Notes under the pieces: generated by a model
Database searches by the model: none
What the model was told of the DNA's origin: nothing
Seen by the model: the letters and a program-made list of their open reading frames with translations, nothing else
In this document: piece after piece, positions 1-64,000 of the stretch
Position numbering within the stretch: the stretch's first letter is position 1
How the letters are laid out: each line of letters begins with the position of its first letter
Assembly (NCBI GenBank): GCA_001544595.2
Contig: FCOH02000001.1
Span: 434,001 to 498,000, forward strand
DNA from: Caballeronia peredens
GTDB taxonomy: Bacteria; Pseudomonadota; Gammaproteobacteria; Burkholderiales; Burkholderiaceae
Length of the DNA: 64,000 nucleotides
Direction: 5' to 3'
Program-made: the position numbers and the translations under genes

Positions 1-109
1 CATCGACATGATAGCCGGTGGGTCCGCCGCCATGCCGTGCAAGGTCGGCGAACCTTACTTCGGGCAAACCCGAACTTGTTCCCGCGCCGGCCTCTCCCTA
101 CCATTATAG

Positions 110-122
110 TTAGATATCGAAT
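110..122. promoter_or_regulatory. candidate operator of the phthalate transporter gene (copy 1)
   Basis: The sequence TTAGATATCGAAT is a near-palindrome about 115 bases before the permease start. A perfect version, ATTAGATATCTAAT, lies before the reductase gene at 1657-1670. Recurrence in the two promoter regions of one pathway suggests a common regulator, which is not in the window. The rest of bases 1-235 holds no gene I can support. Confidence 0.5.
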
Positions 123-235
123 AAAAACCTCGAATGGCCGGAGCGTGCGGCGGGTGTCGCGCGGGCCGGTTTCTCGTCCTCATCAGAGAAGCGCAACGGA
201 GACGTTTGGTGGCCAAATCCACAGTCACGGAATTC

Positions 236-1561
236 ATGTCGGAAACGGATGCGACGGCTGCTCGCATCGAATCGACGTATCACAAGGTCACCTGGCGGCT
301 GATGTCGTTCATCTTCGTCTGCTGGGTGCTGAATTACCTCGACCGCGTGAACGTGAGCTTCGCGCAACTGCATCTGAAGCAGGATCTCGGACTCTCCGAT
401 GCCGCCTACGGACTCGGCGTGAGCCTGTTCTTCATCGGCTACATTTCGCTCGAAGTGCCGAGCACGTTGTGGCTCAAGAAGGTCGGCGCGCGGCTGACGA
501 TCTCGCGCATCATGATCCTGTGGGGCGGCATCTCGACCGCGATGGCCTTCATGACCACGCCCGCGCAGTTCTATATCGCGCGCATTCTGCTCGGCGCGGC
601 CGAGGCGGGCTTCTGGCCGGGCATCATCCTGTATCTGACGTACTGGTATCCGGGCGCGCGGCGTGCGCGCATCACGTCGCGTTTTCTGCTGGCGATCGCG
701 GCGGCAGGAATCATCGGCGGGCCGCTGTCGGGCTGGATTCTGCACAATTTCGTCGATGTGCTCGGCTACAAGAACTGGCAATGGCTGTTCTTTCTCGAAG
801 GCCTGCCGGCGCTCGTGATGGGCATCGTCGCGTTCTTCTATCTGGTCGACCGGCCGCAGGACGCGCGCTGGCTCGATGCCGAGCAAAAGAAGATCATTCT
901 CGATGCGCTCGCCGCCGACCGCGCCGAGAAAGCGCCCGCGAAACATAAGGGCGGGCAGTTGCTGGCGGCGCTCAAGGACCCGCGCGTCTATATCCTCGCG
1001 GCGGGCTGGGGCACGGTGCCGCTGTGCGGCACGATCCTCAACTACTGGACGCCGACCATCATCCGGCAGGCGGGCGTGGCGGACGTGCTGAACGTGGGAC
1101 TCCTGTCGGCGTTGCCGTACATCATCGGCGCGCTCGGCATGTTCGCGGTGGCGCGCAGTTCCGACGTGACGCTCGAGCGGCGCTGGCACTTCTTCGCGTG
1201 CACGGCCGTGGGCGCGCTGGGCGGCTTCCTGTTGCCGATGGTGTCGGGCAGCACGGCGGCGGCCATCGTCTGCCTCGGCATGATCTCCATCTCCTACTTC
1301 GGCGCGGCCGCGATCATCTGGTCGATTCCGCCGGCCTATCTCACCGACGAAGCCGCAGCAGCCGGCATCGGCGCGATCAGTTGTCTGGGTCAGGTCGGCG
1401 CGTTCTGCGGACCCATCGCGCTCGGCTGGATCAAGACGATGACGGGCAGCCTCGCGATCGGGCTGGCGGCCATCGCCGCGATCGTGCTGCTCGGCGGACT
1501 CGCGGTTCTGATCGGCGTGCCCGCGAACACCTTGCGCGAGCACGCGGAGAAGCGCGCGTGA
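236..1561 (+). CDS. ophD: MFS permease, ACS family, probable phthalate transporter
   Basis: This is a 441-residue inner-membrane carrier of the major facilitator superfamily, anion:cation symporter group (phthalate, tartrate and hexuronate permeases). The start of the first membrane helix reads [18 protein letters not shown], with the family's NYLDRxN signature, and alternating hydrophobic segments follow to the C-terminus. The ATG at 236 is chosen because the family starts shortly before helix 1; an in-frame extension to 134 adds a low-complexity Arg/Gly-rich stretch and is unlikely. A strong terminator follows, so it forms its own unit ahead of the oxygenase operon. The substrate is inferred from the adjacent phthalate genes; tartrate-like substrates cannot be excluded by sequence alone. 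Confidence 0.85.
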
Positions 1562-1582
1562 CAACGGTTCTCGCAGCATCGG

Positions 1583-1609
1583 CGGCGCCTTCGGGCGCCG
1601 TTTTTATTT
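1583..1609 (+). terminator. Rho-independent terminator after the permease
   Basis: A perfect 7-bp stem (CGGCGCC/GGCGCCG) is closed by a TTCG tetraloop and followed by TTTTTATTT. It starts 21 bases after the permease stop and separates the permease from the catabolic operon. Confidence 0.9.
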
Positions 1610-1656
1610 GATGCCGCGGCGACGCGTTTCAGGGAAAACCCGCTTGCCTCAAAATG

Positions 1657-1670
1657 ATTAGATATCTAAT
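1657..1670. promoter_or_regulatory. candidate operator of the phthalate catabolic operon (copy 2)
   Basis: ATTAGATATCTAAT is a perfect 14-base palindrome 69 bases before the reductase start, next to an AT-rich stretch that could hold the -10 element. It matches the 110-122 site at 12 of 13 aligned bases. The bound factor is not known. Confidence 0.55.
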
Positions 1671-1739
1671 ATAAACGCATGGAGTGACGTCGGCATGAAG
1701 ACGTCATGCGCGTGACGAACGGAGCAGGAGAGCAGGGAA

Positions 1740-2714
1740 ATGAGCGAGGCAACGAGCAACGAACTGTCATTCAGGACGCTCGTCGTGACGAAGAAGGAAC
1801 TGGTCGCGGACGGCATCGTGAGCTTCGAGCTGCGCGATCCCGAAGGCCGCGCGCTCGAGCCCTTCAGCGCCGGCGCGCATCTGACGCTGCGCGTGCCGAG
1901 CGGCGCGAACCGCAACTATTCGCTGTGCAACGACCCGGACGAAACCGACCGCTACGTGATCGCCGTGAAGCGCGACGCGGCGGGGCGCGGCGGCTCCGTC
2001 AGCATGACGGACGATGTGAACGCGGGCGATCGCATCGAAGTCTCGGCGCCGCGCAACGAATTCGAACTGAGCGAGCGCGCGCGCAATTTCGTGTTCGTCG
2101 CGGGCGGCATCGGCATTACGCCGATTCTCTCGATGATGCGTCATCTCAAGGCCATCGGCGGTCCGCGCTTCAAGCTGTATTACCTTGCGCGCAGCCCCGA
2201 GACGACCGCGTTCCGCGACGAACTGTCGGGCGCCGAATGGAAGCCGCATGTGGTGATCCATCACGATCACGGCGATCTCGCCAATGCGTTCGACTTCTGG
2301 CCTGTCTTCGAAAAACCCGGCAGCGGCACGCATGTCTACTGCTGCGGCCCACGCGCGCTGATGGACGGCGTGCGCGACATGACCGGCCACTGGCCGCCGG
2401 GCAGCGTGCACTTCGAGAGCTTCGGCGTGGATCAGTCGCGCGCGGCCGAGAACGTGCCGTTCAGCGTGAAGCTCGAACGCTCGGGCCGCTCCTTCGAGAT
2501 TCCGAAGGACCGCTCGATCCTCGAAATCCTGCGCGACAACGGCATTCGCGCGCCGAGTTCCTGCGAGAGCGGCACGTGCGGATCGTGCCGCACGACCTTG
2601 TGCGCGGGTGAAGCGGACCATCGCGACATGGTGCTGGGCGAGCGCGAGAAGGCCGGCCACATCATGATCTGCGTCTCGCGCGCGAAGAGCGACGAGCTCG
2701 TGCTGGATCTCTGA
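1740..2714 (+). CDS. ophA1: phthalate 4,5-dioxygenase reductase component
   Basis: A 324-residue electron-transfer protein of the phthalate dioxygenase reductase/VanB class. It passes electrons from NADH through a flavin and a plant-type [2Fe-2S] cluster to the oxygenase. The flavin motif RNYS is at residues 58-61 and the nucleotide-binding GGIGITPI at 122-129. The C-terminal ferredoxin domain has Cys275, Cys280, Cys283 and Cys311 in the C-x4-C-x2-C...C pattern. Domain order and length match the family. It is the first gene of the operon with the oxygenase, dehydrogenase and decarboxylase. A vanillate or carnitine demethylase reductase would look similar; the neighbours decide for phthalate. 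Confidence 0.9.
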   Translation: MSEATSNELSFRTLVVTKKELVADGIVSFELRDPEGRALEPFSAGAHLTLRVPSGANRNYSLCNDPDETDRYVIAVKRDAAGRGGSVSMTDDVNAGDRIEVSAPRNEFELSERARNFVFVAGGIGITPILSMMRHLKAIGGPRFKLYYLARSPETTAFRDELSGAEWKPHVVIHHDHGDLANAFDFWPVFEKPGSGTHVYCCGPRALMDGVRDMTGHWPPGSVHFESFGVDQSRAAENVPFSVKLERSGRSFEIPKDRSILEILRDNGIRAPSSCESGTCGSCRTTLCAGEADHRDMVLGEREKAGHIMICVSRAKSDELVLDL

Positions 2715-2769
2715 ATCTCTGAAGAATCGATTTAGTCCCCGTTGAATATGTTGGTCAGGAGAAGCGTCA

Positions 2770-4089
2770 ATGCTCACGCATGAAGAAAACATGTTGCTGT
2801 GCCGTGTCGAAGGCGATGCCCCGATGGGTCAGTTGATGCGGCGTCACTGGACGCCCGTGTGTCTCATCGAGGAAGTCAGCGAGCCGGACGGCGCGCCCGT
2901 CAAGGCGCGCGTGTTCGGCGAAGATCTGGTCGTGTTCCGCGATACCGACGGCAACGTCGGCGTGATGGATGAATATTGCCCGCATCGTCGCGTGTCGCTC
3001 GTCTACGGGCGCAACGAGGACTGCGGCCTGCGCTGTCTCTATCACGGCTGGAAGATGGACGTGAAGGGCAACGTGATCGAAATGGTCTCGGAGCCTTCGT
3101 GCAGCGACATGACGAAGAAGACCCGACACAAGGCCTATGAAACGAAGGAATGGGGCGGCTTCGTGTGGGCATACATGGGCCCGCAGGACGCGATTCCCGA
3201 GTTCGTGCCGCCGGCCTGGGCGCCGACCGAAGACACGCGCGTGAGCATCGCGAAGGCGATTCTTCCGTGCAACTGGGCGCAGATTCTCGAAGGCGCGATC
3301 GACTCCGCCCATAGTTCTAGCCTGCATTCGTCGGACTTCGTGCCGGCGCGCGTCGGCGGGGCGGAAGCGACCTCGAAAAACTGGCTGCGTCCGTCGACCG
3401 ACAAGGCGCCGCGCATGCAGGTGCATCGCACAAGCTATGGTTTTCGTTATGCCGCGCTGCGCCGCCCGATCCAGAACGCCGCTACGCAGGACTACGTGCG
3501 CTCGACCGTGTTCGTCGCGCCGGCCACTGCGCTGATTCCGCCGAACAACCTCTACAACGTCGCCAACATCAACGTGCCGTGCGACGACACCAGCACCGCG
3601 TTCTATTTCATGGCCTGGGGCCATGCCGACAAGACGCCTGAAACGGAAACGTGGCGCAAGTTCCTCGGCCAGCAAGTCGGTATCGATCTCGATGAATATT
3701 ACCGGCCGCTGCGCAACACGGAAAACCGCTTCTGGCAGGACCGCGAGGCGATGAAGGCGGGCAACTTCACGGGCATCAAGGGCTTTCCGAACCAGGACAT
3801 CGCGATGTGGGTGACGATGGGGCCGATCGCCGATCGTACCGAAGAGCGCCTCGGCGCGAGCGATGTCGCCGTGGTCGAGTTCCGTCGCCGCATGCTCGAT
3901 GCGCTGACGGCGTTTCAGGCGGGCGAGCAGACGATCGGCACCGGCGAGCTCGCGATTCCGCGCAGCGTGTGTTCGTTTCAGGCGATGGTCCCGAAGGACA
4001 CCGACTGGAAGCAATACCCCGCGCAACCGGTCTGGGTCGAAGTCGAAGCGGCGGCAGGCGTCGAGGCGAACTATCAGGTTCAGACGTGA
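2770..4089 (+). CDS. ophA2: phthalate 4,5-dioxygenase oxygenase component (Rieske)
   Basis: A 439-residue Rieske non-heme iron oxygenase, predicted to convert phthalate to cis-4,5-dihydro-4,5-dihydroxyphthalate. The Rieske cluster ligands are Cys70, His72, Cys89 and His92 (CPH...CLYHGW). The mononuclear iron site is visible as Asp178, His181 and His186 in [16 protein letters not shown]. It resembles the single-subunit-type phthalate oxygenases of Burkholderia rather than two-subunit toluate or benzoate enzymes, and no small-subunit gene is present. Its TGA shares one base with the ATG of the next gene, indicating translational coupling. Confidence 0.92.
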
Positions 4090-5285
4090 TGGAAACGCTC
4101 AGACTCGGCGTGGCGGGATTGGGCCGCGCATTCTCGCTGATGCTGCCGACCTTTCTGGCAGACCCGCGCGTGCGGCTCGTCGGCGCATGCGATCCGCGTG
4201 CGACGGCGCGTGCGCAATTCGAAGCCGACTTCGCGGCGCCCGCTTTCGACGATATCGAAGCGCTCGCGCGCATGCCCGGAGTCGAGGCGATCTATATCGC
4301 GAGCCCGCATCAGTTCCATGCGGCGCATACGCGTATCGCGGCGCGATACGGCAAGCACGTGCTCGTCGAAAAGCCGATGGCGCTGTCGCTCGACGAATGC
4401 GACGCGATGATCGGCGCGTGCCGCGAGGCGAACGTGCATCTGATCGTCGGTCACTGTCATAGCTTCGATACACCGTATTTGCGCACGCGCGAGCTGATCG
4501 CATCGGGCAAGTACGGCGATGTGAAGATGATTCAGGCGCTCAACTACACCGACTACCTGTTCCGTCCGCGCAGGCCGGAGGAACTGAAGACGGATGAGGG
4601 CGGCGGCGCGGTGTTCAGCCAGGCGGCGCATCAGGTCGATATCGTGCGCCTGCTCGCGGGCGGCCGCGCGACGCGCATTCGCGCGGCGGTCGGCAACTGG
4701 GACGCGGCGCGCCCGACCGAAGGCGCCTACACCGCGACGCTCTGGTTTGACAACGGCGCGTTCGCGACGCTTGCCTATAACGGCTACGGGCATTTCGATT
4801 CGGACGAGTGGACCGGCTGGATCGGCGAGATGGGGCAGACACGCCATGCCGACGAATACGGCAGCGCGCGCCGCAAGCTCGCGCGCGTCGAATCACAGGA
4901 AGCGGAAGCACGGCTGAAGGCCGCAGGCACTTATGGCGGCGACGCCTATACACCGCCGTCACGCGGACAGTCCGAGTCGCGCCTATATCAACATTTCGGA
5001 CCACTGATCGTTTCGTGCGAACGAGGCGATTTACGGCCGCTGCCCGATGCCATCGTCGTGTATGGCGACGAACGGCGCGAACGCATCGAACTTGCCGCGC
5101 CGCGCGTGCCGCGCGCCGAAGTCATCGACGAACTGATCGCCGCCGTGCACGGCGATATCGCGCCGCTGCACGACGGCATCTGGGCGCGCGGCACGCTCGA
5201 AATCTGCCTTGCAATGCTGCGCTCGAGCGCGCAACAGTGCGACGTGCTCATCGGCGGCGCACACTCACACAACAGGGAACATTGA
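4089..5285 (+). CDS. ophB: cis-4,5-dihydrodiol phthalate dehydrogenase (Gfo/Idh/MocA family)
   Basis: A 398-residue NAD-dependent oxidoreductase of the Gfo/Idh/MocA fold, expected to rearomatise the dihydrodiol to 4,5-dihydroxyphthalate. The N-terminal Rossmann motif is [10 protein letters not shown] (residues 7-16). The family's EKP motif is at 94-96 in [10 protein letters not shown], followed by the C-terminal alpha/beta domain. The ATG at 4089 overlaps the oxygenase stop by one base, which fixes the start. The family is broad, so the specific activity rests on position between the oxygenase and the decarboxylase, the known oph/pht order. Confidence 0.88.
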
Positions 5286-5288
5286 ACG

Positions 5289-6281
5289 ATGGCCAAACTC
5301 AACTTGTCGATTGCGGTCGGCAACTACGACCGCATGCGTCCGCTCGTGGACGGCGAAGTGCAGATCGACGGCGTCGATCCCGTGTTCATGCTGCAAGACC
5401 CGGAAGAGATATTCTTTCGTGCGTTCCGCCACGCGGACTACGACATCTGCGAACTCTCGCTGTCGAGCTACAGCGTGAAGACGGCGGCCGGCACGAGCGC
5501 TTATATCGGCGTGCCGATTTTTCCTTCGCGCGCGTTTCGCCATACGTCGATCTATGTGCGTAACGATCGCGGCATCGAGTCGCCGGCCGATCTCAAGGGC
5601 AAGCGCATCGGCGTGCCGGAGTATCAGCTGACGGCCAACGTGTGGGCGCGTCTGTTTCTCGAAGAGGATCACGGCGTCAAGGCATCCGATGTGATCTGGG
5701 TGCGCGGCGGCTATGAGGAAGCGGGCCGCGAGGAAAAGATCCGGCTCGATCTGCCCGGCGACGTTCGTCTGGAAAACGCGCCGTCGAACACGACGATTTC
5801 GCGGCTGCTCGCGTCCGGCGAAATCGATGCCGTGATCGGTCCGCGCGCGCCGTCGTGCTTCAGCAATGGCCATCCGAACGTGAAGTATCTCTACGACGAT
5901 CCGCAGAAGGCCGCCGCCGACTGGTACACGCGCACGAAGCTGTTCCCGATCATGCATCTGCTGGGCGTGCGGCGTTCGCTCGCGGAGCGGCATCCATGGT
6001 TGCCCGGCGCGGTCGCGAAGGCGTTCGAGAAGAGCAAGGCGGTCGCGCTCGCGAAGCTCGGCGATACCTCCGCGACCAAGGTGACCTTGCCATTCGTCGA
6101 AGAGCAGTTGAGCGCCGCGCGCCGCCTGATGGGCAACGATTTCTGGCCGTACGGTTTCGAGGCGAACCGGCATGTGCTGTCGCGCTTTCTCAGGCGGCAT
6201 CACGAAGAAGGTTTATCGAGCCGGTTGCTTCAGCCGGAGGAGCTTTTCCACCCCGCGACGCTGGAGAGCTTCAAGATCTGA
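5289..6281 (+). CDS. ophC: 4,5-dihydroxyphthalate decarboxylase
   Basis: A 330-residue protein that matches 4,5-dihydroxyphthalate decarboxylases in length and in its periplasmic-binding-protein-like sequence. It is expected to release CO2 to give protocatechuate. It has no export signal, consistent with a cytosolic enzyme. It starts three bases after the dehydrogenase and closes the operon. No protocatechuate ring-cleavage gene is in this cluster, so the product must be handled elsewhere on the genome. No clear terminator follows; the next gene is convergent 17 bases away. Confidence 0.9.
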   Translation: MAKLNLSIAVGNYDRMRPLVDGEVQIDGVDPVFMLQDPEEIFFRAFRHADYDICELSLSSYSVKTAAGTSAYIGVPIFPSRAFRHTSIYVRNDRGIESPADLKGKRIGVPEYQLTANVWARLFLEEDHGVKASDVIWVRGGYEEAGREEKIRLDLPGDVRLENAPSNTTISRLLASGEIDAVIGPRAPSCFSNGHPNVKYLYDDPQKAAADWYTRTKLFPIMHLLGVRRSLAERHPWLPGAVAKAFEKSKAVALAKLGDTSATKVTLPFVEEQLSAARRLMGNDFWPYGFEANRHVLSRFLRRHHEEGLSSRLLQPEELFHPATLESFKI

Positions 6282-6298
6282 CGAACGATGCGCCGCGT

Positions 6299-6778
6299 TC
6301 AGTGAAGATAATTCACGCGGCGCATGCGCTTGCGCACGGTCACGCCCGTATCGAGAAGCGCGAGCGCGAACCAGTGCGCGATGTTGGCGAGCCGCTCGAC
6401 AGCCGGCGCCGCGATCCAGTCGGCGAGCAATGCATTCGCCGCCGTCTGATCGTTCGACTGAAAGCACGCGATGGTCTGGAGCAGGCAGGCTTCGTCGCCA
6501 GCATAGCCGTGACAGCAGCGGCATCGGATATCGAGCGGGCGGGCGACGGTTCTCGCCAGTTCCGTCATCAACACGTCGAAGCAGTGAAGCCCGTCGGGCG
6601 TCGATCCGCTTTCGCTCAGAACGTCGCGCCAGGTTTGCTGGTTGCGCACGGCGTCGCAATTCGGGCGAAACCATGCGCGAACCGCGTCGATCACGAGTTG
6701 GTCGCAGGCATCGGGATAGTGTGCGTGGACGTCGTCCAGCAGGGTGTTTGCACGCGACTGCGGCATGCCAATACTCAT
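6299..6778 (-). CDS. conserved hypothetical protein with a Cys-rich CRCCH motif, putative Fur target
   Basis: A 159-residue, mostly helical soluble protein that I do not recognise. It has Cys residues in the middle (CRCCHGYAGDEACLL, about residues 84-98) that could bind metal or a cluster. It has no signal peptide or membrane segment and a basic C-terminus (VRKRMRRVNYLH). An excellent Fur-box-like palindrome sits about 115 bases upstream in the right orientation, suggesting iron-repressed expression. It is a single-gene unit convergent with the phthalate operon and unrelated to it. An iron- or redox-linked role is inference from the site and the cysteines only. Confidence 0.7.
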   Translation of the reverse strand: MSIGMPQSRANTLLDDVHAHYPDACDQLVIDAVRAWFRPNCDAVRNQQTWRDVLSESGSTPDGLHCFDVLMTELARTVARPLDIRCRCCHGYAGDEACLLQTIACFQSNDQTAANALLADWIAAPAVERLANIAHWFALALLDTGVTVRKRMRRVNYLH

Positions 6779-6890
6779 TGTCTTGTTCTCACGATGACGT
6801 TCGCGTCGATACGCTTATGTCGATGTGAGCGAACGGAAGCTACGGTATCGACGAGAGCGGATACGGAATCATCGGGCATTCCGCGAGTAA

Positions 6891-6912
6891 TTGCAAATGA
6901 TTCGCATTTATA
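6891..6912 (-). promoter_or_regulatory. candidate Fur box
   Basis: On the minus strand the core reads AAATGCGAATCATTTGC, with arms AAATG/CATTT around five bases. This resembles the Fur boxes found before iron-uptake genes in Burkholderia. It lies about 115 bases before the 159-residue orphan gene, which is the only gene it could control in this orientation. Confidence 0.65.
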
Positions 6913-7102
6913 GTGACGGGACGCCGCGATTTTCTGTGTCGCGCGGCGAGCCACGTCGCTGCTGGAGACGCAGAAATTCCTGGCGTCTCAGCGGGGTCGG
7001 AATGGATCTTTTCTACAATCGCTGAAAATTATCGCCAGTCGCGACGATGCGGTCGGGCGATGTTGTCGCAGGCCGCCCGGGAGAAAAGCCTCCTAAAAAC
7101 AA

Positions 7103-7130
7103 GGGCCGCTGTCCGTCAAGACAGCGGCCC
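7103..7130 (-). terminator. Rho-independent terminator of the small secreted protein gene
   Basis: A perfect 11-bp stem (GGGCCGCTGTC/GACAGCGGCCC) with a six-base loop. Read on the minus strand it is followed by TTGTTTTTAGG. It begins 21 bases after the stop of the gene at 7152-7460. Confidence 0.88.
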
Positions 7131-7151
7131 TTTCACCATCGCGATTGCGCG

Positions 7152-7460
7152 TTACTGGCCGGCCGCCGGCGACTTCACGCTCGGCGTCGCCAACGTGTTG
7201 TTGGTCGCCGGGGCGGGGGCTTGCGACGTCGCATTGCTGCTCGGCAAGCCCGAGTTCGGCGACTTCGCCATGCCGCTATCGGAATTGGTCATGCCCGGGG
7301 TGCCGTAGCCACCCGTTGCGCCGTTCATTTGATTCGACGGACTAGCCGTGCTGCCGGACGTTCCGCCGCCGTTCGCGCCTCCGGCGGTCTGCGCCAGAGC
7401 AGCGGTCGACAGCGTGAGTGCGGCGACGGCCGCGATCAACGTGCTGGTTGCCTTAGTCAT
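7152..7460 (-). CDS. small secreted Gly/Ser/Asn/Pro-rich protein
   Basis: A 102-residue protein with a clear Sec signal (MTKATSTLIAAVAALTLSTA, cleavage near ALA-Q, about residue 24). The mature part is low-complexity, rich in Gly, Ser, Thr, Asn, Pro and Ala, with no cysteine or catalytic motif. The ATG at 7460 is preferred because it opens the signal peptide and is preceded by GGAGAT; an in-frame extension to 7532 would bury the signal. Proteins of this kind are common and uncharacterised in Burkholderia, probably periplasmic or exported. The function is unknown. Confidence 0.75.
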   Translation of the reverse strand: MTKATSTLIAAVAALTLSTAALAQTAGGANGGGTSGSTASPSNQMNGATGGYGTPGMTNSDSGMAKSPNSGLPSSNATSQAPAPATNNTLATPSVKSPAAGQ

Positions 7461-7616
7461 GATCCATATCTCCTTCATCGACTTGGAATATAGACGCAGG
7501 CAGTGATTGCCTGCTTGACCGGATTTGAGCAATCGGCGTGCCGCGTCAATCTGCGCGTACGCGTTTATCCGCGGCGCTTACGGCGGCATGACGGCCCGCA
7601 TTTCAATGCGCCGACA

Positions 7617-8225
7617 TCAGACGGCCTGATCCGGTTTGCGGAGATACAAGCGGCGATAGAGCATCGTCCATATCGTCAGTCCGGCGTAGAAGCCGTAGCG
7701 GATGAAGGTCGAAGCGCGCTCGGCTTCATCGACGCTGAACCGGTCGATCACGGCGAGCCGCAAGATGTTCTCGATCACGAGACCGATTCCCCAGACGGCG
7801 GTCATCAGCCGGACGGATTTCATGAGCTTCGGACGGCTTTGCCACATGACGTCGAAATCGAGTTCGCGGCCTTGACGCTCGCGAGAGAGCGTCGAGCGCG
7901 CCAGATAGAAGACGAGCGGGCGGCGCAACAGGAGCGAAAGCAAAAACAGGAAGCCGATAGCGCCGCTTATCAGCGGCTCGCGCGATTTCAGAAGCCAAGT
8001 TGCAGGCTGCAGCGCAAGCACAAGGAGCGACATGAGAATGCCGGCAAGCACGATCGCGCTCAAGGCATCGAAGTGAGAGAAGCGGATAAAGTCGATGCCG
8101 AGCCAGAGACACAGCGGCGCTGCCGAAGCCAGGAGCGCGCCTTCCATGCCGAAATGCGGAAGGGTCAGCCGATAAGCCACCCACGGCAGGATCACATTGA
8201 TCAGGATTGCGAATGCGTAGCGCAT
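7617..8225 (-). CDS. VC0807-family integral membrane protein
   Basis: A 202-residue protein with about five or six hydrophobic helices and conserved charged residues between them. Length and pattern (FLLSLLLRRPLVFYLAR, followed by a loop with MWQSRPKLMKSVRLMTAVWG) match the VC0807 family of unknown function, distantly like intracellular septation protein A. It is a single gene divergent from the TMEM175-like gene at 8379. Its biochemical role is unknown. Confidence 0.7.
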   Translation of the reverse strand: MRYAFAILINVILPWVAYRLTLPHFGMEGALLASAAPLCLWLGIDFIRFSHFDALSAIVLAGILMSLLVLALQPATWLLKSREPLISGAIGFLFLLSLLLRRPLVFYLARSTLSRERQGRELDFDVMWQSRPKLMKSVRLMTAVWGIGLVIENILRLAVIDRFSVDEAERASTFIRYGFYAGLTIWTMLYRRLYLRKPDQAV

Positions 8226-8378
8226 CGGCGAAGCCCTTATAAATGGTCGTCGTGAATGGCGGGTGATGAATGGTTCAAGAGCCGCATGGTTGCGGCGCTC
8301 GTCTTCGTTTGACCGGATTCGCGCAGACGCAAAGCATGTCGAATATTATGACAAGGCTCCCAACAGGCCACTGACATC

Positions 8379-8975
8379 ATGACTCAAGCTGAAGACCGGC
8401 TGGCGCGCTTTTATGCCCTGTCCGACGGGATTTTCGCGGTCATCATCACGGTGATGGTTCTGGCATTCAAACCACCGACGGGGCACGACTTCAATGCGTT
8501 GATGAGCTTATGGCCCGATCTCGTCAGTTATGCGGTGAGTTACGCGTTCATCGCCGTGGTCTGGCTGAATCACCACGCCGTGCTCCGATATGCACGGCAT
8601 CTGACTGGCACGCTGGCTCTGGCCAACTTCGCCAATCTGTTTGCGATCTCTTTCATTCCATTTACTACGGCCTGGCTTGCCGAAAGCGAAATGGCGACTT
8701 TCCCGTTGACGCTTTACGCGCTGGTGTTTCTCCTCGTGCAGGGCACCTACATGGTCCTGATGTGGGAAAGCTACTCCCATCCGCAGAACGACGGCGACGA
8801 CGCTCACGCGCGAAAGTGGCAGTGGATTCGTGCTTGGATCATGCTGACGGTATTCCTCATATCGGCTCTGATCGTGGTTATTCCGCCGTTTTTGAGGCTC
8901 GGCCTGCTCGCGTCTTTTCTCATTCTGTACTGCCGGCCCGATCCGTTCCTGCGTCGCTCGACGCTTCGCGATTGA
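8379..8975 (+). CDS. TMEM175/DUF1211-family membrane protein, putative cation channel
   Basis: A 198-residue membrane protein that begins with the family signature near helix 1 (RFYALSDGIFAVIITVMVL). Then come the conserved YAFIAVVWLNHHAVLR and FANLFAISFIPFTTAWLAE segments. Bacterial members are related to the lysosomal K+ channel TMEM175, and several conduct K+. Six helices fit a single-repeat bacterial version, which would assemble as a multimer. The last 20 residues are polar and lie in the cytosol or periplasm. It stands alone and is divergent from the VC0807-type gene. Confidence 0.85.
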   Translation: MTQAEDRLARFYALSDGIFAVIITVMVLAFKPPTGHDFNALMSLWPDLVSYAVSYAFIAVVWLNHHAVLRYARHLTGTLALANFANLFAISFIPFTTAWLAESEMATFPLTLYALVFLLVQGTYMVLMWESYSHPQNDGDDAHARKWQWIRAWIMLTVFLISALIVVIPPFLRLGLLASFLILYCRPDPFLRRSTLRD

Positions 8976-9225
8976 AGCTCAGCGTCGCGATCGCAACAGT
9001 GAAATGTCTGGTGCACGCCGACAGCAAGTAAGCAAACTGTCGCTGCCGGGCTTTGGTGCGATGAACGCGACTTCCCGAATTCGTTTGGACTACGCGACTT
9101 TTCCGCACATAAATTCGACGCAAACCGATAATCGACGCCGTTCACGCTCGTTGGCACGGCGCATGCAAAAGACCGAGTGGCGATTTTCGCTTCGCCGCTC
9201 ACTTACTTTTGCCAGGAGACCAGCC

Positions 9226-9453
9226 ATGACTACCTTGATGATCACCGATCTGCCCCGCGCAGACACGCTTCATCGCGAAACGATGTCCACCTTGCGCGGC
9301 GGCATCGCGTATTTGAAAAATCCGGACAGCGGACCTTCTTTCCCCGGGCTGCCGACGTCCGGGCCCATTGCCGCGATCCTGAAGGACTTTCACATCCCGC
9401 TGTCCTGGCCTTCGTCGCAAGCTCCGGCGTCGCAGGATCCGCGTCTGCTCTGA
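9226..9453 (+). CDS. small peptide with a double-glycine-type leader
   Basis: A 75-residue peptide preceded by AGGAGAC at a good distance from the ATG. Residues 1-26 look like a double-glycine leader: an acidic/amphipathic stretch ending in LHRETMSTLRGG. The 49-residue remainder is rich in Pro, Ser and Gly (it includes PSFPGLPTSGPIAAILKDF), has no cysteine and ends in DPRLL. The opening MTTLMITDLP resembles the opening MKTILVIADIP of the peptide at 49053-49265. Leaders of this type are cut after GG by C39 peptidases or related exporters; none lies nearby. A bacteriocin-like or signalling role is inference. Confidence 0.6.
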   Translation: MTTLMITDLPRADTLHRETMSTLRGGIAYLKNPDSGPSFPGLPTSGPIAAILKDFHIPLSWPSSQAPASQDPRLL

Positions 9454-9488
9454 ACGCAGCGCAATCGCCCGGACCATGTGAGTTCGTC

Positions 9489-9547
9489 TGCGTATCGCGC
9501 GCGAGCACTGCTCCGCGCACGATACGCAACGCGGAGCAGCGCTCCGC
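9489..9547. repeat. overlapping inverted repeats between convergent genes
   Basis: Three perfect stems overlap here. TGCGTATCG (9489-9497) pairs with CGATACGCA (9520-9528). CTGCTCCGCG (9508-9517) pairs with CGCGGAGCAG (9530-9539). GCGGAGC (9531-9537) pairs with GCTCCGC (9541-9547). They compete for the same bases. No T-run follows on either strand. Position between convergent ends suggests a bidirectional terminator or processing site. Confidence 0.5.
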
Positions 9548-9571
9548 CGCGCGTAGGCACGCGCGCGCCGC

Positions 9572-10618
9572 TTACTTCTCGATCTGCTGATTCCAGCGCT
9601 GATCCCACTGCGCGCGATTTGCGTTGATCGTGTCCCAATCCACGACCGTCACTTTCTTCGCGAGCGCGTTCAGGTCGCCGAGATTCTTGTCCATTTCCGG
9701 CGTCATCTTCGCCTGCGTGTTGGTGGGAATCTGCTTGCCGGCTTCGGCTGCCTTCGTCTGTGCGGGCGCGGACAGCAGGAACTGCGCGAGCTTCTGCGCG
9801 AGCGCCGGATCGGGATTGTTCTTCACGACGCACAGATCGACGAGCAACAACACCGCGCCTTCCTTGGGCGCCACGTACGCAACCGGCAAGCCCTTGTCCT
9901 TCAGATCGCCGATGGCGGTCGGCGTGAGCGGGAAGAGGCCGGCTTCGCCCGTCGTGATCATCTCCGAGAGCTTCGCCGAATTCGGGATGTATTCGACGAC
10001 GTTCGGGCCGACCGTCGTCGCCCATTTGCTGAAGCCCGGCTCGACGTTCTTTTCGCTGCCGCCGAGGAGACGGTTGATCGCGAGAAAGCCGTGCAGGCCG
10101 AACGTGCTGCTCGACGCCGACTGGAACACGACCTTGCCCTTGTACTTCGGATCGGCGAAGTCCATCCACGAAGTCGGCGGCGCCCAGCCCTTTTCCTTGA
10201 AGAGTTTCGTGTTGTAGCCGATGCCCGTCATGCCGAGTTGCACGCCCGCACCCATGTCGTCCTTCAGGCGCGCGAACGGATAGAGTTCCTTGAGCACAGG
10301 CGCATCGTCGAGTTTCTGGCACACGCCCATGCTGACGGCGCGGGCCATCACGCCGTCGTCGAGGAACGCGACGTGGATCTGCGGACTGTTGCGGTTCGCC
10401 AGCAGCTTGGCGAGCACATCCGACGACGTGCCCGGCACCACGACGACCTTCACGTTGTTGGCCTTCTCGAAGTCGGGCAGGACCTGGCTCGTGTAGGCCT
10501 TCTCCATCGGACCGCCGTTCATGCCGATATAGATCGTCTTGCTCTGCGACCAGGCGGACGACGTGACGCCGAACGCGACGAGCGCGGCGAGCGAGGTGAG
10601 GGTGCGTGACAGTTTCAT
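9572..10618 (-). CDS. ABC transporter periplasmic substrate-binding protein (family 1, spermidine/putrescine-like)
   Basis: A 348-residue extracellular solute-binding protein with a Sec signal (MKLSRTLTSLAALVAFGVTS, cleavage after about residue 24 at AWS-Q). The mature start SKTIYIGMNGGPMEK is typical of the PotD-like group binding polyamines, opines or modified amino acids. It is the last gene of the operon with two permeases, an ATPase and a three-subunit dehydrogenase. The ligand is therefore probably the dehydrogenase substrate, a nitrogen-containing compound such as an opine, N-alkyl amino acid or imino acid. The exact ligand cannot be read from sequence. Confidence 0.88.
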   Translation of the reverse strand: MKLSRTLTSLAALVAFGVTSSAWSQSKTIYIGMNGGPMEKAYTSQVLPDFEKANNVKVVVVPGTSSDVLAKLLANRNSPQIHVAFLDDGVMARAVSMGVCQKLDDAPVLKELYPFARLKDDMGAGVQLGMTGIGYNTKLFKEKGWAPPTSWMDFADPKYKGKVVFQSASSSTFGLHGFLAINRLLGGSEKNVEPGFSKWATTVGPNVVEYIPNSAKLSEMITTGEAGLFPLTPTAIGDLKDKGLPVAYVAPKEGAVLLLVDLCVVKNNPDPALAQKLAQFLLSAPAQTKAAEAGKQIPTNTQAKMTPEMDKNLGDLNALAKKVTVVDWDTINANRAQWDQRWNQQIEK

Positions 10619-10672
10619 CGTGGGTTGTCCTTGTTCTGGCGAGTGACTGGCGAGTGAGTGGCTGACGAGTGG

Positions 10673-11800
10673 TTATTGCGTCGCGGAAAGCGGCATCAAA
10701 CTGAAGCGTCCGATCGAAAACGCCTCGATCGGCGTGCTGGTTTCGCCCTGCGTGATGAGTTCGGCGAGCACTTCGCCGACGCCGGGCGCGAGCAGGAAGC
10801 CGCCGCCCGAAAAACCGAATGCATGCAGAAGACGCGGCGTCGTGCGGCTCGGCCCGATAACGGGATTGTTGTCGGGCGTCTCGCCTTCCACGCCGCTCCA
10901 CGTGCGGATCAGCAGCACATCGCGCAGGGCGGGCAGGAGCGCGCAGGCGTCGCGCATGACGGCGCGCGTGGTGGCCGTGGAAGGCTGCGCGTACTCGCCG
11001 TCGCCGTGGCCGCGCCCGCCGCCGATCACGCAGTTGCCGCGCTCGACCTGGCGCGCATAGATGCCGCCGCCGACCACGCCCAGACTGTGGCCGATGAAAA
11101 GCGGCAGCGGCTCGGTCACCCACATGTTCGGGTAGATGGGCTTCATCGGCGCTTCTTCGCCGAAGCTGCCCGCGATTCGATTCGCCCACGCGCCCGCGCT
11201 GTTGACGAGCCAGTCGCTACTGATGCGCTCGTCGCCGGCGCGCATCTGAAAGCGCGTGCCGTCGAAGACTATGTCCGCGAGTTCGGTCTGTTCGCGCACG
11301 TCGACGCCCGCGCGCCGGGCCGCCAGCGCGAAGCCCGGCGAGACGAGGCGGGGATTCGCGTGTCCGTCGCCCGGACACAGCGAGCCGCCGATCGCCGCGG
11401 GCCCGAGCCACGGATAGCGCTTGCGAAACGCCGCGCCGCTCATCACCTGCGATTCGACGCCGTATGCGCGCGCCATCGCGGACCATTGATCGAGCACGTC
11501 GAGATCGGCTTCGCGGCGCGCGAGCCGCAGATGTCCGGACACCACGAATTCGCCGTCGCTGCCGATCAGCTCCGGCAGATGGCCGAAAACGCGGCGCGCG
11601 CGCACCGCGAGCGGCAGTTGTTCCTCGGTGCGTCCCTGCGTGCGCACGCCGCCGTAGTTCACGCCGCTCGCTTGCGCGCCGCAAAAACGGCGTTCGATGA
11701 GCGCGACGCGCTTGCCTTGCTTCGCGAGGAACAGCGCCGTCGACGAACCGACGAGGCCGCCGCCCGCGATCACCACATCGTAATGGCGCGGGTCACTCAT
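10673..11800 (-). CDS. FAD-dependent oxidoreductase, DAO type, catalytic subunit of an HcnC-like dehydrogenase
   Basis: A 375-residue flavoprotein of the D-amino-acid oxidase/glycine oxidase family. The FAD-binding motif YDVVIAGGGLVGSSTALFLA is at residues 7-26, and the C-terminal GFSGGGFLLAPGVGEVLAEL is typical of the fold. It overlaps the end of the preceding subunit by eight bases. With that subunit and the ferredoxin-like protein it matches the three-part enzymes HcnABC, opine oxidases and D-hydroxyproline dehydrogenase, which oxidise C-N bonds and pass electrons to the respiratory chain. The ATG at 11800 fits the FAD motif; longer in-frame starts run into Arg/Ser-rich sequence. Confidence 0.85.
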   Translation of the reverse strand: MSDPRHYDVVIAGGGLVGSSTALFLAKQGKRVALIERRFCGAQASGVNYGGVRTQGRTEEQLPLAVRARRVFGHLPELIGSDGEFVVSGHLRLARREADLDVLDQWSAMARAYGVESQVMSGAAFRKRYPWLGPAAIGGSLCPGDGHANPRLVSPGFALAARRAGVDVREQTELADIVFDGTRFQMRAGDERISSDWLVNSAGAWANRIAGSFGEEAPMKPIYPNMWVTEPLPLFIGHSLGVVGGGIYARQVERGNCVIGGGRGHGDGEYAQPSTATTRAVMRDACALLPALRDVLLIRTWSGVEGETPDNNPVIGPSRTTPRLLHAFGFSGGGFLLAPGVGEVLAELITQGETSTPIEAFSIGRFSLMPLSATQ

Positions 11801-13205
11801 CGTGGGCTTCCTCGGGCTGCACCTGCACGCCGTCGTCGTAGAGCATCGGCGTGATCGGGATCGGCTTGATCGGCGCCTGGCTGCGCAGACGGCCGACCTC
11901 GGCGAGCGGCTTGCCGGTTTCGGCGGCGAGCAGCGCGATCGCCGCTTCACCGCACATGCGGCCCTGACAGCGTCCCATGCCGATCCGCGTGAGCGCCTTC
12001 AGGCGATTGACTTCGGTGGCGAGCCCGCTGCGGATGCACGCGCGCATCGTGCCGGCGCTGACTTCCTCGCAGCGGCAGAGGGTGAGATCGTCGGGCCAGT
12101 CTCGCGCGCCATGCTCGGGCGGGGCGAACGCCTGCTCGATGCCCGCGCGAAAGGCGGCAATGCGCGCGAGTTCGTGTTCAAGCTGTCTGGCGTCTCCCCG
12201 AGCCGCCACGCCGATGTCTTCGAGCAGCGCGAGCGCGGCGCGGCGGCCGGCGAGTTCGGCCGCGTCCGCGCCCGCGATACCCGCGCCGTCGCCCGCGAGA
12301 TAGACGTGGCTCACCGAACTGCGGCCGGCGGCGTCGCGCTCGGGCAGCCAGCAGCGATTCAGCGCGTCGAAGCGGAAGCGGCAACCGGCGAGATCCGCGA
12401 GTTGCGTTTCCGGACGCAGACCGAAGCCCATGCCGACGGCATCGCAATCGAGCGCGCGCGTTTCGCCGCCGCGCGTGCGCCAGTGGATACCGTGTACGGC
12501 ATCGTCGCCATCGATCGAAAGCAGCGTCACGCCGCGCTCGATGCGCACGCGGCGCGCCTGCAGCCAGCCGACGTAATAGAGCCCTTTGGCGAATGTCGAA
12601 GGCTGGTTCAGCATGCGCGGCGCCGCGGCGGCCTGCCGCGAGAAAGGACTCGTATCGAGCACGGCGACGACGCGCGCGCCCGCTTTCACATACTGATACG
12701 CGACGAGATAGAGCAGCGGCCCCGTGCCCGCCAGCACGACGCGCGAGCCGATTGCGCACCCTTGCGATTTCAGCGCGACCTGCGCGCCGCCGAGCGTGTA
12801 GACGCCCGCGAGCGTCCAGCCCGGCAGCGGCACGACGCGATCCGTCGCGCCGCTCGCGATGATCAGATGCGTGAACGGCACGCTCGCTTCGCGGCCGGCG
12901 TGAAGCGTGTCGAGCCGGTTCTGCTCGCACGCCCACGCGAGCGTGTCGGGGCGATAGTCGATCTTCGGCAATAGCCTGGCCATCGCGTCATGGACGGCTT
13001 CGGCTTTCTTCGCCTCGAAGCCATACAGCGCGGATTTCGTGCGCGAAAAGCCCGCATCGGCGGGCGGCTGGCGATAGATCTGCCCGCCCCAGCGCGCATT
13101 TTCATCGATGACGACGGGACGCATGCCCGCCGCCACCAGCGTCTCGGCCGCGCGAATGCCGGCGGGCCCCGCGCCGACGATCACCACGCGATGCGCGTCA
13201 TTCAT
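11793..13205 (-). CDS. NAD(P)/FAD-dependent subunit with a BFD-like [2Fe-2S] domain (HcnB-like)
   Basis: A 470-residue subunit. The N-terminus carries a dinucleotide-binding motif (VVIVGAGPAGIRAAETL, residues 6-22) and a second Rossmann motif in the middle near RVVLAGTGPL. The C-terminus has a bacterioferredoxin-associated-ferredoxin-type cluster domain with four cysteines: CRC in LTLCRCEEV, and C...C in GRCQGRMCGE. This is the B subunit layout of HcnABC, opine and D-hydroxyproline dehydrogenases. Its start overlaps the ferredoxin-like gene by four bases and its end overlaps the DAO subunit, indicating translational coupling of all three. Confidence 0.85.
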   Translation of the reverse strand: MNDAHRVVIVGAGPAGIRAAETLVAAGMRPVVIDENARWGGQIYRQPPADAGFSRTKSALYGFEAKKAEAVHDAMARLLPKIDYRPDTLAWACEQNRLDTLHAGREASVPFTHLIIASGATDRVVPLPGWTLAGVYTLGGAQVALKSQGCAIGSRVVLAGTGPLLYLVAYQYVKAGARVVAVLDTSPFSRQAAAAPRMLNQPSTFAKGLYYVGWLQARRVRIERGVTLLSIDGDDAVHGIHWRTRGGETRALDCDAVGMGFGLRPETQLADLAGCRFRFDALNRCWLPERDAAGRSSVSHVYLAGDGAGIAGADAAELAGRRAALALLEDIGVAARGDARQLEHELARIAAFRAGIEQAFAPPEHGARDWPDDLTLCRCEEVSAGTMRACIRSGLATEVNRLKALTRIGMGRCQGRMCGEAAIALLAAETGKPLAEVGRLRSQAPIKPIPITPMLYDDGVQVQPEEAHDE

Positions 13206-13525
13206 GGCGCGTTCTCCGTGACCGCAAAGTTCGTGACGATGCGCATGCCCGCTTCGATACGCGTCGAGCATGCGCGCAGGCGCTTGCCGTCTTCGCCGCG
13301 CACCCAGCAGTCCTGACACGAGCCGATCAGGCAGAAGCCCGCGCGCGGCTTGCCGCTGAATTCGCTCTGACGCACGTGACGCTGCCGCATCAGGATGGCG
13401 GTCAGAAGCGTGTCGCCCGCGAGCGCTTCTGTCGCGACGCCGTCGAGAAAGAAGGAGATGCGCGCGCGGTCCGTCTCGACGAGACGAACGAATTGCGGCG
13501 CGTGATGAGGCGTGACGATGCTCAT
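13202..13525 (-). CDS. (2Fe-2S)-binding small subunit (HcnA-like)
   Basis: A 107-residue ferredoxin-like protein with cysteines in GFCLIGSCQDCWV and a fourth in RACST, the C-x4-C-x2-C...C pattern. The region before it, DGVATEALAGDTLLTAILM, is typical of the small subunit of sarcosine-oxidase-alpha/HcnA-type enzymes. It should carry electrons within the heterotrimer made by the two genes after it. It starts 11 bases after the stop of the upstream permease, so it belongs to the same transcript. Confidence 0.85.
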   Translation of the reverse strand: MSIVTPHHAPQFVRLVETDRARISFFLDGVATEALAGDTLLTAILMRQRHVRQSEFSGKPRAGFCLIGSCQDCWVRGEDGKRLRACSTRIEAGMRIVTNFAVTENAP

Positions 13526-13536
13526 GGAATGAAAGT

Positions 13537-14331
13537 TCAGTGCTGGCCGATCAGAATGCGGTTGAGCCCATAGACGCGATCGAGAATCAGCATCGCGCCC
13601 GCGGTGATGAAAATCACCAGCGCGGAGACGGACGCCATCATCGGATCGATCGATTCGGTCGCGTACATGTACATGCGCACCGGCAGCGTGACCGTCTGCG
13701 GCGACGTGACGAACACCGACATCGTCAGTTCGTCGAAGCTGTTGATGAACGCGAGCAGCCAGCCGCCGGTGATGCCGGGCAGAATCATCGGCCAGGTGAC
13801 GCGACGAAAGGTCGTCCAGGAACTCGCGCCGAGCGACGCCGCCGCATGTTCGATGCTGCGGTCCATGCCGCTCACCGAGGCAAGCACGAGCCGCATCACA
13901 AAGGGCGTGATGACGACCATGTGCGCGAGCACCAGCCAGGCGAACGAGCCGGTTGCGCCGATCATCGCGAAGAAGCGCAGCATCGCGATGCCGAGCACGA
14001 GGCCGGGAATCACGAGCGGCGAGAGCAGCAGGCCGTTCAGGAAGCCGCGTCCGGGAAAGCGCGCGCGGCCGATGGCAAGTCCCGCCGGCAGCGCGATGAC
14101 GAGCGACAGCGTCGCCGATGCGAACGCCAGCTTCACGCTGTTGAAGAACGCCGAGATGAAGTCGGGATAATCGAGAATCGCGCGGAACCAGCGCAGCGAA
14201 AGGCCGCGCGTGGGCAGCGTCAGTGTCTCCTCGGGCGTGAACGCGACGAGTACGACGATGACGAGCGGCGCCAGTACGAACAGGATCACGATCGTATGGA
14301 ACGCCAGCGCGAGAGGACCGTTTTTGCGCAT
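13537..14331 (-). CDS. ABC transporter permease (PotC-like)
   Basis: A 264-residue inner-membrane subunit with about six helices. It carries the binding-protein-dependent permease loop (EHAAASLGASSWTTFRRVTW, about residues 160-179), which contacts the ATPase. Length and motif match the PotC/YdcV group of spermidine-type importers. It pairs with the permease at 14351-15268. Confidence 0.88.
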   Translation of the reverse strand: MRKNGPLALAFHTIVILFVLAPLVIVVLVAFTPEETLTLPTRGLSLRWFRAILDYPDFISAFFNSVKLAFASATLSLVIALPAGLAIGRARFPGRGFLNGLLLSPLVIPGLVLGIAMLRFFAMIGATGSFAWLVLAHMVVITPFVMRLVLASVSGMDRSIEHAAASLGASSWTTFRRVTWPMILPGITGGWLLAFINSFDELTMSVFVTSPQTVTLPVRMYMYATESIDPMMASVSALVIFITAGAMLILDRVYGLNRILIGQH

Positions 14332-14350
14332 GATGGATAGTCCTTGGCCC

Positions 14351-15268
14351 TTAGCCCATGCTGCGCGCGTAGCGCCGTTCGAGCACGCGGTAGTAGGTCA
14401 GCATCACCACCAGATTGGCGATGAGCAGCAGCACCGCGATGGTGGCGCCGAGCGGCCAGTTCATCGAGCTCAGGAACTGGTCGTAGACGGTCGTGGCGGC
14501 CACTTTCAGACGCCGCCCGCCGAGCAGGCCGGGAATGGCGAACGCGCTCGCGGACAGGCCGAACACCATCAGGCTGCCCGAGAGAATGCCCGGCATCAGT
14601 TGCGGCAACACGATGCGCCGCAACGTCACGGCGGGCGACGCCATCAGCGAGAGCGCGGCGTTTTCCGTCTGCGGATCGAGGCGTTGCAGCGCGGTCCAGA
14701 CCGGAATCACCATGAACGGCAGCATCACGTGCACGAGCGCGATGACGATCGCGAAGTTCGTATAAAGCAACTTGTACGGACCCATGCCGAACACGCCGAA
14801 CAGCTGGTTCACCAGCCCGTTCACGTTGAGCAGCATGCTCCAGCCGAACGCGCGCACGACCACCGACACGAGCAGCGGCGCGAGGATCACCAGCAGAAAG
14901 ACGGAGCGCCACGGATCGCCCATGCGCGAAAGGATGTACGCCTCGGGCGTGCCGATCACGACGCACAACAACGTCACCAGCGCGGCGATGCCGAAGGTGC
15001 GCAGAAAGATCGTGTGGAAGTATTCCGAGCCGAGCACTTCGGCGTAGTTGTGCAGATCGAAAGCCGCAACCGGTCCGACCGACGGATCGAAGCGATAGAC
15101 CGTCAGCGCGAGCGTCATCGCGAGCGGCACGATGACCAGCACGGAAAAGAGCAGCAGCGCGGGCGCGCTCATCATCCATAGAGGCAGATAGGCGTGCCAG
15201 GGCGCGCGACGCGTGCTGTTCGCATCCGCGTTCACGGCAGGTTCGGCGGAGCGCAGCGTGCTATCCAC
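14351..15268 (-). CDS. ABC transporter permease (PotB-like)
   Basis: A 305-residue inner-membrane subunit whose coupling loop is visible as ENAALSLMASPAVTLRRIVL. It starts with GTG at 15268, preceded by AGGAGA, and overlaps the ATPase gene by eight bases. The N-terminal 30 residues are polar, as in PotB-type permeases. It forms the transmembrane pair with the following gene. Confidence 0.87.
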   Translation of the reverse strand: MDSTLRSAEPAVNADANSTRRAPWHAYLPLWMMSAPALLLFSVLVIVPLAMTLALTVYRFDPSVGPVAAFDLHNYAEVLGSEYFHTIFLRTFGIAALVTLLCVVIGTPEAYILSRMGDPWRSVFLLVILAPLLVSVVVRAFGWSMLLNVNGLVNQLFGVFGMGPYKLLYTNFAIVIALVHVMLPFMVIPVWTALQRLDPQTENAALSLMASPAVTLRRIVLPQLMPGILSGSLMVFGLSASAFAIPGLLGGRRLKVAATTVYDQFLSSMNWPLGATIAVLLLIANLVVMLTYYRVLERRYARSMG

Positions 15269-16352
15269 GGGCGGTCTCCTGCTGAATGAAGCGAATCGAT
15301 TCCGTGTTCCAGTCGATGCCCACCTGCGCGCCTTCTTCGAGCGGTTCGTCGCCGTGATTCTGGCAGCAGACGAGCATCTCGCCCGCGCGGCTGTCGAGCC
15401 GGTAAAGCCACTGGCTGCCGAGGAAAAAACGGCTCGTCACGCGGCCCGGCAGACGGCCGCTGCCCGCCGCGCCGAGCTTCAGCTTTTCCGGGCGGATGCA
15501 CACGGTGACCGCATCGCCGACGCCAATAGCGCGCTCGCGCTCGGGCAATTGCGAGGTCGAGCCGGTTTCCGCGAGCTCGTGGCCGAGATCGATGCGAATG
15601 GCGTCGCCCTCACGCGCGACGATCGTGCCGTGCAACATGTTGGCCTTGCCGATGAACTGCGACACGAAGCTCGTCTCGGGCCGTTCGTACGCGCGATAGG
15701 GCGTATCGACCTGCGTGATGCGGCCCGCTTCCATCACGACGACGCGATCGCTGATCGACAGCGCTTCGGACTGATCGTGCGTGACCATGATCGTCGTCGT
15801 GCCGATCTTGCGCTGAATGCCTCGCAGCTCGAACTGCATCTCCTCGCGCAGCTTCGCGTCGAGATTCGACATCGGCTCGTCGAGCAGCAACACGGGCGGC
15901 GCGATCACGATCGCGCGGGCGATCGCCACGCGCTGCCGCTGACCGCCCGACAACTCGCGCGGAAAACGCTGCGCGAATTTGTCCAGACGCACGAGCGACA
16001 GCGCCTCGCGCACGCGATCGCGGCGCTCGCGCTTGTCGATGCCGCGCATCTCGAGGCCGAAGCTCACGTTCTGCTCGACGCTCATGTGCGGAAACAGCGC
16101 GTAGCTCTGAAACACGATGCCGAGGCCACGCCGGTTCGGCCGCATGTGCGTGATGTCGCGGCCGTCGAGCATGATGCGGCCGCGCGTGGTTTCGATGAAG
16201 CCGGCGATCATCTGCAAGGTCGTGGTCTTGCCGCAACCCGACGGCCCGAGCAGCGACACGAACTCGCCTTTCTCGACGGAGAGATTGACGTCGGCGACGG
16301 CTTGCAGATCGCCGAACGATTTCGACAGATCCGTCAGAGTGAGAAACGACAT
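15261..16352 (-). CDS. ABC transporter ATP-binding protein (PotA-like)
   Basis: A 363-residue ATPase with Walker A GPSGCGKTT near residue 37, signature LSGGQRQRVAIARA, Walker B VLLLDEPMSNLDA and the switch His in TIMVTHDQSEA. The C-terminal TOBE-like domain fits the MalK/PotA class. It is the first gene of the seven-gene operon: ATPase, two permeases, three dehydrogenase subunits, binding protein. The operon is divergent from the IclR regulator at 16650, with repeated boxes between them. Confidence 0.9.
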   Translation of the reverse strand: MSFLTLTDLSKSFGDLQAVADVNLSVEKGEFVSLLGPSGCGKTTTLQMIAGFIETTRGRIMLDGRDITHMRPNRRGLGIVFQSYALFPHMSVEQNVSFGLEMRGIDKRERRDRVREALSLVRLDKFAQRFPRELSGGQRQRVAIARAIVIAPPVLLLDEPMSNLDAKLREEMQFELRGIQRKIGTTTIMVTHDQSEALSISDRVVVMEAGRITQVDTPYRAYERPETSFVSQFIGKANMLHGTIVAREGDAIRIDLGHELAETGSTSQLPERERAIGVGDAVTVCIRPEKLKLGAAGSGRLPGRVTSRFFLGSQWLYRLDSRAGEMLVCCQNHGDEPLEEGAQVGIDWNTESIRFIQQETARG

Positions 16353-16446
16353 GGCCTGCCCCTTCGGCGCGTCGAGGCGCCGGCTGCGTCCGACTGTTTT
16401 CGATGCACCGACTCTAGCTAGCCATATTTCCTTGCGTCAATTGCAA

Positions 16447-16494
16447 ATTCCATTCAATGATTAGAATATGCTTCATGATTCCGTTTAACGGAAT
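16447..16494. promoter_or_regulatory. tandem candidate IclR boxes upstream of the ABC/dehydrogenase operon
   Basis: ATTCCGTTTAACGGAAT at 16478-16494 is a perfect palindrome with 7-base arms. ATTCCATTCAATGATTA at 16447-16463 is a degenerate copy exactly 31 bases (about three helical turns) away. Both lie upstream of the ATPase start. A third copy overlaps the regulator's own start region. Confidence 0.6.
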
Positions 16495-16619
16495 ATTTGC
16501 TCGGATCGCACGCCGGATATTTCGTTGAGCGCGATTTGGGTAATCCCTGATTTCTGCGCACATTGTGCGACGCACTGACATCGTGTCGAATAGTGTCGTG
16601 TACGCGCATCATCGCGGAG

Positions 16620-16636
16620 ATTCCGCTCAATGGAAT
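16620..16636. promoter_or_regulatory. third candidate IclR box at the regulator start
   Basis: ATTCCGCTCAATGGAAT shares ATTCC and GGAAT arms with the palindrome at 16478-16494. It lies just before the preferred ATG at 16650 and includes the alternative ATG at 16635, as expected for autoregulation. Confidence 0.5.
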
Positions 16637-16649
16637 GATCGAGACGAGA

Positions 16650-17525
16650 ATGAAGGCATCGGACAAAGAAAATGGAACCGCAGCGGCGGATGCGCCCGGC
16701 GCCGGCATGCTGCAACGCGCGTTCGCCGTGATTCGCGCGCTCGGCGACGATCAGGCCGAGGGCAGCCGCGTCACCGCGCTGGCCAAGGCGGTCGGGCTCA
16801 CGCAGGCCACGGTGCATCGCATTCTTCATGCGCTGATCGCAGAAGGCATCGTCGAGCAGGACGAGGGCAGCAAGCGCTATCGGCTGAGCGTCGAGTTCTT
16901 CTCGCTGGCCGCGCAGGCAGGCAATCCGAGCGGCATGCGCACGCTGTGCCGGCCCGCGTTGCTCAGGCTCTGCGCGAGCCTCGGCGACACCATCTTCCTG
17001 CTCGTGAAGAGCAGCTTCGATGCTGTGTGCCTCGACATGTGCGAGGGCCCGTTTCCGATCCGCTCGTTCACCGGCGACGTAGGCGGACGCGTTGCGTTGG
17101 GCGTGGGGCAGGGCAGCCTCGCCATTCTCGCGTTTCAGCCGGAAGCCGAGCGCGAAGAGATCATCCGCTACAACGTGCCGCGTCTGCACAGCTATGGCGT
17201 GTTCGACGAAGTCTATTTGCGCACCGAGATCGAACGGGTGCGCGTGCAGGGCTATGCGGGCCGCAACAGCGGTCTGATCGATGGGATGGCGGGCGTCGCG
17301 GTGCCGATTCTCGATCGGGCGGGACATGCGGTCGGCGCATTGAGTGTCGGTACGCTGTCGACGCGCCTCGGCGAAGATCGCTTGCCGATGGTCGTCGAAC
17401 TGCTCAGGCGTCAGGCGGAGACGCTCGGCCCGCAGATCAATCCGTTCGATGTGGCCGTGCGTCGTCCGGTCCATGGCCTCACGCGCGCGATGGCCACCAC
17501 GCCGCTGACCGGCCCGCCGCAATAG
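16650..17525 (+). CDS. IclR-family transcriptional regulator
   Basis: A 291-residue regulator. The N-terminal winged helix includes SRVTALAKAVGLTQATVHRI and the linker SKRYRLSVEFFSLA. The C-terminal effector domain has the family's GVAVPILDRAGHAVGALSVG. The ATG at 16650 is chosen with GAGACGAGA before it; ATG 16635 in the same frame is possible. It is divergent from the ABC/dehydrogenase operon and probably controls it in response to the imported compound. IclR proteins bind short palindromes like those at 16447-16636. Confidence 0.88.
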   Translation: MKASDKENGTAAADAPGAGMLQRAFAVIRALGDDQAEGSRVTALAKAVGLTQATVHRILHALIAEGIVEQDEGSKRYRLSVEFFSLAAQAGNPSGMRTLCRPALLRLCASLGDTIFLLVKSSFDAVCLDMCEGPFPIRSFTGDVGGRVALGVGQGSLAILAFQPEAEREEIIRYNVPRLHSYGVFDEVYLRTEIERVRVQGYAGRNSGLIDGMAGVAVPILDRAGHAVGALSVGTLSTRLGEDRLPMVVELLRRQAETLGPQINPFDVAVRRPVHGLTRAMATTPLTGPPQ

Positions 17526-17732
17526 CCGCTCGACACGGCCGTCGCGCGTTCCTGCCGATAGCGATTGTTGCCGCGAGGACAACACGGCGAACGGCCGCGC
17601 GCGACTACCGTGGACTGCGGCTCGCACGTACGATCGTCGGGGCTTATCTACGTCCGTCCTTTCGCGCAATGGATCGCGAAGCGCGTCGCTCGTGACTCGA
17701 GGACGTCGGGCGTTTCTCATGGAACTTCCAGC

Positions 17733-18119
17733 ATGGACAGCATCGATCCCTGGCGCGCGATCGTCAGGCATTTACGCGAGCCCGCGCCGCCGCCCGGACG
17801 CATGCGCGATCGGCGCACGCAACACATTCTGGCCGACGTATCGCCGATCAGCCGCATCGAGTGGTCGACGCAATCGACGATTCTCGTTTCATGGAGCGAC
17901 GCCACCGCCGGCCGGCGCGAGGATCAGGCATGGCGCGCCTGCATTGCGCGCGGCGCGGGCGTATGCAAGCTGACGGGCTCGGCCGTGCGGCGCGGCGATC
18001 TCATCTTCCGTCCGATCCGGCGCGGACGCGGCATGCCCGCGACCGCGCCGGACATGATTCTCGCGGCAAGCGCGCCGCGCGGCGCTTCGTCGATCGTTGT
18101 CGTCAAGGCAACACCGTGA
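17733..18119 (+). CDS. DUF3331-domain protein
   Basis: A 128-residue basic protein of a family found almost only in Burkholderiaceae. The core reads RRTQHILADVSPISRIEWS, then ILVSWSDATAG, RGAGVCKLTGSAVRRGD and IFRPIRRGRG. No membrane segment or signal is seen. The function of the family is unknown; the basic C-terminal half could contact nucleic acid, which is a guess. It is a single gene with no clear partner. Confidence 0.75.
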   Translation: MDSIDPWRAIVRHLREPAPPPGRMRDRRTQHILADVSPISRIEWSTQSTILVSWSDATAGRREDQAWRACIARGAGVCKLTGSAVRRGDLIFRPIRRGRGMPATAPDMILAASAPRGASSIVVVKATP

Positions 18120-18220
18120 ACGCATTCGCGATGCTATTGGCTTTCCGAGTCTGAACCTACAATCCGTTTCGACTATGAGCGAGCAAGCAAGCTTTTCGGA
18201 ATTGAATCGATACGTTAATG

Positions 18221-18235
18221 ATTCGGAATCCGAAT
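18221..18235. promoter_or_regulatory. palindrome in the promoter region of the NDH-2-like gene
   Basis: ATTCGGAATCCGAAT has 6-base arms around AAT and lies 39 bases before the start at 18275. The half GGAATCCGAAT recurs at 41728-41738 upstream of the MBL hydrolase gene. The bound factor is unknown. Confidence 0.4.
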
Positions 18236-18274
18236 GAATAACATTTTCTTAAACCAACGAGAGATATAAAGATC

Positions 18275-19483
18275 ATGTCGCAGAAAATCCTGATTATCGG
18301 CGCCGGCTTTGCCGGTGTGTGGGGCGCCCTGGGCGCGGCGCGCGTGCTCGATGGCGCCGGTGTGACGAAGCGTGACGTCGAAATCACGCTGATCTCGCCG
18401 AAACCCGAGTTGCAGATCCGGCCGCGCATGTACGAAAGCGAGCCGCAAAAGATGGCCGCGCCGCTGCTTCCGCTGCTCGATGCCATCGGCGTGAATTTCT
18501 TCGAAGGAACGGTCCACGGCATTTCCGTCGAGGACAAGACCGTGAATGTCGTGTCGCCCGACGGCCAGACGCACACGCTCGCCTACGACCGGCTGCTCGT
18601 GACGAGCGGCAGCAAGCTGAACAGGCCGCCGGTTCCGGGACTGGCGGAGCTTGCGTTCTCGGTCGACTGCATGGAGGACGCGGTGGCGCTCGACCAGCAC
18701 CTCGACATGCTGGCGAAACTGCCGGATTCGCCCGCGCGGAATACCGTCGCGGTGGTCGGATGCGGCTTTACCGGCATCGAAGTGGCGACCGAACTGCCCC
18801 GGCGACTGCGCGAGAAGTTCGGCGCCGGCGCGGCGATTCGCGTCGTCGCGATCGGTACGCAGGACACGATCGGTCCCGACCTCGGGCCCAACCCGCGCCC
18901 GTTCATCGCCGAAGCGTTCGAGTCGCTGGGTATCGAGGCCGTGCTGGGTTCGGGCGTCGTGTCGGTCGATGCACAAGGCGTCCGCACGCAATCGGGCGGG
19001 CGCATCGAAGCCATGACCGTGATCTGGGCGGGCGGTCTGCGCGCGAGTACGCTGACCGCGCAACTGGCATCGCGGCTCGACCCGCTCGGCCGCGTCGAAG
19101 TGGCGGCGGATCTTCGCGTGCCCGGAGCGCCGGACGTGTTCGTGGCGGGCGATGTCGCACACGTGGCGACCGATGACGACGGCCATTACGCGCTCATGTC
19201 CTGTCAGCACGCAATCCTCATGGGCAAATTCGGCGGTCACAACGTCGCGGCGGATCTCGTCGGCGTGCCGACGCTGCCGTACAGCCAGCCGTTCTACGCG
19301 ACCTGCATCGATCTCGGCGACTGGGGCGCGATCTATTCGGAAGGCTGGGATCGACAGATGAAACTGACTCACGCGGAAGGCAAGGCGCGCAAGCAGATGA
19401 TCAACACGAAGTGGATCTATCCTCCGGCGGCCAATCGCGCGGAAGCGCTGGCGGCAGGCGATCCGCACGCGTCGTTCGGCTGA
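18275..19483 (+). CDS. NAD(P)/FAD-dependent oxidoreductase, NDH-2-like
   Basis: A 402-residue pyridine-nucleotide disulfide-reductase-fold flavoprotein. The FAD motif ILIIGAGFAGVWGALGAA is at residues 5-22, the NAD motif VAVVGCGFTGIEVATEL near residue 157, and a second FAD motif PDVFVAGDVAHVA near 288. It lacks the CxxC redox disulfide, which points to type II NADH dehydrogenase or related quinone reductases. There is no obvious C-terminal amphipathic anchor, so membrane association is uncertain. It is a single gene ended by a strong hairpin. Confidence 0.8.
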   Translation: MSQKILIIGAGFAGVWGALGAARVLDGAGVTKRDVEITLISPKPELQIRPRMYESEPQKMAAPLLPLLDAIGVNFFEGTVHGISVEDKTVNVVSPDGQTHTLAYDRLLVTSGSKLNRPPVPGLAELAFSVDCMEDAVALDQHLDMLAKLPDSPARNTVAVVGCGFTGIEVATELPRRLREKFGAGAAIRVVAIGTQDTIGPDLGPNPRPFIAEAFESLGIEAVLGSGVVSVDAQGVRTQSGGRIEAMTVIWAGGLRASTLTAQLASRLDPLGRVEVAADLRVPGAPDVFVAGDVAHVATDDDGHYALMSCQHAILMGKFGGHNVAADLVGVPTLPYSQPFYATCIDLGDWGAIYSEGWDRQMKLTHAEGKARKQMINTKWIYPPAANRAEALAAGDPHASFG

Positions 19484-19522
19484 ATGCACGGGCGCGCCTG
19501 AACGTTCCGGCTTTCGACTGTC

Positions 19523-19556
19523 ACGGCGGGATGCGCGTTGAGCGGCATCCCGCCGT
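19523..19556 (+). terminator. hairpin after the NDH-2-like gene
   Basis: A perfect 12-bp stem (ACGGCGGGATGC/GCATCCCGCCGT) with a 10-base loop starts 40 bases after the stop. Only a short T stretch follows, so termination may be imperfect. Confidence 0.7.
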
Positions 19557-19761
19557 CGGCTTTGTCCGCGCGATCTTCATCCGAATGTCGGCAATGAAAG
19601 ATATTGAACAAAACATGGCGTGGGAGGTGCATTATTGCCGGACGAAAGTACGTCACGGGCACTGACGTGCGACCGATCCGGCGACGCTGCGCGCGCTACG
19701 ATGATCGGCGCCGTCGCAGCGACGTGGCGGCACGAACGCAGGCCATTGCGGGGAGGTAAAG

Positions 19762-20274
19762 ATGACCGTTCGCTTCGAGTTCGCTGCGACCATTGGCGCC
19801 TGTGCCGTTGCGCTCGCGCTTGCCGGATGTGCGCAGCCGGAACAGCGCGTCGAGCCCGGAATGGATCAGCAGGCGATCGTCGCGAAGCTCGGGCCGCCCA
19901 AGGAAACTTATGATCTGCCCAATGGCGGCAAGCGTCTCATGTGGCCCACGCAGCCGATGGGATCGACCACGACAGCCGTCGATCTCGACGCTTCCGGCAA
20001 GGTCGTGAATGCGCGGCAAGTACTTCAGGAAAACGAGTTCTATCGTGCAGAAGTGAACAAGTGGACGCGCAATGATGTGATGGTCGCCTTCGGCCGGCCG
20101 TTCGAGACGGCGTACTTCAAGCGGATGGATCGCGAGGTGTGGTCGTACCGGTACATCGAGAGCAATATCAATCACATGATCTTCAACTTCTATTTCGATC
20201 CTCAGGGCATCCTCAGGCAAACGCAGAAGCAGCCGGACCCGAAGTTCGATCCGAGCCAGCGCAACAAGTTTTGA
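19762..20274 (+). CDS. SmpA/OmlA (BamE-like) outer-membrane lipoprotein
   Basis: A 170-residue protein with a lipoprotein signal (ALALAGCAQPEQ, lipidated Cys at about residue 23) and a strong GGGAGG ribosome-binding site. The mature part begins with the BamE-like pattern PGMDQQAIVAKLGPPKETYDL, and a second similar turn occurs at WTRNDVMVAFGRPFETAYF, suggesting two copies of the short fold. It is longer than housekeeping BamE and stands alone, so it is probably a paralogue rather than the BAM subunit. Confidence 0.75.
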   Translation: MTVRFEFAATIGACAVALALAGCAQPEQRVEPGMDQQAIVAKLGPPKETYDLPNGGKRLMWPTQPMGSTTTAVDLDASGKVVNARQVLQENEFYRAEVNKWTRNDVMVAFGRPFETAYFKRMDREVWSYRYIESNINHMIFNFYFDPQGILRQTQKQPDPKFDPSQRNKF

Positions 20275-20415
20275 TGGGAGCCTGCGAACGCCGCCGCGAG
20301 CACCTGATGCGCGACGGCGCGATGTCGCAGTCGTCCGCCGCACCGGGAACGTCACATGATCACCCAGGATTTCCTACACTGAAGTTATTGCGCGCGCGGC
20401 ATCCGGGAGACATCG

Positions 20416-20628
20416 ATGAGACTGAACGAGCCTCGCATGGTGGTCGCGTCGATCGGTGTGTTCATCTGGCTCGGCGGGTTGTACTTCACGATTCACGGCG
20501 TCCTGTATGACGTGAAGCCCGAATTCCGTTACGGGATGCTGGCCCTTGCGCTTGGCATCCTGACATTCGTCGTCGCGCTGAATCCGCTGGCGCAGCGCAG
20601 GTCGGGAAAGCGCGACGGACCGACCTAG
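20416..20628 (+). CDS. small two-helix membrane protein
   Basis: A 70-residue protein with two predicted helices (MVVASIGVFIWLGGLYFTI and GMLALALGILTFVVAL) and a basic C-terminal tail (AQRRSGKRDGP). The ATG is preceded by GGGAGA. It lies 56 bases before the RRM gene on the same strand and could be cotranscribed with it. The family is unknown to me. Confidence 0.6.
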   Translation: MRLNEPRMVVASIGVFIWLGGLYFTIHGVLYDVKPEFRYGMLALALGILTFVVALNPLAQRRSGKRDGPT

Positions 20629-20684
20629 CCCGCAATCGTAAGTCGCGCTCTTGAAACGTCGCACGACCTGTGGAGGAACGCTCG

Positions 20685-20942
20685 ATGGCTGATCTCTGGG
20701 TAGGCAATGTCGAAGAGTCGACGACGGACGACGAAATCCGTCAGTTTCTCTGCACCTACGGCTTTCCTCCATTCGATTCGATCAAGCGCGTCCCCGGCAC
20801 CGGCGAACGCCCGGCGGCGGTCGTCAGCTTCGATACGGTCGAGGCGCACGTGCTGCGCACGTTCCAGCCGCGCATCCATAACATGTTCTGGAAGGACCGC
20901 ACGCTGGTGGTGCAGGTCATGCCCGGACGCAACGAAAACTGA
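20685..20942 (+). CDS. RNA-recognition-motif (RRM) protein
   Basis: An 85-residue protein consisting of one RRM fold. RNP2 is LWVGNV near the N-terminus, and RNP1 is replaced by RPAAVVSF, which lacks both canonical aromatic positions. The start at 20685 follows GGAGGA. It is followed by PPK2 after 21 bases, so the two are probably cotranscribed. Bacterial single-RRM proteins are often stress- or cold-regulated; the degenerate RNP1 means RNA binding needs testing. Confidence 0.7.
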   Translation: MADLWVGNVEESTTDDEIRQFLCTYGFPPFDSIKRVPGTGERPAAVVSFDTVEAHVLRTFQPRIHNMFWKDRTLVVQVMPGRNEN

Positions 20943-20963
20943 CGGTAACGCGAGGACGCAGCG

Positions 20964-21797
20964 ATGAAGAACGACAAGGCCGTCAAAGAATCGCGGAGCG
21001 CGCGCGAAGGCGCCGACGTAGGTGAGCGACTGAGCAGAAAAGCGTACGAAAAGGAACTCGCGCGCCTGCATGTCGAACTCGTGAAACTGCAGGAATGGAC
21101 GGTGCATACCGGCGCGAAGATCTGCATCGTATTCGAGGGACGCGACGGCGCGGGCAAGGGCGGCGTAATCAAGGCGATCACCGAGCGCGTGAGTCCGCGC
21201 ATCTTTCGCGTGGTCGCGCTGCCGGCGCCGACCGAGCGCGAAAAGACGCAGATGTACGTGCAGCGCTACTTGCCGCACCTTCCGGCGGCGGGAGAAATCA
21301 CGCTGTTCGACCGGAGCTGGTACAACCGCGCGGGCGTCGAGCGGGTGATGGGATTCTGCACCGACGAACAAGTCACGACATTCCTGAAGGGCTTGCCGCT
21401 GGTCGAACGGGCGATCATCGATTCGGGCATCGTACTGCTCAAGTACTGGCTCGAAGTCGGACAGGAGGAGCAGACGCGACGTCTGGAAGAGCGCATCCAC
21501 GACGAGCGCAAGATCTGGAAGCTCTCGCCGATGGACCTGCGCTCGTACAGCCGCTGGTACGACTATTCGCGCGCCCGCGACGACATGTTCGACGCGACCG
21601 ACACCGATCACGCGCCGTGGTATGTCGTGCGCTCGGACGACAAGCGGCGCGCGCGCCTGAATCTGATCGGCCACTTGCTGGCGAGCATTCCCTATGAACC
21701 CGTGCAGCGCGAGAAAGTGAAGCTGCCGAAGCGGCAGAAGCCCGAAGGTTATCGCGAAAGCGAGCGGCCGCTCAGATACGTGCCTGAGCGTTTCTAG
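20964..21797 (+). CDS. ppk2: polyphosphate kinase 2 family protein
   Basis: A 277-residue PPK2. Walker A is GRDGAGKGG at residues 59-67, Walker B LFDRSWYNR at 114-122, and the lid region contains RLEERIHDERKIWKLSPMDL. This single-domain protein is expected to move phosphate between polyphosphate and nucleoside di- or monophosphates in the cytosol. Length fits class I, with a polar N-terminal extension of about 20 residues. It lies between the RRM gene and a SulP transporter on one strand. Confidence 0.9.
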   Translation: MKNDKAVKESRSAREGADVGERLSRKAYEKELARLHVELVKLQEWTVHTGAKICIVFEGRDGAGKGGVIKAITERVSPRIFRVVALPAPTEREKTQMYVQRYLPHLPAAGEITLFDRSWYNRAGVERVMGFCTDEQVTTFLKGLPLVERAIIDSGIVLLKYWLEVGQEEQTRRLEERIHDERKIWKLSPMDLRSYSRWYDYSRARDDMFDATDTDHAPWYVVRSDDKRRARLNLIGHLLASIPYEPVQREKVKLPKRQKPEGYRESERPLRYVPERF

Positions 21798-21817
21798 ACG
21801 ATGCGTCGGGGCACGGC

Positions 21818-23518
21818 ATGACCATGTGGCATCGACTGTCCCCCGTTCCTGGATGGCTGCACGGCTACGAGAAGCAGTGGGCGCGCGCGGACATCGTTGC
21901 CGGGCTGACGGCCGCGGCAGTCGTCATTCCGAAGGCGCTCGCCTATGCGACCATCGCCGGGCTGCCGGTCCAGGTCGGCCTGTACACGGCGTGCGTGCCG
22001 ATGTTCATCTACGCCTTGATCGGATCGTCGCGCTCTTTGAGCGTGAGCACGACGACCACGCTCGCGATTCTCTCCGCGAACGCGTTCGGCCTCATTGTTG
22101 CAAACGACGATCCGAACATGCTCGCCGTTGCGAACGCCACGTTGACGCTGCTCGTCGGGATGATGCTCGTCGCGGCAGCGATCCTGCGTCTCGGCTTCGT
22201 CGCCAATTTCATCTCGGAGCCTGTGCTGGTCGGTTTCAAGGCAGGCGTGGCGGTCGTCATTGTCATGGACCAGTTGCCGAAGCTCTTCGGCCTTCATTAT
22301 CCGAAGGGATCGTTCTTTCATAATGTCGGCGCTTTTCTCGCGGGACTGCCGCATACGTCCGTCAGCACGCTGGCGCTCGCATCGATCACGCTCGTCGCGC
22401 TCCTCATGCTCGGGCGCCTTGCGCCACGTGCGCCGGCGCCGTTGCTGGTCGTCGCGGCGGCGATCATCGCGGTGACCGTTTTCGACCTGCGCGCGTTCGG
22501 TGTCGAGACCGTCGGCGCGGTGCCGGCGGGATTGCCGTCATGGACAAAGCCGGATCTGCAGATCGCATTGAGGCTGTGGCCCGACGCATTGGGCATTGCG
22601 CTGATGAGTTTCACGGAGAGCATCGCGGCGGCTCGCGCGTTCGCGCGCAACGACGAACCCGCGCCGAACGCGAACCGCGAACTGCTCGCGACCGGATTCG
22701 CCAATGCGGGCGGCGCGTTTTTCGGTGCGATGGTGGCGGGCGGCGGAACGAGTCAGACGGCCGTCAACCAGCAGGCGGGCGCGCGCACGCAACTCGCCGG
22801 CCTCGTGACGGCGGCCCTCGCGCTCGCGGTCATGTTGATCTTCGCGCCGCTGATGTCGCCGATGCCGCACGCGACGCTCGCCGCCGTCGTCGTGTTCTAT
22901 TCGGTGGGGCTCTTCAGCCCCGCCGAGTTTCGCGCCATCCTGAAGGTGCGCCGCACCGAGTTCGTCTGGGCGTTGTCGGCGTGTGCGGGCGTCGTGTTGC
23001 TCGGTACGCTCGAAGGCATTGTCGTTGCGATTGTTGTGTCGCTTTTCGCGCTTGCGCATCAGGTGTCGGACCCGCCGGTGTACGCAGTCAAGCGCATACC
23101 GGGCACGAACGTGTTCCGGCGCGATTCGAAGCGGCATCCCGATGACGAAGCGTTTTCCGGCCTGCTGCTGCTGCGTCCCGAAGGGCGCATCTTCTTTGCC
23201 AATGCGCAACGCGTCGCGGAGAAGATTCGTCCGCTGGTGCGTGAGTCGAACGCGAGGATCGTCGTGCTCGATCTGAGCCGCGTATTCGATGTCGAATACA
23301 CGGCGCTCAAGATGATGGCCGATGCCGAGCAGCGACTCGCGGCCAACGGCACGACGCTCTGGATCGCGGGCCTGAACCCTGGCGTGCTCGCAGCAGTGCG
23401 ACGCTCACCGCTCGGCGCCACGCTCGGCGAGACACGCATGTTCTATAACCTCGAACATGTGGTGATCAAATATCAGGAGATCGACGCGCGCGAAGACGGT
23501 GATCTCGCGCGTCGATGA
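21818..23518 (+). CDS. SulP-family inorganic anion transporter
   Basis: A 566-residue membrane protein. The N-terminal family signature is ADIVAGLTAAAVVIPKALAY, followed by repeated helices, and the C-terminal cytosolic STAS domain is at about residues 440-555 (RIVVLDLSRVFDVEYTALKM). The family carries sulfate, bicarbonate or dicarboxylates; the substrate cannot be assigned here. It starts 20 bases after PPK2. A stem overlaps its stop codon. Confidence 0.9.
   Translation: MTMWHRLSPVPGWLHGYEKQWARADIVAGLTAAAVVIPKALAYATIAGLPVQVGLYTACVPMFIYALIGSSRSLSVSTTTTLAILSANAFGLIVANDDPNMLAVANATLTLLVGMMLVAAAILRLGFVANFISEPVLVGFKAGVAVVIVMDQLPKLFGLHYPKGSFFHNVGAFLAGLPHTSVSTLALASITLVALLMLGRLAPRAPAPLLVVAAAIIAVTVFDLRAFGVETVGAVPAGLPSWTKPDLQIALRLWPDALGIALMSFTESIAAARAFARNDEPAPNANRELLATGFANAGGAFFGAMVAGGGTSQTAVNQQAGARTQLAGLVTAALALAVMLIFAPLMSPMPHATLAAVVVFYSVGLFSPAEFRAILKVRRTEFVWALSACAGVVLLGTLEGIVVAIVVSLFALAHQVSDPPVYAVKRIPGTNVFRRDSKRHPDDEAFSGLLLLRPEGRIFFANAQRVAEKIRPLVRESNARIVVLDLSRVFDVEYTALKMMADAEQRLAANGTTLWIAGLNPGVLAAVRRSPLGATLGETRMFYNLEHVVIKYQEIDAREDGDLARR
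23480..23516. terminator. inverted repeat at the end of the SulP gene
   Basis: ATCGACGCGCG (23480-23490) pairs perfectly with CGCGCGTCGAT (23506-23516). The stem sits within the last codons between convergent genes and has no T-run, so it may be a weak bidirectional terminator. Confidence 0.4.
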
Positions 23519-23571
23519 TGCGCCGCGATTGCCCGCGCATGTTGCGTTTATGTCTCGATGATGCCTGCGTC

Positions 23572-24423
23572 TCAGCAAACCGATTGCAGTCGCGCGGCAC
23601 ACGTCTGCAAAACTTCATCGGGTGGCCGTTTCCACCAGTTGTCGCGCGAGAAGATTTCAACTTCGACCATGCCGGCATAGCCCGCATTCTCGACGCGTTG
23701 CCGGAAGCCCTTCAGGTCGATCACGCCGTCTCCCATCATGCCGCGATCGAGCAGCAAATCGGTTGTCGGTACGAGCCAGTCGGATACGTGATACGCGAGA
23801 ATGCGTTTGTCTTTGCCGGCCGAACCAATAGCGCCTTCCAGTTGCGGATCCCACCAGCAGTGATAGACGTCGAGCGCGATACCGAGGAAGCCATCGTGAT
23901 ACGGATCAAGCTCGCGCGCGATGGCGTGAGCCTGATCGATCGTGTTGACCACCGATCTTTCGCCCGCATACATCGGATGCAGTGGCTCGATGGCCAGCGG
24001 AACGCCGACCTTGCGCGCCTGTTCGAGCAATGCACCGATGCCGTCCTTCACCTGCGAGCGCGCAGCGCAGAGGTCGCGGCTGCCTTCGGGCAGGCCGCCC
24101 ACGACCATCACAAAACATTCGGCGCCCAGTTCCGCCGCGTCGTTCAGCGCTTGCACGTTCGACTGAATGTTGGCCACACGCTGCGCTTGCGTCGAGGCGG
24201 GGAAATATGTCGAGCGGCAGTACCCGGTGACTTTGAGTTCCAGCGCGCGAATCTGCCTGGCGATTCTGCGCACGTCTGTCGCTTCGATTTCATGGCGCCA
24301 TGGCGCAAGTCCGCCGAAGCCCGCCTTCGCGATCCGGTCGATCGTCACGTCGATGGGCTCGCGGTGTCCGAGCGTCGCCGTGTTGATGGAACAGCGGGTG
24401 AGATGCAGAGGTTCCATGTTCAT
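23572..24423 (-). CDS. sugar phosphate isomerase/epimerase (TIM-barrel, AP-endonuclease-2 fold)
   Basis: A 283-residue xylose-isomerase-like TIM barrel. Metal-site residues appear in PLAIEPLHPM, GIALDVYHCWWD, ILAYHVSDW and GMVEVEIFS. It should isomerise or epimerise a sugar or keto-acid intermediate. The ATG at 24423 overlaps the stop of the DUF993 gene (ATGA), which fixes the start and suggests coupled translation; a second ATG lies two codons later. It is the third gene of the SDR/DUF993/isomerase operon governed by the TetR operator at 26432. Confidence 0.8.
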   Translation of the reverse strand: MNMEPLHLTRCSINTATLGHREPIDVTIDRIAKAGFGGLAPWRHEIEATDVRRIARQIRALELKVTGYCRSTYFPASTQAQRVANIQSNVQALNDAAELGAECFVMVVGGLPEGSRDLCAARSQVKDGIGALLEQARKVGVPLAIEPLHPMYAGERSVVNTIDQAHAIARELDPYHDGFLGIALDVYHCWWDPQLEGAIGSAGKDKRILAYHVSDWLVPTTDLLLDRGMMGDGVIDLKGFRQRVENAGYAGMVEVEIFSRDNWWKRPPDEVLQTCAARLQSVC

Positions 24424-25583
24424 TCCGCGCATCCGAGCGTGCTCATGACCGCTCGCATGCGGCTCGCGGCCAGCTCGGGATCCTTGAGCAGGTTCGCCTG
24501 ATCGGCGAGCCGGAAAACGTCCGCAAGATAAGCGGGCGGCCTCATGCCATGATGTCCGCCCAACATGAAGAAGTGCGGCTGGAATCCGTTCAGATAGGCG
24601 AGAAACACGACCCCGGTCTTGTAGAACTGCGTCGGCGCGCGAAAGATGTGGCGCGACAGCGGCACGGTCGGCGCAAGGAGTTCGTCGTAGCGAGCCAGAT
24701 CGTTCTCGGCGAGCGCGGACAGCGCCTGCGACGCGGCAGGCGCGATCGCATCGAAGATACCGAGTAGCGCGTGCGAGTAGCCGAACTCGTCGCCGGCGAT
24801 GAGCACCGGATAGTTGAAATCATCGCCGGTGTACATCTTCACGGACTCAGGAAGACGACGCCGGAAGGAGATTTCCTTCGCGTCATCAAGCAGGGAAATC
24901 TTGATGCCGTCGACCTTGGCTTCATTCGCGGCGATGACTTCGAGGCAAACCCGGGCCGCGCTTTCGAAGTCGGCATAGCCCCAGTATCCGGCCAGTTCGG
25001 GATCGAACGCGTCGCCGAGCCAGTGAAGAATCACAGGCTTGTCACAAGCCGACAGCACTTCGCGATAAACGCGGATGTAGTCGCTCGCATCCCTGGCCAC
25101 GCGCGCAAGGGCGCGGCTCGCCATCAGGATGATCCGGCCGCCTGCGCGCTGAACGCTCTCGATTTGCGTCAGGTAGGCGTTGATCACGTCGTCGCACGAG
25201 CGGGCGTCGTTGATTGGCAAGTGGTCCGTGCCGCAGCCCGATGCGATCGACGCGCCGGGAATGTCGCGCGTTTCATTCAGCGTGCGGACGATCAACGCTT
25301 TCGCCGATTCCCACGACAGGCCCATGCCGCGTTGCGCCGTATCCATCGCCTCGGCAATTCCCAGTCCTTGTTCGAGGAGATAGCGGCGATATTCGATGGT
25401 CCGGTCCCAGTCGATCGCGCAGGGTTGCCCGAGTTCGCCGCTGCGCAGCGGATCGGCCACGACGTGCGCGGCCGAATAAGCGATGCGATTGAACGGTGCC
25501 GCAGGCTTGACGACCTGCAACGGCGTGCCGGTCAGACGGTAATCGACGAGTGCGCCGTCCAGGGTGGGAAGTTTGATATGCAT
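24420..25583 (-). CDS. DUF993 / dihydrodipicolinate-synthase-like aldolase
   Basis: A 387-residue protein of the DUF993 group in the class I aldolase (DHDPS/NAL) superfamily. The likely Schiff-base lysine is Lys228 in VDGIKISLL, and a Tyr-rich strand follows (KMYTGDDFNYPVL). It is longer than ordinary DHDPS (about 290 residues), as usual for DUF993. It probably cleaves or forms a C-C bond next to a keto group in an uncharacterised sugar- or acid-degradation route. The ATG at 25583 is used; a longer in-frame start at 25628 would overlap the upstream gene. Confidence 0.8.
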   Translation of the reverse strand: MHIKLPTLDGALVDYRLTGTPLQVVKPAAPFNRIAYSAAHVVADPLRSGELGQPCAIDWDRTIEYRRYLLEQGLGIAEAMDTAQRGMGLSWESAKALIVRTLNETRDIPGASIASGCGTDHLPINDARSCDDVINAYLTQIESVQRAGGRIILMASRALARVARDASDYIRVYREVLSACDKPVILHWLGDAFDPELAGYWGYADFESAARVCLEVIAANEAKVDGIKISLLDDAKEISFRRRLPESVKMYTGDDFNYPVLIAGDEFGYSHALLGIFDAIAPAASQALSALAENDLARYDELLAPTVPLSRHIFRAPTQFYKTGVVFLAYLNGFQPHFFMLGGHHGMRPPAYLADVFRLADQANLLKDPELAASRMRAVMSTLGCAE

Positions 25584-25599
25584 GGATCGAATCTCGGAA

Positions 25600-26370
25600 T
25601 CAGTATTTGGAAACAAGAAGACCGCCATCGACGCGGATCACCTGACCCACGCTGAACGGCAGGCCGCCCGTTGCAAGCGTGCGCACGGTGAGGGCGACTT
25701 CATTCGGCGTGCCCCATCGTTTGATGGCGGTGAGCCCGTTCTCCATGAGCGCGTCGTAACGTGTCTTCGATGGCGCCGTCATTTCCGTTTCGATCAGGCC
25801 CGGCTGCACTTCGAACACGCTGACGCCCGATTCAGCCAGCCGCAGACTGAACAGCGTGGTGGCCATCGACAGCGCCGCCTTCGACACGCAGTACTCGCTG
25901 CGCTGCGGCGACGCCGCGACGGCGTTGGACGAGGTGATCGTGATGATCGAGCGATTGACGCCCGCTTGCGGCACACGAGCGACGCGCCGGCCGAACGCCT
26001 GCATCAAAAAGAAGGTGCCTCGCGTGTTGACGCTCAGACAGCGGTCGTAGCTTTCGGGCGTGACGTCGAGCAGATCGCCGCGCGACATGACGGACACGCC
26101 GGCGTTATTGACCAGACAGGTGACGGGGCCGAGCGCATCTTCGACCGCCTGAAACAGCGCGTCGTGCTGCGCGATGTCCGCGAGGTTGGATTTGAGCGCC
26201 ACGCACTTCACACCGATGCTCTCGATGTCGGCGCGCGTGGCGGCGAATTCCTCCGAAGTCTCGACGTCGGTGATGGCGACGTCGAACCCGGCATCGGCAA
26301 GCTCGAGCGCGATCGCCCGACCAATGCCGCGGCGAGCGCCCGTGACCAGCGCGATCTGGCGTTGCTCCAT
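25600..26370 (-). CDS. SDR-family oxidoreductase (3-oxoacyl-reductase-like)
   Basis: A 256-residue short-chain dehydrogenase. The nucleotide motif TGARRGIGRAIALEL is near residue 10, NNAGVS in the middle, and the catalytic Ser/Tyr/Lys are in ITITSSNAV and YCVSKAAL. The C-terminus VIRVDGGLLVSKY fits the family. The ATG at 26370 is preferred because GGAG lies six bases before it; ATGs at 26376 and 26385 are alternatives. It is the first gene of the operon that starts near the TetR operator at 26432-26449. Confidence 0.85.
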   Translation of the reverse strand: MEQRQIALVTGARRGIGRAIALELADAGFDVAITDVETSEEFAATRADIESIGVKCVALKSNLADIAQHDALFQAVEDALGPVTCLVNNAGVSVMSRGDLLDVTPESYDRCLSVNTRGTFFLMQAFGRRVARVPQAGVNRSIITITSSNAVAASPQRSEYCVSKAALSMATTLFSLRLAESGVSVFEVQPGLIETEMTAPSKTRYDALMENGLTAIKRWGTPNEVALTVRTLATGGLPFSVGQVIRVDGGLLVSKY

Positions 26371-26431
26371 GTTCATCTCCTGCATGAGGTTTCCGAGATG
26401 CCGTCGTGTGAATTAACCGGCTTTCCGTAAG

Positions 26432-26449
26432 TAACGATACGGTTCGTTA
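26432..26449. promoter_or_regulatory. TetR-type operator, SDR operon copy
   Basis: TAACGATACGGTTCGTTA has perfect outer arms TAACGA/TCGTTA. It lies 62 bases before the SDR start. Together with three preceding bases it shares 18 identical bases with the site at 27385-27402, on the other side of the tetR-type gene. Confidence 0.75.
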
Positions 26450-26473
26450 TTTAATACTCGTCGAGGGGCGCTG

Positions 26474-26510
26474 TCAAAAAAGGGTTTTCCCCTACGAAGC
26501 GGAAAACCCT
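26474..26510 (-). terminator. Rho-independent terminator of the TetR-family gene
   Basis: AGGGTTTTCC (26481-26490) pairs perfectly with GGAAAACCCT (26501-26510). On the minus strand the stem is followed by TTTTTTGACAG. It separates the regulator transcript from the SDR operon promoter. Confidence 0.88.
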
Positions 26511-26548
26511 TGCGCGATAAAGCTAAAGGAGAGAGGCGCGCGCCGCGC

Positions 26549-27229
26549 TCAGTTCGGGCGCAGGAGGCTGAATACGGTCTCGAGGTTGAAGTCGAGACGT
26601 TTCTGGAGTGCTTCCTTCGAGACGAAATCGAAGCCGAAGATGACTTCGCCGGTGAAGCGATTGGTCAGGTAGTAATAGCCGAGCGCAGCAATGGTGAGGT
26701 GCAACTGGCTTGCATCGACGCCCGCCTTGAAGTCGCCGGATGCCACACCCCGGTCGAGAATCTGCTGCAGCATGTTCACGAAGCCGCGATGCAACTCGCT
26801 GAACCGTCTCGACTTTTTGACATGCCGGGCCCGATGCAGATTTTCGCTGTTCACAAGCGACATGAACTCCGGGTTCTTCAGGTAATAGTTCCAGGTGAAG
26901 GTCACGTAGGCCCGGATGGCCTCGACGGGCGGAAGATTGTCGAGGCCGAGCGATCTTTCCTCGTTGCGGATGTCGGTCCACATTTCTTCGAGGACGGTCT
27001 GGAACAACTCCTCCTTGCCCTTGAAGTACTCGTAGATCATCCGCTTGTTGACGCCGGCCTTCTCGGCGATTGTCTCGATGCGCGCGCCGCCCAGGCCGAC
27101 CTTCGCAAACTCTGCCTTGGCCGCAGCGAGGATCTTGCCTTGCGTCTGAATCGGATCGCGCAGCCGCTTGGCGCGTGCGGGCTTTTCGACAGCGCGCACT
27201 TCGCTGCCCGGTTCGACTGGGGTCTGCAT
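26549..27229 (-). CDS. TetR-family transcriptional regulator
   Basis: A 226-residue repressor. The helix-turn-helix lies at about residues 29-72 (IETIAEKAGVNKRMIYEYFK). The C-terminal all-helical ligand domain resembles the TetR_C_6/YcdC-like group, with WNYYLKNPEFMSLVNSENLH typical of that group. It sits between two copies of one operator, so it probably represses both the SDR/DUF993/isomerase operon and the divergent CoA-transferase operon. Its inducer is presumably a pathway acid or CoA ester. It ends at its own terminator. Confidence 0.88.
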   Translation of the reverse strand: MQTPVEPGSEVRAVEKPARAKRLRDPIQTQGKILAAAKAEFAKVGLGGARIETIAEKAGVNKRMIYEYFKGKEELFQTVLEEMWTDIRNEERSLGLDNLPPVEAIRAYVTFTWNYYLKNPEFMSLVNSENLHRARHVKKSRRFSELHRGFVNMLQQILDRGVASGDFKAGVDASQLHLTIAALGYYYLTNRFTGEVIFGFDFVSKEALQKRLDFNLETVFSLLRPN

Positions 27230-27387
27230 ATTCGTGGGTCACATCCAAAGTTAAACGGTAACGGACAACCGCTTCGCGTCGCAATTGTGGCGTACGAGCG
27301 GCTTTTCGCGCACTCGTCATCGTAAACCCCATTTCGGCGCTTTCTCTCTTGAACGTCGCTTTTTCCTGTGACACCATGCGTCACAAG

Positions 27388-27405
27388 TAACGATACGGTT
27401 CGGTA
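27388..27405. promoter_or_regulatory. TetR-type operator, CoA-transferase operon copy
   Basis: TAACGATACGGTTCGGTA matches the 26432-26449 operator except near its right end. It is flanked on the left by TGTGAC-N7-GTCACA (27367-27385). A GTCACA/TATTAA pair spaced 18 bases could be the promoter, placing the operator inside the spacer. It ends 33 bases before the GTG start at 27439. Confidence 0.75.
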
Positions 27406-27438
27406 TTAATGAATCTCAGGATTTGCACAGGAGGCTTC

Positions 27439-28947
27439 GTGAACAAATGGAAACATGCAGAAGAGGTGGCGGCGTCGATCTTTGACGGTGCGACGATCGC
27501 CATCACCGGCTCGGGAGGCGGACTGCTCGAGCCGGACGCTATCCTCGCGGCGATCGAAGCGCGGTTTCTCGAAACCGGTCATCCGCGCAATCTGACGGTC
27601 GTACATGCGCTGGGCGTGGGCGACGGGCAGGGCAGCGGACTCGGCCGATTCGCCCACGCCGGGATGGTCAGGCGCGTGATCGGCGGGCACTGGGTCTGGT
27701 CATCGGCGATGCAAAGGCTGGCCGAAAGCGGCGAGATCGAAGGCTACAGCTTTCCGGGCGGCGTGATCGCCACCTTGTTTCGCGAAATCGGCGCGGGCCG
27801 GCCGGGCGTGATTACGCGCGTCGGGCTGAGAACGTTTGTCGATCCGCGTCTGGGCGGCGGCAAGCTGAACGACGCCACCACCGAAGATCTCGTCGAACTG
27901 ATGGAAATCGACGGCAGGGAATTCCTGCGCTACAAGCCCCTGAAGATCGACTTTTCGATCGTCATGGCGTCATCCGCCGACGACAACGGCAATCTCTCGA
28001 CCCGCCACGAACCGGCCGATCTCGACATTTACGCCGTCGCGCTGGCCGCGCACAACAGCGGCGGCAAGGTGATCGCACAAGTCAGATCGCGGCCACGTTC
28101 CTACGTGCCGGCCCGTCTGGTCCGCGTACCCGGCGTGATGGTCGACTTCACGGTCGAGACGCCGGCTCAGCGCCAATGCCACATCAGCGAATACGACGCC
28201 GCGTTGAGCGGCGAAAAGCTCGGCGAGACACCCGACGTCGAGATGCCCGACGGCATGCGCCTCATCGTGGCCGAGCGCGCCGCGCAGGAACTCGGCTCGA
28301 ATCAATCCGTGAATTTCGGCTTCGGCTTTCCGGGCGCGATCCCGGCCGTTCTGGCTTCCCAGGGCCGCGGCGACGAGTACTGGGGCTCCGTCGAACAGGG
28401 CATCCATCGGGGTTCGATGCTCGACGGCCCGATGTTCGGCACGGCGCGCAATGCGGACGCCATCGTTCCGAGCGTCGATCAGTTCGACTGGTATAGCGGC
28501 GGCGGTATCGACGTGACCTTCCTCGGCATGGGCGAATTCGACGAAGAAGGCAACGTGAACGTGTCGAAGCTCGGTTCCACGGTCGTCGGTCCGGGCGGAT
28601 TCATGGACATCGCACAGGGCGCGAAAAAGCTGGTGTTCTGCGGCGCATTCGAGGCCAAGGGCCTCCGCGTGGAACGCACAGGCGACGTGCTCGAGATCCT
28701 CTCGCCGGGATCGGTGCCGAAGGCCGTGAAGAAGGTGCGGCACGTGACGTTCAGCGGCGTGCAGGCGCGGCTCGACGGCAAAGAGGTGTTCTACATCACC
28801 GAGCGCGCAGTCTTCAGGCTCGACGCGCTCGGCGTGCGTCTCGTCGAAGTGGCGAAGGGCGTCGACATGCAGCGCGATGTGCTCTCGCGCATGGAATTCA
28901 CGCCGCTCGTCGATGAGCGCCTTCTCGAAAGCGCTGCGACTCACTAA
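27439..28947 (+). CDS. acyl-CoA:carboxylate CoA-transferase (class I, fused alpha/beta subunits)
   Basis: A 502-residue CoA-transferase with both Rossmann halves in one chain, like YdiF and propionate CoA-transferase. The catalytic Glu is predicted as Glu319 in YWGSVEQGIH, following the CoA-binding NFGFGFPGAIP. I choose GTG 27439 because AGGAGG precedes it. The in-frame ATG at 27409 would leave no ribosome site downstream of the operator. It should activate a carboxylate from acetyl- or propionyl-CoA, feeding the enoyl-CoA hydratase 17 bases downstream. Confidence 0.87.
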   Translation: MNKWKHAEEVAASIFDGATIAITGSGGGLLEPDAILAAIEARFLETGHPRNLTVVHALGVGDGQGSGLGRFAHAGMVRRVIGGHWVWSSAMQRLAESGEIEGYSFPGGVIATLFREIGAGRPGVITRVGLRTFVDPRLGGGKLNDATTEDLVELMEIDGREFLRYKPLKIDFSIVMASSADDNGNLSTRHEPADLDIYAVALAAHNSGGKVIAQVRSRPRSYVPARLVRVPGVMVDFTVETPAQRQCHISEYDAALSGEKLGETPDVEMPDGMRLIVAERAAQELGSNQSVNFGFGFPGAIPAVLASQGRGDEYWGSVEQGIHRGSMLDGPMFGTARNADAIVPSVDQFDWYSGGGIDVTFLGMGEFDEEGNVNVSKLGSTVVGPGGFMDIAQGAKKLVFCGAFEAKGLRVERTGDVLEILSPGSVPKAVKKVRHVTFSGVQARLDGKEVFYITERAVFRLDALGVRLVEVAKGVDMQRDVLSRMEFTPLVDERLLESAATH

Positions 28948-28964
28948 GGAAGAAGGGGTTCTTC

Positions 28965-29735
28965 ATGTCCGACACTGACATTCTCTACGAAGCGAAAGGT
29001 AGCATCGCCACCATTACGCTGAACCGCGTCTCGCGCCATAACGCGCTCACCTTGCAGATGCTGGGCGACATCGAACGCGCGGTGGCAGACGTCGAGCGCA
29101 ACGATGAAATCCGCGTGCTGAAGATTGAAACGGCGAGTCCGCGCTTCTTTTGCAGCGGTGCGGACATCAACGAGTGGGGCGATATCGATCCGCAGAAGAT
29201 GGGCACGCGCTTCATTCGCGAAGGCAACCGCGTGTTCCGTCGAATCGCTGAACTCGACAAGCCGACGATCGCCGTGCTGTCGGCGAGCGCGCTCGGCGGC
29301 GGCTTCGAACTCGCGCTGACATGCGACTTCCGTTATGCGAGCACGCAGGCAAAGGTCGGCTTTCCTGAAGCGTCGGTGGGCGCCATCCCCGGATGGATGG
29401 GCTGCTCGCGGCTTGCAGAACTCGTCGGCGCGACGCGCACCCGTGAGCTGATTCTTCTCGGTGAACCGATCTCCGCCGAAACCGCTTTTGCGTGGGGCGT
29501 GATCAACGCGGCCGTCGAAGCGGAACAGTTGCATAGCCGCGTCGACGCCGTCTGCGAAATGCTCGTCAAGCGATCGAGGACTTCGCTGTCCGTCGGAAAG
29601 CGGCTCATTCGCATGATGGAAACGGGCCAGCACGAATACGCTCATGAACTCGCCGCATCGGTGTGCAAGGCGTCACCCGATGCAGTCGAAGGCGTCGCGG
29701 CATTCCGCGAGAAACGCCACGCATCTTTTCGTTGA
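28965..29735 (+). CDS. enoyl-CoA hydratase/isomerase family protein
   Basis: A 256-residue crotonase-fold enzyme. The oxyanion-hole segments are visible as FCSGADINEWG (near residue 63) and ALGGGFELALTCDFRYAS (near 108). The acidic residue usual for hydratases is in FPEASVGAIPG; the second hydratase Glu region reads WMGCSRLAEL, so it may be an isomerase or a C-C hydrolase rather than a plain hydratase. It is cotranscribed between the CoA-transferase and an MFS permease. Confidence 0.85.
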   Translation: MSDTDILYEAKGSIATITLNRVSRHNALTLQMLGDIERAVADVERNDEIRVLKIETASPRFFCSGADINEWGDIDPQKMGTRFIREGNRVFRRIAELDKPTIAVLSASALGGGFELALTCDFRYASTQAKVGFPEASVGAIPGWMGCSRLAELVGATRTRELILLGEPISAETAFAWGVINAAVEAEQLHSRVDAVCEMLVKRSRTSLSVGKRLIRMMETGQHEYAHELAASVCKASPDAVEGVAAFREKRHASFR

Positions 29736-29803
29736 ATCCCAACCCGCCAGGCAGTGATGTGCCGCATCAGCGGATCAGGCATCTCAGGAGACAGGAGCCG
29801 TTC

Positions 29804-31102
29804 ATGGACCGTACAGCTATCCGGTGGCGCATTTGCGCGCTGCTTTTCTTCGCAACCACGATCAATTATCTGGACCGTCAGGTGCTCGGGCTGCTCAAGC
29901 CCGAGCTTGCCGTCACGTTCAACTGGACGGAAACGCAATACGGCTACATCGTGATGGTGTTCACGGCCTGTTATGCCATCGGCATGGTGTTGTCCGGCAA
30001 GATGGTCGACAAGTTCGGTGTCAAGATCGGCTATGGCGTGTGCGTGCTGGTGTGGAGCCTCGCCGCGTGCGGTCATGCGCTCGTGCGCAGCACGATGGGC
30101 TTCGGCGTCATGCGGGCGCTCCTCGGCATCTCCGAATCGGGCAGCTTCCCTTGCGCGGTGAAAAGCGTGTCGGAGTGGTTCCCGCGCAAGGAGCAGGCGC
30201 TTGCGGTGGGCATTCTGACCTCGGGTACCAGTATCGGCGCGGTGGCCGCGCCGGCGACAGTGCCATGGCTCGCCGCAACCTATGGCTGGGAAGCCGCGTT
30301 CTTCATCACCGGATTGACGGGCTTCATCTGGCTGGGCTTCTGGTACTTCATGTATCAGGTGCCGGCAAGACACGCGAAGATCAACGAGGCGGAGCTCGCG
30401 TACATCAGCGAGGATTCGGCGCCCGCGCCCGCCACGCAAAAGGTGAGCTGGTTCACGTTGCTCAAGCTGCGTCCGACGTGGGCATTCTTCGCGGGCAAGC
30501 TGCTGACCGACCCGATCTGGTGGTTCATGCTCTTCTGGCTTCCGTCGTACTTCAATTCGCGCTTCCACCTCGATCTGAAGAATCTCGGCCTGCCGCTGGT
30601 GATTGTGTACGTGTCGACGTCGATCGGCAGCATCGGCGGCGGCTTCATCTCGTCCAGGCTGATTCAGCGCGGCTGGTCCGTGACGAAGGCGCGGCAAATT
30701 ACCATGCTGGTCTTTGCCTTTCTCGTGATGCCGATTGCGTTCTCGCCATTCATCGAAAGCATGTGGGCGATGGTCGGTCTTCTGAGCCTCGCCGCGGCCT
30801 CGCATCAGGCGTGGTCAGCGAACCTCTTCACCACCGCATCCGACATGTTTCCGAAGGCAGCAGTCGGTTCGGTAGTCGGGATCGGCGGCTTGGCGGGCGC
30901 GTTGGGCGCGACACTGTTTCCGCTGGTCGTCGGTGCAGTGCTCGACCATTTCAAAATGCTCGGCCACATCGATGCAGGCTACAACGTGCTGTTCGTGGTC
31001 TGCGGTTCGGCCTATCTCGTCGCATGGATCGTGATGCGTGTGATCCGCTCGTCGAGCAAGCCCGTCGATATCGCGCAACTTGCGCCGACCGTTCAGGGTT
31101 GA
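29804..31102 (+). CDS. MFS permease, hexuronate/ACS-type
   Basis: A 432-residue inner-membrane carrier with the family opening FFATTINYLDRQVLGLLKPEL and conserved loop SEWFPRKEQALAVGIL. This is close to ExuT-type carriers of hexuronates and related sugar acids. The ATG at 29804 follows CAGGAG. As last gene of the CoA-transferase operon it likely brings in the sugar acid or organic acid degraded by the two TetR-linked operons. A strong terminator follows. Confidence 0.87.
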   Translation: MDRTAIRWRICALLFFATTINYLDRQVLGLLKPELAVTFNWTETQYGYIVMVFTACYAIGMVLSGKMVDKFGVKIGYGVCVLVWSLAACGHALVRSTMGFGVMRALLGISESGSFPCAVKSVSEWFPRKEQALAVGILTSGTSIGAVAAPATVPWLAATYGWEAAFFITGLTGFIWLGFWYFMYQVPARHAKINEAELAYISEDSAPAPATQKVSWFTLLKLRPTWAFFAGKLLTDPIWWFMLFWLPSYFNSRFHLDLKNLGLPLVIVYVSTSIGSIGGGFISSRLIQRGWSVTKARQITMLVFAFLVMPIAFSPFIESMWAMVGLLSLAAASHQAWSANLFTTASDMFPKAAVGSVVGIGGLAGALGATLFPLVVGAVLDHFKMLGHIDAGYNVLFVVCGSAYLVAWIVMRVIRSSSKPVDIAQLAPTVQG

Positions 31103-31154
31103 ACGCAGTTTCGATGAATGCGCCGGGCGGGATAAGAAAGGTTCATCGCCGCGG

Positions 31155-31191
31155 TCGTGCCCGGCCATCCGGGCACGAAGGCCGACTTTTT
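31155..31191 (+). terminator. Rho-independent terminator of the CoA-transferase operon
   Basis: TCGTGCCCGG pairs perfectly with CCGGGCACGA around CCAT, followed seven bases later by TTTTT. The T-run touches the stop codon of the convergent aroQ-like gene. Confidence 0.85.
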
Positions 31192-31633
31192 ATTCCTGCG
31201 CGTTCTGAGCGACCGCCGCCCGCAACGCCAGCAAATAGCTCTCGACGCCAAAGCCGCAAATCTGACCGTCGACCACTTCGGCCAACACGGAGTGATGCCG
31301 GAACGCTTCTCGCGCGTGGATGTTCGACATATGCAACTCCACGACCGGGCAGGTGAGAATTGCCAGCGCATCGCGGATGCCGTAGCTGTAATGGGTCCAC
31401 GCGCCGGCGTTGATCAGCACGGCGTCACATCGCTCCTCGAACGCACGGTGAATGCGCTCGCACATCGCCCCTTCGCTGTTCGTCTGAAACGATTCCACCT
31501 GCACGCCGAGTTCGGCGCCGAGCGCCTGCAAACGGGCGTCGATTTCAGCCAGCGTGATCGTGCCGTACTGGACCGGATCGCGCTTGCCGAACATGTTGTG
31601 ATTGATACCGTGAAGCATCAGGATGTTTTTCAT
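31190..31633 (-). CDS. aroQ: type II 3-dehydroquinate dehydratase, divergent paralogue
   Basis: A 147-residue protein of the dodecameric type II dehydroquinase fold. Arg18 and Tyr23 (FGKRDPVQYG) and the HMSNIHARE segment (101-109) match the active site. The usual LNGPNLNLLG reads LHGINHNMFG, and NPGAYTH reads NAGAWTH, so it is diverged from the housekeeping enzyme. It ends the six-gene operon behind an aroE-like gene, pointing to a catabolic role on quinate, shikimate or a related cyclic acid. Activity on 3-dehydroquinate itself is likely but not certain. Confidence 0.8.
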   Translation of the reverse strand: MKNILMLHGINHNMFGKRDPVQYGTITLAEIDARLQALGAELGVQVESFQTNSEGAMCERIHRAFEERCDAVLINAGAWTHYSYGIRDALAILTCPVVELHMSNIHAREAFRHHSVLAEVVDGQICGFGVESYLLALRAAVAQNAQE

Positions 31634-31652
31634 TGACCGCTCCTTCGCGCGT

Positions 31653-32486
31653 TTAGTCCAGTGGCACCGTGAGCCGATCGATCACGGCGCGCGTGGCGGG
31701 CCGCACGCCGCGCCACCAGTCGAAGGCTTCCGCTGCCTGCTCCACCAGCATGCCCACGCCGTCCGCGATAGCTCTCACGCCCGCGTTGCGCGCGAGGCGC
31801 AGAAAGGGTGTCAGGCGCTTTCCATAAGCAAGTTCATAGGCTGCACCTTCAGGGCTGAAGACACTCGGAGGCACGGGCGGCAGAGCGCCCGTGAGACTCG
31901 CCGATGTCGCGTTGACGACCAGATCGAAGCGTCCCATCGCTTCAAGATCGCCGTAAGCGCAAGCGGAAATGGGACCGCGTGCGCTTACTTGCGCGGCGAG
32001 CGCGCGGCCTTTGTCGATGTCGCGATTGACGAGGATCATCTCTGCCGGCCGGGCAGCGAGAAACGGCAGCAGCGCGCCCCGCACGGCGCCGCCCGCGCCG
32101 AGTATCAGAACCCGCTTGCCGGCCATCGGCAGGCCGAGATTGACCTCGATATCGCGTACGAGCCCGATGCCGTCGAAATTCTCGGCGATGATCCTGCCGT
32201 TCTCGAACTTCATCGCGTTGACGGCGCCGGCAAGCTCTGCTCGCTCGCTGCGTTCGTCGGCCATGGCGAAGGCCTTGAGCTTGAAGGGCGCCGTGATGTT
32301 CATTCCTTTACCGCCGGCCGCGGCGAACGCGCGCACGGTTTCGGCGAAGGCCTGCTCGGGTTCCGGCGGCCCCTCGATCGCCGTATAAGCCATGTCCTGT
32401 TGCGTGGCCTCTGCAAAAAGCCCATGAATCAGGGGAGATTTGGTGTGTCCGATCGGATTGCCGATCACCGCGTATGTGTCAGTCAT
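31653..32486 (-). CDS. aroE: shikimate dehydrogenase family protein, probably catabolic
   Basis: A 277-residue AroE/YdiB-type NAD(P) dehydrogenase. The substrate loop is GHTKSP (usual GHSKSP), the catalytic Lys is in NITAPFKLKAF, the Asp in AENFDGIG (usual NTDG), and the dinucleotide motif is LILGAGGAVRGAL. The Phe in place of Thr beside the catalytic Asp suggests a changed substrate pocket. It sits seven bases after the CaiB-type gene and 19 before the aroQ-like gene. It may oxidise a quinate/shikimate-like hydroxy acid. Confidence 0.8.
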   Translation of the reverse strand: MTDTYAVIGNPIGHTKSPLIHGLFAEATQQDMAYTAIEGPPEPEQAFAETVRAFAAAGGKGMNITAPFKLKAFAMADERSERAELAGAVNAMKFENGRIIAENFDGIGLVRDIEVNLGLPMAGKRVLILGAGGAVRGALLPFLAARPAEMILVNRDIDKGRALAAQVSARGPISACAYGDLEAMGRFDLVVNATSASLTGALPPVPPSVFSPEGAAYELAYGKRLTPFLRLARNAGVRAIADGVGMLVEQAAEAFDWWRGVRPATRAVIDRLTVPLD

Positions 32487-32493
32487 CGTGAAC

Positions 32494-33705
32494 TCATCGG
32501 GAATAGAGAACGCCTTCGGTCTGCATCGAGTCGATCTCGGCAGCACCGAATCCCAGCGACTGCGCGACTTCCGCGTTGTGCTGGCCGAGGTCCGGGCCGA
32601 CGTCGCGAATCGTCGTGTCGCAGTCGGAGAAGCGGAACGGCAGGTTCGGCAGGCGTAGCGTCCCGAAGCGCGGATGCTCCTGCTCGACCACCATGCCGCG
32701 CGCGACGATCTGCGGATCGGCGAGCACTTCGTCGATGCGCTGCACTTTGGCGCAAGGCACATCGACGCGGTCCAACAGTTCGAGCACTTGCGCGACCGGC
32801 CGCGCCGCGACCCACGGCTTCACGACCGACAGTATTTCCACGCGATTGGCGTTGCGCCCGTTGAGGCTGTGAAAGCGCGTGTCGCCGCCGAAGCCTGCTG
32901 GTCCGCCGTGCGCTTCGACGAGCCCGGCGAAGCGCTTCCACGCATCGTCCACCTGCGCCGCGATGACGAGATCGCCGTCGGCTGCACGGAACACGCCGTA
33001 GAGCGTCGACGTGGGCATGTCGTGGCCCGTCTGTTCGGGCAGAATGCCTTGCATCGTGTAGCACTGCACCGCGTATTCGTGCATCGACACGACCGTGTCG
33101 TAGAGCGCCATGTCGATGTGCTGGCCCCGGCCGCTCGTCACGCGACCGAGCAGCGCGGCGTTGATTGCGGCGACCGCGTGGATGCCTGTGTACATGTCGC
33201 CGAGCGAAATGCGCATCAGCGGCGGCGGCGAACCGGGCTCGCCGATCATCTGCATGATGCCGCTCTTTGCTTCGGCGATCAGGCCGAACCCCGCGCGATG
33301 TGCATCCGGCCCGGTGTGTCCATACGCGGAGATCGAGCAATAGACGAGGCGCGGATTGCGCGCCGACAGCGCTTCGTAGCCGAGGCCGAGTTTGTCGAGT
33401 GCGCCCGGCCGGTAATTTTCGATGAACACGTCCGCCGAGTCGCACAGACGCTGCATGAATTCCTTGCCGCGCGGATCCTTCATATTGACGCTCACGCCGC
33501 GCTTGCCCATGTTGAGCTGCAGGAAGTAGGCGCTTTGCTGGTCGTCGAGCACGGTGGCGTGCTGGCGCCCTGCGTCGCCGCTGCCCGGACGTTCGACCTT
33601 GATGACTTCGGCACCGAGCGCCGCGAGACAGCGTCCGACATAAGGGCCTGCAAGAAAGTGGCTGTAGTCGACGACGCGCATGCCTTCGAGAGGACGGGCC
33701 TGCAT
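32494..33705 (-). CDS. class III CoA-transferase (CaiB/BaiF family)
   Basis: A 403-residue family III CoA-transferase. The N-terminal LEGMRVVDYSHFLAGPYVGR, CoA-binding DVFIENYRPGALDKLGLGY and the catalytic Asp in ISLGDMYTGIHA match the family. It should move CoA to a carboxylic acid. The ATG at 33705 shares one base with the stop of the MaoC-type gene, so start and coupling are secure. Long in-frame upstream sequence is the MaoC gene read in another frame. Confidence 0.88.
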   Translation of the reverse strand: MQARPLEGMRVVDYSHFLAGPYVGRCLAALGAEVIKVERPGSGDAGRQHATVLDDQQSAYFLQLNMGKRGVSVNMKDPRGKEFMQRLCDSADVFIENYRPGALDKLGLGYEALSARNPRLVYCSISAYGHTGPDAHRAGFGLIAEAKSGIMQMIGEPGSPPPLMRISLGDMYTGIHAVAAINAALLGRVTSGRGQHIDMALYDTVVSMHEYAVQCYTMQGILPEQTGHDMPTSTLYGVFRAADGDLVIAAQVDDAWKRFAGLVEAHGGPAGFGGDTRFHSLNGRNANRVEILSVVKPWVAARPVAQVLELLDRVDVPCAKVQRIDEVLADPQIVARGMVVEQEHPRFGTLRLPNLPFRFSDCDTTIRDVGPDLGQHNAEVAQSLGFGAAEIDSMQTEGVLYSR

Positions 33706-34163
33706 CACACCGCTCCCGGACGGCGCGGCACCATCAGTCGATGTTCGCCGCGCTGGACGACCTGGCCGTCCTCGTTGATCAGTTCGGACGGCAGCACGAC
33801 GATGCCCCAGTCCGGACGACTTTTGCTCGCGCGCATTGCGCCGACGCGGAACTTCACATGCAGCACGTCGTTGACCTTGATCGGCAGCAGGAAGTCCCAC
33901 GTCCAGCCGAGCGACATGCCCGGCAGGAAGCGGTATTCGCTTTGCGTCTTGAGTCCGTCCGCTATCGACAAGCCGAAGAGACCATGCGCGACGATCGAAC
34001 CGAAATGGCTGGCGTTGGCATAGTCCTCGTCGACGTGCACGGGCGTGTGGTCGCCCGTGAGGTCCGCGTACGCCAGGATGCGTTCCTTCGTGACCGTGTA
34101 GGTCGGGCTCAGGCATTCATCGCCTTCGCGGGCGTCGTCCCAGTACTTCTCGATGATCGTCAT
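33705..34163 (-). CDS. MaoC-family dehydratase
   Basis: A 152-residue hot-dog-fold (R)-enoyl-CoA hydratase-like protein. The hydratase motif is seen in YADLTGDHTPVHVDEDYANA with GSIVAHGLFGLSI (Asp/His pair). It should add or remove water at a CoA ester made by the CaiB-type enzyme next to it. It starts two bases after the VOC gene and overlaps the CoA-transferase by one base. Confidence 0.86.
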   Translation of the reverse strand: MTIIEKYWDDAREGDECLSPTYTVTKERILAYADLTGDHTPVHVDEDYANASHFGSIVAHGLFGLSIADGLKTQSEYRFLPGMSLGWTWDFLLPIKVNDVLHVKFRVGAMRASKSRPDWGIVVLPSELINEDGQVVQRGEHRLMVPRRPGAV

Positions 34164-34165
34164 GT

Positions 34166-34558
34166 TCACGCCTCCGCGCGTGGGTTGATCGCCAGCGCCT
34201 GCGCGACGCATGCGGCGGGTTTCGCCTGAATCAGCTCGACTGCGAGACCGTCCGGCAGTCGCAGCCAGTTGCGTCCCTGCGGCATTTCGGCGACGCCGAA
34301 CGCCTGCGCGGCGGCGAGCGCCGCTTCCAGGTCTTCGCACATCACGCCGAGATGCGCGAGTCGTCCTTCGGGACCTTCGAAGCGCGGATCGTGGATGAAT
34401 TGCAAGCCGCCGAGCGTCCAGTACTGACGGGGCGCTTCAAGAGTCCCGTCCACTTCGCGCAAGGTCATGCCGAGCACGTCTTCGAAGAACCGAATGTGCC
34501 AGCGGATGTCCTGCACCCAGATCGCGACGTGTTCCAGATACGCTTTGGAGCCGGTCAT
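34166..34558 (-). CDS. VOC-superfamily (glyoxalase-like) protein
   Basis: A 130-residue single-unit protein with two beta-alpha-beta-beta-beta modules (YLEHVAIWVQDIRWHIRFFE and LAHLGVMCEDLEAALAAAQA). Putative metal ligands are His in EHVAIW and HLGV and Glu in VELIQ. It could be a lactoylglutathione-lyase-like, epimerase or dioxygenase member; none can be singled out. The start overlaps the PanE-like gene by four bases. Confidence 0.75.
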   Translation of the reverse strand: MTGSKAYLEHVAIWVQDIRWHIRFFEDVLGMTLREVDGTLEAPRQYWTLGGLQFIHDPRFEGPEGRLAHLGVMCEDLEAALAAAQAFGVAEMPQGRNWLRLPDGLAVELIQAKPAACVAQALAINPRAEA

Positions 34559-35505
34559 GCTGTCGCTCCTTCGCGCACTCGATCCTTCATGACACGCTCG
34601 ATGCCCTTGATGCATGCAACCAGGGTCGAATTGACAGGTGTCGGCACGCCGAGCCGTTCACCGCGGCGCACGACCGCGCCGTTGATGAAGTCGATTTCCG
34701 TGACCGAACCTTTTTCCAGGCTTTGCAGCATCGAGGTCTTGAACGCGGGTGACAGTCCTTCGGCAGCCAGGTTCCAGGCCTGCTCGGCGTCGGTCATGGA
34801 CAGTTCGATGCCTTCCGCTTTCGCGACGGCCATCGCTTCGGCAACGGCGGCCAGCGCGGTCGCCTTGAGAAGCGGCTCTTCGTAGAGTTGACCGTACGTG
34901 AGACCCGTGATGCCGGTGAGCGCTCCGGTCGCGACATTGATCAGCAACTTGTCCCACATCGTGCCGAGTATGTTGTCGCTGACGCCGGTCGCCAGCCCAG
35001 ACGCATTGAAGGCTTCGGCGATGACTTTCACTCGGCGCGTGATCTGACCATCGAGTTCGCCGAGGTACGTGAGCTTTCCGCTCACACCGCGCTGGATATG
35101 GCCTGGCGCCCGAAGTACGCCGCCGACGTAAGTCTTGCCCGCCAGCACGCGTTCCCGCCCGACGATGTCGGCGAGCACGTCTTCGTGGCCGAGGCCGTTC
35201 TGCAACGACAGCACGAGCGTCTCGGGGCCGATCAGATCGAGCGCGCCGCGCATGGCCGAATCCGTGTGAAACGACTTGACCAGCACGATGACCAGATCCA
35301 CCGCGCCGACTTCAGCGGCCTGCGTCGCCGCATGGACCGCGACGCGGCGGGCTCCGTCGGCATCGTCGACTTGCAGGCCGTCGCGGCGCATGGCGTCGAC
35401 GTGGGCCGGCGAGCGGTCGATGAGCCATGTCTCGTGGCCGCCTTCGGTCAGGATGGAACCGATGGCGCAGCCGAGCGCGCCGGCTCCCAGAATTGCGATC
35501 TTCAT
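34555..35505 (-). CDS. ketopantoate-reductase-like 2-keto acid reductase (PanE/ApbA family)
   Basis: A 316-residue NAD(P)-dependent reductase. The N-terminal ILGAGALGCAIGSIL binds the nucleotide; the catalytic Lys is in MWDKLLINVATGALTGITG, the pattern of PanE. It is the first gene of the six-gene operon, divergent from the LysR regulator. In this setting reduction of a branched or cyclic 2-keto acid, or the reverse oxidation, is more likely than pantothenate synthesis. Confidence 0.83.
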   Translation of the reverse strand: MKIAILGAGALGCAIGSILTEGGHETWLIDRSPAHVDAMRRDGLQVDDADGARRVAVHAATQAAEVGAVDLVIVLVKSFHTDSAMRGALDLIGPETLVLSLQNGLGHEDVLADIVGRERVLAGKTYVGGVLRAPGHIQRGVSGKLTYLGELDGQITRRVKVIAEAFNASGLATGVSDNILGTMWDKLLINVATGALTGITGLTYGQLYEEPLLKATALAAVAEAMAVAKAEGIELSMTDAEQAWNLAAEGLSPAFKTSMLQSLEKGSVTEIDFINGAVVRRGERLGVPTPVNSTLVACIKGIERVMKDRVREGATA

Positions 35506-35560
35506 TGCCGTCTCCGAATATGTTGACGCAACGATAGAAGGCGCTGTTCATCATGGCAAT

Positions 35561-35585
35561 GCAATGACTACAATGAGATCATTGC
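35561..35585. promoter_or_regulatory. candidate LysR-type operator
   Basis: GCAATGA (35561-35567) and TCATTGC (35579-35585) form an inverted repeat with an 11-base spacer. This fits the T-N11-A pattern of LysR boxes and lies between the divergent PanE-like gene and the LysR gene. Confidence 0.55.
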
Positions 35586-35596
35586 GTCACGTAATA

Positions 35597-36508
35597 ATGG
35601 ACATGATTCCGACCGAATTACCCGACCTGAAGCTGCTGCAGCTTTTCGACCTGCTATACGACGTCCGCAGCGTCACGCGTGTGGCGGAGCAACTGGGGCA
35701 AAGCCAGCCGACGATCAGCATCTGGCTCGGGCGTCTGCGTGAATTCCTGCAGGATCCCTTGTTCATCCGCACGCCGGGCGGCATGGCGCCGACGCCGCAG
35801 GCAGACGCGCTGATCGGGCCGTGCCGCGAGATTCTCGAATCGCTGAGGCGTTTTGCTGCGTGGGAAATCGCGTTCGATCCCGCTACCGCGAAGCGCCGGT
35901 TTCGCATCTGCATGACCGATGCGAGCCACGTCACGCTGCTTCCGCGAATGCTGGCCCACATTCGTGCACAGGCGCCGGGCGTTCGTCTTGAGGCCGCGCG
36001 GATAGACGGGAACACCGAACGTGCGCTGGAATCAGGTGAAGCCGATCTCGCGATAGGGCATGTGCCGTGGCTGAGCGGCGGCATTTACCAGCAGCAGTTG
36101 TACACGCAGGACTGGGTATGCCTGACAAATCGGCATCACCCGCGCGTGCGCGCGAAGCTCGGCTTGAAGCAATACCGCACGGAGGGGCATGTCGCGATTG
36201 CGGCGGGAACGGGCGCACAGTTGCTCGAGCAGGCGCTCGTGCGGGCGCAGGTCCAGCGGGACATCGTGCTGGAGTTGCCGGGCTTTCTCGGGCTAGGCGC
36301 GATCATTCAGACGACGGACCTGATCGCGACGCTGCCACGGCATATCGGCCAGACGCTTGCAAAGGTCAATGACCTGTCGATCCATTCGTGCCCGATCCCC
36401 GTGGAGGGCTTCGCCGTGCGGCAGCACTGGCATGCGAGGTATCACCACGAAACAGGCAATCGCTGGTTGCGCGAAATGGTGGCGCAACTATTCAGCAGCC
36501 TGCGCTGA
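35597..36508 (+). CDS. LysR-family transcriptional regulator
   Basis: A 303-residue regulator with N-terminal winged helix (SVTRVAEQLGQSQPTISIWL) and a C-terminal periplasmic-binding-like effector domain. The ATG at 35597 places the helix-turn-helix about 30 residues in, slightly longer than usual; ATG 35603 and upstream in-frame ATGs at 35564 and 35573 are possible. It is divergent from the six-gene PanE-to-AroQ operon, which it probably activates. Confidence 0.86.
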   Translation: MDMIPTELPDLKLLQLFDLLYDVRSVTRVAEQLGQSQPTISIWLGRLREFLQDPLFIRTPGGMAPTPQADALIGPCREILESLRRFAAWEIAFDPATAKRRFRICMTDASHVTLLPRMLAHIRAQAPGVRLEAARIDGNTERALESGEADLAIGHVPWLSGGIYQQQLYTQDWVCLTNRHHPRVRAKLGLKQYRTEGHVAIAAGTGAQLLEQALVRAQVQRDIVLELPGFLGLGAIIQTTDLIATLPRHIGQTLAKVNDLSIHSCPIPVEGFAVRQHWHARYHHETGNRWLREMVAQLFSSLR

Positions 36509-36555
36509 GCCGGGCCGATGGGTTCAAGGTTTTCACGGCGCGAACGTGCACGTGT

Positions 36556-38145
36556 TCAGGAATCGCCATGCCTGCGCGCTTCATAAGGCGTACTCGCTCC
36601 GCGACGAAATATCAAAACGCTGAGGCTTGCCAATAGCGAGACGCCGATTCCCCCGTAGATCATCGCCCAACCGAATCCATGAGTTAGTGCGGTGCGCAGG
36701 ATCGTTCCCGACGGGTCGAGCGCATGAAGGGTCGCGAGGCCGCCGCGAGGGGCATCGACATCACCCGCGACGATTTTTTCCGCGAGCTGGTGCAGCAATG
36801 TTGCGTCGACGCTTACTGGAAGATGTGCTCTTAGCTGCGCCAGAATGCCGGCCATCAGGATCGCGCCCATCAACGCGATATTCACCGCCAATGTGAGCAT
36901 CCGGGCAGTCATATCGATACCCGATGCCATGCCTGCACGATCGGCCGATACGGCGCCCGTTGTCGTATTCGTCACAGGAGTATTCGTCAGGCCGAGGCCT
37001 GCTCCGGCGAATACGCATCCGGGCAGCATCGTCCAGGCACTCGGATGCGTTGCGATGCTGCCAAGCTTCATCAGGAAGAAGCCGAGTCCGATAGTGAACA
37101 GGCCCGCCGGAATGGCGACAGCCGGTCCGAAGCGCGCGACGATGCGTTCTCCAAGCGGCGGAAAGATGAGCGTGGGCACGGTATAGGCGAGAAGCGCCAA
37201 CCCGGCGATCGCCGGATCGTAGCCGAGGCCGACCTGGAAGTAGATCGGAATGTAGATCATGAACGGCCAGAAGCTGAAGTTCATGCCGATCGAGCCCATC
37301 AGCGCGCCGGAAAATCTCGGCGATCTGAAGACCGAAAAATCAAACATGGGCTGCTTGCTCACTCGCTCTGCCCGGATGAAAGCGGCGAAGGCCAACACCG
37401 CGCCGGCGAGGATCAGAAGTGTGTAAGTGCTGGTGAATCCCTTTTCGGGGCCTCGCGTGATGGCGAACACCAGCGCGAATACGCAGAGCGAAAGCGTAAT
37501 GATGCCGGGACCATCCAGCGCTTTCGCGGTGGAATGACGTGATTTCTCTACCCCGAACCATAGCAACAGGAATGTGGGCGGCGCGAGAAGCGCGTGAATC
37601 AGGAAAACCCATTCCCAGCCCAATCGATCGATGAGGATGCCGCCGATCGTCGGCCCGAAACCCAGTCCGATGCCAAGAAAGACGCCCCATGCGCTAAAGC
37701 CCCTGGCACGTTCGCTTCCGGCCTTGAATTGATGCGAAAGCACCGCCACCTGGCTGATCAGCATGGCCCCCCCGCTGGCACCTTGCAGCGCTCGCCCGAC
37801 GATCAACATGGGGACGCCCTGAGCCAATCCACAGAGCAACGACGTGACGCCGAACAGCGCAAGGCTGACAAGGAAAACGATCCGGCGGCCAAACCGGTCG
37901 ACGAGGGCGCCCGTAGCCATGAGGATGGACGTGACGGCAAGCGTGTATGCATTCACGATCCATTGCATGTCCTCGAAGCTGCCATCGAACATGCGCTGAA
38001 GGACGGGCAGCGTCACGGGCACGCTCGAGATCTCGAGACCGAACATCAGGGACGTGAGACAGATGGCGCTCAATGCGAAACTGTTTTCGCTCAAGGCGAA
38101 GCGGCGGGGGACGCACTTCGACGATTCTCGTTCTGCTGATTCCAC
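36556..38145 (-). CDS. MFS drug-efflux-type transporter (DHA2/EmrB-QacA, 14 helices)
   Basis: A 529-residue proton-driven exporter. Motif A reads GALVDRFGRRIVFLVSL, and FEDMQWIVNAYTLAVTSILM is the typical helix 1/2 loop of the 14-helix DHA2 group. The start is GTG 38145. It is divergent from a LysR gene, which probably controls it. The substrate is unknown; no partner membrane-fusion protein is encoded nearby. Confidence 0.86.
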   Translation of the reverse strand: MESAERESSKCVPRRFALSENSFALSAICLTSLMFGLEISSVPVTLPVLQRMFDGSFEDMQWIVNAYTLAVTSILMATGALVDRFGRRIVFLVSLALFGVTSLLCGLAQGVPMLIVGRALQGASGGAMLISQVAVLSHQFKAGSERARGFSAWGVFLGIGLGFGPTIGGILIDRLGWEWVFLIHALLAPPTFLLLWFGVEKSRHSTAKALDGPGIITLSLCVFALVFAITRGPEKGFTSTYTLLILAGAVLAFAAFIRAERVSKQPMFDFSVFRSPRFSGALMGSIGMNFSFWPFMIYIPIYFQVGLGYDPAIAGLALLAYTVPTLIFPPLGERIVARFGPAVAIPAGLFTIGLGFFLMKLGSIATHPSAWTMLPGCVFAGAGLGLTNTPVTNTTTGAVSADRAGMASGIDMTARMLTLAVNIALMGAILMAGILAQLRAHLPVSVDATLLHQLAEKIVAGDVDAPRGGLATLHALDPSGTILRTALTHGFGWAMIYGGIGVSLLASLSVLIFRRGASTPYEARRHGDS

Positions 38146-38288
38146 GATTTGCTTTCCGAATACTCACGACGGTTAAGGGCAACGACAATCGCCGTGCTGA
38201 TGTGAGTACTATATTGGGAATGCGGGTTGTCATTGACGCGTTCGATTCCCATGATTGCATCCGCTATGGAATCAATAACGAGGACACG

Positions 38289-39209
38289 ATGAAAGACTCC
38301 CTCGAAGGAGTGACGACGTTTGTGCGCGTAGTCGAGACGGGAAGCTTCGCGCTCGCGGCGGAGCAGATGCAGGTGACGCGCTCGGCGATCGGCAAGGCGA
38401 TCGTGCGTCTGGAGAAGCGGCTTGGCGTTCGCCTGATCAATCGAACGACCCGCAGCCAGAGTCTGACTGAGGACGGCCAGATCTATTACGACCGCTGCGT
38501 GCGAGCGCTGGCCGAACTGGAAGCGGCGGAGGCCGATCTGGATGCCGGGCGGCGCGAACCACAAGGGCGCTTGCGTGTAAGCGTCCCGCAGGTCTTTGGG
38601 CATCGATGTCTTGTACCGGTGCTTCGCAATCTCGCGCAGCGTCACCCACGGTTGAGGTTCGAGATTTCGATCACCGACCGATTCGTCGACATCGTCGAGG
38701 AAGGATTCGATCTCGTGGTAAGGATCGGTTCGCTAGGCGACAGCGCGACACTATCGGCCCGTAAGCTCGGCGTGCAGCATGGAAGCATAGGCGCCGCACC
38801 GGACTATATCGCGCGACACGGCCAGCCGAGCTGCGTCGCCGATTTGGATGGGCATTCGGTGGTCGCGTTGATGAAGGCAGGTGTGCTGCAAACGTGGGAC
38901 GTTCTGGATGTCGACGGCACGGTCCGCCGTGCGAACGTCGAACCGCAGGTCACGTTCGACGATCTGCAGGCGGTAGCGGACGCCGCGATTTCCGGACTTG
39001 GTCTGGCATGGCTGCCGAGCTGGCTATTGAACAGCTACGTGAGGTCGGGGCAACTCGTTGCAGTCATGGAAAATTGCTTCCGACCGGTACAGGAAATCCA
39101 CGCGGTCTGGCCGACCAGCCGTTATCTGCCTGTGAAGACCCGGCTGGCGATCGACGCGCTCGTTGCCGAAATTCCGGCGTTGATCGCGTCGCCCGGTGAA
39201 GCCCGCTGA
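38289..39209 (+). CDS. LysR-family transcriptional regulator
   Basis: A 306-residue LysR protein. The winged helix SFALAAEQMQVTRSAIGKAI lies near residues 19-38, followed by RLGVRLINRTTRSQSLTEDG, typical of the CrgA/DsdC-like group. The C-terminal effector domain is full-length. It is divergent from the DHA2 exporter with 143 bases between them, containing GATTCC (38244-38249) and GGAATC (38268-38273) as an imperfect repeat. Confidence 0.87.
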   Translation: MKDSLEGVTTFVRVVETGSFALAAEQMQVTRSAIGKAIVRLEKRLGVRLINRTTRSQSLTEDGQIYYDRCVRALAELEAAEADLDAGRREPQGRLRVSVPQVFGHRCLVPVLRNLAQRHPRLRFEISITDRFVDIVEEGFDLVVRIGSLGDSATLSARKLGVQHGSIGAAPDYIARHGQPSCVADLDGHSVVALMKAGVLQTWDVLDVDGTVRRANVEPQVTFDDLQAVADAAISGLGLAWLPSWLLNSYVRSGQLVAVMENCFRPVQEIHAVWPTSRYLPVKTRLAIDALVAEIPALIASPGEAR

Positions 39210-39285
39210 AATGTCGACGAGCAAAAACCTGATGGTATCGGCAAGCTTCAGGCGGGAATGCCGGAGCGCGCCAACGTGGCTCTGA

Positions 39286-40470
39286 CTAAAGAGCAACGCT
39301 GCCTCGCCGGTGGCTCCATCCCGCTATGGCCGCAAAGCCGATTCCGGCGATGCACACGCCCATCCAGCCAAAGTGCGCCCATGCCACCGTCGCTGCCGCG
39401 GATCCGAGGGCGCCTCCGAGGAAATAAGCGGTCATATAGATGGTGTTGATTCGACTGCGAGCGTCAGGGTTCAGACCATAGATGCGCGACTGGTTAGCGA
39501 TCTGCCCTGCCTGCACGCCCACATCGAGCACGATCACGCCGATGATCAGGCCCGCCACACTCGTACCCGAGAACGCGAGGATCACGTACGACAGCATCAC
39601 GAGTCCCACTGCACCGGAGATGACGACATGTGTTCCCCGACGATCAGCCCATCTTCCTGCAACGGGCGCTATCAGGGCGCCTGCCGCTCCGACCAGGCCG
39701 AAGAGGCCTGCCGCCTGCGGGCCGTAATGAAAGGGCGCGCCGGCCAGCAGATAAGCAAGGACCGACCAGAATGTGCTGAAGCTGGCAAAGAGCGCCGCAC
39801 CGGTAAGGGTGGCTTGCCGTAGTTCTCGCAAGTCGACAAGCAGACGCCATAGCGAGCCCAGAAGTCTTATGTAGGGGAGTGTCGAGCTTGGGTGACTCTT
39901 TGGCAGACGCGCCAGAATGAGCACGGCGAGAAGCAACAGCGCGATCACCGACGCTCCGAATACGCTGCGCCAGCCGAAATATTCGGCGACGACGCCGGCC
40001 ATTGTGCGTGCCAGGAGAATGCCGAGAAACAGACCGCTCATCACGGTCCCGACTGCCTGACCGCGCTCGGAGGGCGATGCAAGCTCGGCCGCGAATGGCA
40101 GCGCCTGCTGCGGGATGTGGCCGATGATGCCGATGACCAGGCTGGTTGCGATCAGCACGCTGAGATTCGGAGCCGTGGCGGCTACGATCAGCGCTACGCA
40201 CATCGCGACGATTTGTCCGAGCATTAGTTTTCGGCGGTCGAACCGGTCGCCCAAAGGAGCCAACAGCAGCATGCCGATTGCGAAGCCAAGCTGCGTTACT
40301 GTCGGCACGACGCCGACCCACGACGCCTGCTCGGGAAACGATCGCCGGAACGTGTCCAGCAAGGGCTGGTTGTAGTAGATGTTCGCGACGGTAACGCCGG
40401 CGATGGTCGCTAGCAGCAACAGGGTGCCGCGCAGCGGGCGTGCTGCACGAGGGTCTTTGGAATTCAGCAT
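39286..40470 (-). CDS. MFS transporter (YnfM-like, 12 helices)
   Basis: A 394-residue major-facilitator protein of the DHA1/YnfM-like group. Its opening ANIYYNQPLLDTFRRSFPEQ and motif A (LLLAPLGDRFDRRKLMLGQI) are characteristic. It is convergent with the LysR gene at 38289-39209. A strong palindrome lies directly before its start. An efflux role is inferred from the family. Confidence 0.85.
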   Translation of the reverse strand: MLNSKDPRAARPLRGTLLLLATIAGVTVANIYYNQPLLDTFRRSFPEQASWVGVVPTVTQLGFAIGMLLLAPLGDRFDRRKLMLGQIVAMCVALIVAATAPNLSVLIATSLVIGIIGHIPQQALPFAAELASPSERGQAVGTVMSGLFLGILLARTMAGVVAEYFGWRSVFGASVIALLLLAVLILARLPKSHPSSTLPYIRLLGSLWRLLVDLRELRQATLTGAALFASFSTFWSVLAYLLAGAPFHYGPQAAGLFGLVGAAGALIAPVAGRWADRRGTHVVISGAVGLVMLSYVILAFSGTSVAGLIIGVIVLDVGVQAGQIANQSRIYGLNPDARSRINTIYMTAYFLGGALGSAAATVAWAHFGWMGVCIAGIGFAAIAGWSHRRGSVAL

Positions 40471-40488
40471 GGTCTGGAGAAGAGCGCT

Positions 40489-40508
40489 GGTTCGCGCTTG
40501 CGCGAACC
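40489..40508. repeat. perfect palindrome just before the YnfM-like gene
   Basis: GGTTCGCG and CGCGAACC flank CTTG, 18 bases upstream of the ATG at 40470. It overlaps the region expected for the 5' untranslated sequence, so it could act as an operator or an RNA hairpin. Confidence 0.5.
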
Positions 40509-40664
40509 GTGCGAATCATGTCGATAAAGCAAGAACGCGGACGCGTTTCGGACGCGTTGATATGGGGCGCGCGTGTTTGTGAAGGCGGCCTCTAAAGAAA
40601 CGCTAAGCCCTTTCACATCGACAAGCACATCGCCATATCGAAGTTGTCGCGCCATCAGGAACGC

Positions 40665-41660
40665 TCAATCCGGGTTTTCGATGCGCAAAGCCTGAATCAT
40701 CGAAAACGCGTGATGCGGCGTCCATATATCCGCTCCTCCGAGTCGTTCAGTCCAGAGGCGGCCGTCTGACGTCGGAGTCGAGAGCATCTCGTTCGTCGCT
40801 TCCTTGATGGCTTCCTCGAGGTACCCGTCCATCAGGGCCCATACGTTTTCGGTTCCCGTTCGAGCCGCAATATCTTCGATACGAACGGATACCAACGCCT
40901 TATGGGACGCCGCCCGCAACTGGTACACATACTCGCGTTGCGCTTCGACGTCGGCACGGTTGCCGTAGCGCGTGAGGTGGCCGCAGACAATCACATCGAA
41001 ATCGTAGGAGAGCAGCGTGTCGTGAGCGCGCAGATATTCATGAACATCGTTGGCGACCGCCAGATGTCTGAACGGTACCCACCCCGGAAAGACGACATCA
41101 ACGAGCATGAGTACTTTTTGATTCGGCTCGTAGATGAAGATATTGCCGGGCTGATGGATATTTCCGTGATAACGAAGCTCAAGCCGACTGGTGCCGAGTT
41201 CGAGAATGTATTCGTCGTCGAACGTGATCGTCGGCACGGGGCGCCTTGCGTCGCCGTATTCGCGCAGCTTATCCGCCGTGCTGCGATGCGCGATTCGAAC
41301 CGCGTTCTGCGGAAAGATGTCCGCAGCGCCGATGTGGTCGAAGTGAGTGTGGCTGTAGATCACGTGCGTGACCGGTTCCGTCGTGACGGACTCGATGGCA
41401 GGCAGCAGGACATCGCGCAGCGCGGGAGGTGCATCGGCGACGATGACCCCTTGTCCCGTGACGATGAACATCGCATCGTATCCACCGGCGCTGATCCAGA
41501 ATACGCCGGGCTTGATGTTTTCCAGCTGATAACCGTTTTGCCCGGGTGGCTGTCCGAGGGACGATTTAGGTACAGCGGCGAACGCCCCTTCACAACGAAC
41601 GAGTTTGTATCGAGGCGCGGCCGCGCCGGCCTGATCCTCACTGATGGCATCGGTAGTCAT
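40665..41660 (-). CDS. MBL-fold metallo-hydrolase
   Basis: A 331-residue metallo-beta-lactamase-fold protein. The metal motif is HTHFDHIGAAD near residue 104. A further His (RYHGNIHQPGNIFIY) and an Asp (LMLVDVVFPG) fit the second metal site, and a last His is in VICGHLTRYG. There is no signal peptide. Family activities range from lactonase to arylsulfatase-like; the substrate is unknown. It lies upstream of a YnfM-like pump and downstream of the cupin and GST genes. Confidence 0.82.
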   Translation of the reverse strand: MTTDAISEDQAGAAAPRYKLVRCEGAFAAVPKSSLGQPPGQNGYQLENIKPGVFWISAGGYDAMFIVTGQGVIVADAPPALRDVLLPAIESVTTEPVTHVIYSHTHFDHIGAADIFPQNAVRIAHRSTADKLREYGDARRPVPTITFDDEYILELGTSRLELRYHGNIHQPGNIFIYEPNQKVLMLVDVVFPGWVPFRHLAVANDVHEYLRAHDTLLSYDFDVIVCGHLTRYGNRADVEAQREYVYQLRAASHKALVSVRIEDIAARTGTENVWALMDGYLEEAIKEATNEMLSTPTSDGRLWTERLGGADIWTPHHAFSMIQALRIENPD

Positions 41661-41774
41661 GGAAAGCTCCTTTTGCGATACGACGGAATGATGTGCTCAT
41701 GCGTTTAGACTGGACCTATATAAATAGGAATCCGAATCTAAATATCAACAAGCAAGCGCTTGATCAAGCGTGGT

Positions 41775-42239
41775 TCACTTCGATGGCAAATAGTCGAAGG
41801 GACCTTTGGACGTGACGAAGAAGATGCATTCGGTCTGCGAGATGCACTTTGTGACGTGCTGTTCGCCGCCTTTTTGATACCAGTACGATCCTGCCGCAAG
41901 CGGGTGATCTTGCTTCGAAGAAGGAGGTTCGTTCGCGACGACGCCCGCAATCACGACGCCATAGTAGGAATAGGTATGTGTGTGAACGCCACTGGCGGTG
42001 CCGCCCGCCATCTTGATGTAGTTGCTATGAGCGCTCGACGCCGGATCACCCCAGCCGTTTGCGATGGTCAGACCTTCCTTGTTCTGGTAAAACTTCAGCT
42101 CGGTTACCGGGACGACCTTCGAACTATCGGCGTAGAGATCGGCTTTTTCGCCCGCCGTGGCTACGGCCGCAAATGCAGGAATTGCAGCGAGAAATGCAGC
42201 CGCTGCTGCGAGTCGTTTGGCTTTCATTGCGAATGACAT
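41775..42239 (-). CDS. secreted cupin-like (DUF4437-type) protein
   Basis: A 154-residue protein with a Sec signal (AAAAAFLAAIPAFAAVATAG, cleavage near residue 30). The mature domain carries a cupin pattern: THTYSYYGVVIAGVV with His residues and a second strand set SYWYQKGGEQHVTKC. The ATG at 42239 follows AAGGA at seven bases. It is likely a periplasmic cupin with an unknown ligand. A palindrome CGCTTGATCAAGCG (41757-41770) lies just after its stop. Confidence 0.75.
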   Translation of the reverse strand: MSFAMKAKRLAAAAAFLAAIPAFAAVATAGEKADLYADSSKVVPVTELKFYQNKEGLTIANGWGDPASSAHSNYIKMAGGTASGVHTHTYSYYGVVIAGVVANEPPSSKQDHPLAAGSYWYQKGGEQHVTKCISQTECIFFVTSKGPFDYLPSK

Positions 42240-42284
42240 TTTGTGTTCCTTTCCGTTACTGATTTGATGGGATGTACCTGGTGT

Positions 42285-42989
42285 TCAAGCTTCCAGCGTC
42301 CGCTGACCGTAGAGTTGTTTGCGATGCTCATCGGTCAATTTCGAAGGGCGTATTTCTTCGCCCAACGCGTATGCGCGCTTTACGGCGGGCCGATTGCGGA
42401 CGCGATCCAGCCAGCGGGCGACATGTGGAAAGTCATCCAGAGAGATCCCTTGCGCGGCGTGCTGCAAGATCCACGGGAAAGCGGCCATATCTGCAATGGA
42501 ATATTCTTTTGCGATGTATTCCCGATCCGCTAACCGTTTATTCAGAACGGTGTAGAGGCGCTTAGCCTCTTTAGTGAACCGGTCGATCGCCAGCGGTTGC
42601 TCTGCTGACGCATAGGTTCGGAAGAAGACCGTTTGTCCCAGGATCGGGCCGAGACCGGCCACCTGCCAGAACAACCATTGAAGGGCTTCAACGCGATCCT
42701 TCGGATTCGCGGGAATAAATTGTCGGGTCTTCTCGGCGAGGTGCAGGAGGATTGCGCCGGACTCAAAAACAGAGACATCGAGTTGACGATCGAAGATGGC
42801 AGGCATCCGGTTGTTCGGAGAGAGCTTCTCGAAGTCGGGTGTGAACTGAACGTTCTTGCCGAGATCGACGGGATGAACTCGGTACTTCACAAGCGCTTCT
42901 TCGAGAAAAATCGCGACTTTCTGACCATTCGGTGTTGGCCAGTAATAGAAGTCGATGTCGGCGGCATTAACGTTCGCTGTGGTGTCCAT
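42285..42989 (-). CDS. glutathione S-transferase (YfcG/Ure2-like)
   Basis: A 234-residue GST. The N-terminal thioredoxin-like domain has WPTPNGQKVAIFLEE, with Thr/Asn in the activation site as in YfcG-type disulfide-bond reductases. NNRMPAIFDR (cis-Pro) and FESGAILLHLAEK bind glutathione. The C-terminal helical domain is complete. Three CGCGAAAG half-sites lie upstream at 43087-43116. It may help detoxify electrophiles alongside the MBL and pump genes. Confidence 0.87.
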   Translation of the reverse strand: MDTTANVNAADIDFYYWPTPNGQKVAIFLEEALVKYRVHPVDLGKNVQFTPDFEKLSPNNRMPAIFDRQLDVSVFESGAILLHLAEKTRQFIPANPKDRVEALQWLFWQVAGLGPILGQTVFFRTYASAEQPLAIDRFTKEAKRLYTVLNKRLADREYIAKEYSIADMAAFPWILQHAAQGISLDDFPHVARWLDRVRNRPAVKRAYALGEEIRPSKLTDEHRKQLYGQRTLEA

Positions 42990-43295
42990 GATGGGAATCG
43001 CTCGCTGGTCATCTGGGAGATCACACGGTGTGCGTGATCGATGGTCCCAGTATGAGTCGTCATCGGAAGATGAGAAACGAGGACAGCGCGAAAGGATCTT
43101 TCGCGAAACGCGAAAGCCGAAGTTGTCGTGAGTGACGCGCGCAGGCGCTAACTCTCCGGCTTGCAGAGTCGGTTTGCTTTATGGAGGCGTCAGTTCGATG
43201 CGACAACGGAAGAGATGAACCCGACGGAAGGGCTCAGATGAAAGCGGGTGTTTCTGGAAGATACCGGCGCGGGCGCGGACAACTTGTAGCGGCGG
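42990..43295. other. intergenic region with half-site array, no gene
   Basis: Between the LysR stop and the GST start no convincing reading frame exists. The only structure I see is the CGCGAAAG array at 43087-43116, described separately. Confidence 0.6.
43087..43116. promoter_or_regulatory. palindromic half-site array before the GST gene
   Basis: CGCGAAAG (43087-43094) and CTTTCGCG (43098-43105) form a perfect palindrome around GAT. A third CGCGAAAG at 43109-43116 repeats the first half-site after 22 bases (two helical turns). It lies about 100 bases before the GST start and after the LysR gene, whose product is the obvious candidate ligand. Confidence 0.5.
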
Positions 43296-44201
43296 CTACG
43301 CGTACCACAGCGTCGTGTTCGCCCTCAACGTTTCGACAGCAAGGTCGACGAATACGCGCACCTTTTGATTCACGTGTCTGCCTTCGCGATGCACGACATG
43401 TATCGGCAGCGTAGCCAGTTCGTATTCCGGAAGCACGACTTGAAGCTTTCCTTCGGCCAGCGCGGGTGCGATCTGACAAGACAGCAGGCACACGATGCCC
43501 AGTCCGGATATCGCAGCCGAAATCGCCGAGTCGTTTGTCGTGGTGATCAGGCGGGGCTGGATGGGCACGACGCACGATTTGCCGTCTGCGCGAAAGCGCC
43601 ACTCGGGCGATGGCGTCGAAGGGAGCGCCTGGATCGTCACGTGTGAGGCAAGATCCTCGGGCTTGCGCGGCTGGCCCCGCGCCTTCAGATAGTCGGGTGA
43701 TGCGCACAGCAGGCTTCGCACTTTGCCTACTGCGATTGCCTGAAGGGAGGAACTGGGCAGCTCGCCGATACGGATCGCGACATCGACGCCTTCATCGACC
43801 AGATTCACGGTGCGATCCAGAAACCAGCAGCTTGCAATGACATCCGGATATCTCGCGAGATACTCCTGGACGATCGGCGTTACATGAGTATTCCCGAGCA
43901 CGATCGGGGCGGTCACCGTCAGTTGGCCTCGGGGCGAAGTGCGCGCGCCCGCCGCAGCCAGTTCCGCCGCTTCGACACTTGCAAGAACGCGGCGGCATTC
44001 ATCGAAGAACGCGGCACCTGCATCCGTTGTTCGAACGATGCGCGTCGTGCGGTTCAGAAGGCGCACGCCGAGGTGCTCTTCGAGATCGTTGACCAGACGG
44101 CTGATGACGGATGTCGAGACCTGGAGCTTGCGCGCCGCTGAAGAAAAGCCTTCTGTTTCGACGACCGCCACGTAGGTCGCCATAGCCTGAAGTTTGTCCA
44201 T
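43296..44201 (-). CDS. LysR-family transcriptional regulator
   Basis: A 301-residue LysR protein. The helix-turn-helix is GFSSAARKLQVSTSVISRLV near residues 18-37 and HLGVRLLNRTTRIVRTTDAG follows. The effector domain is complete. The ATG at 44201 is preferred over an upstream TTG at 44219. It reads toward the GST, cupin and MBL genes and probably regulates them. Confidence 0.87.
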   Translation of the reverse strand: MDKLQAMATYVAVVETEGFSSAARKLQVSTSVISRLVNDLEEHLGVRLLNRTTRIVRTTDAGAAFFDECRRVLASVEAAELAAAGARTSPRGQLTVTAPIVLGNTHVTPIVQEYLARYPDVIASCWFLDRTVNLVDEGVDVAIRIGELPSSSLQAIAVGKVRSLLCASPDYLKARGQPRKPEDLASHVTIQALPSTPSPEWRFRADGKSCVVPIQPRLITTTNDSAISAAISGLGIVCLLSCQIAPALAEGKLQVVLPEYELATLPIHVVHREGRHVNQKVRVFVDLAVETLRANTTLWYA

Positions 44202-44595
44202 GTTCGACGCGATCAGCAAAGAGAATTAAGCCGGGAGCGATGTGAACGCGAAAAATGTGCGTCCGCTCGCGGCATCTGACCAGACTACTGCAGGACGAAG
44301 TTTAGAGGCGCCTCGCATCGGGCAGAATCCCGCGCTGGATCATTTCATACTTCGCGGAACGAGAACAATGGTCTTTTCGTGAAGCGACACGCGCCAAGCG
44401 CAGGCCGATTGCCGCGTCCGGTTATGAAGCACGAACGTGCGTGAACTTGACTACGCGACGCGATGCAAGATTTGCCGACCCGCAAGGCTCGGCGCTTAGA
44501 ATCGGCACCTCTCGGCGGGACCAAACGCAAAAGACAATCAAGCGCTACCGAACGAGGCCCGCTCTCCCACTGCATGCGTTGTTGTTTGCGCGCCT
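44202..44595. other. 394-base intergenic region, no gene recognised
   Basis: Short overlapping frames on both strands lack ribosome-binding sites and family resemblance. A TTGACT at about 44447 and TTAGAAT at about 44496 are the only promoter-like strings on the plus strand, and they are too far apart to pair. I see nothing else. Confidence 0.5.
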
Positions 44596-45357
44596 TCAGT
44601 CGCGACGCAGCGCCTCGACCTGCCGCTTCCAGAGCGTCCAGGGCCGCTCGATCACACCGAGATTGGTGTCGTTGCTGGCCTTGCCTTCGCCGTCGTCGAG
44701 ATAGGTGACCTCGCCGCCCAGCGCGATGGCTTTCTGCTGCATGCCCGCATTGAGCTCCGTATAGATCGCACGATAGACGGCCGCCGGCAGCGAAGGGCCC
44801 GTCGCCACGAAGCCGTGACCGCGCATCAACGCGACGTCCGAGGTGCCGAGCGTTTCGGCCAGCGCCTTGCCTTGAGCACTGTTGCGCACCAGCATGTCGG
44901 TGCAGCCGAAGCAATGGCGGATGTCGAATACCGGCGAGCCCGTCGCAAGGAAGCCGGCCATGTGATAGATCGGCCGCAGGCGCACCGAAGATGCCGCGAA
45001 AGGAATCACCGACGGCGAATGGCTATGCACGACCGCCTGCACATCGGGGCGGGCACGATAAATCTCGGCGTGGATCCAGGTCTCCAGATAGCGCTTGCGC
45101 GTGTCGCCATCGACCGGCTGGCAGTCGAAGTCGAGCGTGAGAATGTCTTCGGGCTGCACGAGTTCGGGCGCCATCGACTGCGCGATCAGGAAATGCTGCG
45201 GATTGCGCGGATCGCGCACGCTCACATGGCCAAAGCCATCGAGTACTTCGTGCTGCGCGAGAATATGGTTGGCCGCGGCGAGATCATCGAGAAGGCGCGG
45301 CATGTCGTGCGCGTCATGCGTGATCGGAGCGGCGGTGTAGGGTGTGTTCTGCGTCAT
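44596..45357 (-). CDS. class II aldolase/adducin-family protein, possible hydroxy-aromatic acid decarboxylase
   Basis: A 253-residue protein of the fuculose-aldolase fold. The zinc ligands are in AVVHSHSPSVIPFA (His-x-His) and in the later MRGHGFVATG. The acidic residue before WIHAEIYRARP completes the site. Beyond sugar-phosphate aldolases, the fold includes decarboxylases of dihydroxyphthalate-type acids. The AAHS aromatic-acid permease upstream favours such a role, but this is inference. The ATG at 45357 is used. Confidence 0.8.
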   Translation of the reverse strand: MTQNTPYTAAPITHDAHDMPRLLDDLAAANHILAQHEVLDGFGHVSVRDPRNPQHFLIAQSMAPELVQPEDILTLDFDCQPVDGDTRKRYLETWIHAEIYRARPDVQAVVHSHSPSVIPFAASSVRLRPIYHMAGFLATGSPVFDIRHCFGCTDMLVRNSAQGKALAETLGTSDVALMRGHGFVATGPSLPAAVYRAIYTELNAGMQQKAIALGGEVTYLDDGEGKASNDTNLGVIERPWTLWKRQVEALRRD

Positions 45358-45472
45358 GGTTCGTATCTTTTCGGGTAGGGATGAGGTCGGACGCACGCGG
45401 CGGCCGGAACCTCGGATGGAAACAAATCTTCAGGCACCGGGCGGCGATGACGCTCGAAGCTTTCTCTGCATG

Positions 45473-46834
45473 TCAGTGTCCGAAAGCGGTCGCGTCAGGC
45501 AGACTCTCCGGGCGCTCGACGAGAAACACCAACACCGCGGCCGTGACGAGCGCGCCGCCCAGCACGAAGAACATGGCGCCCGGTCCGCCTGTTGCCTGTT
45601 GCAGCACGCCTGAGATCGCCGGCCCGCACATGGCGCCGAAGCGCGCGATGCCGAAGAACACGCCGACTCCGGTGCTGCGAATCTCGGTCGGGTAACTCAC
45701 GGCGACCAGATTGTTGAGGACCGTCTGAGTGCCGATCACGAACATGCCGGCGAGCACGATGACCCAGAAGAGCTGACTGCCCGTCATCAGCGCGAGCATC
45801 GCGATGGCGCTCGCCCCGAGCAGCCACGCGATCGACATCGCGAGGCGCCGGTTGCCGATGCGGTCGGCCATGAATCCCGAGAGCAGGCTGCCGAACGCAG
45901 AAGCGAACACGAGCAGCGAGCCGTAGGCAAAGCTGTTCGACAGGTTCTCGCCGCGCTTGAGCAGGATGGTCGGCAGCCAGCCCGACAGTCCATACGACGA
46001 AAACAGCGACAGCGCGCCCATCGCCCAGAAACACAGCGTTTGACGACGGAAGCGCACGGCGAACAGCGCACGGAACGATCCTGCCTTCACCGTCGGCGTG
46101 GGCACGGTCAGTTCGGCATCGCGAAACTCGGCGGCGCGCGCCGGCCAGAAGCGCGCGAGTTGTGCGCGCACTTCGTCCATACGATTGCGGCTCCCGAGAA
46201 ACGCCACGGATTCCGGCAACACGAATTGCAGTGCGACGGCAAGCACCATCGCGAGCGCACCCGTGAAATACATGCTTTGCCAGCCGACGCGCGGCATCAG
46301 CCAGGCGGCGATGAAGCCCGAACTGGTCGCGCCACCGATCCAGCCGAGCGAGAAGAAGCCGATGGTGAACACGTTGTTCGAACGCTTCGGGGCGATCTCG
46401 TTGATGTAGGTGACGCACATCGGCATCAGGAGGCCGAGTGCAATGCCCATGACGAAGCGCAACGCGACGAAGGAGGCAAGATCGTGAGCGAAGAGCCCGA
46501 TGGCGAGGCTCATCACGCTCGACACCCAGACGCCGGGCAGGATCACACGACGTCGCCCGAACCGGTCGCCGAACAGCCCCGACACCGCCGAGCCGATGGC
46601 GAACCCGCCGAGCCCGCATGAGAGCAGGAGACCGATCTGGCTCGGCGACAGATGCCAGGCGGGCGTCACGTCGTGAACGATGTACGACGCGTTGTACAGG
46701 TCGAATCCGTCATACCAGAGGATCAGCGCGAGCAGGATGGCGAGGCGAAAATGAAAAGCGCCGAGCGGCGCGGCGTGCAGGGTGTCGCGCAGGTCGAGTC
46801 GTTTGTGTTGAAGCGGCGTCGTGTCCAGGGTCAT
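45473..46834 (-). CDS. MFS aromatic acid:H+ symporter (AAHS family)
   Basis: A 453-residue carrier like PcaK/BenK. It has the helix 1 DGxD motif in LILWYDGFDLYN, motif A GLFGDRFGRRRVILPG, and the central cytosolic loop. It likely brings in a benzoate- or hydroxybenzoate-type acid for the class II aldolase gene downstream (115 bases apart). It is divergent from the HTH/citrate-synthase-like gene. Confidence 0.88.
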   Translation of the reverse strand: MTLDTTPLQHKRLDLRDTLHAAPLGAFHFRLAILLALILWYDGFDLYNASYIVHDVTPAWHLSPSQIGLLLSCGLGGFAIGSAVSGLFGDRFGRRRVILPGVWVSSVMSLAIGLFAHDLASFVALRFVMGIALGLLMPMCVTYINEIAPKRSNNVFTIGFFSLGWIGGATSSGFIAAWLMPRVGWQSMYFTGALAMVLAVALQFVLPESVAFLGSRNRMDEVRAQLARFWPARAAEFRDAELTVPTPTVKAGSFRALFAVRFRRQTLCFWAMGALSLFSSYGLSGWLPTILLKRGENLSNSFAYGSLLVFASAFGSLLSGFMADRIGNRRLAMSIAWLLGASAIAMLALMTGSQLFWVIVLAGMFVIGTQTVLNNLVAVSYPTEIRSTGVGVFFGIARFGAMCGPAISGVLQQATGGPGAMFFVLGGALVTAAVLVFLVERPESLPDATAFGH

Positions 46835-46935
46835 GCGGTGTCTCCGGATGTGAGTAGCGTGCCGCTTTCGCCGATCAGGCTCGCGGTGCCTTTTATGTCG
46901 TCTCGGAGCCCACTGTAAAGGCGCAATTTGTATTT

Positions 46936-46962
46936 ATCAATATTGAGTTTTAAAATCAATAT
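46936..46962. promoter_or_regulatory. AT-rich repeats between the AAHS permease and the citrate-synthase-like regulator
   Basis: ATCAATAT occurs at 46936-46943 and again at 46955-46962, 19 bases apart. The first is part of the palindrome TCAATATTGA and TTTTAAAA lies between them. The block is strikingly AT-rich in GC-rich surroundings, a plausible target for a protein with an HTH and AT-hook. Confidence 0.5.
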
Positions 46963-47004
46963 ATCGATGATTTTCCCTTAGCCGGGACCGTGCCCGGGAG
47001 AAAT

Positions 47005-48303
47005 ATGAGCGAGCGAGACTGGAACGACGTGCTGACGTGCGAGGAAGCGCTCACGCGGCTGAACATCAAGGCGGCGACGCTTTACGCATATGTCAGTCGC
47101 GGCCTGATTCGCGCGACGCCGCACGAGGATGGCCGCAAGCGTCTGTATCTGCGTCGCGATATCGAACGGCTCGCTGCGCGCAAGCGGGGGCGTCCACCCA
47201 CGGGCGCCGTGGCGGAATCCACGTTGCGTCTCGGCGACCCGGTCCTGCACTCGGCGATCACGCAAGTCACTCCGCACGGACCGCGCTATCGCAACCGGCT
47301 CGCGGTCGATCTGGCCAATTCGGGGGCCGCGTTCGAATCGGTCGTGCATCTGCTTGCGACAGGCGTCTGGCAAAGCGACATCGCGGTCTGGGCGCCGCTG
47401 GAGACGCCGCCTGACGCGTTGCGCTTCCTGTCGGTCTATGAAGGCGGAGTCATGAGCGGCGACATCGGTGCGCTTCTGGGAATGGTGCCGTTCGCACTCG
47501 CGATGCAGGGACGCGGCACGAGAGAGATTGCGGATGGCGGCGCCGTGCAAGCCGCGCGGTTGATGCTGCAGAGCATGGCGGGCTGCATCGGATTCCTCGG
47601 GCCCGCGCGCGCATTCTGTCCGCGCGCCGGCAATGAGAGCATCGCGGGCCAGATCTTGCGCGCGGCCGGTGCGGCGGTCACGCCCGAAACGCTTCGTGCG
47701 GTCAATACGGCGCTCGTCGTGCTGGCCGATAACGAACTGGCACCCGCGACGTTTTCGGCGCGCGTGGCCGCGTCGACTAACGCCGATATGTTCAGTTGCG
47801 TGGCGGCGGCAATCGGTTCGCACATCGGCTTTTCGACGGGTACCGGTACGGAAAAGGTCGAGACCTTGCTGCTCTGCGAGCCGTTGTCGGCATTGGACGC
47901 GCGCGTCGAGCGCGTGCGTGAATATGGCGCGAGCCTGTTTGGTTTCAACCATCCGCTGTATCCGGGCGGCGATCCGCGTGCGGACCTGATGCTGCAGGCG
48001 GCCGCGCAAATCGCGGCGCAACGCGATTCGGCGCCCGCGGCCCGCAAGCGCGCACGTCTGACGCTCGCGTTTTTGGACCGCATGCGGCGGGAACTCGACG
48101 CGCACCCGGGCGTTTCACTCGGCCTCGTGACGCTCGCCCGCGCGCTCGGTTTGCCCGACGGCTCGGCCACCGCGATCTGGATCGTGAGCCGCACGGCCGG
48201 ATGGGTCGCGCACGTGATGGAGCAGCGCACGCAGGCCTTCCTGCTGCGTCCGCGCGCGAAGTACGAAACGAAGCATTCCGCTGAAAGCGGCGTAGCTCCG
48301 TGA
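47005..48303 (+). CDS. HTH / AT-hook / degenerate citrate-synthase-fold protein, putative regulator
   Basis: A 432-residue fusion. Residues 10-57 form a MerR/excisionase-like helix-turn-helix (TCEEALTRLNIKAATLYAYV). KRGRPP at 60-65 is an AT-hook core. From about residue 72 the chain follows the citrate synthase fold (SAITQVTP, the FESVVHLLATG helix, GWVAH at 399-403). Catalytic positions are altered: DHEL-N reads DNELA (242-246), the HGGAN loop reads STGTGTE (277-283), and the NVDF Asp region reads GVSLG (369-373). His316 in HPLYPGGDPRA remains. Synthase activity is therefore unlikely; acyl-CoA or acid sensing is inferred. It is divergent from the AAHS permease. ATG 47005 follows GGGAG. Confidence 0.8.
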   Translation: MSERDWNDVLTCEEALTRLNIKAATLYAYVSRGLIRATPHEDGRKRLYLRRDIERLAARKRGRPPTGAVAESTLRLGDPVLHSAITQVTPHGPRYRNRLAVDLANSGAAFESVVHLLATGVWQSDIAVWAPLETPPDALRFLSVYEGGVMSGDIGALLGMVPFALAMQGRGTREIADGGAVQAARLMLQSMAGCIGFLGPARAFCPRAGNESIAGQILRAAGAAVTPETLRAVNTALVVLADNELAPATFSARVAASTNADMFSCVAAAIGSHIGFSTGTGTEKVETLLLCEPLSALDARVERVREYGASLFGFNHPLYPGGDPRADLMLQAAAQIAAQRDSAPAARKRARLTLAFLDRMRRELDAHPGVSLGLVTLARALGLPDGSATAIWIVSRTAGWVAHVMEQRTQAFLLRPRAKYETKHSAESGVAP

Positions 48304-48479
48304 GGAAGCCGGGTCCGGCTCTATATTGCGATGTGGCTTCTGCATGACGAACCATAACGTTGCGGCGCACGCTATCGCCGTATCGTGTGTCGGTTCGGAC
48401 GTTGATTCACTCTGCCATTAGCGATACCCTTAATTCGTTCGTGGTCGTCGAATGCTGGTCAACCCGGAGGCACCGTTTC

Positions 48480-48947
48480 GTGAAACGAGCTTGGGCTTTT
48501 TCCTGCATCGTCGCCTTGAGCGCAATCCTTTGCGGATGCAACAAGGACGGATCGCGAAACGCGACTCAAGAGCAAGGTGCATCGGCGAGCCAGGCTGCGG
48601 TTCAGCCTGTGCAGGCCGCGAGCGATACACTCGCCGCATCGGGCGCACAGCGGGGCGCGCCGGCTGCGGTCACGCGGGCGCAGTTGCCGGGGGAGGCAGC
48701 CGAAACACTGCGTCTGATCAAAGCGGGCGGTCCTTTCCCATATAGCGAGGACGGTGTCCTGTTCCGCAACAGCGCGGCGTCGCTGCCGGAGCATCCGCGC
48801 GGCTATTACCACGCATATACGGTTCGCACGCCGGGCGCGACGGATCGCGGTCAGCGCCGCATCGTATGCGGCGGACCGCGCAAGCAGACCCGCGACTGCT
48901 ACTACACCGACGATTACTACGCCAGTTTCAAACGCATCTCAGACTAG
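48480..48947 (+). CDS. lipoprotein-type ribonuclease N1/T1-fold protein lacking key catalytic residues
   Basis: A 155-residue protein starting at GTG 48480 (GGAGG nine bases before). It has a lipoprotein-like signal (LSAILCGC, Cys20), a linker rich in Ala, Gln and Ser, and a C-terminal barnase/RNase Sa-like domain (about 68-155). RNase Sa has YHEYTV and GDHYATF; here these read YHAYTV (Ala112) and DDYYASF (Tyr146). The general base Glu and general acid His are thus absent, while Arg126/Arg127 in QRRIVCGG remain. It may be an inactive relative with a binding role, or a decaying gene. Confidence 0.78.
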   Translation: MKRAWAFSCIVALSAILCGCNKDGSRNATQEQGASASQAAVQPVQAASDTLAASGAQRGAPAAVTRAQLPGEAAETLRLIKAGGPFPYSEDGVLFRNSAASLPEHPRGYYHAYTVRTPGATDRGQRRIVCGGPRKQTRDCYYTDDYYASFKRISD

Positions 48948-48963
48948 CTCGAACCAGCGAAAG

Positions 48964-49006
48964 CGCCCCGGCTCTCCAAGAAGGAGACGCCGGGGCGTCG
49001 TGTTTT
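48964..49006 (+). terminator. Rho-independent terminator after the RNase-like gene
   Basis: CGCCCCGGC (48964-48972) pairs with GCCGGGGCG (48989-48997). An inner TCTCC/GGAGA stem extends it, with a one-base bulge. TCGTGTTTT follows. Confidence 0.85.
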
Positions 49007-49052
49007 AAGCGGCCGGGCCGCGATGGCGCGAGCTCCTACGCAAGGACGCGCT

Positions 49053-49265
49053 TCAGTTGATCATGGGACCTTTGATCCGTCCTTCCCAGATGGCGTTGTT
49101 GATGCCGAAATCGTCGACGGTCGTCAGGGCGGGGCCACCGTCGACCGTGGCGAGGACGCTGCGTCCGCCGACGATGCGCTGCATCTGCGCACGCGTGAGC
49201 GTGGCTTCGTCGCTTTGTGCGAGCGGATCGTGCGGAATGTCGGCGATGACGAGAATGGTCTTCAT
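49053..49265 (-). CDS. small peptide with a double-glycine-type leader (second copy)
   Basis: A 70-residue peptide; GGAG lies seven bases before the ATG. Residues 1-34 look like a double-glycine leader ending in LTRAQMQRIVGG. The 36-residue remainder starts RSVLATVDGGPALTTVDDF and ends in KGPMIN. The opening MKTILVIADIP parallels MTTLMITDLP of the peptide at 9226-9453. There is no cysteine. No peptidase-exporter or modifying enzyme is adjacent. Function unknown; exported peptide is inference. Confidence 0.6.
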   Translation of the reverse strand: MKTILVIADIPHDPLAQSDEATLTRAQMQRIVGGRSVLATVDGGPALTTVDDFGINNAIWEGRIKGPMIN

Positions 49266-49391
49266 GATGTTTCTCCGGGCTAAACAAGTGCGAAAGGTCG
49301 TGAGATCTGAATGAGCACGGCACATGCTCGCTCCGGTTTTTGCAAGCGCTATGCCAATGTCCGTGAACGCTCGCATGAATGCGCGGAAGCC

Positions 49392-49550
49392 TTGATCCAC
49401 GGGCTTGTGCGCATGGTAGGCGCGTGCTTTCTCGCGATCTCGATGGCCTTTATGTCGGACGCGCGCGAACAGGCGCGGGCCGTGGTGTTGGCATCGTTCA
49501 TCGCGTTGCATGCTGCGACGGCATTCAGCTTTCGTTGGTTTGCTTCGCGG
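49392..49550 (+). pseudogene. possible remnant of a small membrane protein
   Basis: In one plus-strand frame the segment reads like two membrane helices with a short loop (LVRMVGACFLAISMAFM, then ARAVVLASFIALHAATAF). The flanking sequence in the same frame is not protein-like, and no good ribosome-binding site precedes the open frame that starts at 49311. I read it as a remnant, but a short real gene at 49311-49739 cannot be excluded. Confidence 0.35.
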
Positions 49551-49683
49551 GTGCCGGTCAGGACTGGCCCATCCCAGCGAATGCGGTGCGACGTAGCGGC
49601 GACCGCGAATTGCGATTCGCTCAGTGCATCGAGCGAAGAAAGTTCAGACGAATGGCTATATCGGCTGAATATAGCCGTCGTGC

Positions 49684-49839
49684 TCGCGCGCATCGGCGCT
49701 GTCGTCGCTCGCGAAGGTGAAGGTCGACTTGAGTCTTAGCATGTCGAAGAACACCGAACTCAAGCTGGAGAATGGCGGCCAGTTCGGCAGCAGCTACGGC
49801 TCGAACGAAAGCATCTTGCGCGTGAACTATCTCTTCTGA
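49684..49839 (+). pseudogene. C-terminal fragment of an outer-membrane beta-barrel protein
   Basis: The frame ending at TGA 49837-49839 encodes alternating polar/hydrophobic strands (VKVDLSLSMSKNTELKLE, then a last strand ESILRVNYLF). The terminal Phe is the typical signature of outer-membrane barrels such as autotransporters. The frame is closed by a stop at 49672-49674 and has no plausible N-terminal part. It is probably the tail of a deleted gene. Confidence 0.5.
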
Positions 49840-49967
49840 GCGGCTTCACAGTTCGATAGGGCGATCGGCTCATTCAATGAGCGTTGCCAAGGCGAAGCGC
49901 TGCACGATCCCCGCTGCGTGCGTGCTATCTTTTGAGTGGATTGGGGACCTTCCGCTCAGGAGAGATC

Positions 49968-52900
49968 GTGGACGTCGCCGCGTGGCTGCGCAGCCTCGGA
50001 ATGGAGCGATATGAGCCGGTGTTTCGCGAGAACGCCATCGACGCCGACGTGCTGGGCAGTCTCACCGCCGACGACCTGAAGGAACTCGGCATCACGTCGG
50101 TGGGCCATCGTCGCAAGCTGCTCGACGCTTTGGCCGAATGGCGGACGCGCAACGCGCCCGGACAGCCGGGCGTGAGTCCCGACGAGGCGCGAGGAGAGCG
50201 GCGGCAAGTCGCCGTACTCTTCGCCGATCTGTGCGGCTTCACGGAAATGAGCCGGCAAATCGATCCGGAGGAAGTGCTCGTCGTGCTCGAACGATACTTC
50301 GAGCAGGTCGATCCGATCATCGCGCAGCACGGCGGACACGTCGACAAACATGTCGGCGACTCCGTCATGGCGCTCTTCGGTGCGCCGGTCGCGCAGGGAA
50401 ACGATGTCGAACGCGCCGTGCGGGCGGCGCTCGCGATCCACGACGCGATGCCCGGCCTGTCGCGCATCCTCGGCCGCCCGTTGTCCGCGCATATCGGCAT
50501 TGCCGGCGGCGAAGTCGTCGCGAGCGGCACGGGCAGCGCCGCGCACCGGGAGTACACCGTCACCGGCGACACCGTGAACCTCGCCTCGCGTCTCACCGAC
50601 GCAGCCGGGCCCGGCGAAGTCCTGATATCGGAATCCGTATGGCGCCACCTGGCCGAGCGCCTCGATTGTGTTGAGCGCGATGCGTTCGCCGTCAAGGGTT
50701 TCGCGGAACGGGTGACGGCGTGGTGTGTCGGCGGTTTTCGACCAGCGACGCGAGAACGAGCGTTCGTCGGCCGCGCTGATGAACTGCGGCAATTTCATGC
50801 AGTGCTCGATGCCTGCCGCGAGACCGGCGCCGGACGCACGCTGCTGCTTCGCGGCGAGGCCGGGATCGGCAAGACACGGCTCGTCGAGGAATTCCAGCAC
50901 GAGGCGCGGGATTCGGGATTCGCGTGTCATGGCGGGTTCGTAGTCGACTTCGGGGCGACGACTGCTCAGGGCGCGATCCAGTCGCTCGTTCGAGGCCTTC
51001 TTGCACTCGACGACACCAGTGAGACGAATGCCGGCACCAGCGCCGTCGGGCAGGCGGTCGACGCCGGTCTGATCGACGCGGGCGATGCGCTCTTTCTCCA
51101 GAATCTGCTCGACATTCCGCTCACGCTCGACGACCGCACGCTTTACGAAGCAATGGACAACGCGATGCGCGCACGCGGCCGTCAAGATGTCGTGATGCGC
51201 CTCGTCCAGCGCGCGAGCCACCGGCAAGCGCGGCTGCTTTGCATCGAAGACATTCACTGGTCCGACAGCACCACGTTGAGAGACATCGCCCGGCTATCGG
51301 TGATCGTGCAGGCGTGCCCGGCCGTGCTCGTCCTGACCGCGAGGCACTCGGGCGACGTGTTCGAAGACTCGTGGCGGGCGGCGGACGGCGCGCCGTATTC
51401 GCTTGTCGACCTCGGTCCCATGAGCGACAGCGACGCGCATGTCCTGGCCGGATCGTTTCCCGGAGCGCAGGCGGACCTCGCGGCACGCTGCATCGAACGG
51501 GCGGCGGGAAATCCGCTGTTTCTCGAGCAGTTGCTCAACCATGCGGAAGAGAGCGCGGGCACCGGCGTGCCGAGTTCGGTGCGCAGTCTCGTGCAGGCGC
51601 GGCTGGATCGCCTCGATCCCGCGGATAAACAGGTTTTGCAGGCGGCCTCGGTGCTCGGGCAACGCTTCGAGCATGAAGCGCTCGACTATCTCGTCGACGG
51701 CGCCGCGCTCGAACCGCTCGTGATGGCTCGCTTGTTGCGACGCCAGGGCGTCGGCTTCATATTTCATCACGCGCTCATTCGCGACGCCGTCTATGACGGG
51801 CTGCTCAGAAGTCGGCGGCGCGATCTGCATCATCGTGCGGCGCAGTGGTACTGTGCGCGCGATCCGGTTCTGCGAGCCGAACATCTCGATCGGGCCGCGG
51901 ACCGCGACGCCGCGCTCGCATACCGCGATGCGGCGCGTTCGCAAGCGTCGCTATACCGTTATGAATCCGCGCTCCGCCTCGTCGAACGGGGGCTCGAACT
52001 CGCCGATGCGCATGGCGAGCGAGTCGTGCTCGAATGTCTGCGAGGCAATATTCTGCACGACGTCGGCGACATGACTTTGGCGCTCGCGGCATTCGAAACG
52101 GCCCTCGACTGCGCCACGACCGACGAGGAACGATGCCGCGCATGGATCGGGCGCGCGACGGTGAAGCGCGTCATCGACGATCTCAACGGTGCGTGGGCCG
52201 ATCTCGACTGCGCCGCTCTGGCCGCGCAAAACCGGGGCCTTGCGGGCGAAGAAGCGCGCATTCATTTCCTGCGCGGCAATCTGTGTTTTCCGCGCGGCGA
52301 TATCGACGGTTGTGTGCGCGAACATTCGCGCAGCCTCGCGCTCGCGCAAGAAGCGCACGACCCGGAACAGGAGGCGGCCGCGCTCGGCGGACTCGGCGAC
52401 GCGGAATACATGCGCGGGCGCATGATCAGCGCGCACGACGCATTCAGCCGCTGCATCGCGCTTTGCCGGCGCCACGGATTCGGACGAATCGAGGTCGCCA
52501 ACCTGCCGATGCGCGCCATCACCGCGTGGTTCGCGGGCACGGCAAAAGCAGGCCTCGATGCCGCGCTCGCGAGCGTCGCCGCAGCCGAGAAGGTGGGACA
52601 TCTCAGGGCGCTCGCCGTCGCGCATCATGCGGCGTGGCATTGTCTGCGCGATCTCGCGCAATGGGATCGCGCGCGGGAGCATGTCGCACCGGCGCTGCAG
52701 TGCGCGCGCGACCTCAAATCGAGGCGGTTCGAAGGCGAGGCGCTAGCCTTGCGCGCGGAATCGCATCGTGTCGCGGGCCGCCGGAGCGAGGCGCTCGACG
52801 ATATCGAAGAGGCGTTATCGATCAGCCGGGAGACGGGCATGGCTTATCTGGGCCCCGCCTATCTCGGCACTCTTGCGCGCACGACCGAAGATATCGACGT

Positions 52901-53252
52901 CTTCGACAACGCGCTCGCCGAAGGGGAGGCTTTGCTCGTCGCCGGGGCGGTCAGCCACAATCATTTTCTCTTTCGACGTGACGCTATCGACGCATGTATC
53001 GATCGAAGGCAATGGGACGCAGCCGCGCATCATGCCGCGGCGCTCGAGGACTACGCTTGCCGCGAGTCGTCTCCCTTCTCCGAATTTTTCGTGGCACGTG
53101 CGCGGGCGCTCGTGTCGTATGGGAAGGGCATTCGCGACACTGCATCGACGAAGGAACTCGAGCGATTGCAACGCGTGGGCCGGGAGGGCGGCTTCGTTCA
53201 TGCGCTCGAAGCGATCGATCGTGCATGCTCGGGCGAAGCGCTCGGGCCTTGA
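49968..53252 (+). CDS. SAM-domain, class III nucleotidyl cyclase and AAA-ATPase signalling protein
   Basis: A 1094-residue cytosolic protein starting at GTG 49968 (AGGAGAG before it). Residues 1-60 form a SAM domain. About 78-225 is a class III cyclase domain: metal Asp87 and Asp131 (FADLCGF, HVGDSVMA), Lys127, and Asn204/Arg208 in VNLASRL. The purine-site partner is Thr199 in YTVTGDTVN. Then comes an ATPase with Walker A GEAGIGKT (296-303) and Walker B LLCIEDIHWSD, followed by TPR-like helices to the end. The cyclase residues look sufficient for activity, probably on ATP. It resembles large multidomain signal-transduction ATPases and stands alone. Confidence 0.85.
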   Translation: MDVAAWLRSLGMERYEPVFRENAIDADVLGSLTADDLKELGITSVGHRRKLLDALAEWRTRNAPGQPGVSPDEARGERRQVAVLFADLCGFTEMSRQIDPEEVLVVLERYFEQVDPIIAQHGGHVDKHVGDSVMALFGAPVAQGNDVERAVRAALAIHDAMPGLSRILGRPLSAHIGIAGGEVVASGTGSAAHREYTVTGDTVNLASRLTDAAGPGEVLISESVWRHLAERLDCVERDAFAVKGFAERVTAWCVGGFRPATRERAFVGRADELRQFHAVLDACRETGAGRTLLLRGEAGIGKTRLVEEFQHEARDSGFACHGGFVVDFGATTAQGAIQSLVRGLLALDDTSETNAGTSAVGQAVDAGLIDAGDALFLQNLLDIPLTLDDRTLYEAMDNAMRARGRQDVVMRLVQRASHRQARLLCIEDIHWSDSTTLRDIARLSVIVQACPAVLVLTARHSGDVFEDSWRAADGAPYSLVDLGPMSDSDAHVLAGSFPGAQADLAARCIERAAGNPLFLEQLLNHAEESAGTGVPSSVRSLVQARLDRLDPADKQVLQAASVLGQRFEHEALDYLVDGAALEPLVMARLLRRQGVGFIFHHALIRDAVYDGLLRSRRRDLHHRAAQWYCARDPVLRAEHLDRAADRDAALAYRDAARSQASLYRYESALRLVERGLELADAHGERVVLECLRGNILHDVGDMTLALAAFETALDCATTDEERCRAWIGRATVKRVIDDLNGAWADLDCAALAAQNRGLAGEEARIHFLRGNLCFPRGDIDGCVREHSRSLALAQEAHDPEQEAAALGGLGDAEYMRGRMISAHDAFSRCIALCRRHGFGRIEVANLPMRAITAWFAGTAKAGLDAALASVAAAEKVGHLRALAVAHHAAWHCLRDLAQWDRAREHVAPALQCARDLKSRRFEGEALALRAESHRVAGRRSEALDDIEEALSISRETGMAYLGPAYLGTLARTTEDIDVFDNALAEGEALLVAGAVSHNHFLFRRDAIDACIDRRQWDAAAHHAAALEDYACRESSPFSEFFVARARALVSYGKGIRDTASTKELERLQRVGREGGFVHALEAIDRACSGEALGP

Positions 53253-53310
53253 CGAATGTGCTCGACGCTATTGGCAACCGATCAGCGCGAGCGTGACGAA
53301 CTCACGTGGC

Positions 53311-53631
53311 TTATGCTCCGGGTTGCATGAACAGAATAATCAGAAGAAGCAAAAGCATCAGGGGATACTGCATCCTCATCCATTCTCTGGATCGAATGAA
53401 CGAAACCAGGACGCCAAGAACGATGATGAGCAAAGTCACCGCTCCGAAGCGATGCGTCTCTGCAAGCATCATGCAGATCGCACCGCCGAATTCAACCGCA
53501 GCCACGATCAGCCGGAGCCACGCGGGATAACCCCATTTTTCGAATTCGGAACGGATAGGGGCGGGACCGATCGCATTCACGACACCTGCCGCAAGAAAGG
53601 CCAATGCCACGACTATATTGACTAGGTACAT
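53311..53631 (-). CDS. DoxX-like membrane protein
   Basis: A 106-residue protein with four hydrophobic helices. FLAAGVVNAIGPAPIRSEFE, WGYPAWLRLIVAAVEFGGAI and the C-terminal YPLMLLLLLIILFM match the DoxX-like (PF13564-type) pattern. The function is poorly defined; related proteins act in quinone or sulfur redox stress. Single gene. Confidence 0.75.
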   Translation of the reverse strand: MYLVNIVVALAFLAAGVVNAIGPAPIRSEFEKWGYPAWLRLIVAAVEFGGAICMMLAETHRFGAVTLLIIVLGVLVSFIRSREWMRMQYPLMLLLLLIILFMQPGA

Positions 53632-53729
53632 TTCCAGACGAATGACGATTCGCTAAAGAGCAACGACCAAGCGACAAGAGCCGCCGCCGGAAACAACCCG
53701 GCGGTACCGTTATTCCGACGCAACGTGTT

Positions 53730-55133
53730 TCAGATCGGCGCTCCAGCCCTTGCGCCCAGACCCGACTTCGCGATGACACTTCGGGCAAGCGCTTCGACCT
53801 CGTTCAGGATCTCCCGATGTTCCGGGCATCGCGTGAATTCGCCCCCGCGATAGACGACCTCGCCGTTGACGAGCACGTATTTCGCATCGGAGCCCTTTCC
53901 GGCGCCAAGGAACGCTGACAGCGGACGTTGCAGCGACCCGACATGCGGCCGGCGCATGTCGAACACTGCGATATCGGCGAGCTTGCCTGCTTCGATCGAT
54001 CCGAGTTCATCGGCGACACCCAGTATTCGCGCGGCGTTGATCGTCGCCATTTCGAGGCTTCGTTCGAAAGGCATGCGCGTCGGATCGAGATGACGCTGAT
54101 GTTGAAACAGCACGCAAGCCTTGACCTGTTCGAGCATGTCGTTGGTGTAATCGACCATCGCGCCATCGGTGCCCAGTCCGGTCATCACACCGGCGCGCAA
54201 AGCGTTCGCCGCGGGCGCAATGCCGCCGCCGCGCATGGCCTCGCTGGTCGGCGTGTAGACGAGGCCTGCGCCCACGCGCGCCATGTGTTCGAGATCGAGA
54301 TCGGTGCAGTGAATACCATGAATCAGCATCCAGTGCTGATCCAGCACGCCGAGTTGCATGAGGTAGCGCACGTCGGTACGCCCGGTGTCGCGCAGATGCT
54401 TGAGGAAGCCTTTCTCGATCGAATACGTTCCGGCCGCGATGTGGCTGCTGATTCGCACGTTCAGTTTGCGGGCGAGTTCCGCGCCGCGCAGAATCAACTC
54501 TTCCGTGCTCATGCCGGATGAAGTCCAGTGCGCATTGGCCTCGATGACCATGCCCATACGGATCAGACCATCGCGTTTGCCGTTCCAGTATGCGATCTGC
54601 TCTTCCGCCGCAGCAAGGGACTCGTCGAGCGACAAGGGATGATCGAGAAAGCGATCGTTTCTGCAGCGCAGCTCCTTGCCGAAGAACTGACGGATGCCGA
54701 TGTCCGCCTGCGATTCGACGATGGCCTTGACGGTCTCTTCATCGGTCACGGAAACCGAGTGATTAAATGATGTGGTCGTGCCCGTGCAGAGCATTTCAAG
54801 CCCGCACTGATAGCCGCCGAGACGCATGGCATCGGTCGAGAGGTTTCTGACCAGCGGAAAGACCAGATCGCTGATCCAGTCTTCGAGCAGCATGCCGTCC
54901 GCCAGTCCCTTGAACATCGAGTACCACGTGTGCTGATGCAGATTGATCAGGCCTGGAATGACCAGACAGCCGCTGGCGTCGATGACTTCATCGATGTCGT
55001 GATCCGGAATCTGTCCCGCAGCATAGACACCCGCGATCTTTTTCCCTTTGATCAACACCGCCCCGCCATCCAGGATCGTCCGGTCGGGATCGATGGTTAC
55101 CACATAGCCGTTCCTGATAAGAGTCGTACGCAT
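53730..55133 (-). CDS. TRZ/ATZ-type amidohydrolase
   Basis: A 467-residue metal-dependent hydrolase of the cytosine-deaminase/chlorohydrolase family. The metal site begins with INLHQHTWYSMF (His-x-His). Further ligands are expected in NVRISSHIAAG, LIHGIHCTD and LGTDGAMVDYTND (Asp). The end EAGKLADIAVFDMRRPHV is family-typical. It probably deaminates or hydrolyses an N-heteroaromatic or amine side group. It is the last gene of the porin/permease/ALDH/amidohydrolase set controlled by LacI. Confidence 0.85.
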   Translation of the reverse strand: MRTTLIRNGYVVTIDPDRTILDGGAVLIKGKKIAGVYAAGQIPDHDIDEVIDASGCLVIPGLINLHQHTWYSMFKGLADGMLLEDWISDLVFPLVRNLSTDAMRLGGYQCGLEMLCTGTTTSFNHSVSVTDEETVKAIVESQADIGIRQFFGKELRCRNDRFLDHPLSLDESLAAAEEQIAYWNGKRDGLIRMGMVIEANAHWTSSGMSTEELILRGAELARKLNVRISSHIAAGTYSIEKGFLKHLRDTGRTDVRYLMQLGVLDQHWMLIHGIHCTDLDLEHMARVGAGLVYTPTSEAMRGGGIAPAANALRAGVMTGLGTDGAMVDYTNDMLEQVKACVLFQHQRHLDPTRMPFERSLEMATINAARILGVADELGSIEAGKLADIAVFDMRRPHVGSLQRPLSAFLGAGKGSDAKYVLVNGEVVYRGGEFTRCPEHREILNEVEALARSVIAKSGLGARAGAPI

Positions 55134-55239
55134 ATTCTGTTCATCCCGCAAGGCACGCAGTCTCTTCACATCACAACGCCTCGATGCGAAGCGAAGGACC
55201 ACGCGCGATTGACAAAAAAGCCGAGTTGGCTGGCTGCGC

Positions 55240-56742
55240 TCAGTCCTTCGGCGGCCACGTCGGAACCGGCGCCTTTCCGGATGGGAAGCGCACGTTCTTG
55301 GAGCGGACGAATTCCCGCAGAGTCTCGGTCGCATTCTCGCGTCCGAAGCCGCTGCCTTTCACGCCGCCGAAGGGCGAACCGAGAAAGGCGCGCCGCATGT
55401 AGTTGTTGATGAAGATCATGCCCGCTTCCAGCCGCGGCGCGAGCTTCCATGCCCGTTGCTCGTCGGTGGTCACGATCGCCGCCGTGAGGCCGTACGCAGT
55501 GCCGTTCGCGATCTCGACCGCTTCGTCCTCGCTGTCGAATTGCATCAGGCATGCGACAGGCCCGAAGATCTCTTCCTGTGCCACGGTCATGTCGGGCGTC
55601 ACGCCCGCCAGCACGGTAGGCGGAACCCAGAAGCCTTCCTTGTAGCGCGGGTCGGTCGGGATCTTTCCCTGCGTCACGATGCGCGCGCCTTCTTCGAGCG
55701 CGATGTCGATGTACTTCATCACGCGATCGCGCTGCTTCTGATCGACCATCGCGCCGATGTCGGTCGCCTTGTCGAGTCCGTCGCCGACCACGAGCTTCTC
55801 CGTCGCCCGCGCGAACTTCTCTTCGAATTCCTCGTAGCGCGAGCGATGCACGAGAATGCGCGCCGTCGACGTGCAGGCTTCGCCCTGGTTGTAGAACATG
55901 CCTTCCAGCGCGACATCGATCGCGACCTTCATGTCGGCGTCCTCGAGGATCATCAGCGCGTTCTTGCCGCCTAGCTCCATCGTCGCGTAGGTCACGTTGC
56001 GGGCCGCGCTTTCGAGCACGCGCTGGCCGGTGGCCGTCGCCCCCGTGAAGCTGATGCGCTCGACGAGCGGATGCGATGCGAGCGCCGGGCCGGCCTTGAT
56101 GCCGGGCACCACGTTGAGGACACCCGGCGGAAGAATTTCATTGGCGAGTTCGACCAGACGAAGCACAGTCAGCGGCGCCTGTTCGCCCGGTTTGACGACC
56201 ACGGTGTTGCCCGCCGCGAGCGCCGGAGCGGACTTCTTGGCGAAATGGATCGGCGGCCAGTTGAAGGGCAGAATCGCAGCCACGACGCCATATGGCTCGA
56301 AGAGAACGCGCGCTTCGATGGCGCCCTGATCGAGAATTTCGCCGTGCAGCGTGTCCGCGAGGCCCGCGAAATAGTCGAAGCAGGCGTGACAGTACGATAC
56401 GTCGAAGCGCAGCGCATCCCGCTTCGGCTTGCCGACTTCGCGCGCTTCGAGTTCCGCCAGTTCGTCGGCGTGTGCGCGGATCTTTGCCGCCACTTGCTGC
56501 ATCAGTTGCGCACGTTCGCGCGGCGACCTCAGCTTCCAGTCTTCCACATACGCTCGCCGTGCATCCCTGACGACGGCGTCGACCATCGCTTCGTCGGCGG
56601 AGACGACCTTGCCGAGCCGCTTTCCTGTCGCTGCTTCATCGACGTGAAAGAACGCGTGATCGGCCGATACGTCGAGCGCCTTGCCATTGGCGTACGCACT
56701 CCAGTAAGGGCGTGCAAGATTCGAACGGTCTTCCTGTGTCAT
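55240..56742 (-). CDS. aldehyde dehydrogenase (NAD(P)-dependent)
   Basis: A 500-residue ALDH. The catalytic Cys is in NQGEACTSTARILVH, the Glu in YATMELGGKNALMIL, and the NAD-binding GATATGQRVLESAA precedes it. The ending GSGFGRENATETLREFVRSK is typical. It should oxidise a betaine- or semialdehyde-type intermediate to the acid. It lies between an AAHS permease and an amidohydrolase. Confidence 0.9.
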   Translation of the reverse strand: MTQEDRSNLARPYWSAYANGKALDVSADHAFFHVDEAATGKRLGKVVSADEAMVDAVVRDARRAYVEDWKLRSPRERAQLMQQVAAKIRAHADELAELEAREVGKPKRDALRFDVSYCHACFDYFAGLADTLHGEILDQGAIEARVLFEPYGVVAAILPFNWPPIHFAKKSAPALAAGNTVVVKPGEQAPLTVLRLVELANEILPPGVLNVVPGIKAGPALASHPLVERISFTGATATGQRVLESAARNVTYATMELGGKNALMILEDADMKVAIDVALEGMFYNQGEACTSTARILVHRSRYEEFEEKFARATEKLVVGDGLDKATDIGAMVDQKQRDRVMKYIDIALEEGARIVTQGKIPTDPRYKEGFWVPPTVLAGVTPDMTVAQEEIFGPVACLMQFDSEDEAVEIANGTAYGLTAAIVTTDEQRAWKLAPRLEAGMIFINNYMRRAFLGSPFGGVKGSGFGRENATETLREFVRSKNVRFPSGKAPVPTWPPKD

Positions 56743-56796
56743 TCCTCAATCTCCTTTGTTTCGCAAAAAAAGTGATGGCGTACGAGCGTGCGACGC

Positions 56797-58179
56797 TCAG
56801 GTATTGGAGATCGTCTCTCCGTTGCCGGGGATCTCATGCGTGTCGCTCGCATCGGTCGAAAGACGGATCTTGTGACGGACGATAGCCAGACAGAAAACGC
56901 TCACCGCAGCGATGGCAACCGGCGCCGATACTGCGGCGAACATCAGGTTGGGCGCCCAGTGGGCCGCGAGCATGGCGCCGCCGATCATCGAGCCGACGAT
57001 CGAGCCGACGCGTCCCATCCCCAGCGTCCATGCGACGCCGGTTGCGCGCATCGCGGTCGAGTAATACCCGGCGGAGAGAATGCTCGTGCCGGTCATCGCG
57101 CCTCCTGTGCCCACGCCGGTCACGAACAGCGCCACCAGCGCTACGGCCGGAACATGGATGAGATAGCTGAACGACGCGAGACTCGCGGCCGCGCACAGGA
57201 ACGCGCCGGCGACCACGTACTGCGGGTTGATCCGGTCCATGAGGAAGCCGAGGAAGAGCGCGCCGAGACCGTTGCCCGTCAGATACAGCGCGGTCATCAT
57301 CGATGCGCGATCGAACGACACGCCCGTGTCCTGAACCAGAATCGTCAGCCAGTTGCCGAGGAAGTAGACGACGAGCAGCGCCATGAACGCCGTCAGCCAG
57401 AGCAGCAGCGAGCCCGTGCGCAGGCCGCGGGCGAGAAGGCCCGAAACGGGAAAGCCGCGCACCGGCGCTTCGTCGAGCGTAAATTCGGCGTCGGCCACAA
57501 TGGACGCGGGCGCGATACGGTGCATCACTTTTCTAGCCTCGTTCTGTCGCCCTTTGGTGACGAGAAAGCGCACCGACTCGGGCAACCAGAGGCGAAGCAC
57601 GATGGCGAGCACCAAAGGCAGAATGCCGCCGACGATCAGCATCGAATGCCAGCCGAAGGTCTTGATCATGAACGGCGCGATCAGGCCGCCGAATACGCCG
57701 CCGGCCGAGATGCCGCATCCGAGCGGCGCCACGAGGGTGGATCGCATGCGGTCGGGGCTGTATTCGACCGCGAGCGTGTAGGCATTGGGCATGGCGCCGC
57801 CGAGGCCCAGACCGGTGATGAATCTCAGCACGAGCAAGGTCTCGAGCGACGTCGCCCATGCCGACATCAGACTGACGAGTCCGAACAGGATGACGGTCAC
57901 GAACAGAACGGTCTTACGTCCGAAACGATCGGCCAGCGGCCCGAACAGGAACGATCCGACCGCGAGTCCGAAGAAGCCCGCGCCGAACACGGGCGCAAGC
58001 TGTGCAGCGCTCGCGCCGAAATGCGCCTTGAGCGCCGGCGCGATATAGCCGAGCACGACGGTGTCGTATCCATCGAGAAACAGCACCAGAAAGCACAGGA
58101 GAAAGGTCCGGATCTGAAACGCCGACATGGGCCGGTCGTTGATCATCGAACGCACGTTGACTACGCGACTCACAGACAT
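56797..58179 (-). CDS. MFS aromatic acid:H+ symporter (AAHS family)
   Basis: A 460-residue carrier. Helix 1 has DGYDTVVLGYIAPAL, the AAHS motif, followed by FGPLADRFGRKTVLFVTVI. The central loop and 12 helices fit PcaK-like proteins. It should import the aromatic acid processed by the surrounding LacI-linked genes, downstream of the porin. Confidence 0.88.
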   Translation of the reverse strand: MSVSRVVNVRSMINDRPMSAFQIRTFLLCFLVLFLDGYDTVVLGYIAPALKAHFGASAAQLAPVFGAGFFGLAVGSFLFGPLADRFGRKTVLFVTVILFGLVSLMSAWATSLETLLVLRFITGLGLGGAMPNAYTLAVEYSPDRMRSTLVAPLGCGISAGGVFGGLIAPFMIKTFGWHSMLIVGGILPLVLAIVLRLWLPESVRFLVTKGRQNEARKVMHRIAPASIVADAEFTLDEAPVRGFPVSGLLARGLRTGSLLLWLTAFMALLVVYFLGNWLTILVQDTGVSFDRASMMTALYLTGNGLGALFLGFLMDRINPQYVVAGAFLCAAASLASFSYLIHVPAVALVALFVTGVGTGGAMTGTSILSAGYYSTAMRATGVAWTLGMGRVGSIVGSMIGGAMLAAHWAPNLMFAAVSAPVAIAAVSVFCLAIVRHKIRLSTDASDTHEIPGNGETISNT

Positions 58180-58272
58180 TGTTGACTCCAGGTGATTCCG
58201 GCAACGATCGCGAATCGCGCGAGTGCGTTGCAGTATTTGACCGCAGGTTTAACCGCCGAATCGTTCAACCCA

Positions 58273-59370
58273 TTAGAAGTTGTGTCCAATCCCGATGCCG
58301 AAACCGGTCAGCGTCATGCCGGTCGGGGTGATGGCGACCGGGTTCGTCGAATAGTTGTAGGCCGTGCCCGACTTGTTCATCAGACGGCTGAACACGGCGA
58401 ACAGCGCGGTGCGTTTCGAGAGGTTGTATTCGTAGCCGAGCGCCACTTGCCTCGCGCCCGAGTCGACGCCCGCCGCGCCGATGCCGCCGACGCCGGTCGG
58501 TGAATTTCCGGTCGCCGCCTGCGCCTGGAGGTAGGAGAGACGAAACGAACTGCTCGCGAGCTGATACACGGAGGCGAGCTGCCAGGCCCAGCGCGTCAGG
58601 TGAGTGGAGGGCGTGGGCTCGAACTGCAGGCGCTCCGCGGCGCCGCGCACGCTGAACGGTCCGTAGGTATAGGACACGCCCACACGATGGCCCGTGTCCT
58701 TGGTACCCGGTCCGAAGTAGCTGTTGTGTTGCTCGTAGGCGTACGACAGATACCAGGAACCGCTGCGAAAGCTGAGCGCCGTGGAAAGGAGCGATGGCGT
58801 CTGGGTTGCTGTCTTCTCGTTCGGAAGCGAATACATCGTCTGAAGCGTCAAGCCATGCCAAGTCGGCGACGTATAGAACACGCTGTTGGCCTGGCGCCGG
58901 TCGAAGGACGAATTGCCTTGCGCATTGCCGCCAGGAAAAAAGCCGTTGCCCATGATGCTGTTCGCGCCGCCGATCGTGTTCATGAAGAACGGATCGACCG
59001 GAATCCATGTCGATGCGCGATAGGGCGTCAATTGATAGCCCATCGTGACCTGGCCGTAGGGGCCGCCGATCCCGACGAACGTGTCGCGGTCCGCCAGATT
59101 GCCCGTGCCGCGATTCACGAACACGTTCCCCTGAATCTGGAAGAACGCGCGCCAGTTTCCGCCGAGGTCTTCTGTGCCCTTGAAGCCGAGGAAGGAAAGA
59201 TTGTTGGCCTCTCGCCAGAGCGAAGGCATTCCCGCTCCGCCCGAACCGCGGATGTATTCGATATCCGTATTCAGATAACCGAACATCGTGACGCTGCTCG
59301 GGTCCGCGCACACAGGCCCCGAACAGATCCCGGTCAGCAGGGCGAGCAAACCAGCGCGAGGGGATTTCAT
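58273..59370 (-). CDS. general porin (Gram-negative OmpC-type)
   Basis: A 365-residue outer-membrane porin of the betaproteobacterial type. It has a signal (LLALLTGICSGPVCA), mature start DPSSVTMFGYLNTDIEY, and terminal strand TGFGIGIGHNF with the C-terminal Phe. A GAGG lies before ATG 59370, and an 11-codon frame overlaps this start. As first gene behind the LacI operator at 59475-59498 it likely admits the pathway substrate. Confidence 0.9.
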   Translation of the reverse strand: MKSPRAGLLALLTGICSGPVCADPSSVTMFGYLNTDIEYIRGSGGAGMPSLWREANNLSFLGFKGTEDLGGNWRAFFQIQGNVFVNRGTGNLADRDTFVGIGGPYGQVTMGYQLTPYRASTWIPVDPFFMNTIGGANSIMGNGFFPGGNAQGNSSFDRRQANSVFYTSPTWHGLTLQTMYSLPNEKTATQTPSLLSTALSFRSGSWYLSYAYEQHNSYFGPGTKDTGHRVGVSYTYGPFSVRGAAERLQFEPTPSTHLTRWAWQLASVYQLASSSFRLSYLQAQAATGNSPTGVGGIGAAGVDSGARQVALGYEYNLSKRTALFAVFSRLMNKSGTAYNYSTNPVAITPTGMTLTGFGIGIGHNF

Positions 59371-59402
59371 TCAGCGGTCCTCGCGTTCCGTACGTCGATC
59401 AT
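59367..59402 (-). CDS. putative 11-codon leader minicistron overlapping the porin start
   Basis: A short frame (MIDVRNARTAE) with GGGAG before its ATG ends in TGA overlapping the porin ATG (ATGA). It could couple or tune translation of the porin. Chance cannot be excluded because the porin has its own GAGG. Confidence 0.3.
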   Translation of the reverse strand: MIDVRNARTAE

Positions 59403-59474
59403 TGCTGTCTCCCGTTAGCGCCGCGGTTTCCCGGACATTCCGGTTTCCGGCGGCTTTGCATCGTGCAGGGCGAA

Positions 59475-59498
59475 TTTAATGCAATCGATTGCATTAAA
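59475..59498. promoter_or_regulatory. LacI-family operator between porin and lacI-type genes
   Basis: A 24-base perfect palindrome centred on GCAATCGATTGC with TTTAAT/ATTAAA flanks. The core TGCAATCGATTGCA recurs at 60781-60794. It lies between the divergent porin and LacI-type genes and is the natural site for this regulator. Confidence 0.85.
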
Positions 59499-59620
59499 GC
59501 AAACGGGGTTTACTCGTAGAGTCGACGCAAATCAGCGTGAATGAAGGGGAGGCGCGTCCGGCGTTCAGTAGAATGAGAAAAGGATCCGGATGCGCACGGA
59601 CCCGCGTCAAACCTACCGAT

Positions 59621-60652
59621 ATGGCACAAAAGAAAAGAACCACCTTGCGGGAACTCGCCGATTCGATCGGGGTTCATTCCTCGACCGTTTCGCGCGTCAT
59701 GAATCCGGAGACGCGTCATCTGATCAGCGCCGACGTCGTGGAGCGCGTGCTCAAGGCCGCCAGTCAGCAGAAGTACTCGCCGAACCGCATTGCCGCGACG
59801 CTGCGCACCAAGCGCTCGGGCGTCATCGGCGTGGTGCTGCCGGACATCATGAATCCGGTGTTCCCGCCGATACTCAAGGGCATCGAGGACGAACTGGCGC
59901 GCAAAGGCCTGATTCCGATGATCGCGAATGCCGAAGGCGGCAAGGAACGCCAGCGCTTCGTGATCAACCAGATGGTCGGACGGCATGTCGACGGCCTGAT
60001 CCTGGCCACGTCCGCGCGCAACGACGCGGTCCTCGAACACTGTCTGGAAGAGGGATTGCCGGTCGTGGTGGTGAATCGCAGCGAGGAGAGTGGCCGCGTG
60101 TCCTGCGTCGTCAGCGACAACCGGCTGGCCATGAGCCTGGCGGTGCGGCATCTGGTCGAGCTGGGTCATCGGCGCATCGCGCACATTGCCGGGCCGGGCG
60201 AATTGTCGACCGGTTTCGAACGGCGGCGCGGCTTCGTCGACTCGATGCGCGACGCCGGCCTGACCGAAAGCGATTGCCCGATCGTCGATTCGCTCGCCTA
60301 CTCGCGCGACGCGGGACACGCTGCCTGCCGAGCCTTGCTCTCGCAGGGCGTGCCGGTCACGGCGATCGTGGCGGCGAACGATTTGCTCGCCCTCGGCTGC
60401 TATGACGCGCTCGTGGAAACCGGACTCGATTGCCCGCGCGACGTCTCGGTGGTCGGCCACAACGACATGCCCTTGATGGACACGGTTTTCCCCGCGATGA
60501 CCACCGTCCATATTCCCCTCTACGACATGGGCGTGCGCGCCGCCGGGCTGATGCTCGACACGCTCGACGCACGTACGTCGGGCTCGGTGAACGTCGTGCT
60601 GCGCCCGGAGCTGATCGTGCGGCGCTCCACGTCGGCGCCCGCTGCCGCGTAG
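59621..60652 (+). CDS. LacI-family transcriptional regulator
   Basis: A 343-residue repressor. The DNA-binding domain TLRELADSIGVHSSTVSRVM is near residues 7-26, and the hinge helix region SPNRIAATLRTKRSGVIGVV precedes the periplasmic-binding-like effector domain. The ATG at 59621 puts the HTH at the usual distance; an in-frame start at 59537 is unlikely. It should control both the porin-to-amidohydrolase set and the dioxygenase operon through the two TGCAATCGATTGCA sites. Confidence 0.9.
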   Translation: MAQKKRTTLRELADSIGVHSSTVSRVMNPETRHLISADVVERVLKAASQQKYSPNRIAATLRTKRSGVIGVVLPDIMNPVFPPILKGIEDELARKGLIPMIANAEGGKERQRFVINQMVGRHVDGLILATSARNDAVLEHCLEEGLPVVVVNRSEESGRVSCVVSDNRLAMSLAVRHLVELGHRRIAHIAGPGELSTGFERRRGFVDSMRDAGLTESDCPIVDSLAYSRDAGHAACRALLSQGVPVTAIVAANDLLALGCYDALVETGLDCPRDVSVVGHNDMPLMDTVFPAMTTVHIPLYDMGVRAAGLMLDTLDARTSGSVNVVLRPELIVRRSTSAPAAA

Positions 60653-60658
60653 TTTCAT

Positions 60659-60678
60659 TCCGCCGCGATCGCGGCGGA
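60659..60678 (+). terminator. palindrome after the LacI-type gene, possible terminator
   Basis: TCCGCCGCGATCGCGGCGGA is a perfect 20-base palindrome seven bases after the stop, able to form a stem with a GATC loop. No T-run follows, so termination is uncertain. Confidence 0.5.
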
Positions 60679-60752
60679 GTCTCCGCTTCCTTCCCGCCTT
60701 TCTGCCTGCTGCGCCCCTACCGCAGCGCTTCCTCGTTCGTCGAAATTTCCCT

Positions 60753-60781
60753 TTGACTCGATCGGAAATCGAGCTTATAGT
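60753..60781 (+). promoter_or_regulatory. sigma70-type promoter of the dioxygenase operon
   Basis: TTGACT (60753-60758) and TATAGT (60776-60781) are spaced by exactly 17 bases. The spacer holds another inverted repeat, CTCGAT-N5-ATCGAG (60757-60773). The LacI operator begins at the last base of the -10 box and would cover the start point. Confidence 0.78.
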
Positions 60782-60794
60782 GCAATCGATTGCA
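60781..60794. promoter_or_regulatory. LacI-family operator overlapping the dioxygenase start point
   Basis: TGCAATCGATTGCA, identical to the core of the 59475-59498 palindrome. It lies between the -10 box and AAGGAGG, the ribosome site of the dioxygenase gene, a position that fits repression by occlusion. Confidence 0.85.
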
Positions 60795-60811
60795 TAAGGA
60801 GGCACGCTGAA

Positions 60812-61741
60812 ATGCACGTTCGACCTGACCTGCGAAGCGACATCGGAAGCAGCATCGTGAGCGATGCTGCTTCCGTCACACCTATCGTTCTGGAAGCGAT
60901 GAAACGCGGCGACAATCCACGCCTGCGCGAAGTGCTGGCGCTTCTGGTGACCCACGTCCATGCGTTCCTTCGGGAAGCGCGGCTCACCGACGATGAATAC
61001 GAGTACGCGCTGGACTTCGTGAGGCGCGTCGGACTCGCCTGCAACGACAAACACAACGAAGTCGTGTTGCTCGCCGATGTTCTCGGCTTCTCGACGCTCG
61101 TCAAGGTGCTGAACAACTCGCTGCATCTCGAGAGCACGGGCGGCGCGCTGCTCGGCCCGTTTTATCGGGGCAACTCGCCGCACTACGAACTGGGCGCATC
61201 GCTCGATCAGCAGAGCACATCGGATCCCGTGCTGTTCGTTTCAGGGCACGTGAAGGCGACGGACGGCACGCCCGTCGTCGGGGCGAAGGTCGATGTCTGG
61301 CAGGCGTCACCGGTCGGGCTTTATGAGAATCAGGATCCCGGTCAGCCGGACATGAATCTGCGCGGCAACTTTTCGACCAGCGCAAGCGGCGAGTTCCATT
61401 TTCAAACGGTTCGGCCAGCAGGCTATCCCGTGCCGACGAACGGCCCCGTGGGTGAATTGCTCAGAGAACAGAAGCGGCATCCGTATCGGCCGGCGCATCT
61501 TCACTTCGTCGTGTTTGCGCAGGGCTTCGACACGCTGATCTCGCAGATCTTCGCCGACGATGCCGAGTACCTCAATTCGGATGTCGTGTTCGGCGTGACG
61601 CGCGATCTGATCGGCAAGTTCGAACGCCACGACGCCGGAAGCGGACCGCACCCCGGGCAGCCGCAGTCGTACTACACGCTCCATTGCGAGTTCGTGCTCG
61701 CCGAGGGCGTCGCGACGCTGCCCACGCCTCCGATCAAATAA
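60812..61741 (+). CDS. intradiol ring-cleavage dioxygenase (catechol/hydroxyquinol type)
   Basis: A 309-residue Fe(III) dioxygenase. Iron ligands are expected as Tyr in SPVGLYENQDP, Tyr in RPAGYPVPTNG and two His in HPYRPAHLHFVVFAQ. The N-terminal helical dimerisation domain is complete. Length fits catechol or hydroxyquinol 1,2-dioxygenases rather than the two-subunit protocatechuate enzyme. It has a strong AAGGAGG site and starts the LacI-controlled operon with SDR, BKACE and gamma-carbonic anhydrase genes. The exact phenol is unknown. Confidence 0.87.
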   Translation: MHVRPDLRSDIGSSIVSDAASVTPIVLEAMKRGDNPRLREVLALLVTHVHAFLREARLTDDEYEYALDFVRRVGLACNDKHNEVVLLADVLGFSTLVKVLNNSLHLESTGGALLGPFYRGNSPHYELGASLDQQSTSDPVLFVSGHVKATDGTPVVGAKVDVWQASPVGLYENQDPGQPDMNLRGNFSTSASGEFHFQTVRPAGYPVPTNGPVGELLREQKRHPYRPAHLHFVVFAQGFDTLISQIFADDAEYLNSDVVFGVTRDLIGKFERHDAGSGPHPGQPQSYYTLHCEFVLAEGVATLPTPPIK

Positions 61742-61753
61742 GGAAACCACAGT

Positions 61754-62503
61754 ATGACGCGCAAGCTGGATGGAAAAGTCGCCGTGATCATCGGCGGAGC
61801 AGGTGGAATCGGCGCGGCGACCGCGCACGCGCTCGCGGCAGTCGGCGCCCGCGTGGCCGTCGTCGGCAGGGACGATCCGAAGCAGGCAAAGGCCATCGCC
61901 GCTCAGTTGCCGGGCACGGGTCATCTGGGCCTCGTCACGTCCATCACCGACAGTGCGTTGCTGGCCGCACTCGCCGGCGAGGTCGTCGAGAAGCTGGGGC
62001 GCGTGGACATACTCGTCAACGCCGCGGGATTCACCAAGCCGATTCCTCATCACGATCTCGACGCGCTGACCGACGACTTCATCGACGAGATGTTCGAAGT
62101 GAACTGGCGCGGCCAGTTCGCGACGATTCGTGCTTTCCGCAAAGCACTCGCCGCGACCGGCGACGGTCTCGTCGTGAATGTCTCGTCGATCTCGGGCGCG
62201 AACGGGATCGGCAGCAACATCGCGTATTGCGCGGCCAAGGCAGGACTCGATGTGATGGCCGTGTCGCTGGCACGTGCGCTCGCGCCCGCCATTCGCGTCG
62301 TCAATGTCGCGCCGGGCGTCGTCGATACGTCCTTCGTGCCGGGCCGGGGCGCCGACTTCAACGACAAGGTCGCCGCGACGACGCCGCTCGGACGCATCGG
62401 AACGACCGCGGACATCGCAGCCGCGATCGAGGCGTGCGCCACGCATCTGACCTTCACCACGGGCGTGACGCTGGTCACCGACGGCGGCCGCGGCCTGCAT
62501 TGA
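61754..62503 (+). CDS. SDR-family oxidoreductase
   Basis: A 249-residue short-chain dehydrogenase. The nucleotide motif is IIGGAGGIGAATAHAL, NAAG follows, and the catalytic Ser/Tyr/Lys are in NVSSISGANG and IAYCAAKAGL. It starts 12 bases after the dioxygenase. It may reduce a maleylacetate-like or keto-acid product, which is inference; true maleylacetate reductases belong to another family. Confidence 0.85.
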   Translation: MTRKLDGKVAVIIGGAGGIGAATAHALAAVGARVAVVGRDDPKQAKAIAAQLPGTGHLGLVTSITDSALLAALAGEVVEKLGRVDILVNAAGFTKPIPHHDLDALTDDFIDEMFEVNWRGQFATIRAFRKALAATGDGLVVNVSSISGANGIGSNIAYCAAKAGLDVMAVSLARALAPAIRVVNVAPGVVDTSFVPGRGADFNDKVAATTPLGRIGTTADIAAAIEACATHLTFTTGVTLVTDGGRGLH

Positions 62504-62525
62504 GCGCATCGCAAAGGACATCTTC

Positions 62526-63395
62526 ATGAGCAAGACCATCATCACGTGCGCCGTCACCGGCAATCTCACGCGGCCCGATCAGCATCCGGGTCTGCCGATC
62601 ACGCCGGAGCAGATCGCTCGTGCAGCGCTCGACGCCGCGCAGGCCGGCGCCGCCGTCGCTCATATCCACGTGCGCGATCCGCAGACCGGCAAGCCTTCGA
62701 TGGACGTGGCGCTGTACCGCGAGGTCATGCGCCTGATCCGGGCTGAAAATGCCGATCTCATCATCAACCTGACGACCGGACCGGGCGGCAGATTCGTGCC
62801 AAGCGAAGACGAACCGCGCGTGGCGGCTCCGGGCACGACGCTGATGAAGCCGGAAAGCCGTGTCGAACATATTCTCGAGTTGCGTCCGGACGTGTGCAGC
62901 CTCGATCTCAACACGATGAATTCGGGCAACGAAGTGGTGATGAACACGCCGAAAAACGTGACCCGCATGGCTGCCGTCATTCGCGAAGCAGGCGTGAAGC
63001 CGGAGCTCGAAATCTTCGATTCCGGAGACATTCATCTCGCGCTCGATCTCATCAAATCTGGCGTGCTCGATGGCCCCGGCCTGTGGACCTTCGTGCTCGG
63101 CGTCAAGTACGGCTTTTCCGCTACGCCGCAGTCGCTTCTCTATGCGCAAGGTCTGTTGCCTGCGGGCGCGACGTGGACCGCGTTCGGCATCGGGCGCAGC
63201 GAGTTTCCGGTCGTCGCGCAAGCGTGGCTGGCGGGCGGACACGTGCGCGTGGGACTCGAAGACAACCTCTATCTCTCGAAAGGCGTGCTCGCCGAGAGCA
63301 ACGCCCAGCTCGTCGCGCGCGCCAAGGAAATCGTGACCCTGATGGGCGGCGAAATTGCCACCGCGCGCGAAGCACGCGAGCTTATGGGGCTTTGA
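62526..63395 (+). CDS. beta-keto acid cleavage enzyme (BKACE, DUF849)
   Basis: A 289-residue TIM-barrel enzyme of the Kce/DUF849 family. It exchanges a beta-keto acid and acetyl-CoA for acetoacetate and a new CoA ester. Zinc ligands are the His pair in VAHIHVRDP, and the Glu in HVRVGLEDNLYLSKG with its preceding Arg matches the catalytic arginine/glutamate. In this operon a 3-oxoadipate-like substrate is attractive: it would give acetoacetate and succinyl-CoA without the usual CoA-transferase and thiolase. Confidence 0.88.
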   Translation: MSKTIITCAVTGNLTRPDQHPGLPITPEQIARAALDAAQAGAAVAHIHVRDPQTGKPSMDVALYREVMRLIRAENADLIINLTTGPGGRFVPSEDEPRVAAPGTTLMKPESRVEHILELRPDVCSLDLNTMNSGNEVVMNTPKNVTRMAAVIREAGVKPELEIFDSGDIHLALDLIKSGVLDGPGLWTFVLGVKYGFSATPQSLLYAQGLLPAGATWTAFGIGRSEFPVVAQAWLAGGHVRVGLEDNLYLSKGVLAESNAQLVARAKEIVTLMGGEIATAREARELMGL

Positions 63396-63397
63396 CG

Positions 63398-63958
63398 ATG
63401 ACACGAAACACCCACGCTCTCGATGTCGCCACCGTGTCGCCGACTGTCAGCCCGAGCGCCTTCATTGCTCAGGGCGTCGTGCTCGCGGGCGACGTGACCA
63501 TCGGCGAGGACTCGTCGATCTGGTTCAACTGCGTTTTGCGCGGAGACGTGCAACGCATCGTCGTCGGCCGCCGGACCAACATACAGGATGCGAGCGTCGT
63601 TCACGGATCGACGGGAGGCAATCCGGTCCTGATCGGTGACGACGTGACCGTCGGACACGGCGCGATCCTGCATGCGTGCACGCTGGAAGACGGCGCGTTC
63701 GTCGGCTTCGGCGCGCGTGTGCTGGATAACGCAATCGTGTGCAGCGGCGGCATGCTGGGCGCGGGCGCCGTGCTGACCCCGGGCAAGCGGGTCGGCGAAA
63801 ACGAATTGTGGACGGGGAATCCCGCCCGGATGTTCCGGCCGCTCACGGAGCAGGAAAGAGAGTCGATGAGGCTCACGAGCAAACGATATGTCGATCTCGC
63901 CCGCGCCTATCAAGCCTCCCGATTTACTGTTTCGACCTTCCAGGAAATAACGCAATGA
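63398..63958 (+). CDS. gamma-class carbonic anhydrase-like protein
   Basis: A 186-residue left-handed beta-helix protein. Zinc His residues are in DASVVHGSTGG and VTVGHGAILHACTL, the usual HxxxxH arrangement. The C-terminal helix QERESMRLTSKRYVDLARAY is family-typical. Such proteins (PaaY/YrdA-like) often accompany CoA-linked catabolic operons and may act as thioesterases or CO2-handling enzymes. It starts three bases after the BKACE stop and overlaps the next gene by ATGA. Confidence 0.85.
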   Translation: MTRNTHALDVATVSPTVSPSAFIAQGVVLAGDVTIGEDSSIWFNCVLRGDVQRIVVGRRTNIQDASVVHGSTGGNPVLIGDDVTVGHGAILHACTLEDGAFVGFGARVLDNAIVCSGGMLGAGAVLTPGKRVGENELWTGNPARMFRPLTEQERESMRLTSKRYVDLARAYQASRFTVSTFQEITQ

Positions 63959-64000
63959 CCGCCATTCATGTCACCGAGGCAAGCACCTCCATCGACGAAC
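63955..64000 (+). CDS. start of the next operon gene, cut by the window edge
   Basis: ATG at 63955 overlaps the previous stop (ATGA). The first residues read MTAIHVTEASTSIDE before the window ends. Too little is visible to assign a family; coupling places it in the dioxygenase operon. Confidence 0.6.
   Translation, partial: MTAIHVTEASTSIDE

Follow-up and report, generated by a model that had tools for sequence, protein, structure and literature searches.

The locus considered here raises the question of whether a protein made of a helix-turn-helix joined to a citrate synthase body is still an enzyme or has become a gene switch. The fusion, hereafter HTH-CS, is encoded in the window, i.e. the 64,000-nucleotide stretch of Caballeronia peredens DNA that was analysed, and its gene is divergent from those of a putative permease and a class II aldolase. 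A sequence-only reading had taken it for a metabolite-sensing transcription factor derived from a dead enzyme and controlling these two genes. Our analysis leads to a related answer: HTH-CS is most probably a one-component transcription factor acting on an operator at 46937-46962, with its non-catalytic citrate synthase body used as effector and dimerisation domain.

A helix-turn-helix joined to a citrate synthase body

The features of the gene and of its product are the following (the sources of evidence are in brackets).

47005..48303, + strand: HTH-citrate synthase fusion, P0001, 432 aa (ORF, translation, Pfam HTH_17 and Citrate_synt, dN/dS)
47032..47184, + strand: helix-turn-helix domain, residues 10-60 (Pfam HTH_17)
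47182..47199, + strand: AT-hook-like KRGRPP, residues 60-65 (sequence)
47236..48264, + strand: citrate-synthase-fold body, residues about 78-420 (profile versus PDB citrate synthase entries; hhalign)
47731..47733, + strand: Asn243 replacing the substrate-binding His (multiple alignment)
47836..47838, + strand: Thr278 replacing the first catalytic His (multiple alignment, hhalign)
47950..47979, + strand: retained His316 and Arg325, GFNHPLYPGGDPR loop (multiple alignment)
48115..48117, + strand: Ser371 replacing the catalytic Asp (multiple alignment, hhalign)
48190..48249, + strand: retained Arg396 and Arg415, citrate synthase carboxylate-binding arginines (multiple alignment)

The open reading frame starts at ATG 47005; a GTG upstream, at 46990, is likewise open. 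The N-terminal helix-turn-helix noticed in the sequence-only reading was confirmed with Pfam, HTH_17 matching residues 10-60 above its cut-off (E 6e-7, 30.0 bits versus 27). The names MerR and excisionase were dropped for this head, the scores of MerR_1 (20.6 bits, cut-off 21.6) and MerR (19.2 bits, cut-off 28.2) being too low. The TLYxYVSRG stretch of the domain is nearly invariant across the family: in an alignment of 73 rows (A2, for which 72 of 76 possible relatives were taken, leaving out L066, L119, L121 and L130), residues T25, L26, Y27, Y29 and G33 are invariant while V30, S31 and R32 are conserved in at least 90% of the rows.

The complete citrate-synthase-like body that had been claimed was also recovered. 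Pfam Citrate_synt matched residues 205-417 (E 1e-43), the 73-row family profile covered positions 78-416 when compared with solved citrate synthase structures (best E 6e-63), and a profile-profile comparison with active citrate synthases by hhalign gave a probability of 100 (E 3.4e-39). As judged from these sequence profiles, the full fold is present; it is presumed to serve for ligand sensing and dimerisation. Every NCBIfam citrate synthase family matched by the window protein scored far under its curated cut-off (the best, TIGR01800, at 112.8 bits versus 421.3).

The window protein is one member of a large family, a point overlooked in the sequence-only reading. The HTH-CS proteins, defined by an HTH_17 head and a citrate synthase body within one clade, as found for the window protein, indeed form a single clade (SH-aLRT 100) in a tree of 133 rows; this was a quick tree without bootstrap, from which the catalytic columns were excluded and L074 (too short) and L093 left out. 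Their distribution is patchy. They were found in 4 of the 274 genomes sampled from the class (own genome included) and in 20 of 99 genomes of another family, that of G433. Profile A1 is matched at E <=1e-60 by 181 of the 398 genomes of the own family, a count of profile matches, whether or not an HTH is fused to them. An ortholog with 93% identity to the window protein exists in Caballeronia insecticola.

The operator and the genes it may control

The features of the divergent side are listed below.

46937..46962, no strand: operator TCAATATTGA-N9-TCAATAT (inverted repeat; conservation in group I and family-wide)
46912..46940, - strand: predicted sigma-70-type promoter of the permease gene, TTGATA-17-TACAGT (motif search; -10 conservation)
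45473..46834, - strand: MFS transporter, aromatic-acid:H+ symporter-like, divergent, predicted target (TIGR00895 below cut-off; synteny)
44596..45396, - strand: class II aldolase/adducin family protein, dihydroxyphthalate-decarboxylase-like, predicted target (PF00596; synteny)
43296-44219: LysR gene next to the aldolase gene

The divergent intergenic region, 46835-47004, had been singled out by the sequence-only reading, and a long conserved inverted repeat, TCAATATTGAGTTTTAAAATCAATAT, was found in it at 46937-46962. Nothing else in the region is as well conserved in an alignment of 14 relatives (group I: own genus, Pandoraea, a Bordetella MAG, Paraburkholderia/Burkholderia); the repeat is kept as well in L038, L058 and L059, whose divergent gene is a different one or was not found. 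Operators of the same kind lie beside HTH-CS genes across phyla. The family consensus is rTCAATmTTGAT-N6..9-aTCAAT; the window operator has a G in place of the last T of the consensus core. The core, ATCAANNTTGAT, was found at 9 or 10 of its 10 informative bases in 66 of 96 HTH-CS upstreams, versus 1.15 expected from first-order shuffles, and scored below 8/10 in 15 of them. When the third half-site was added to the core, a score of at least 13/15 was reached by 66 of the 96 upstreams versus 7 of 1060 other genes from the same loci (five HTH-CS genes without HTH anchor, L062, L065, L084, L086 and L092, are omitted from this upstream analysis). The spacer was of 6 to 9 bases in the 75 upstreams compared, which are those of the 96 with an operator score of at least 11/13. 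Among the sequence data, the conserved operator provides the strongest evidence for a gene switch, although part of its conservation may be that of a promoter, because its TTGAT elements can serve as -35 boxes.

The AT-hook proposed in the sequence-only reading calls for a qualification. The motif KRGRPP is at residues 60-65 and KRGR is present in all 14 group I relatives; the strict form, [KR]RGRP, is present in only 6 of the 14, so that the proline is not conserved. None of the 61 other operator-bearing rows compared, among them that of the own-genome paralog described below, has [KR]RGRP, and six have RGR in another setting. The operator spacer of group I is an A/T run (on average 7.7 of 9 bases, versus 3.6 in the 61 others). 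The co-occurrence of KRGR with such a spacer would strengthen the AT-hook reading a little; being limited to one clade, this correlation rests on one event.

As for the labels previously given to the divergent genes, the aldolase family was retrieved (PF00596), but the curated NCBIfam cut-offs were reached by neither protein, with 278 bits for TIGR00895 on the permease (cut-off 419) and 90 bits for NF053537 on the aldolase (cut-off 200); both labels are therefore weak. The promoter motif predicted for the permease gene was found once, versus 0.2 expected in shuffles. Its -35 box overlaps the operator, and its -10 position reads TAnAGT in the window as in all 11 MFS-linked relatives of the alignment. 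On the other side, the end of the operator is 42 bp away from the start codon of the regulator's own gene. With the operator so placed, control of both genes from one site would fit. The permease and aldolase genes accompany HTH-CS in all 4 Pandoraea loci and in 4 of the 5 group I loci of 18 kb from the same genus, L038 (59% identical) being the exception.

Two genes on the other side of HTH-CS may be mentioned. The next one downstream (48360-48947, + strand) codes for a short protein that looks secreted and contains a ribonuclease domain of the barnase type (PF00545, E 4e-20). Further on (49884-53252, + strand) is encoded a 1122-aa protein with a SAM domain, an adenylate/guanylate cyclase domain, AAA and TPR repeats.

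The exact window operator exists as a sole copy in the own 6.73-Mb genome. Its generic form, ATCAAKMTTGA-N6..10-TCAA, gave two matches there (none in the reversed control). The second match is located 70 bp before the first gene of a ring-cleavage (meta-cleavage) operon, which encodes a hydrolase, an extradiol dioxygenase, a hydratase, an acetylating aldehyde dehydrogenase, an aldolase, a Rieske dioxygenase and a PdxA-like protein. No HTH-CS gene was found in the genome besides that of the window and one at the far end of this operon (L043), the own upstream of which shows a weak match (core 9/10, core plus half-site 11/13). The same arrangement, with a far operator at the meta-cleavage operon about 13 kb from the regulator gene, was found in three genomes, the two others being G022 (L180) and Caballeronia zhejiangensis p3; the latter has a further operator beside the regulator gene.

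Seen as a whole, the region between that operator and the second HTH-CS gene (G000:C33:384692-398704, L178 and L043), outside the window, is a complete-looking meta-cleavage cluster that also includes Rieske alpha and beta, MFS and porin genes. The cluster on the C. zhejiangensis plasmid p3 has a class II aldolase in the set.

Across 32 same-genus genomes, the generic form gave 26 matches, with 1 in the reversed control. The flanks of 22 sites were inspected; the other four are group I sites known by position. By position and flanks, nine matches are linked to HTH-CS loci (one of them, G020:C48:271107, is so counted by proximity only), 11 represent a single orthologous site flanked by LysR and epimerase genes, and the other six were without assignment. 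The notion of an operator unique to HTH-CS genes is weakened by the LysR/epimerase palindrome: because of such matches, the operator palindrome is specific but not exclusive.

The latter palindrome (L179, L182, L184, L186, L188, L190-L192, L194, L196 and L203) occurs in 11 of the 32 genomes, some of them without full-length HTH-CS, and is apparently unrelated to HTH-CS.

Could HTH-CS be purely autoregulatory, with the permease and aldolase genes under another control, such as that of the nearby LysR, and the intergenic region merely common? The operator of L038, kept without a called divergent neighbour, and the LysR gene adjoining the aldolase gene go in that direction. We consider this unlikely, given the overlap of the operator with the predicted -35 box of the permease promoter, the position of the paralog-system operator at a far catabolic promoter in three genomes, and the G020 operator, which is found 46 bp upstream of a TPP-enzyme gene.

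The altered active site and the neighbours of the family

The active site was examined in a multiple alignment of the HTH-CS rows with GltA, PrpC and 31 neighbouring citrate synthase proteins (the short matches L098 and L112 were removed beforehand) and by profile-profile comparison with hhalign. The two methods agree on Thr278 and Ser371 as the replacements of the first catalytic His and of the catalytic Asp, the loss of which had been claimed earlier; in neither alignment are these residues supplied from other positions, the outcome that would have spoken against the claim. His316 remains, as had also been said, so that one residue out of three of the catalytic His-His-Asp triad is kept (Thr278/His316/Ser371). 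A further change had been missed: the substrate His of the ADHE motif reads Asn243. In the numbering of the pig enzyme, we take Thr278, Ser371 and Asn243 to correspond to His274, Asp375 and His238, and the kept His316, Arg325, Arg396 and Arg415 to His320, Arg329, Arg401 and Arg421.

Simple trends emerge when the whole family is considered. Of 102 HTH-CS rows, the window protein included, 62 have the first catalytic His, 39 are without it and one shows a gap. The residue found instead in the 39 His-less rows is T (21 rows), V (7), I (6), L (3), S (1) or N (1). At the position of the catalytic Asp, the same rows have E (19), A (16), S (2), D (1) or V (1), with Ser or Ala in the window protein and the rows nearest to it. 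None of the 39 has lost His316 or Arg325. Among the 38 rows with a letter at the respective position, Arg396 is kept in 37 and Arg415 in all 38. Outside the His-less clade, both His are present in 62 of 62 rows, with Asp in 60 and Glu in 2.

The 38 His-less rows that entered the tree are separated from all others by a single branch (SH-aLRT 100). One change is enough there to account for the loss of the first His, while the Asp position requires four. By title or kinship, all 38 belong to the Burkholderiales or Betaproteobacteria, save one Hyphomicrobiales MAG (L068). Comparison with five same-genus orthologs gave dN/dS values of 0.07-0.11 for the whole protein, 0.067-0.120 for the citrate synthase core and 0.038-0.084 for the HTH, the latter being the lowest of the three parts in four comparisons and near lowest in the fifth. 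Two more distant rows (dS near 1) gave 0.110 and 0.208 for the core. The low values obtained for the core indicate purifying selection, hence a gene that is not decaying. Judging by its residue content, the citrate synthase domain of the window protein is dead as a synthase, yet it is maintained.

It might be argued that HTH-CS is still an enzyme, of another kind or of low activity, to which the HTH was added for tethering or tuning: the members outside the His-less clade have an essentially complete set of catalytic residues, and the window protein keeps the pocket arginines. This is improbable in view of what occupies the first His position in the 39 rows (Thr, Val, Ile, Leu, Ser or Asn) and the Asp position (Ser or Ala) in the window protein and its closest relatives. 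Moreover, a citrate synthase function is not what one expects of a permease-aldolase operon, and the own genome encodes a canonical GltA-like protein (L001).

One oddity was revealed among the citrate synthases encoded beside HTH-CS genes. Next to 27 HTH-CS genes, the citrate synthase has a Glu at the catalytic Asp and both His, in a motif like TNVEFYTAL; these make up 27 of 33 citrate synthase rows, the remaining six being PrpC or GltA. The loci are L082, L086-L088, L091, L092, L094, L097, L099-L102, L104, L105, L107-L109, L113, L116, L117, L119, L124, L126 and L129-L132.

A survey of the gene neighbourhoods of HTH-CS fusions had been suggested in the sequence-only reading; it revealed, besides the width of the family, that His-less and His-keeping loci differ in their neighbours. 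Genes within 7 kb were sought by tblastn (E <=1e-20) around 34 loci without the His and 62 with it. Close relatives were left unthinned and the counts (without/with His) are thus not independent: 14/0 for the TctC receptor, 13/0 for a Pht5-like protein (so named from its look, with no Pfam or NCBIfam match), 12/0 for the class II aldolase, 12/0 for the window-type MFS permease, 10/0 for a TPP enzyme, 9/1 for aldehyde dehydrogenase, 5/0 for Rieske oxygenase, 4/0 for a PdxA-like protein and 2/0 for a double-cupin dioxygenase-like protein, versus 0/30 for citrate synthase or PrpC, 0/6 for CoA_transf_3 and 0/5 for PrpB. Isocitrate/isopropylmalate dehydrogenase (1/1) and DmpG (0/0) did not separate the two kinds of loci. 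The counts omit L138-L140, L093 and the second HTH-CS gene of L064, as well as the citrate synthase genes of L086 and L088, which are overlapped by an over-long HTH-CS ORF; gene calls in the relatives' loci were made with an untrained GC-position heuristic. A divergent citrate synthase or PrpC gene was present in 28 of 58 His-keeping loci with at least 2.5 kb upstream versus 0 of 32 His-less ones. From these differences in neighbour counts, the loss of catalysis accompanies a switch of neighbours, from citrate or methylcitrate synthesis to the uptake and breakdown of organic and aromatic acids.

In Chloroflexota, Alphaproteobacteria, Myxococcota, Gemmatimonadota and Acidobacteriota the divergent gene often codes for a further citrate synthase; the one in L104 matches NF009005 above cut-off. 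In the G433 family, it codes for a PrpB homologue in 20 of 20 loci, 65-92% identical to the PrpB of L111 (a PrpB-like protein with a Pfam PEP_mutase match); PrpC is visible behind PrpB in 16 of them, the flank ending before that point in the other four. All 20 of these loci have an operator at the HTH-CS start or shortly ahead of it. By motif matching, the Asp and the second His are present in all 20 proteins and the first His in 19, the pattern having fallen on another stretch in the over-long ORF L215. From the PrpB identities, mostly of 85-92%, the G433 family is probably that of Pseudoxanthomonas.

Two minor observations concern the His-keeping side. In the prp-linked locus L217, operator copies are found at 1256 and 1474 (HTH-CS forward), one for each divergent start. 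A CoA_transf_3-like gene is found near HTH-CS in L103, L120, L121, L125, L127 and L128 (by Pfam in L103 and L127), and no citrate synthase was found near HTH-CS in these six loci.

In citrate synthases, the partner subunit contributes an arginine to the active site. HTH-CS might accordingly pair with an active citrate or methylcitrate synthase and act as the DNA-tethering subunit of such mixed dimers, as the frequent divergent citrate synthase genes outside the His-less clade (28 of 58 loci) would permit. With no citrate synthase gene found within 7 kb in any of the 34 loci of the His-less clade, and with predicted targets that are not citrate synthase genes, this is highly improbable. Least probable of all is that the palindrome is a promoter element or another regulator's site and the HTH vestigial: TTGAT in both arms can act as -35 and a similar palindrome stands at the LysR locus, but the excess of the operator at HTH-CS genes over neighbouring genes, its recurrence beside them across phyla and the low dN/dS of the HTH all argue to the contrary. 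The likelihoods given to these four alternatives are not all exclusive of that of the main reading.

Proposed mechanism, related systems and origin

How could HTH-CS work as a transcription factor? Its N-terminal HTH would bind the operator at 46937-46962, probably with the help, in this sub-clade, of the AT-hook-like KRGR patch facing the AT-rich spacer. The bound protein would then control its own gene and the divergent permease-aldolase operon. The citrate synthase body would no longer catalyse condensation and would most likely be the domain for dimerisation and effector binding, where a carboxylate from the pathway, perhaps together with a CoA ester, may be held by the retained His316 and three arginines. 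Architecture, catalytic-residue loss and its single origin, constraint, operator and synteny are read directly from the sequences; binding to DNA and to a ligand would follow from them by inference, as would the nature of that ligand and the sense of control, be it repression or activation. As to the ligand, citrate synthase uses the corresponding His and arginines to hold the carboxylates of oxaloacetate, and for that reason a carboxylate is the probable effector, a CoA ester being possible.

One kind of effector, citrate-like ring-cleavage products such as 4-carboxy-4-hydroxy-2-oxoadipate, was set aside, since no protocatechuate 4,5-cleavage gene set was seen among the scanned neighbours.

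Sensor domains derived from an enzyme fold are found in the MocR/GntR, ROK and DeoR regulators; the principle is that of HTH-CS and the folds differ. In a search largely confined to the open-licence literature, no HTH-CS or other regulator derived from citrate synthase was recognised. New regulators were reportedly predicted in a comparison of how malonate and propionate genes are regulated across Proteobacteria (J Bacteriol, 2012), and these may overlap with the prp-linked HTH-CS members.

As a kind, a HTH with an enzyme-derived sensor is already known from BzdR and BoxR, which repress benzoate degradation. Both have a shikimate-kinase-like domain and respond to benzoyl-CoA (PMC6449761, PMC6079105). 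They resemble HTH-CS in combining a HTH with a domain derived from a metabolic enzyme and in controlling aromatic acid catabolism (PMC6449761, PMC6079105). They differ from it, in a comparison of descriptions, by the HTH_XRE type of their head, the shikimate-kinase-like domain and the operator, made of TGCA repeats in the case of BzdR (PMC6449761).

Among citrate synthases proper, GltA, PrpC and the NF009005 proteins share with the window protein the full fold, His316 and the three substrate arginines; unlike them, the window protein has both catalytic residues replaced, a N-terminal HTH, an operator upstream and a catabolic operon as neighbour. The intact-site HTH-CS proteins (G433 family, Pseudoxanthomonas) have the same architecture and a closely similar operator, the G433-family rows being absent from the tree that places HTH-CS in one clade. 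In contrast to the window protein, they keep their active site and are beside prpB-prpC, a divergent citrate synthase gene or a CoA_transf_3 gene.

A scenario can be tentatively drawn, which may well be right although we would not lean on it: these regulators would derive from a HTH joined to a copy of a citrate synthase, acting first on the gene of the enzyme itself, with a later loss of the His and a retargeting in Burkholderiales. The starting point would be a copy of a citrate or 2-methylcitrate synthase turned into a family of transcription factors. In the ancestral form the active site would be complete, and the protein would control prpBC or a divergent citrate synthase gene, i.e. the gene of its parent enzyme, the enzyme copy sensing the substrates or product of that very enzyme. 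In the Burkholderiales lineage, the catalytic His would have been lost once and the Asp changed or lost, with the carboxylate-binding residues kept; the protein would have been retargeted to operons for aromatic or other organic acids, the operator remaining essentially unchanged.

With forms that have or lack the active site and one kind of operator, the family could offer a direct view of the change from enzyme to sensor. HTH-CS would be a predicted regulator of the methylcitrate cycle in a second family of the class, probably that of Pseudoxanthomonas, and is a candidate regulator of several aromatic-acid catabolic clusters in Burkholderiales. Among plasmid records, 12 HTH-CS relatives were matched; the six that are named are called citrate synthase, citrate synthase family protein or citrate/2-methylcitrate synthase. 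Given these names, the regulator class is probably hidden among enzyme annotations. On the Acidovorax carolinensis plasmid pACP3.2 (L206, 12010-13232), the HTH-CS gene is annotated as two overlapping CDS and may be broken.
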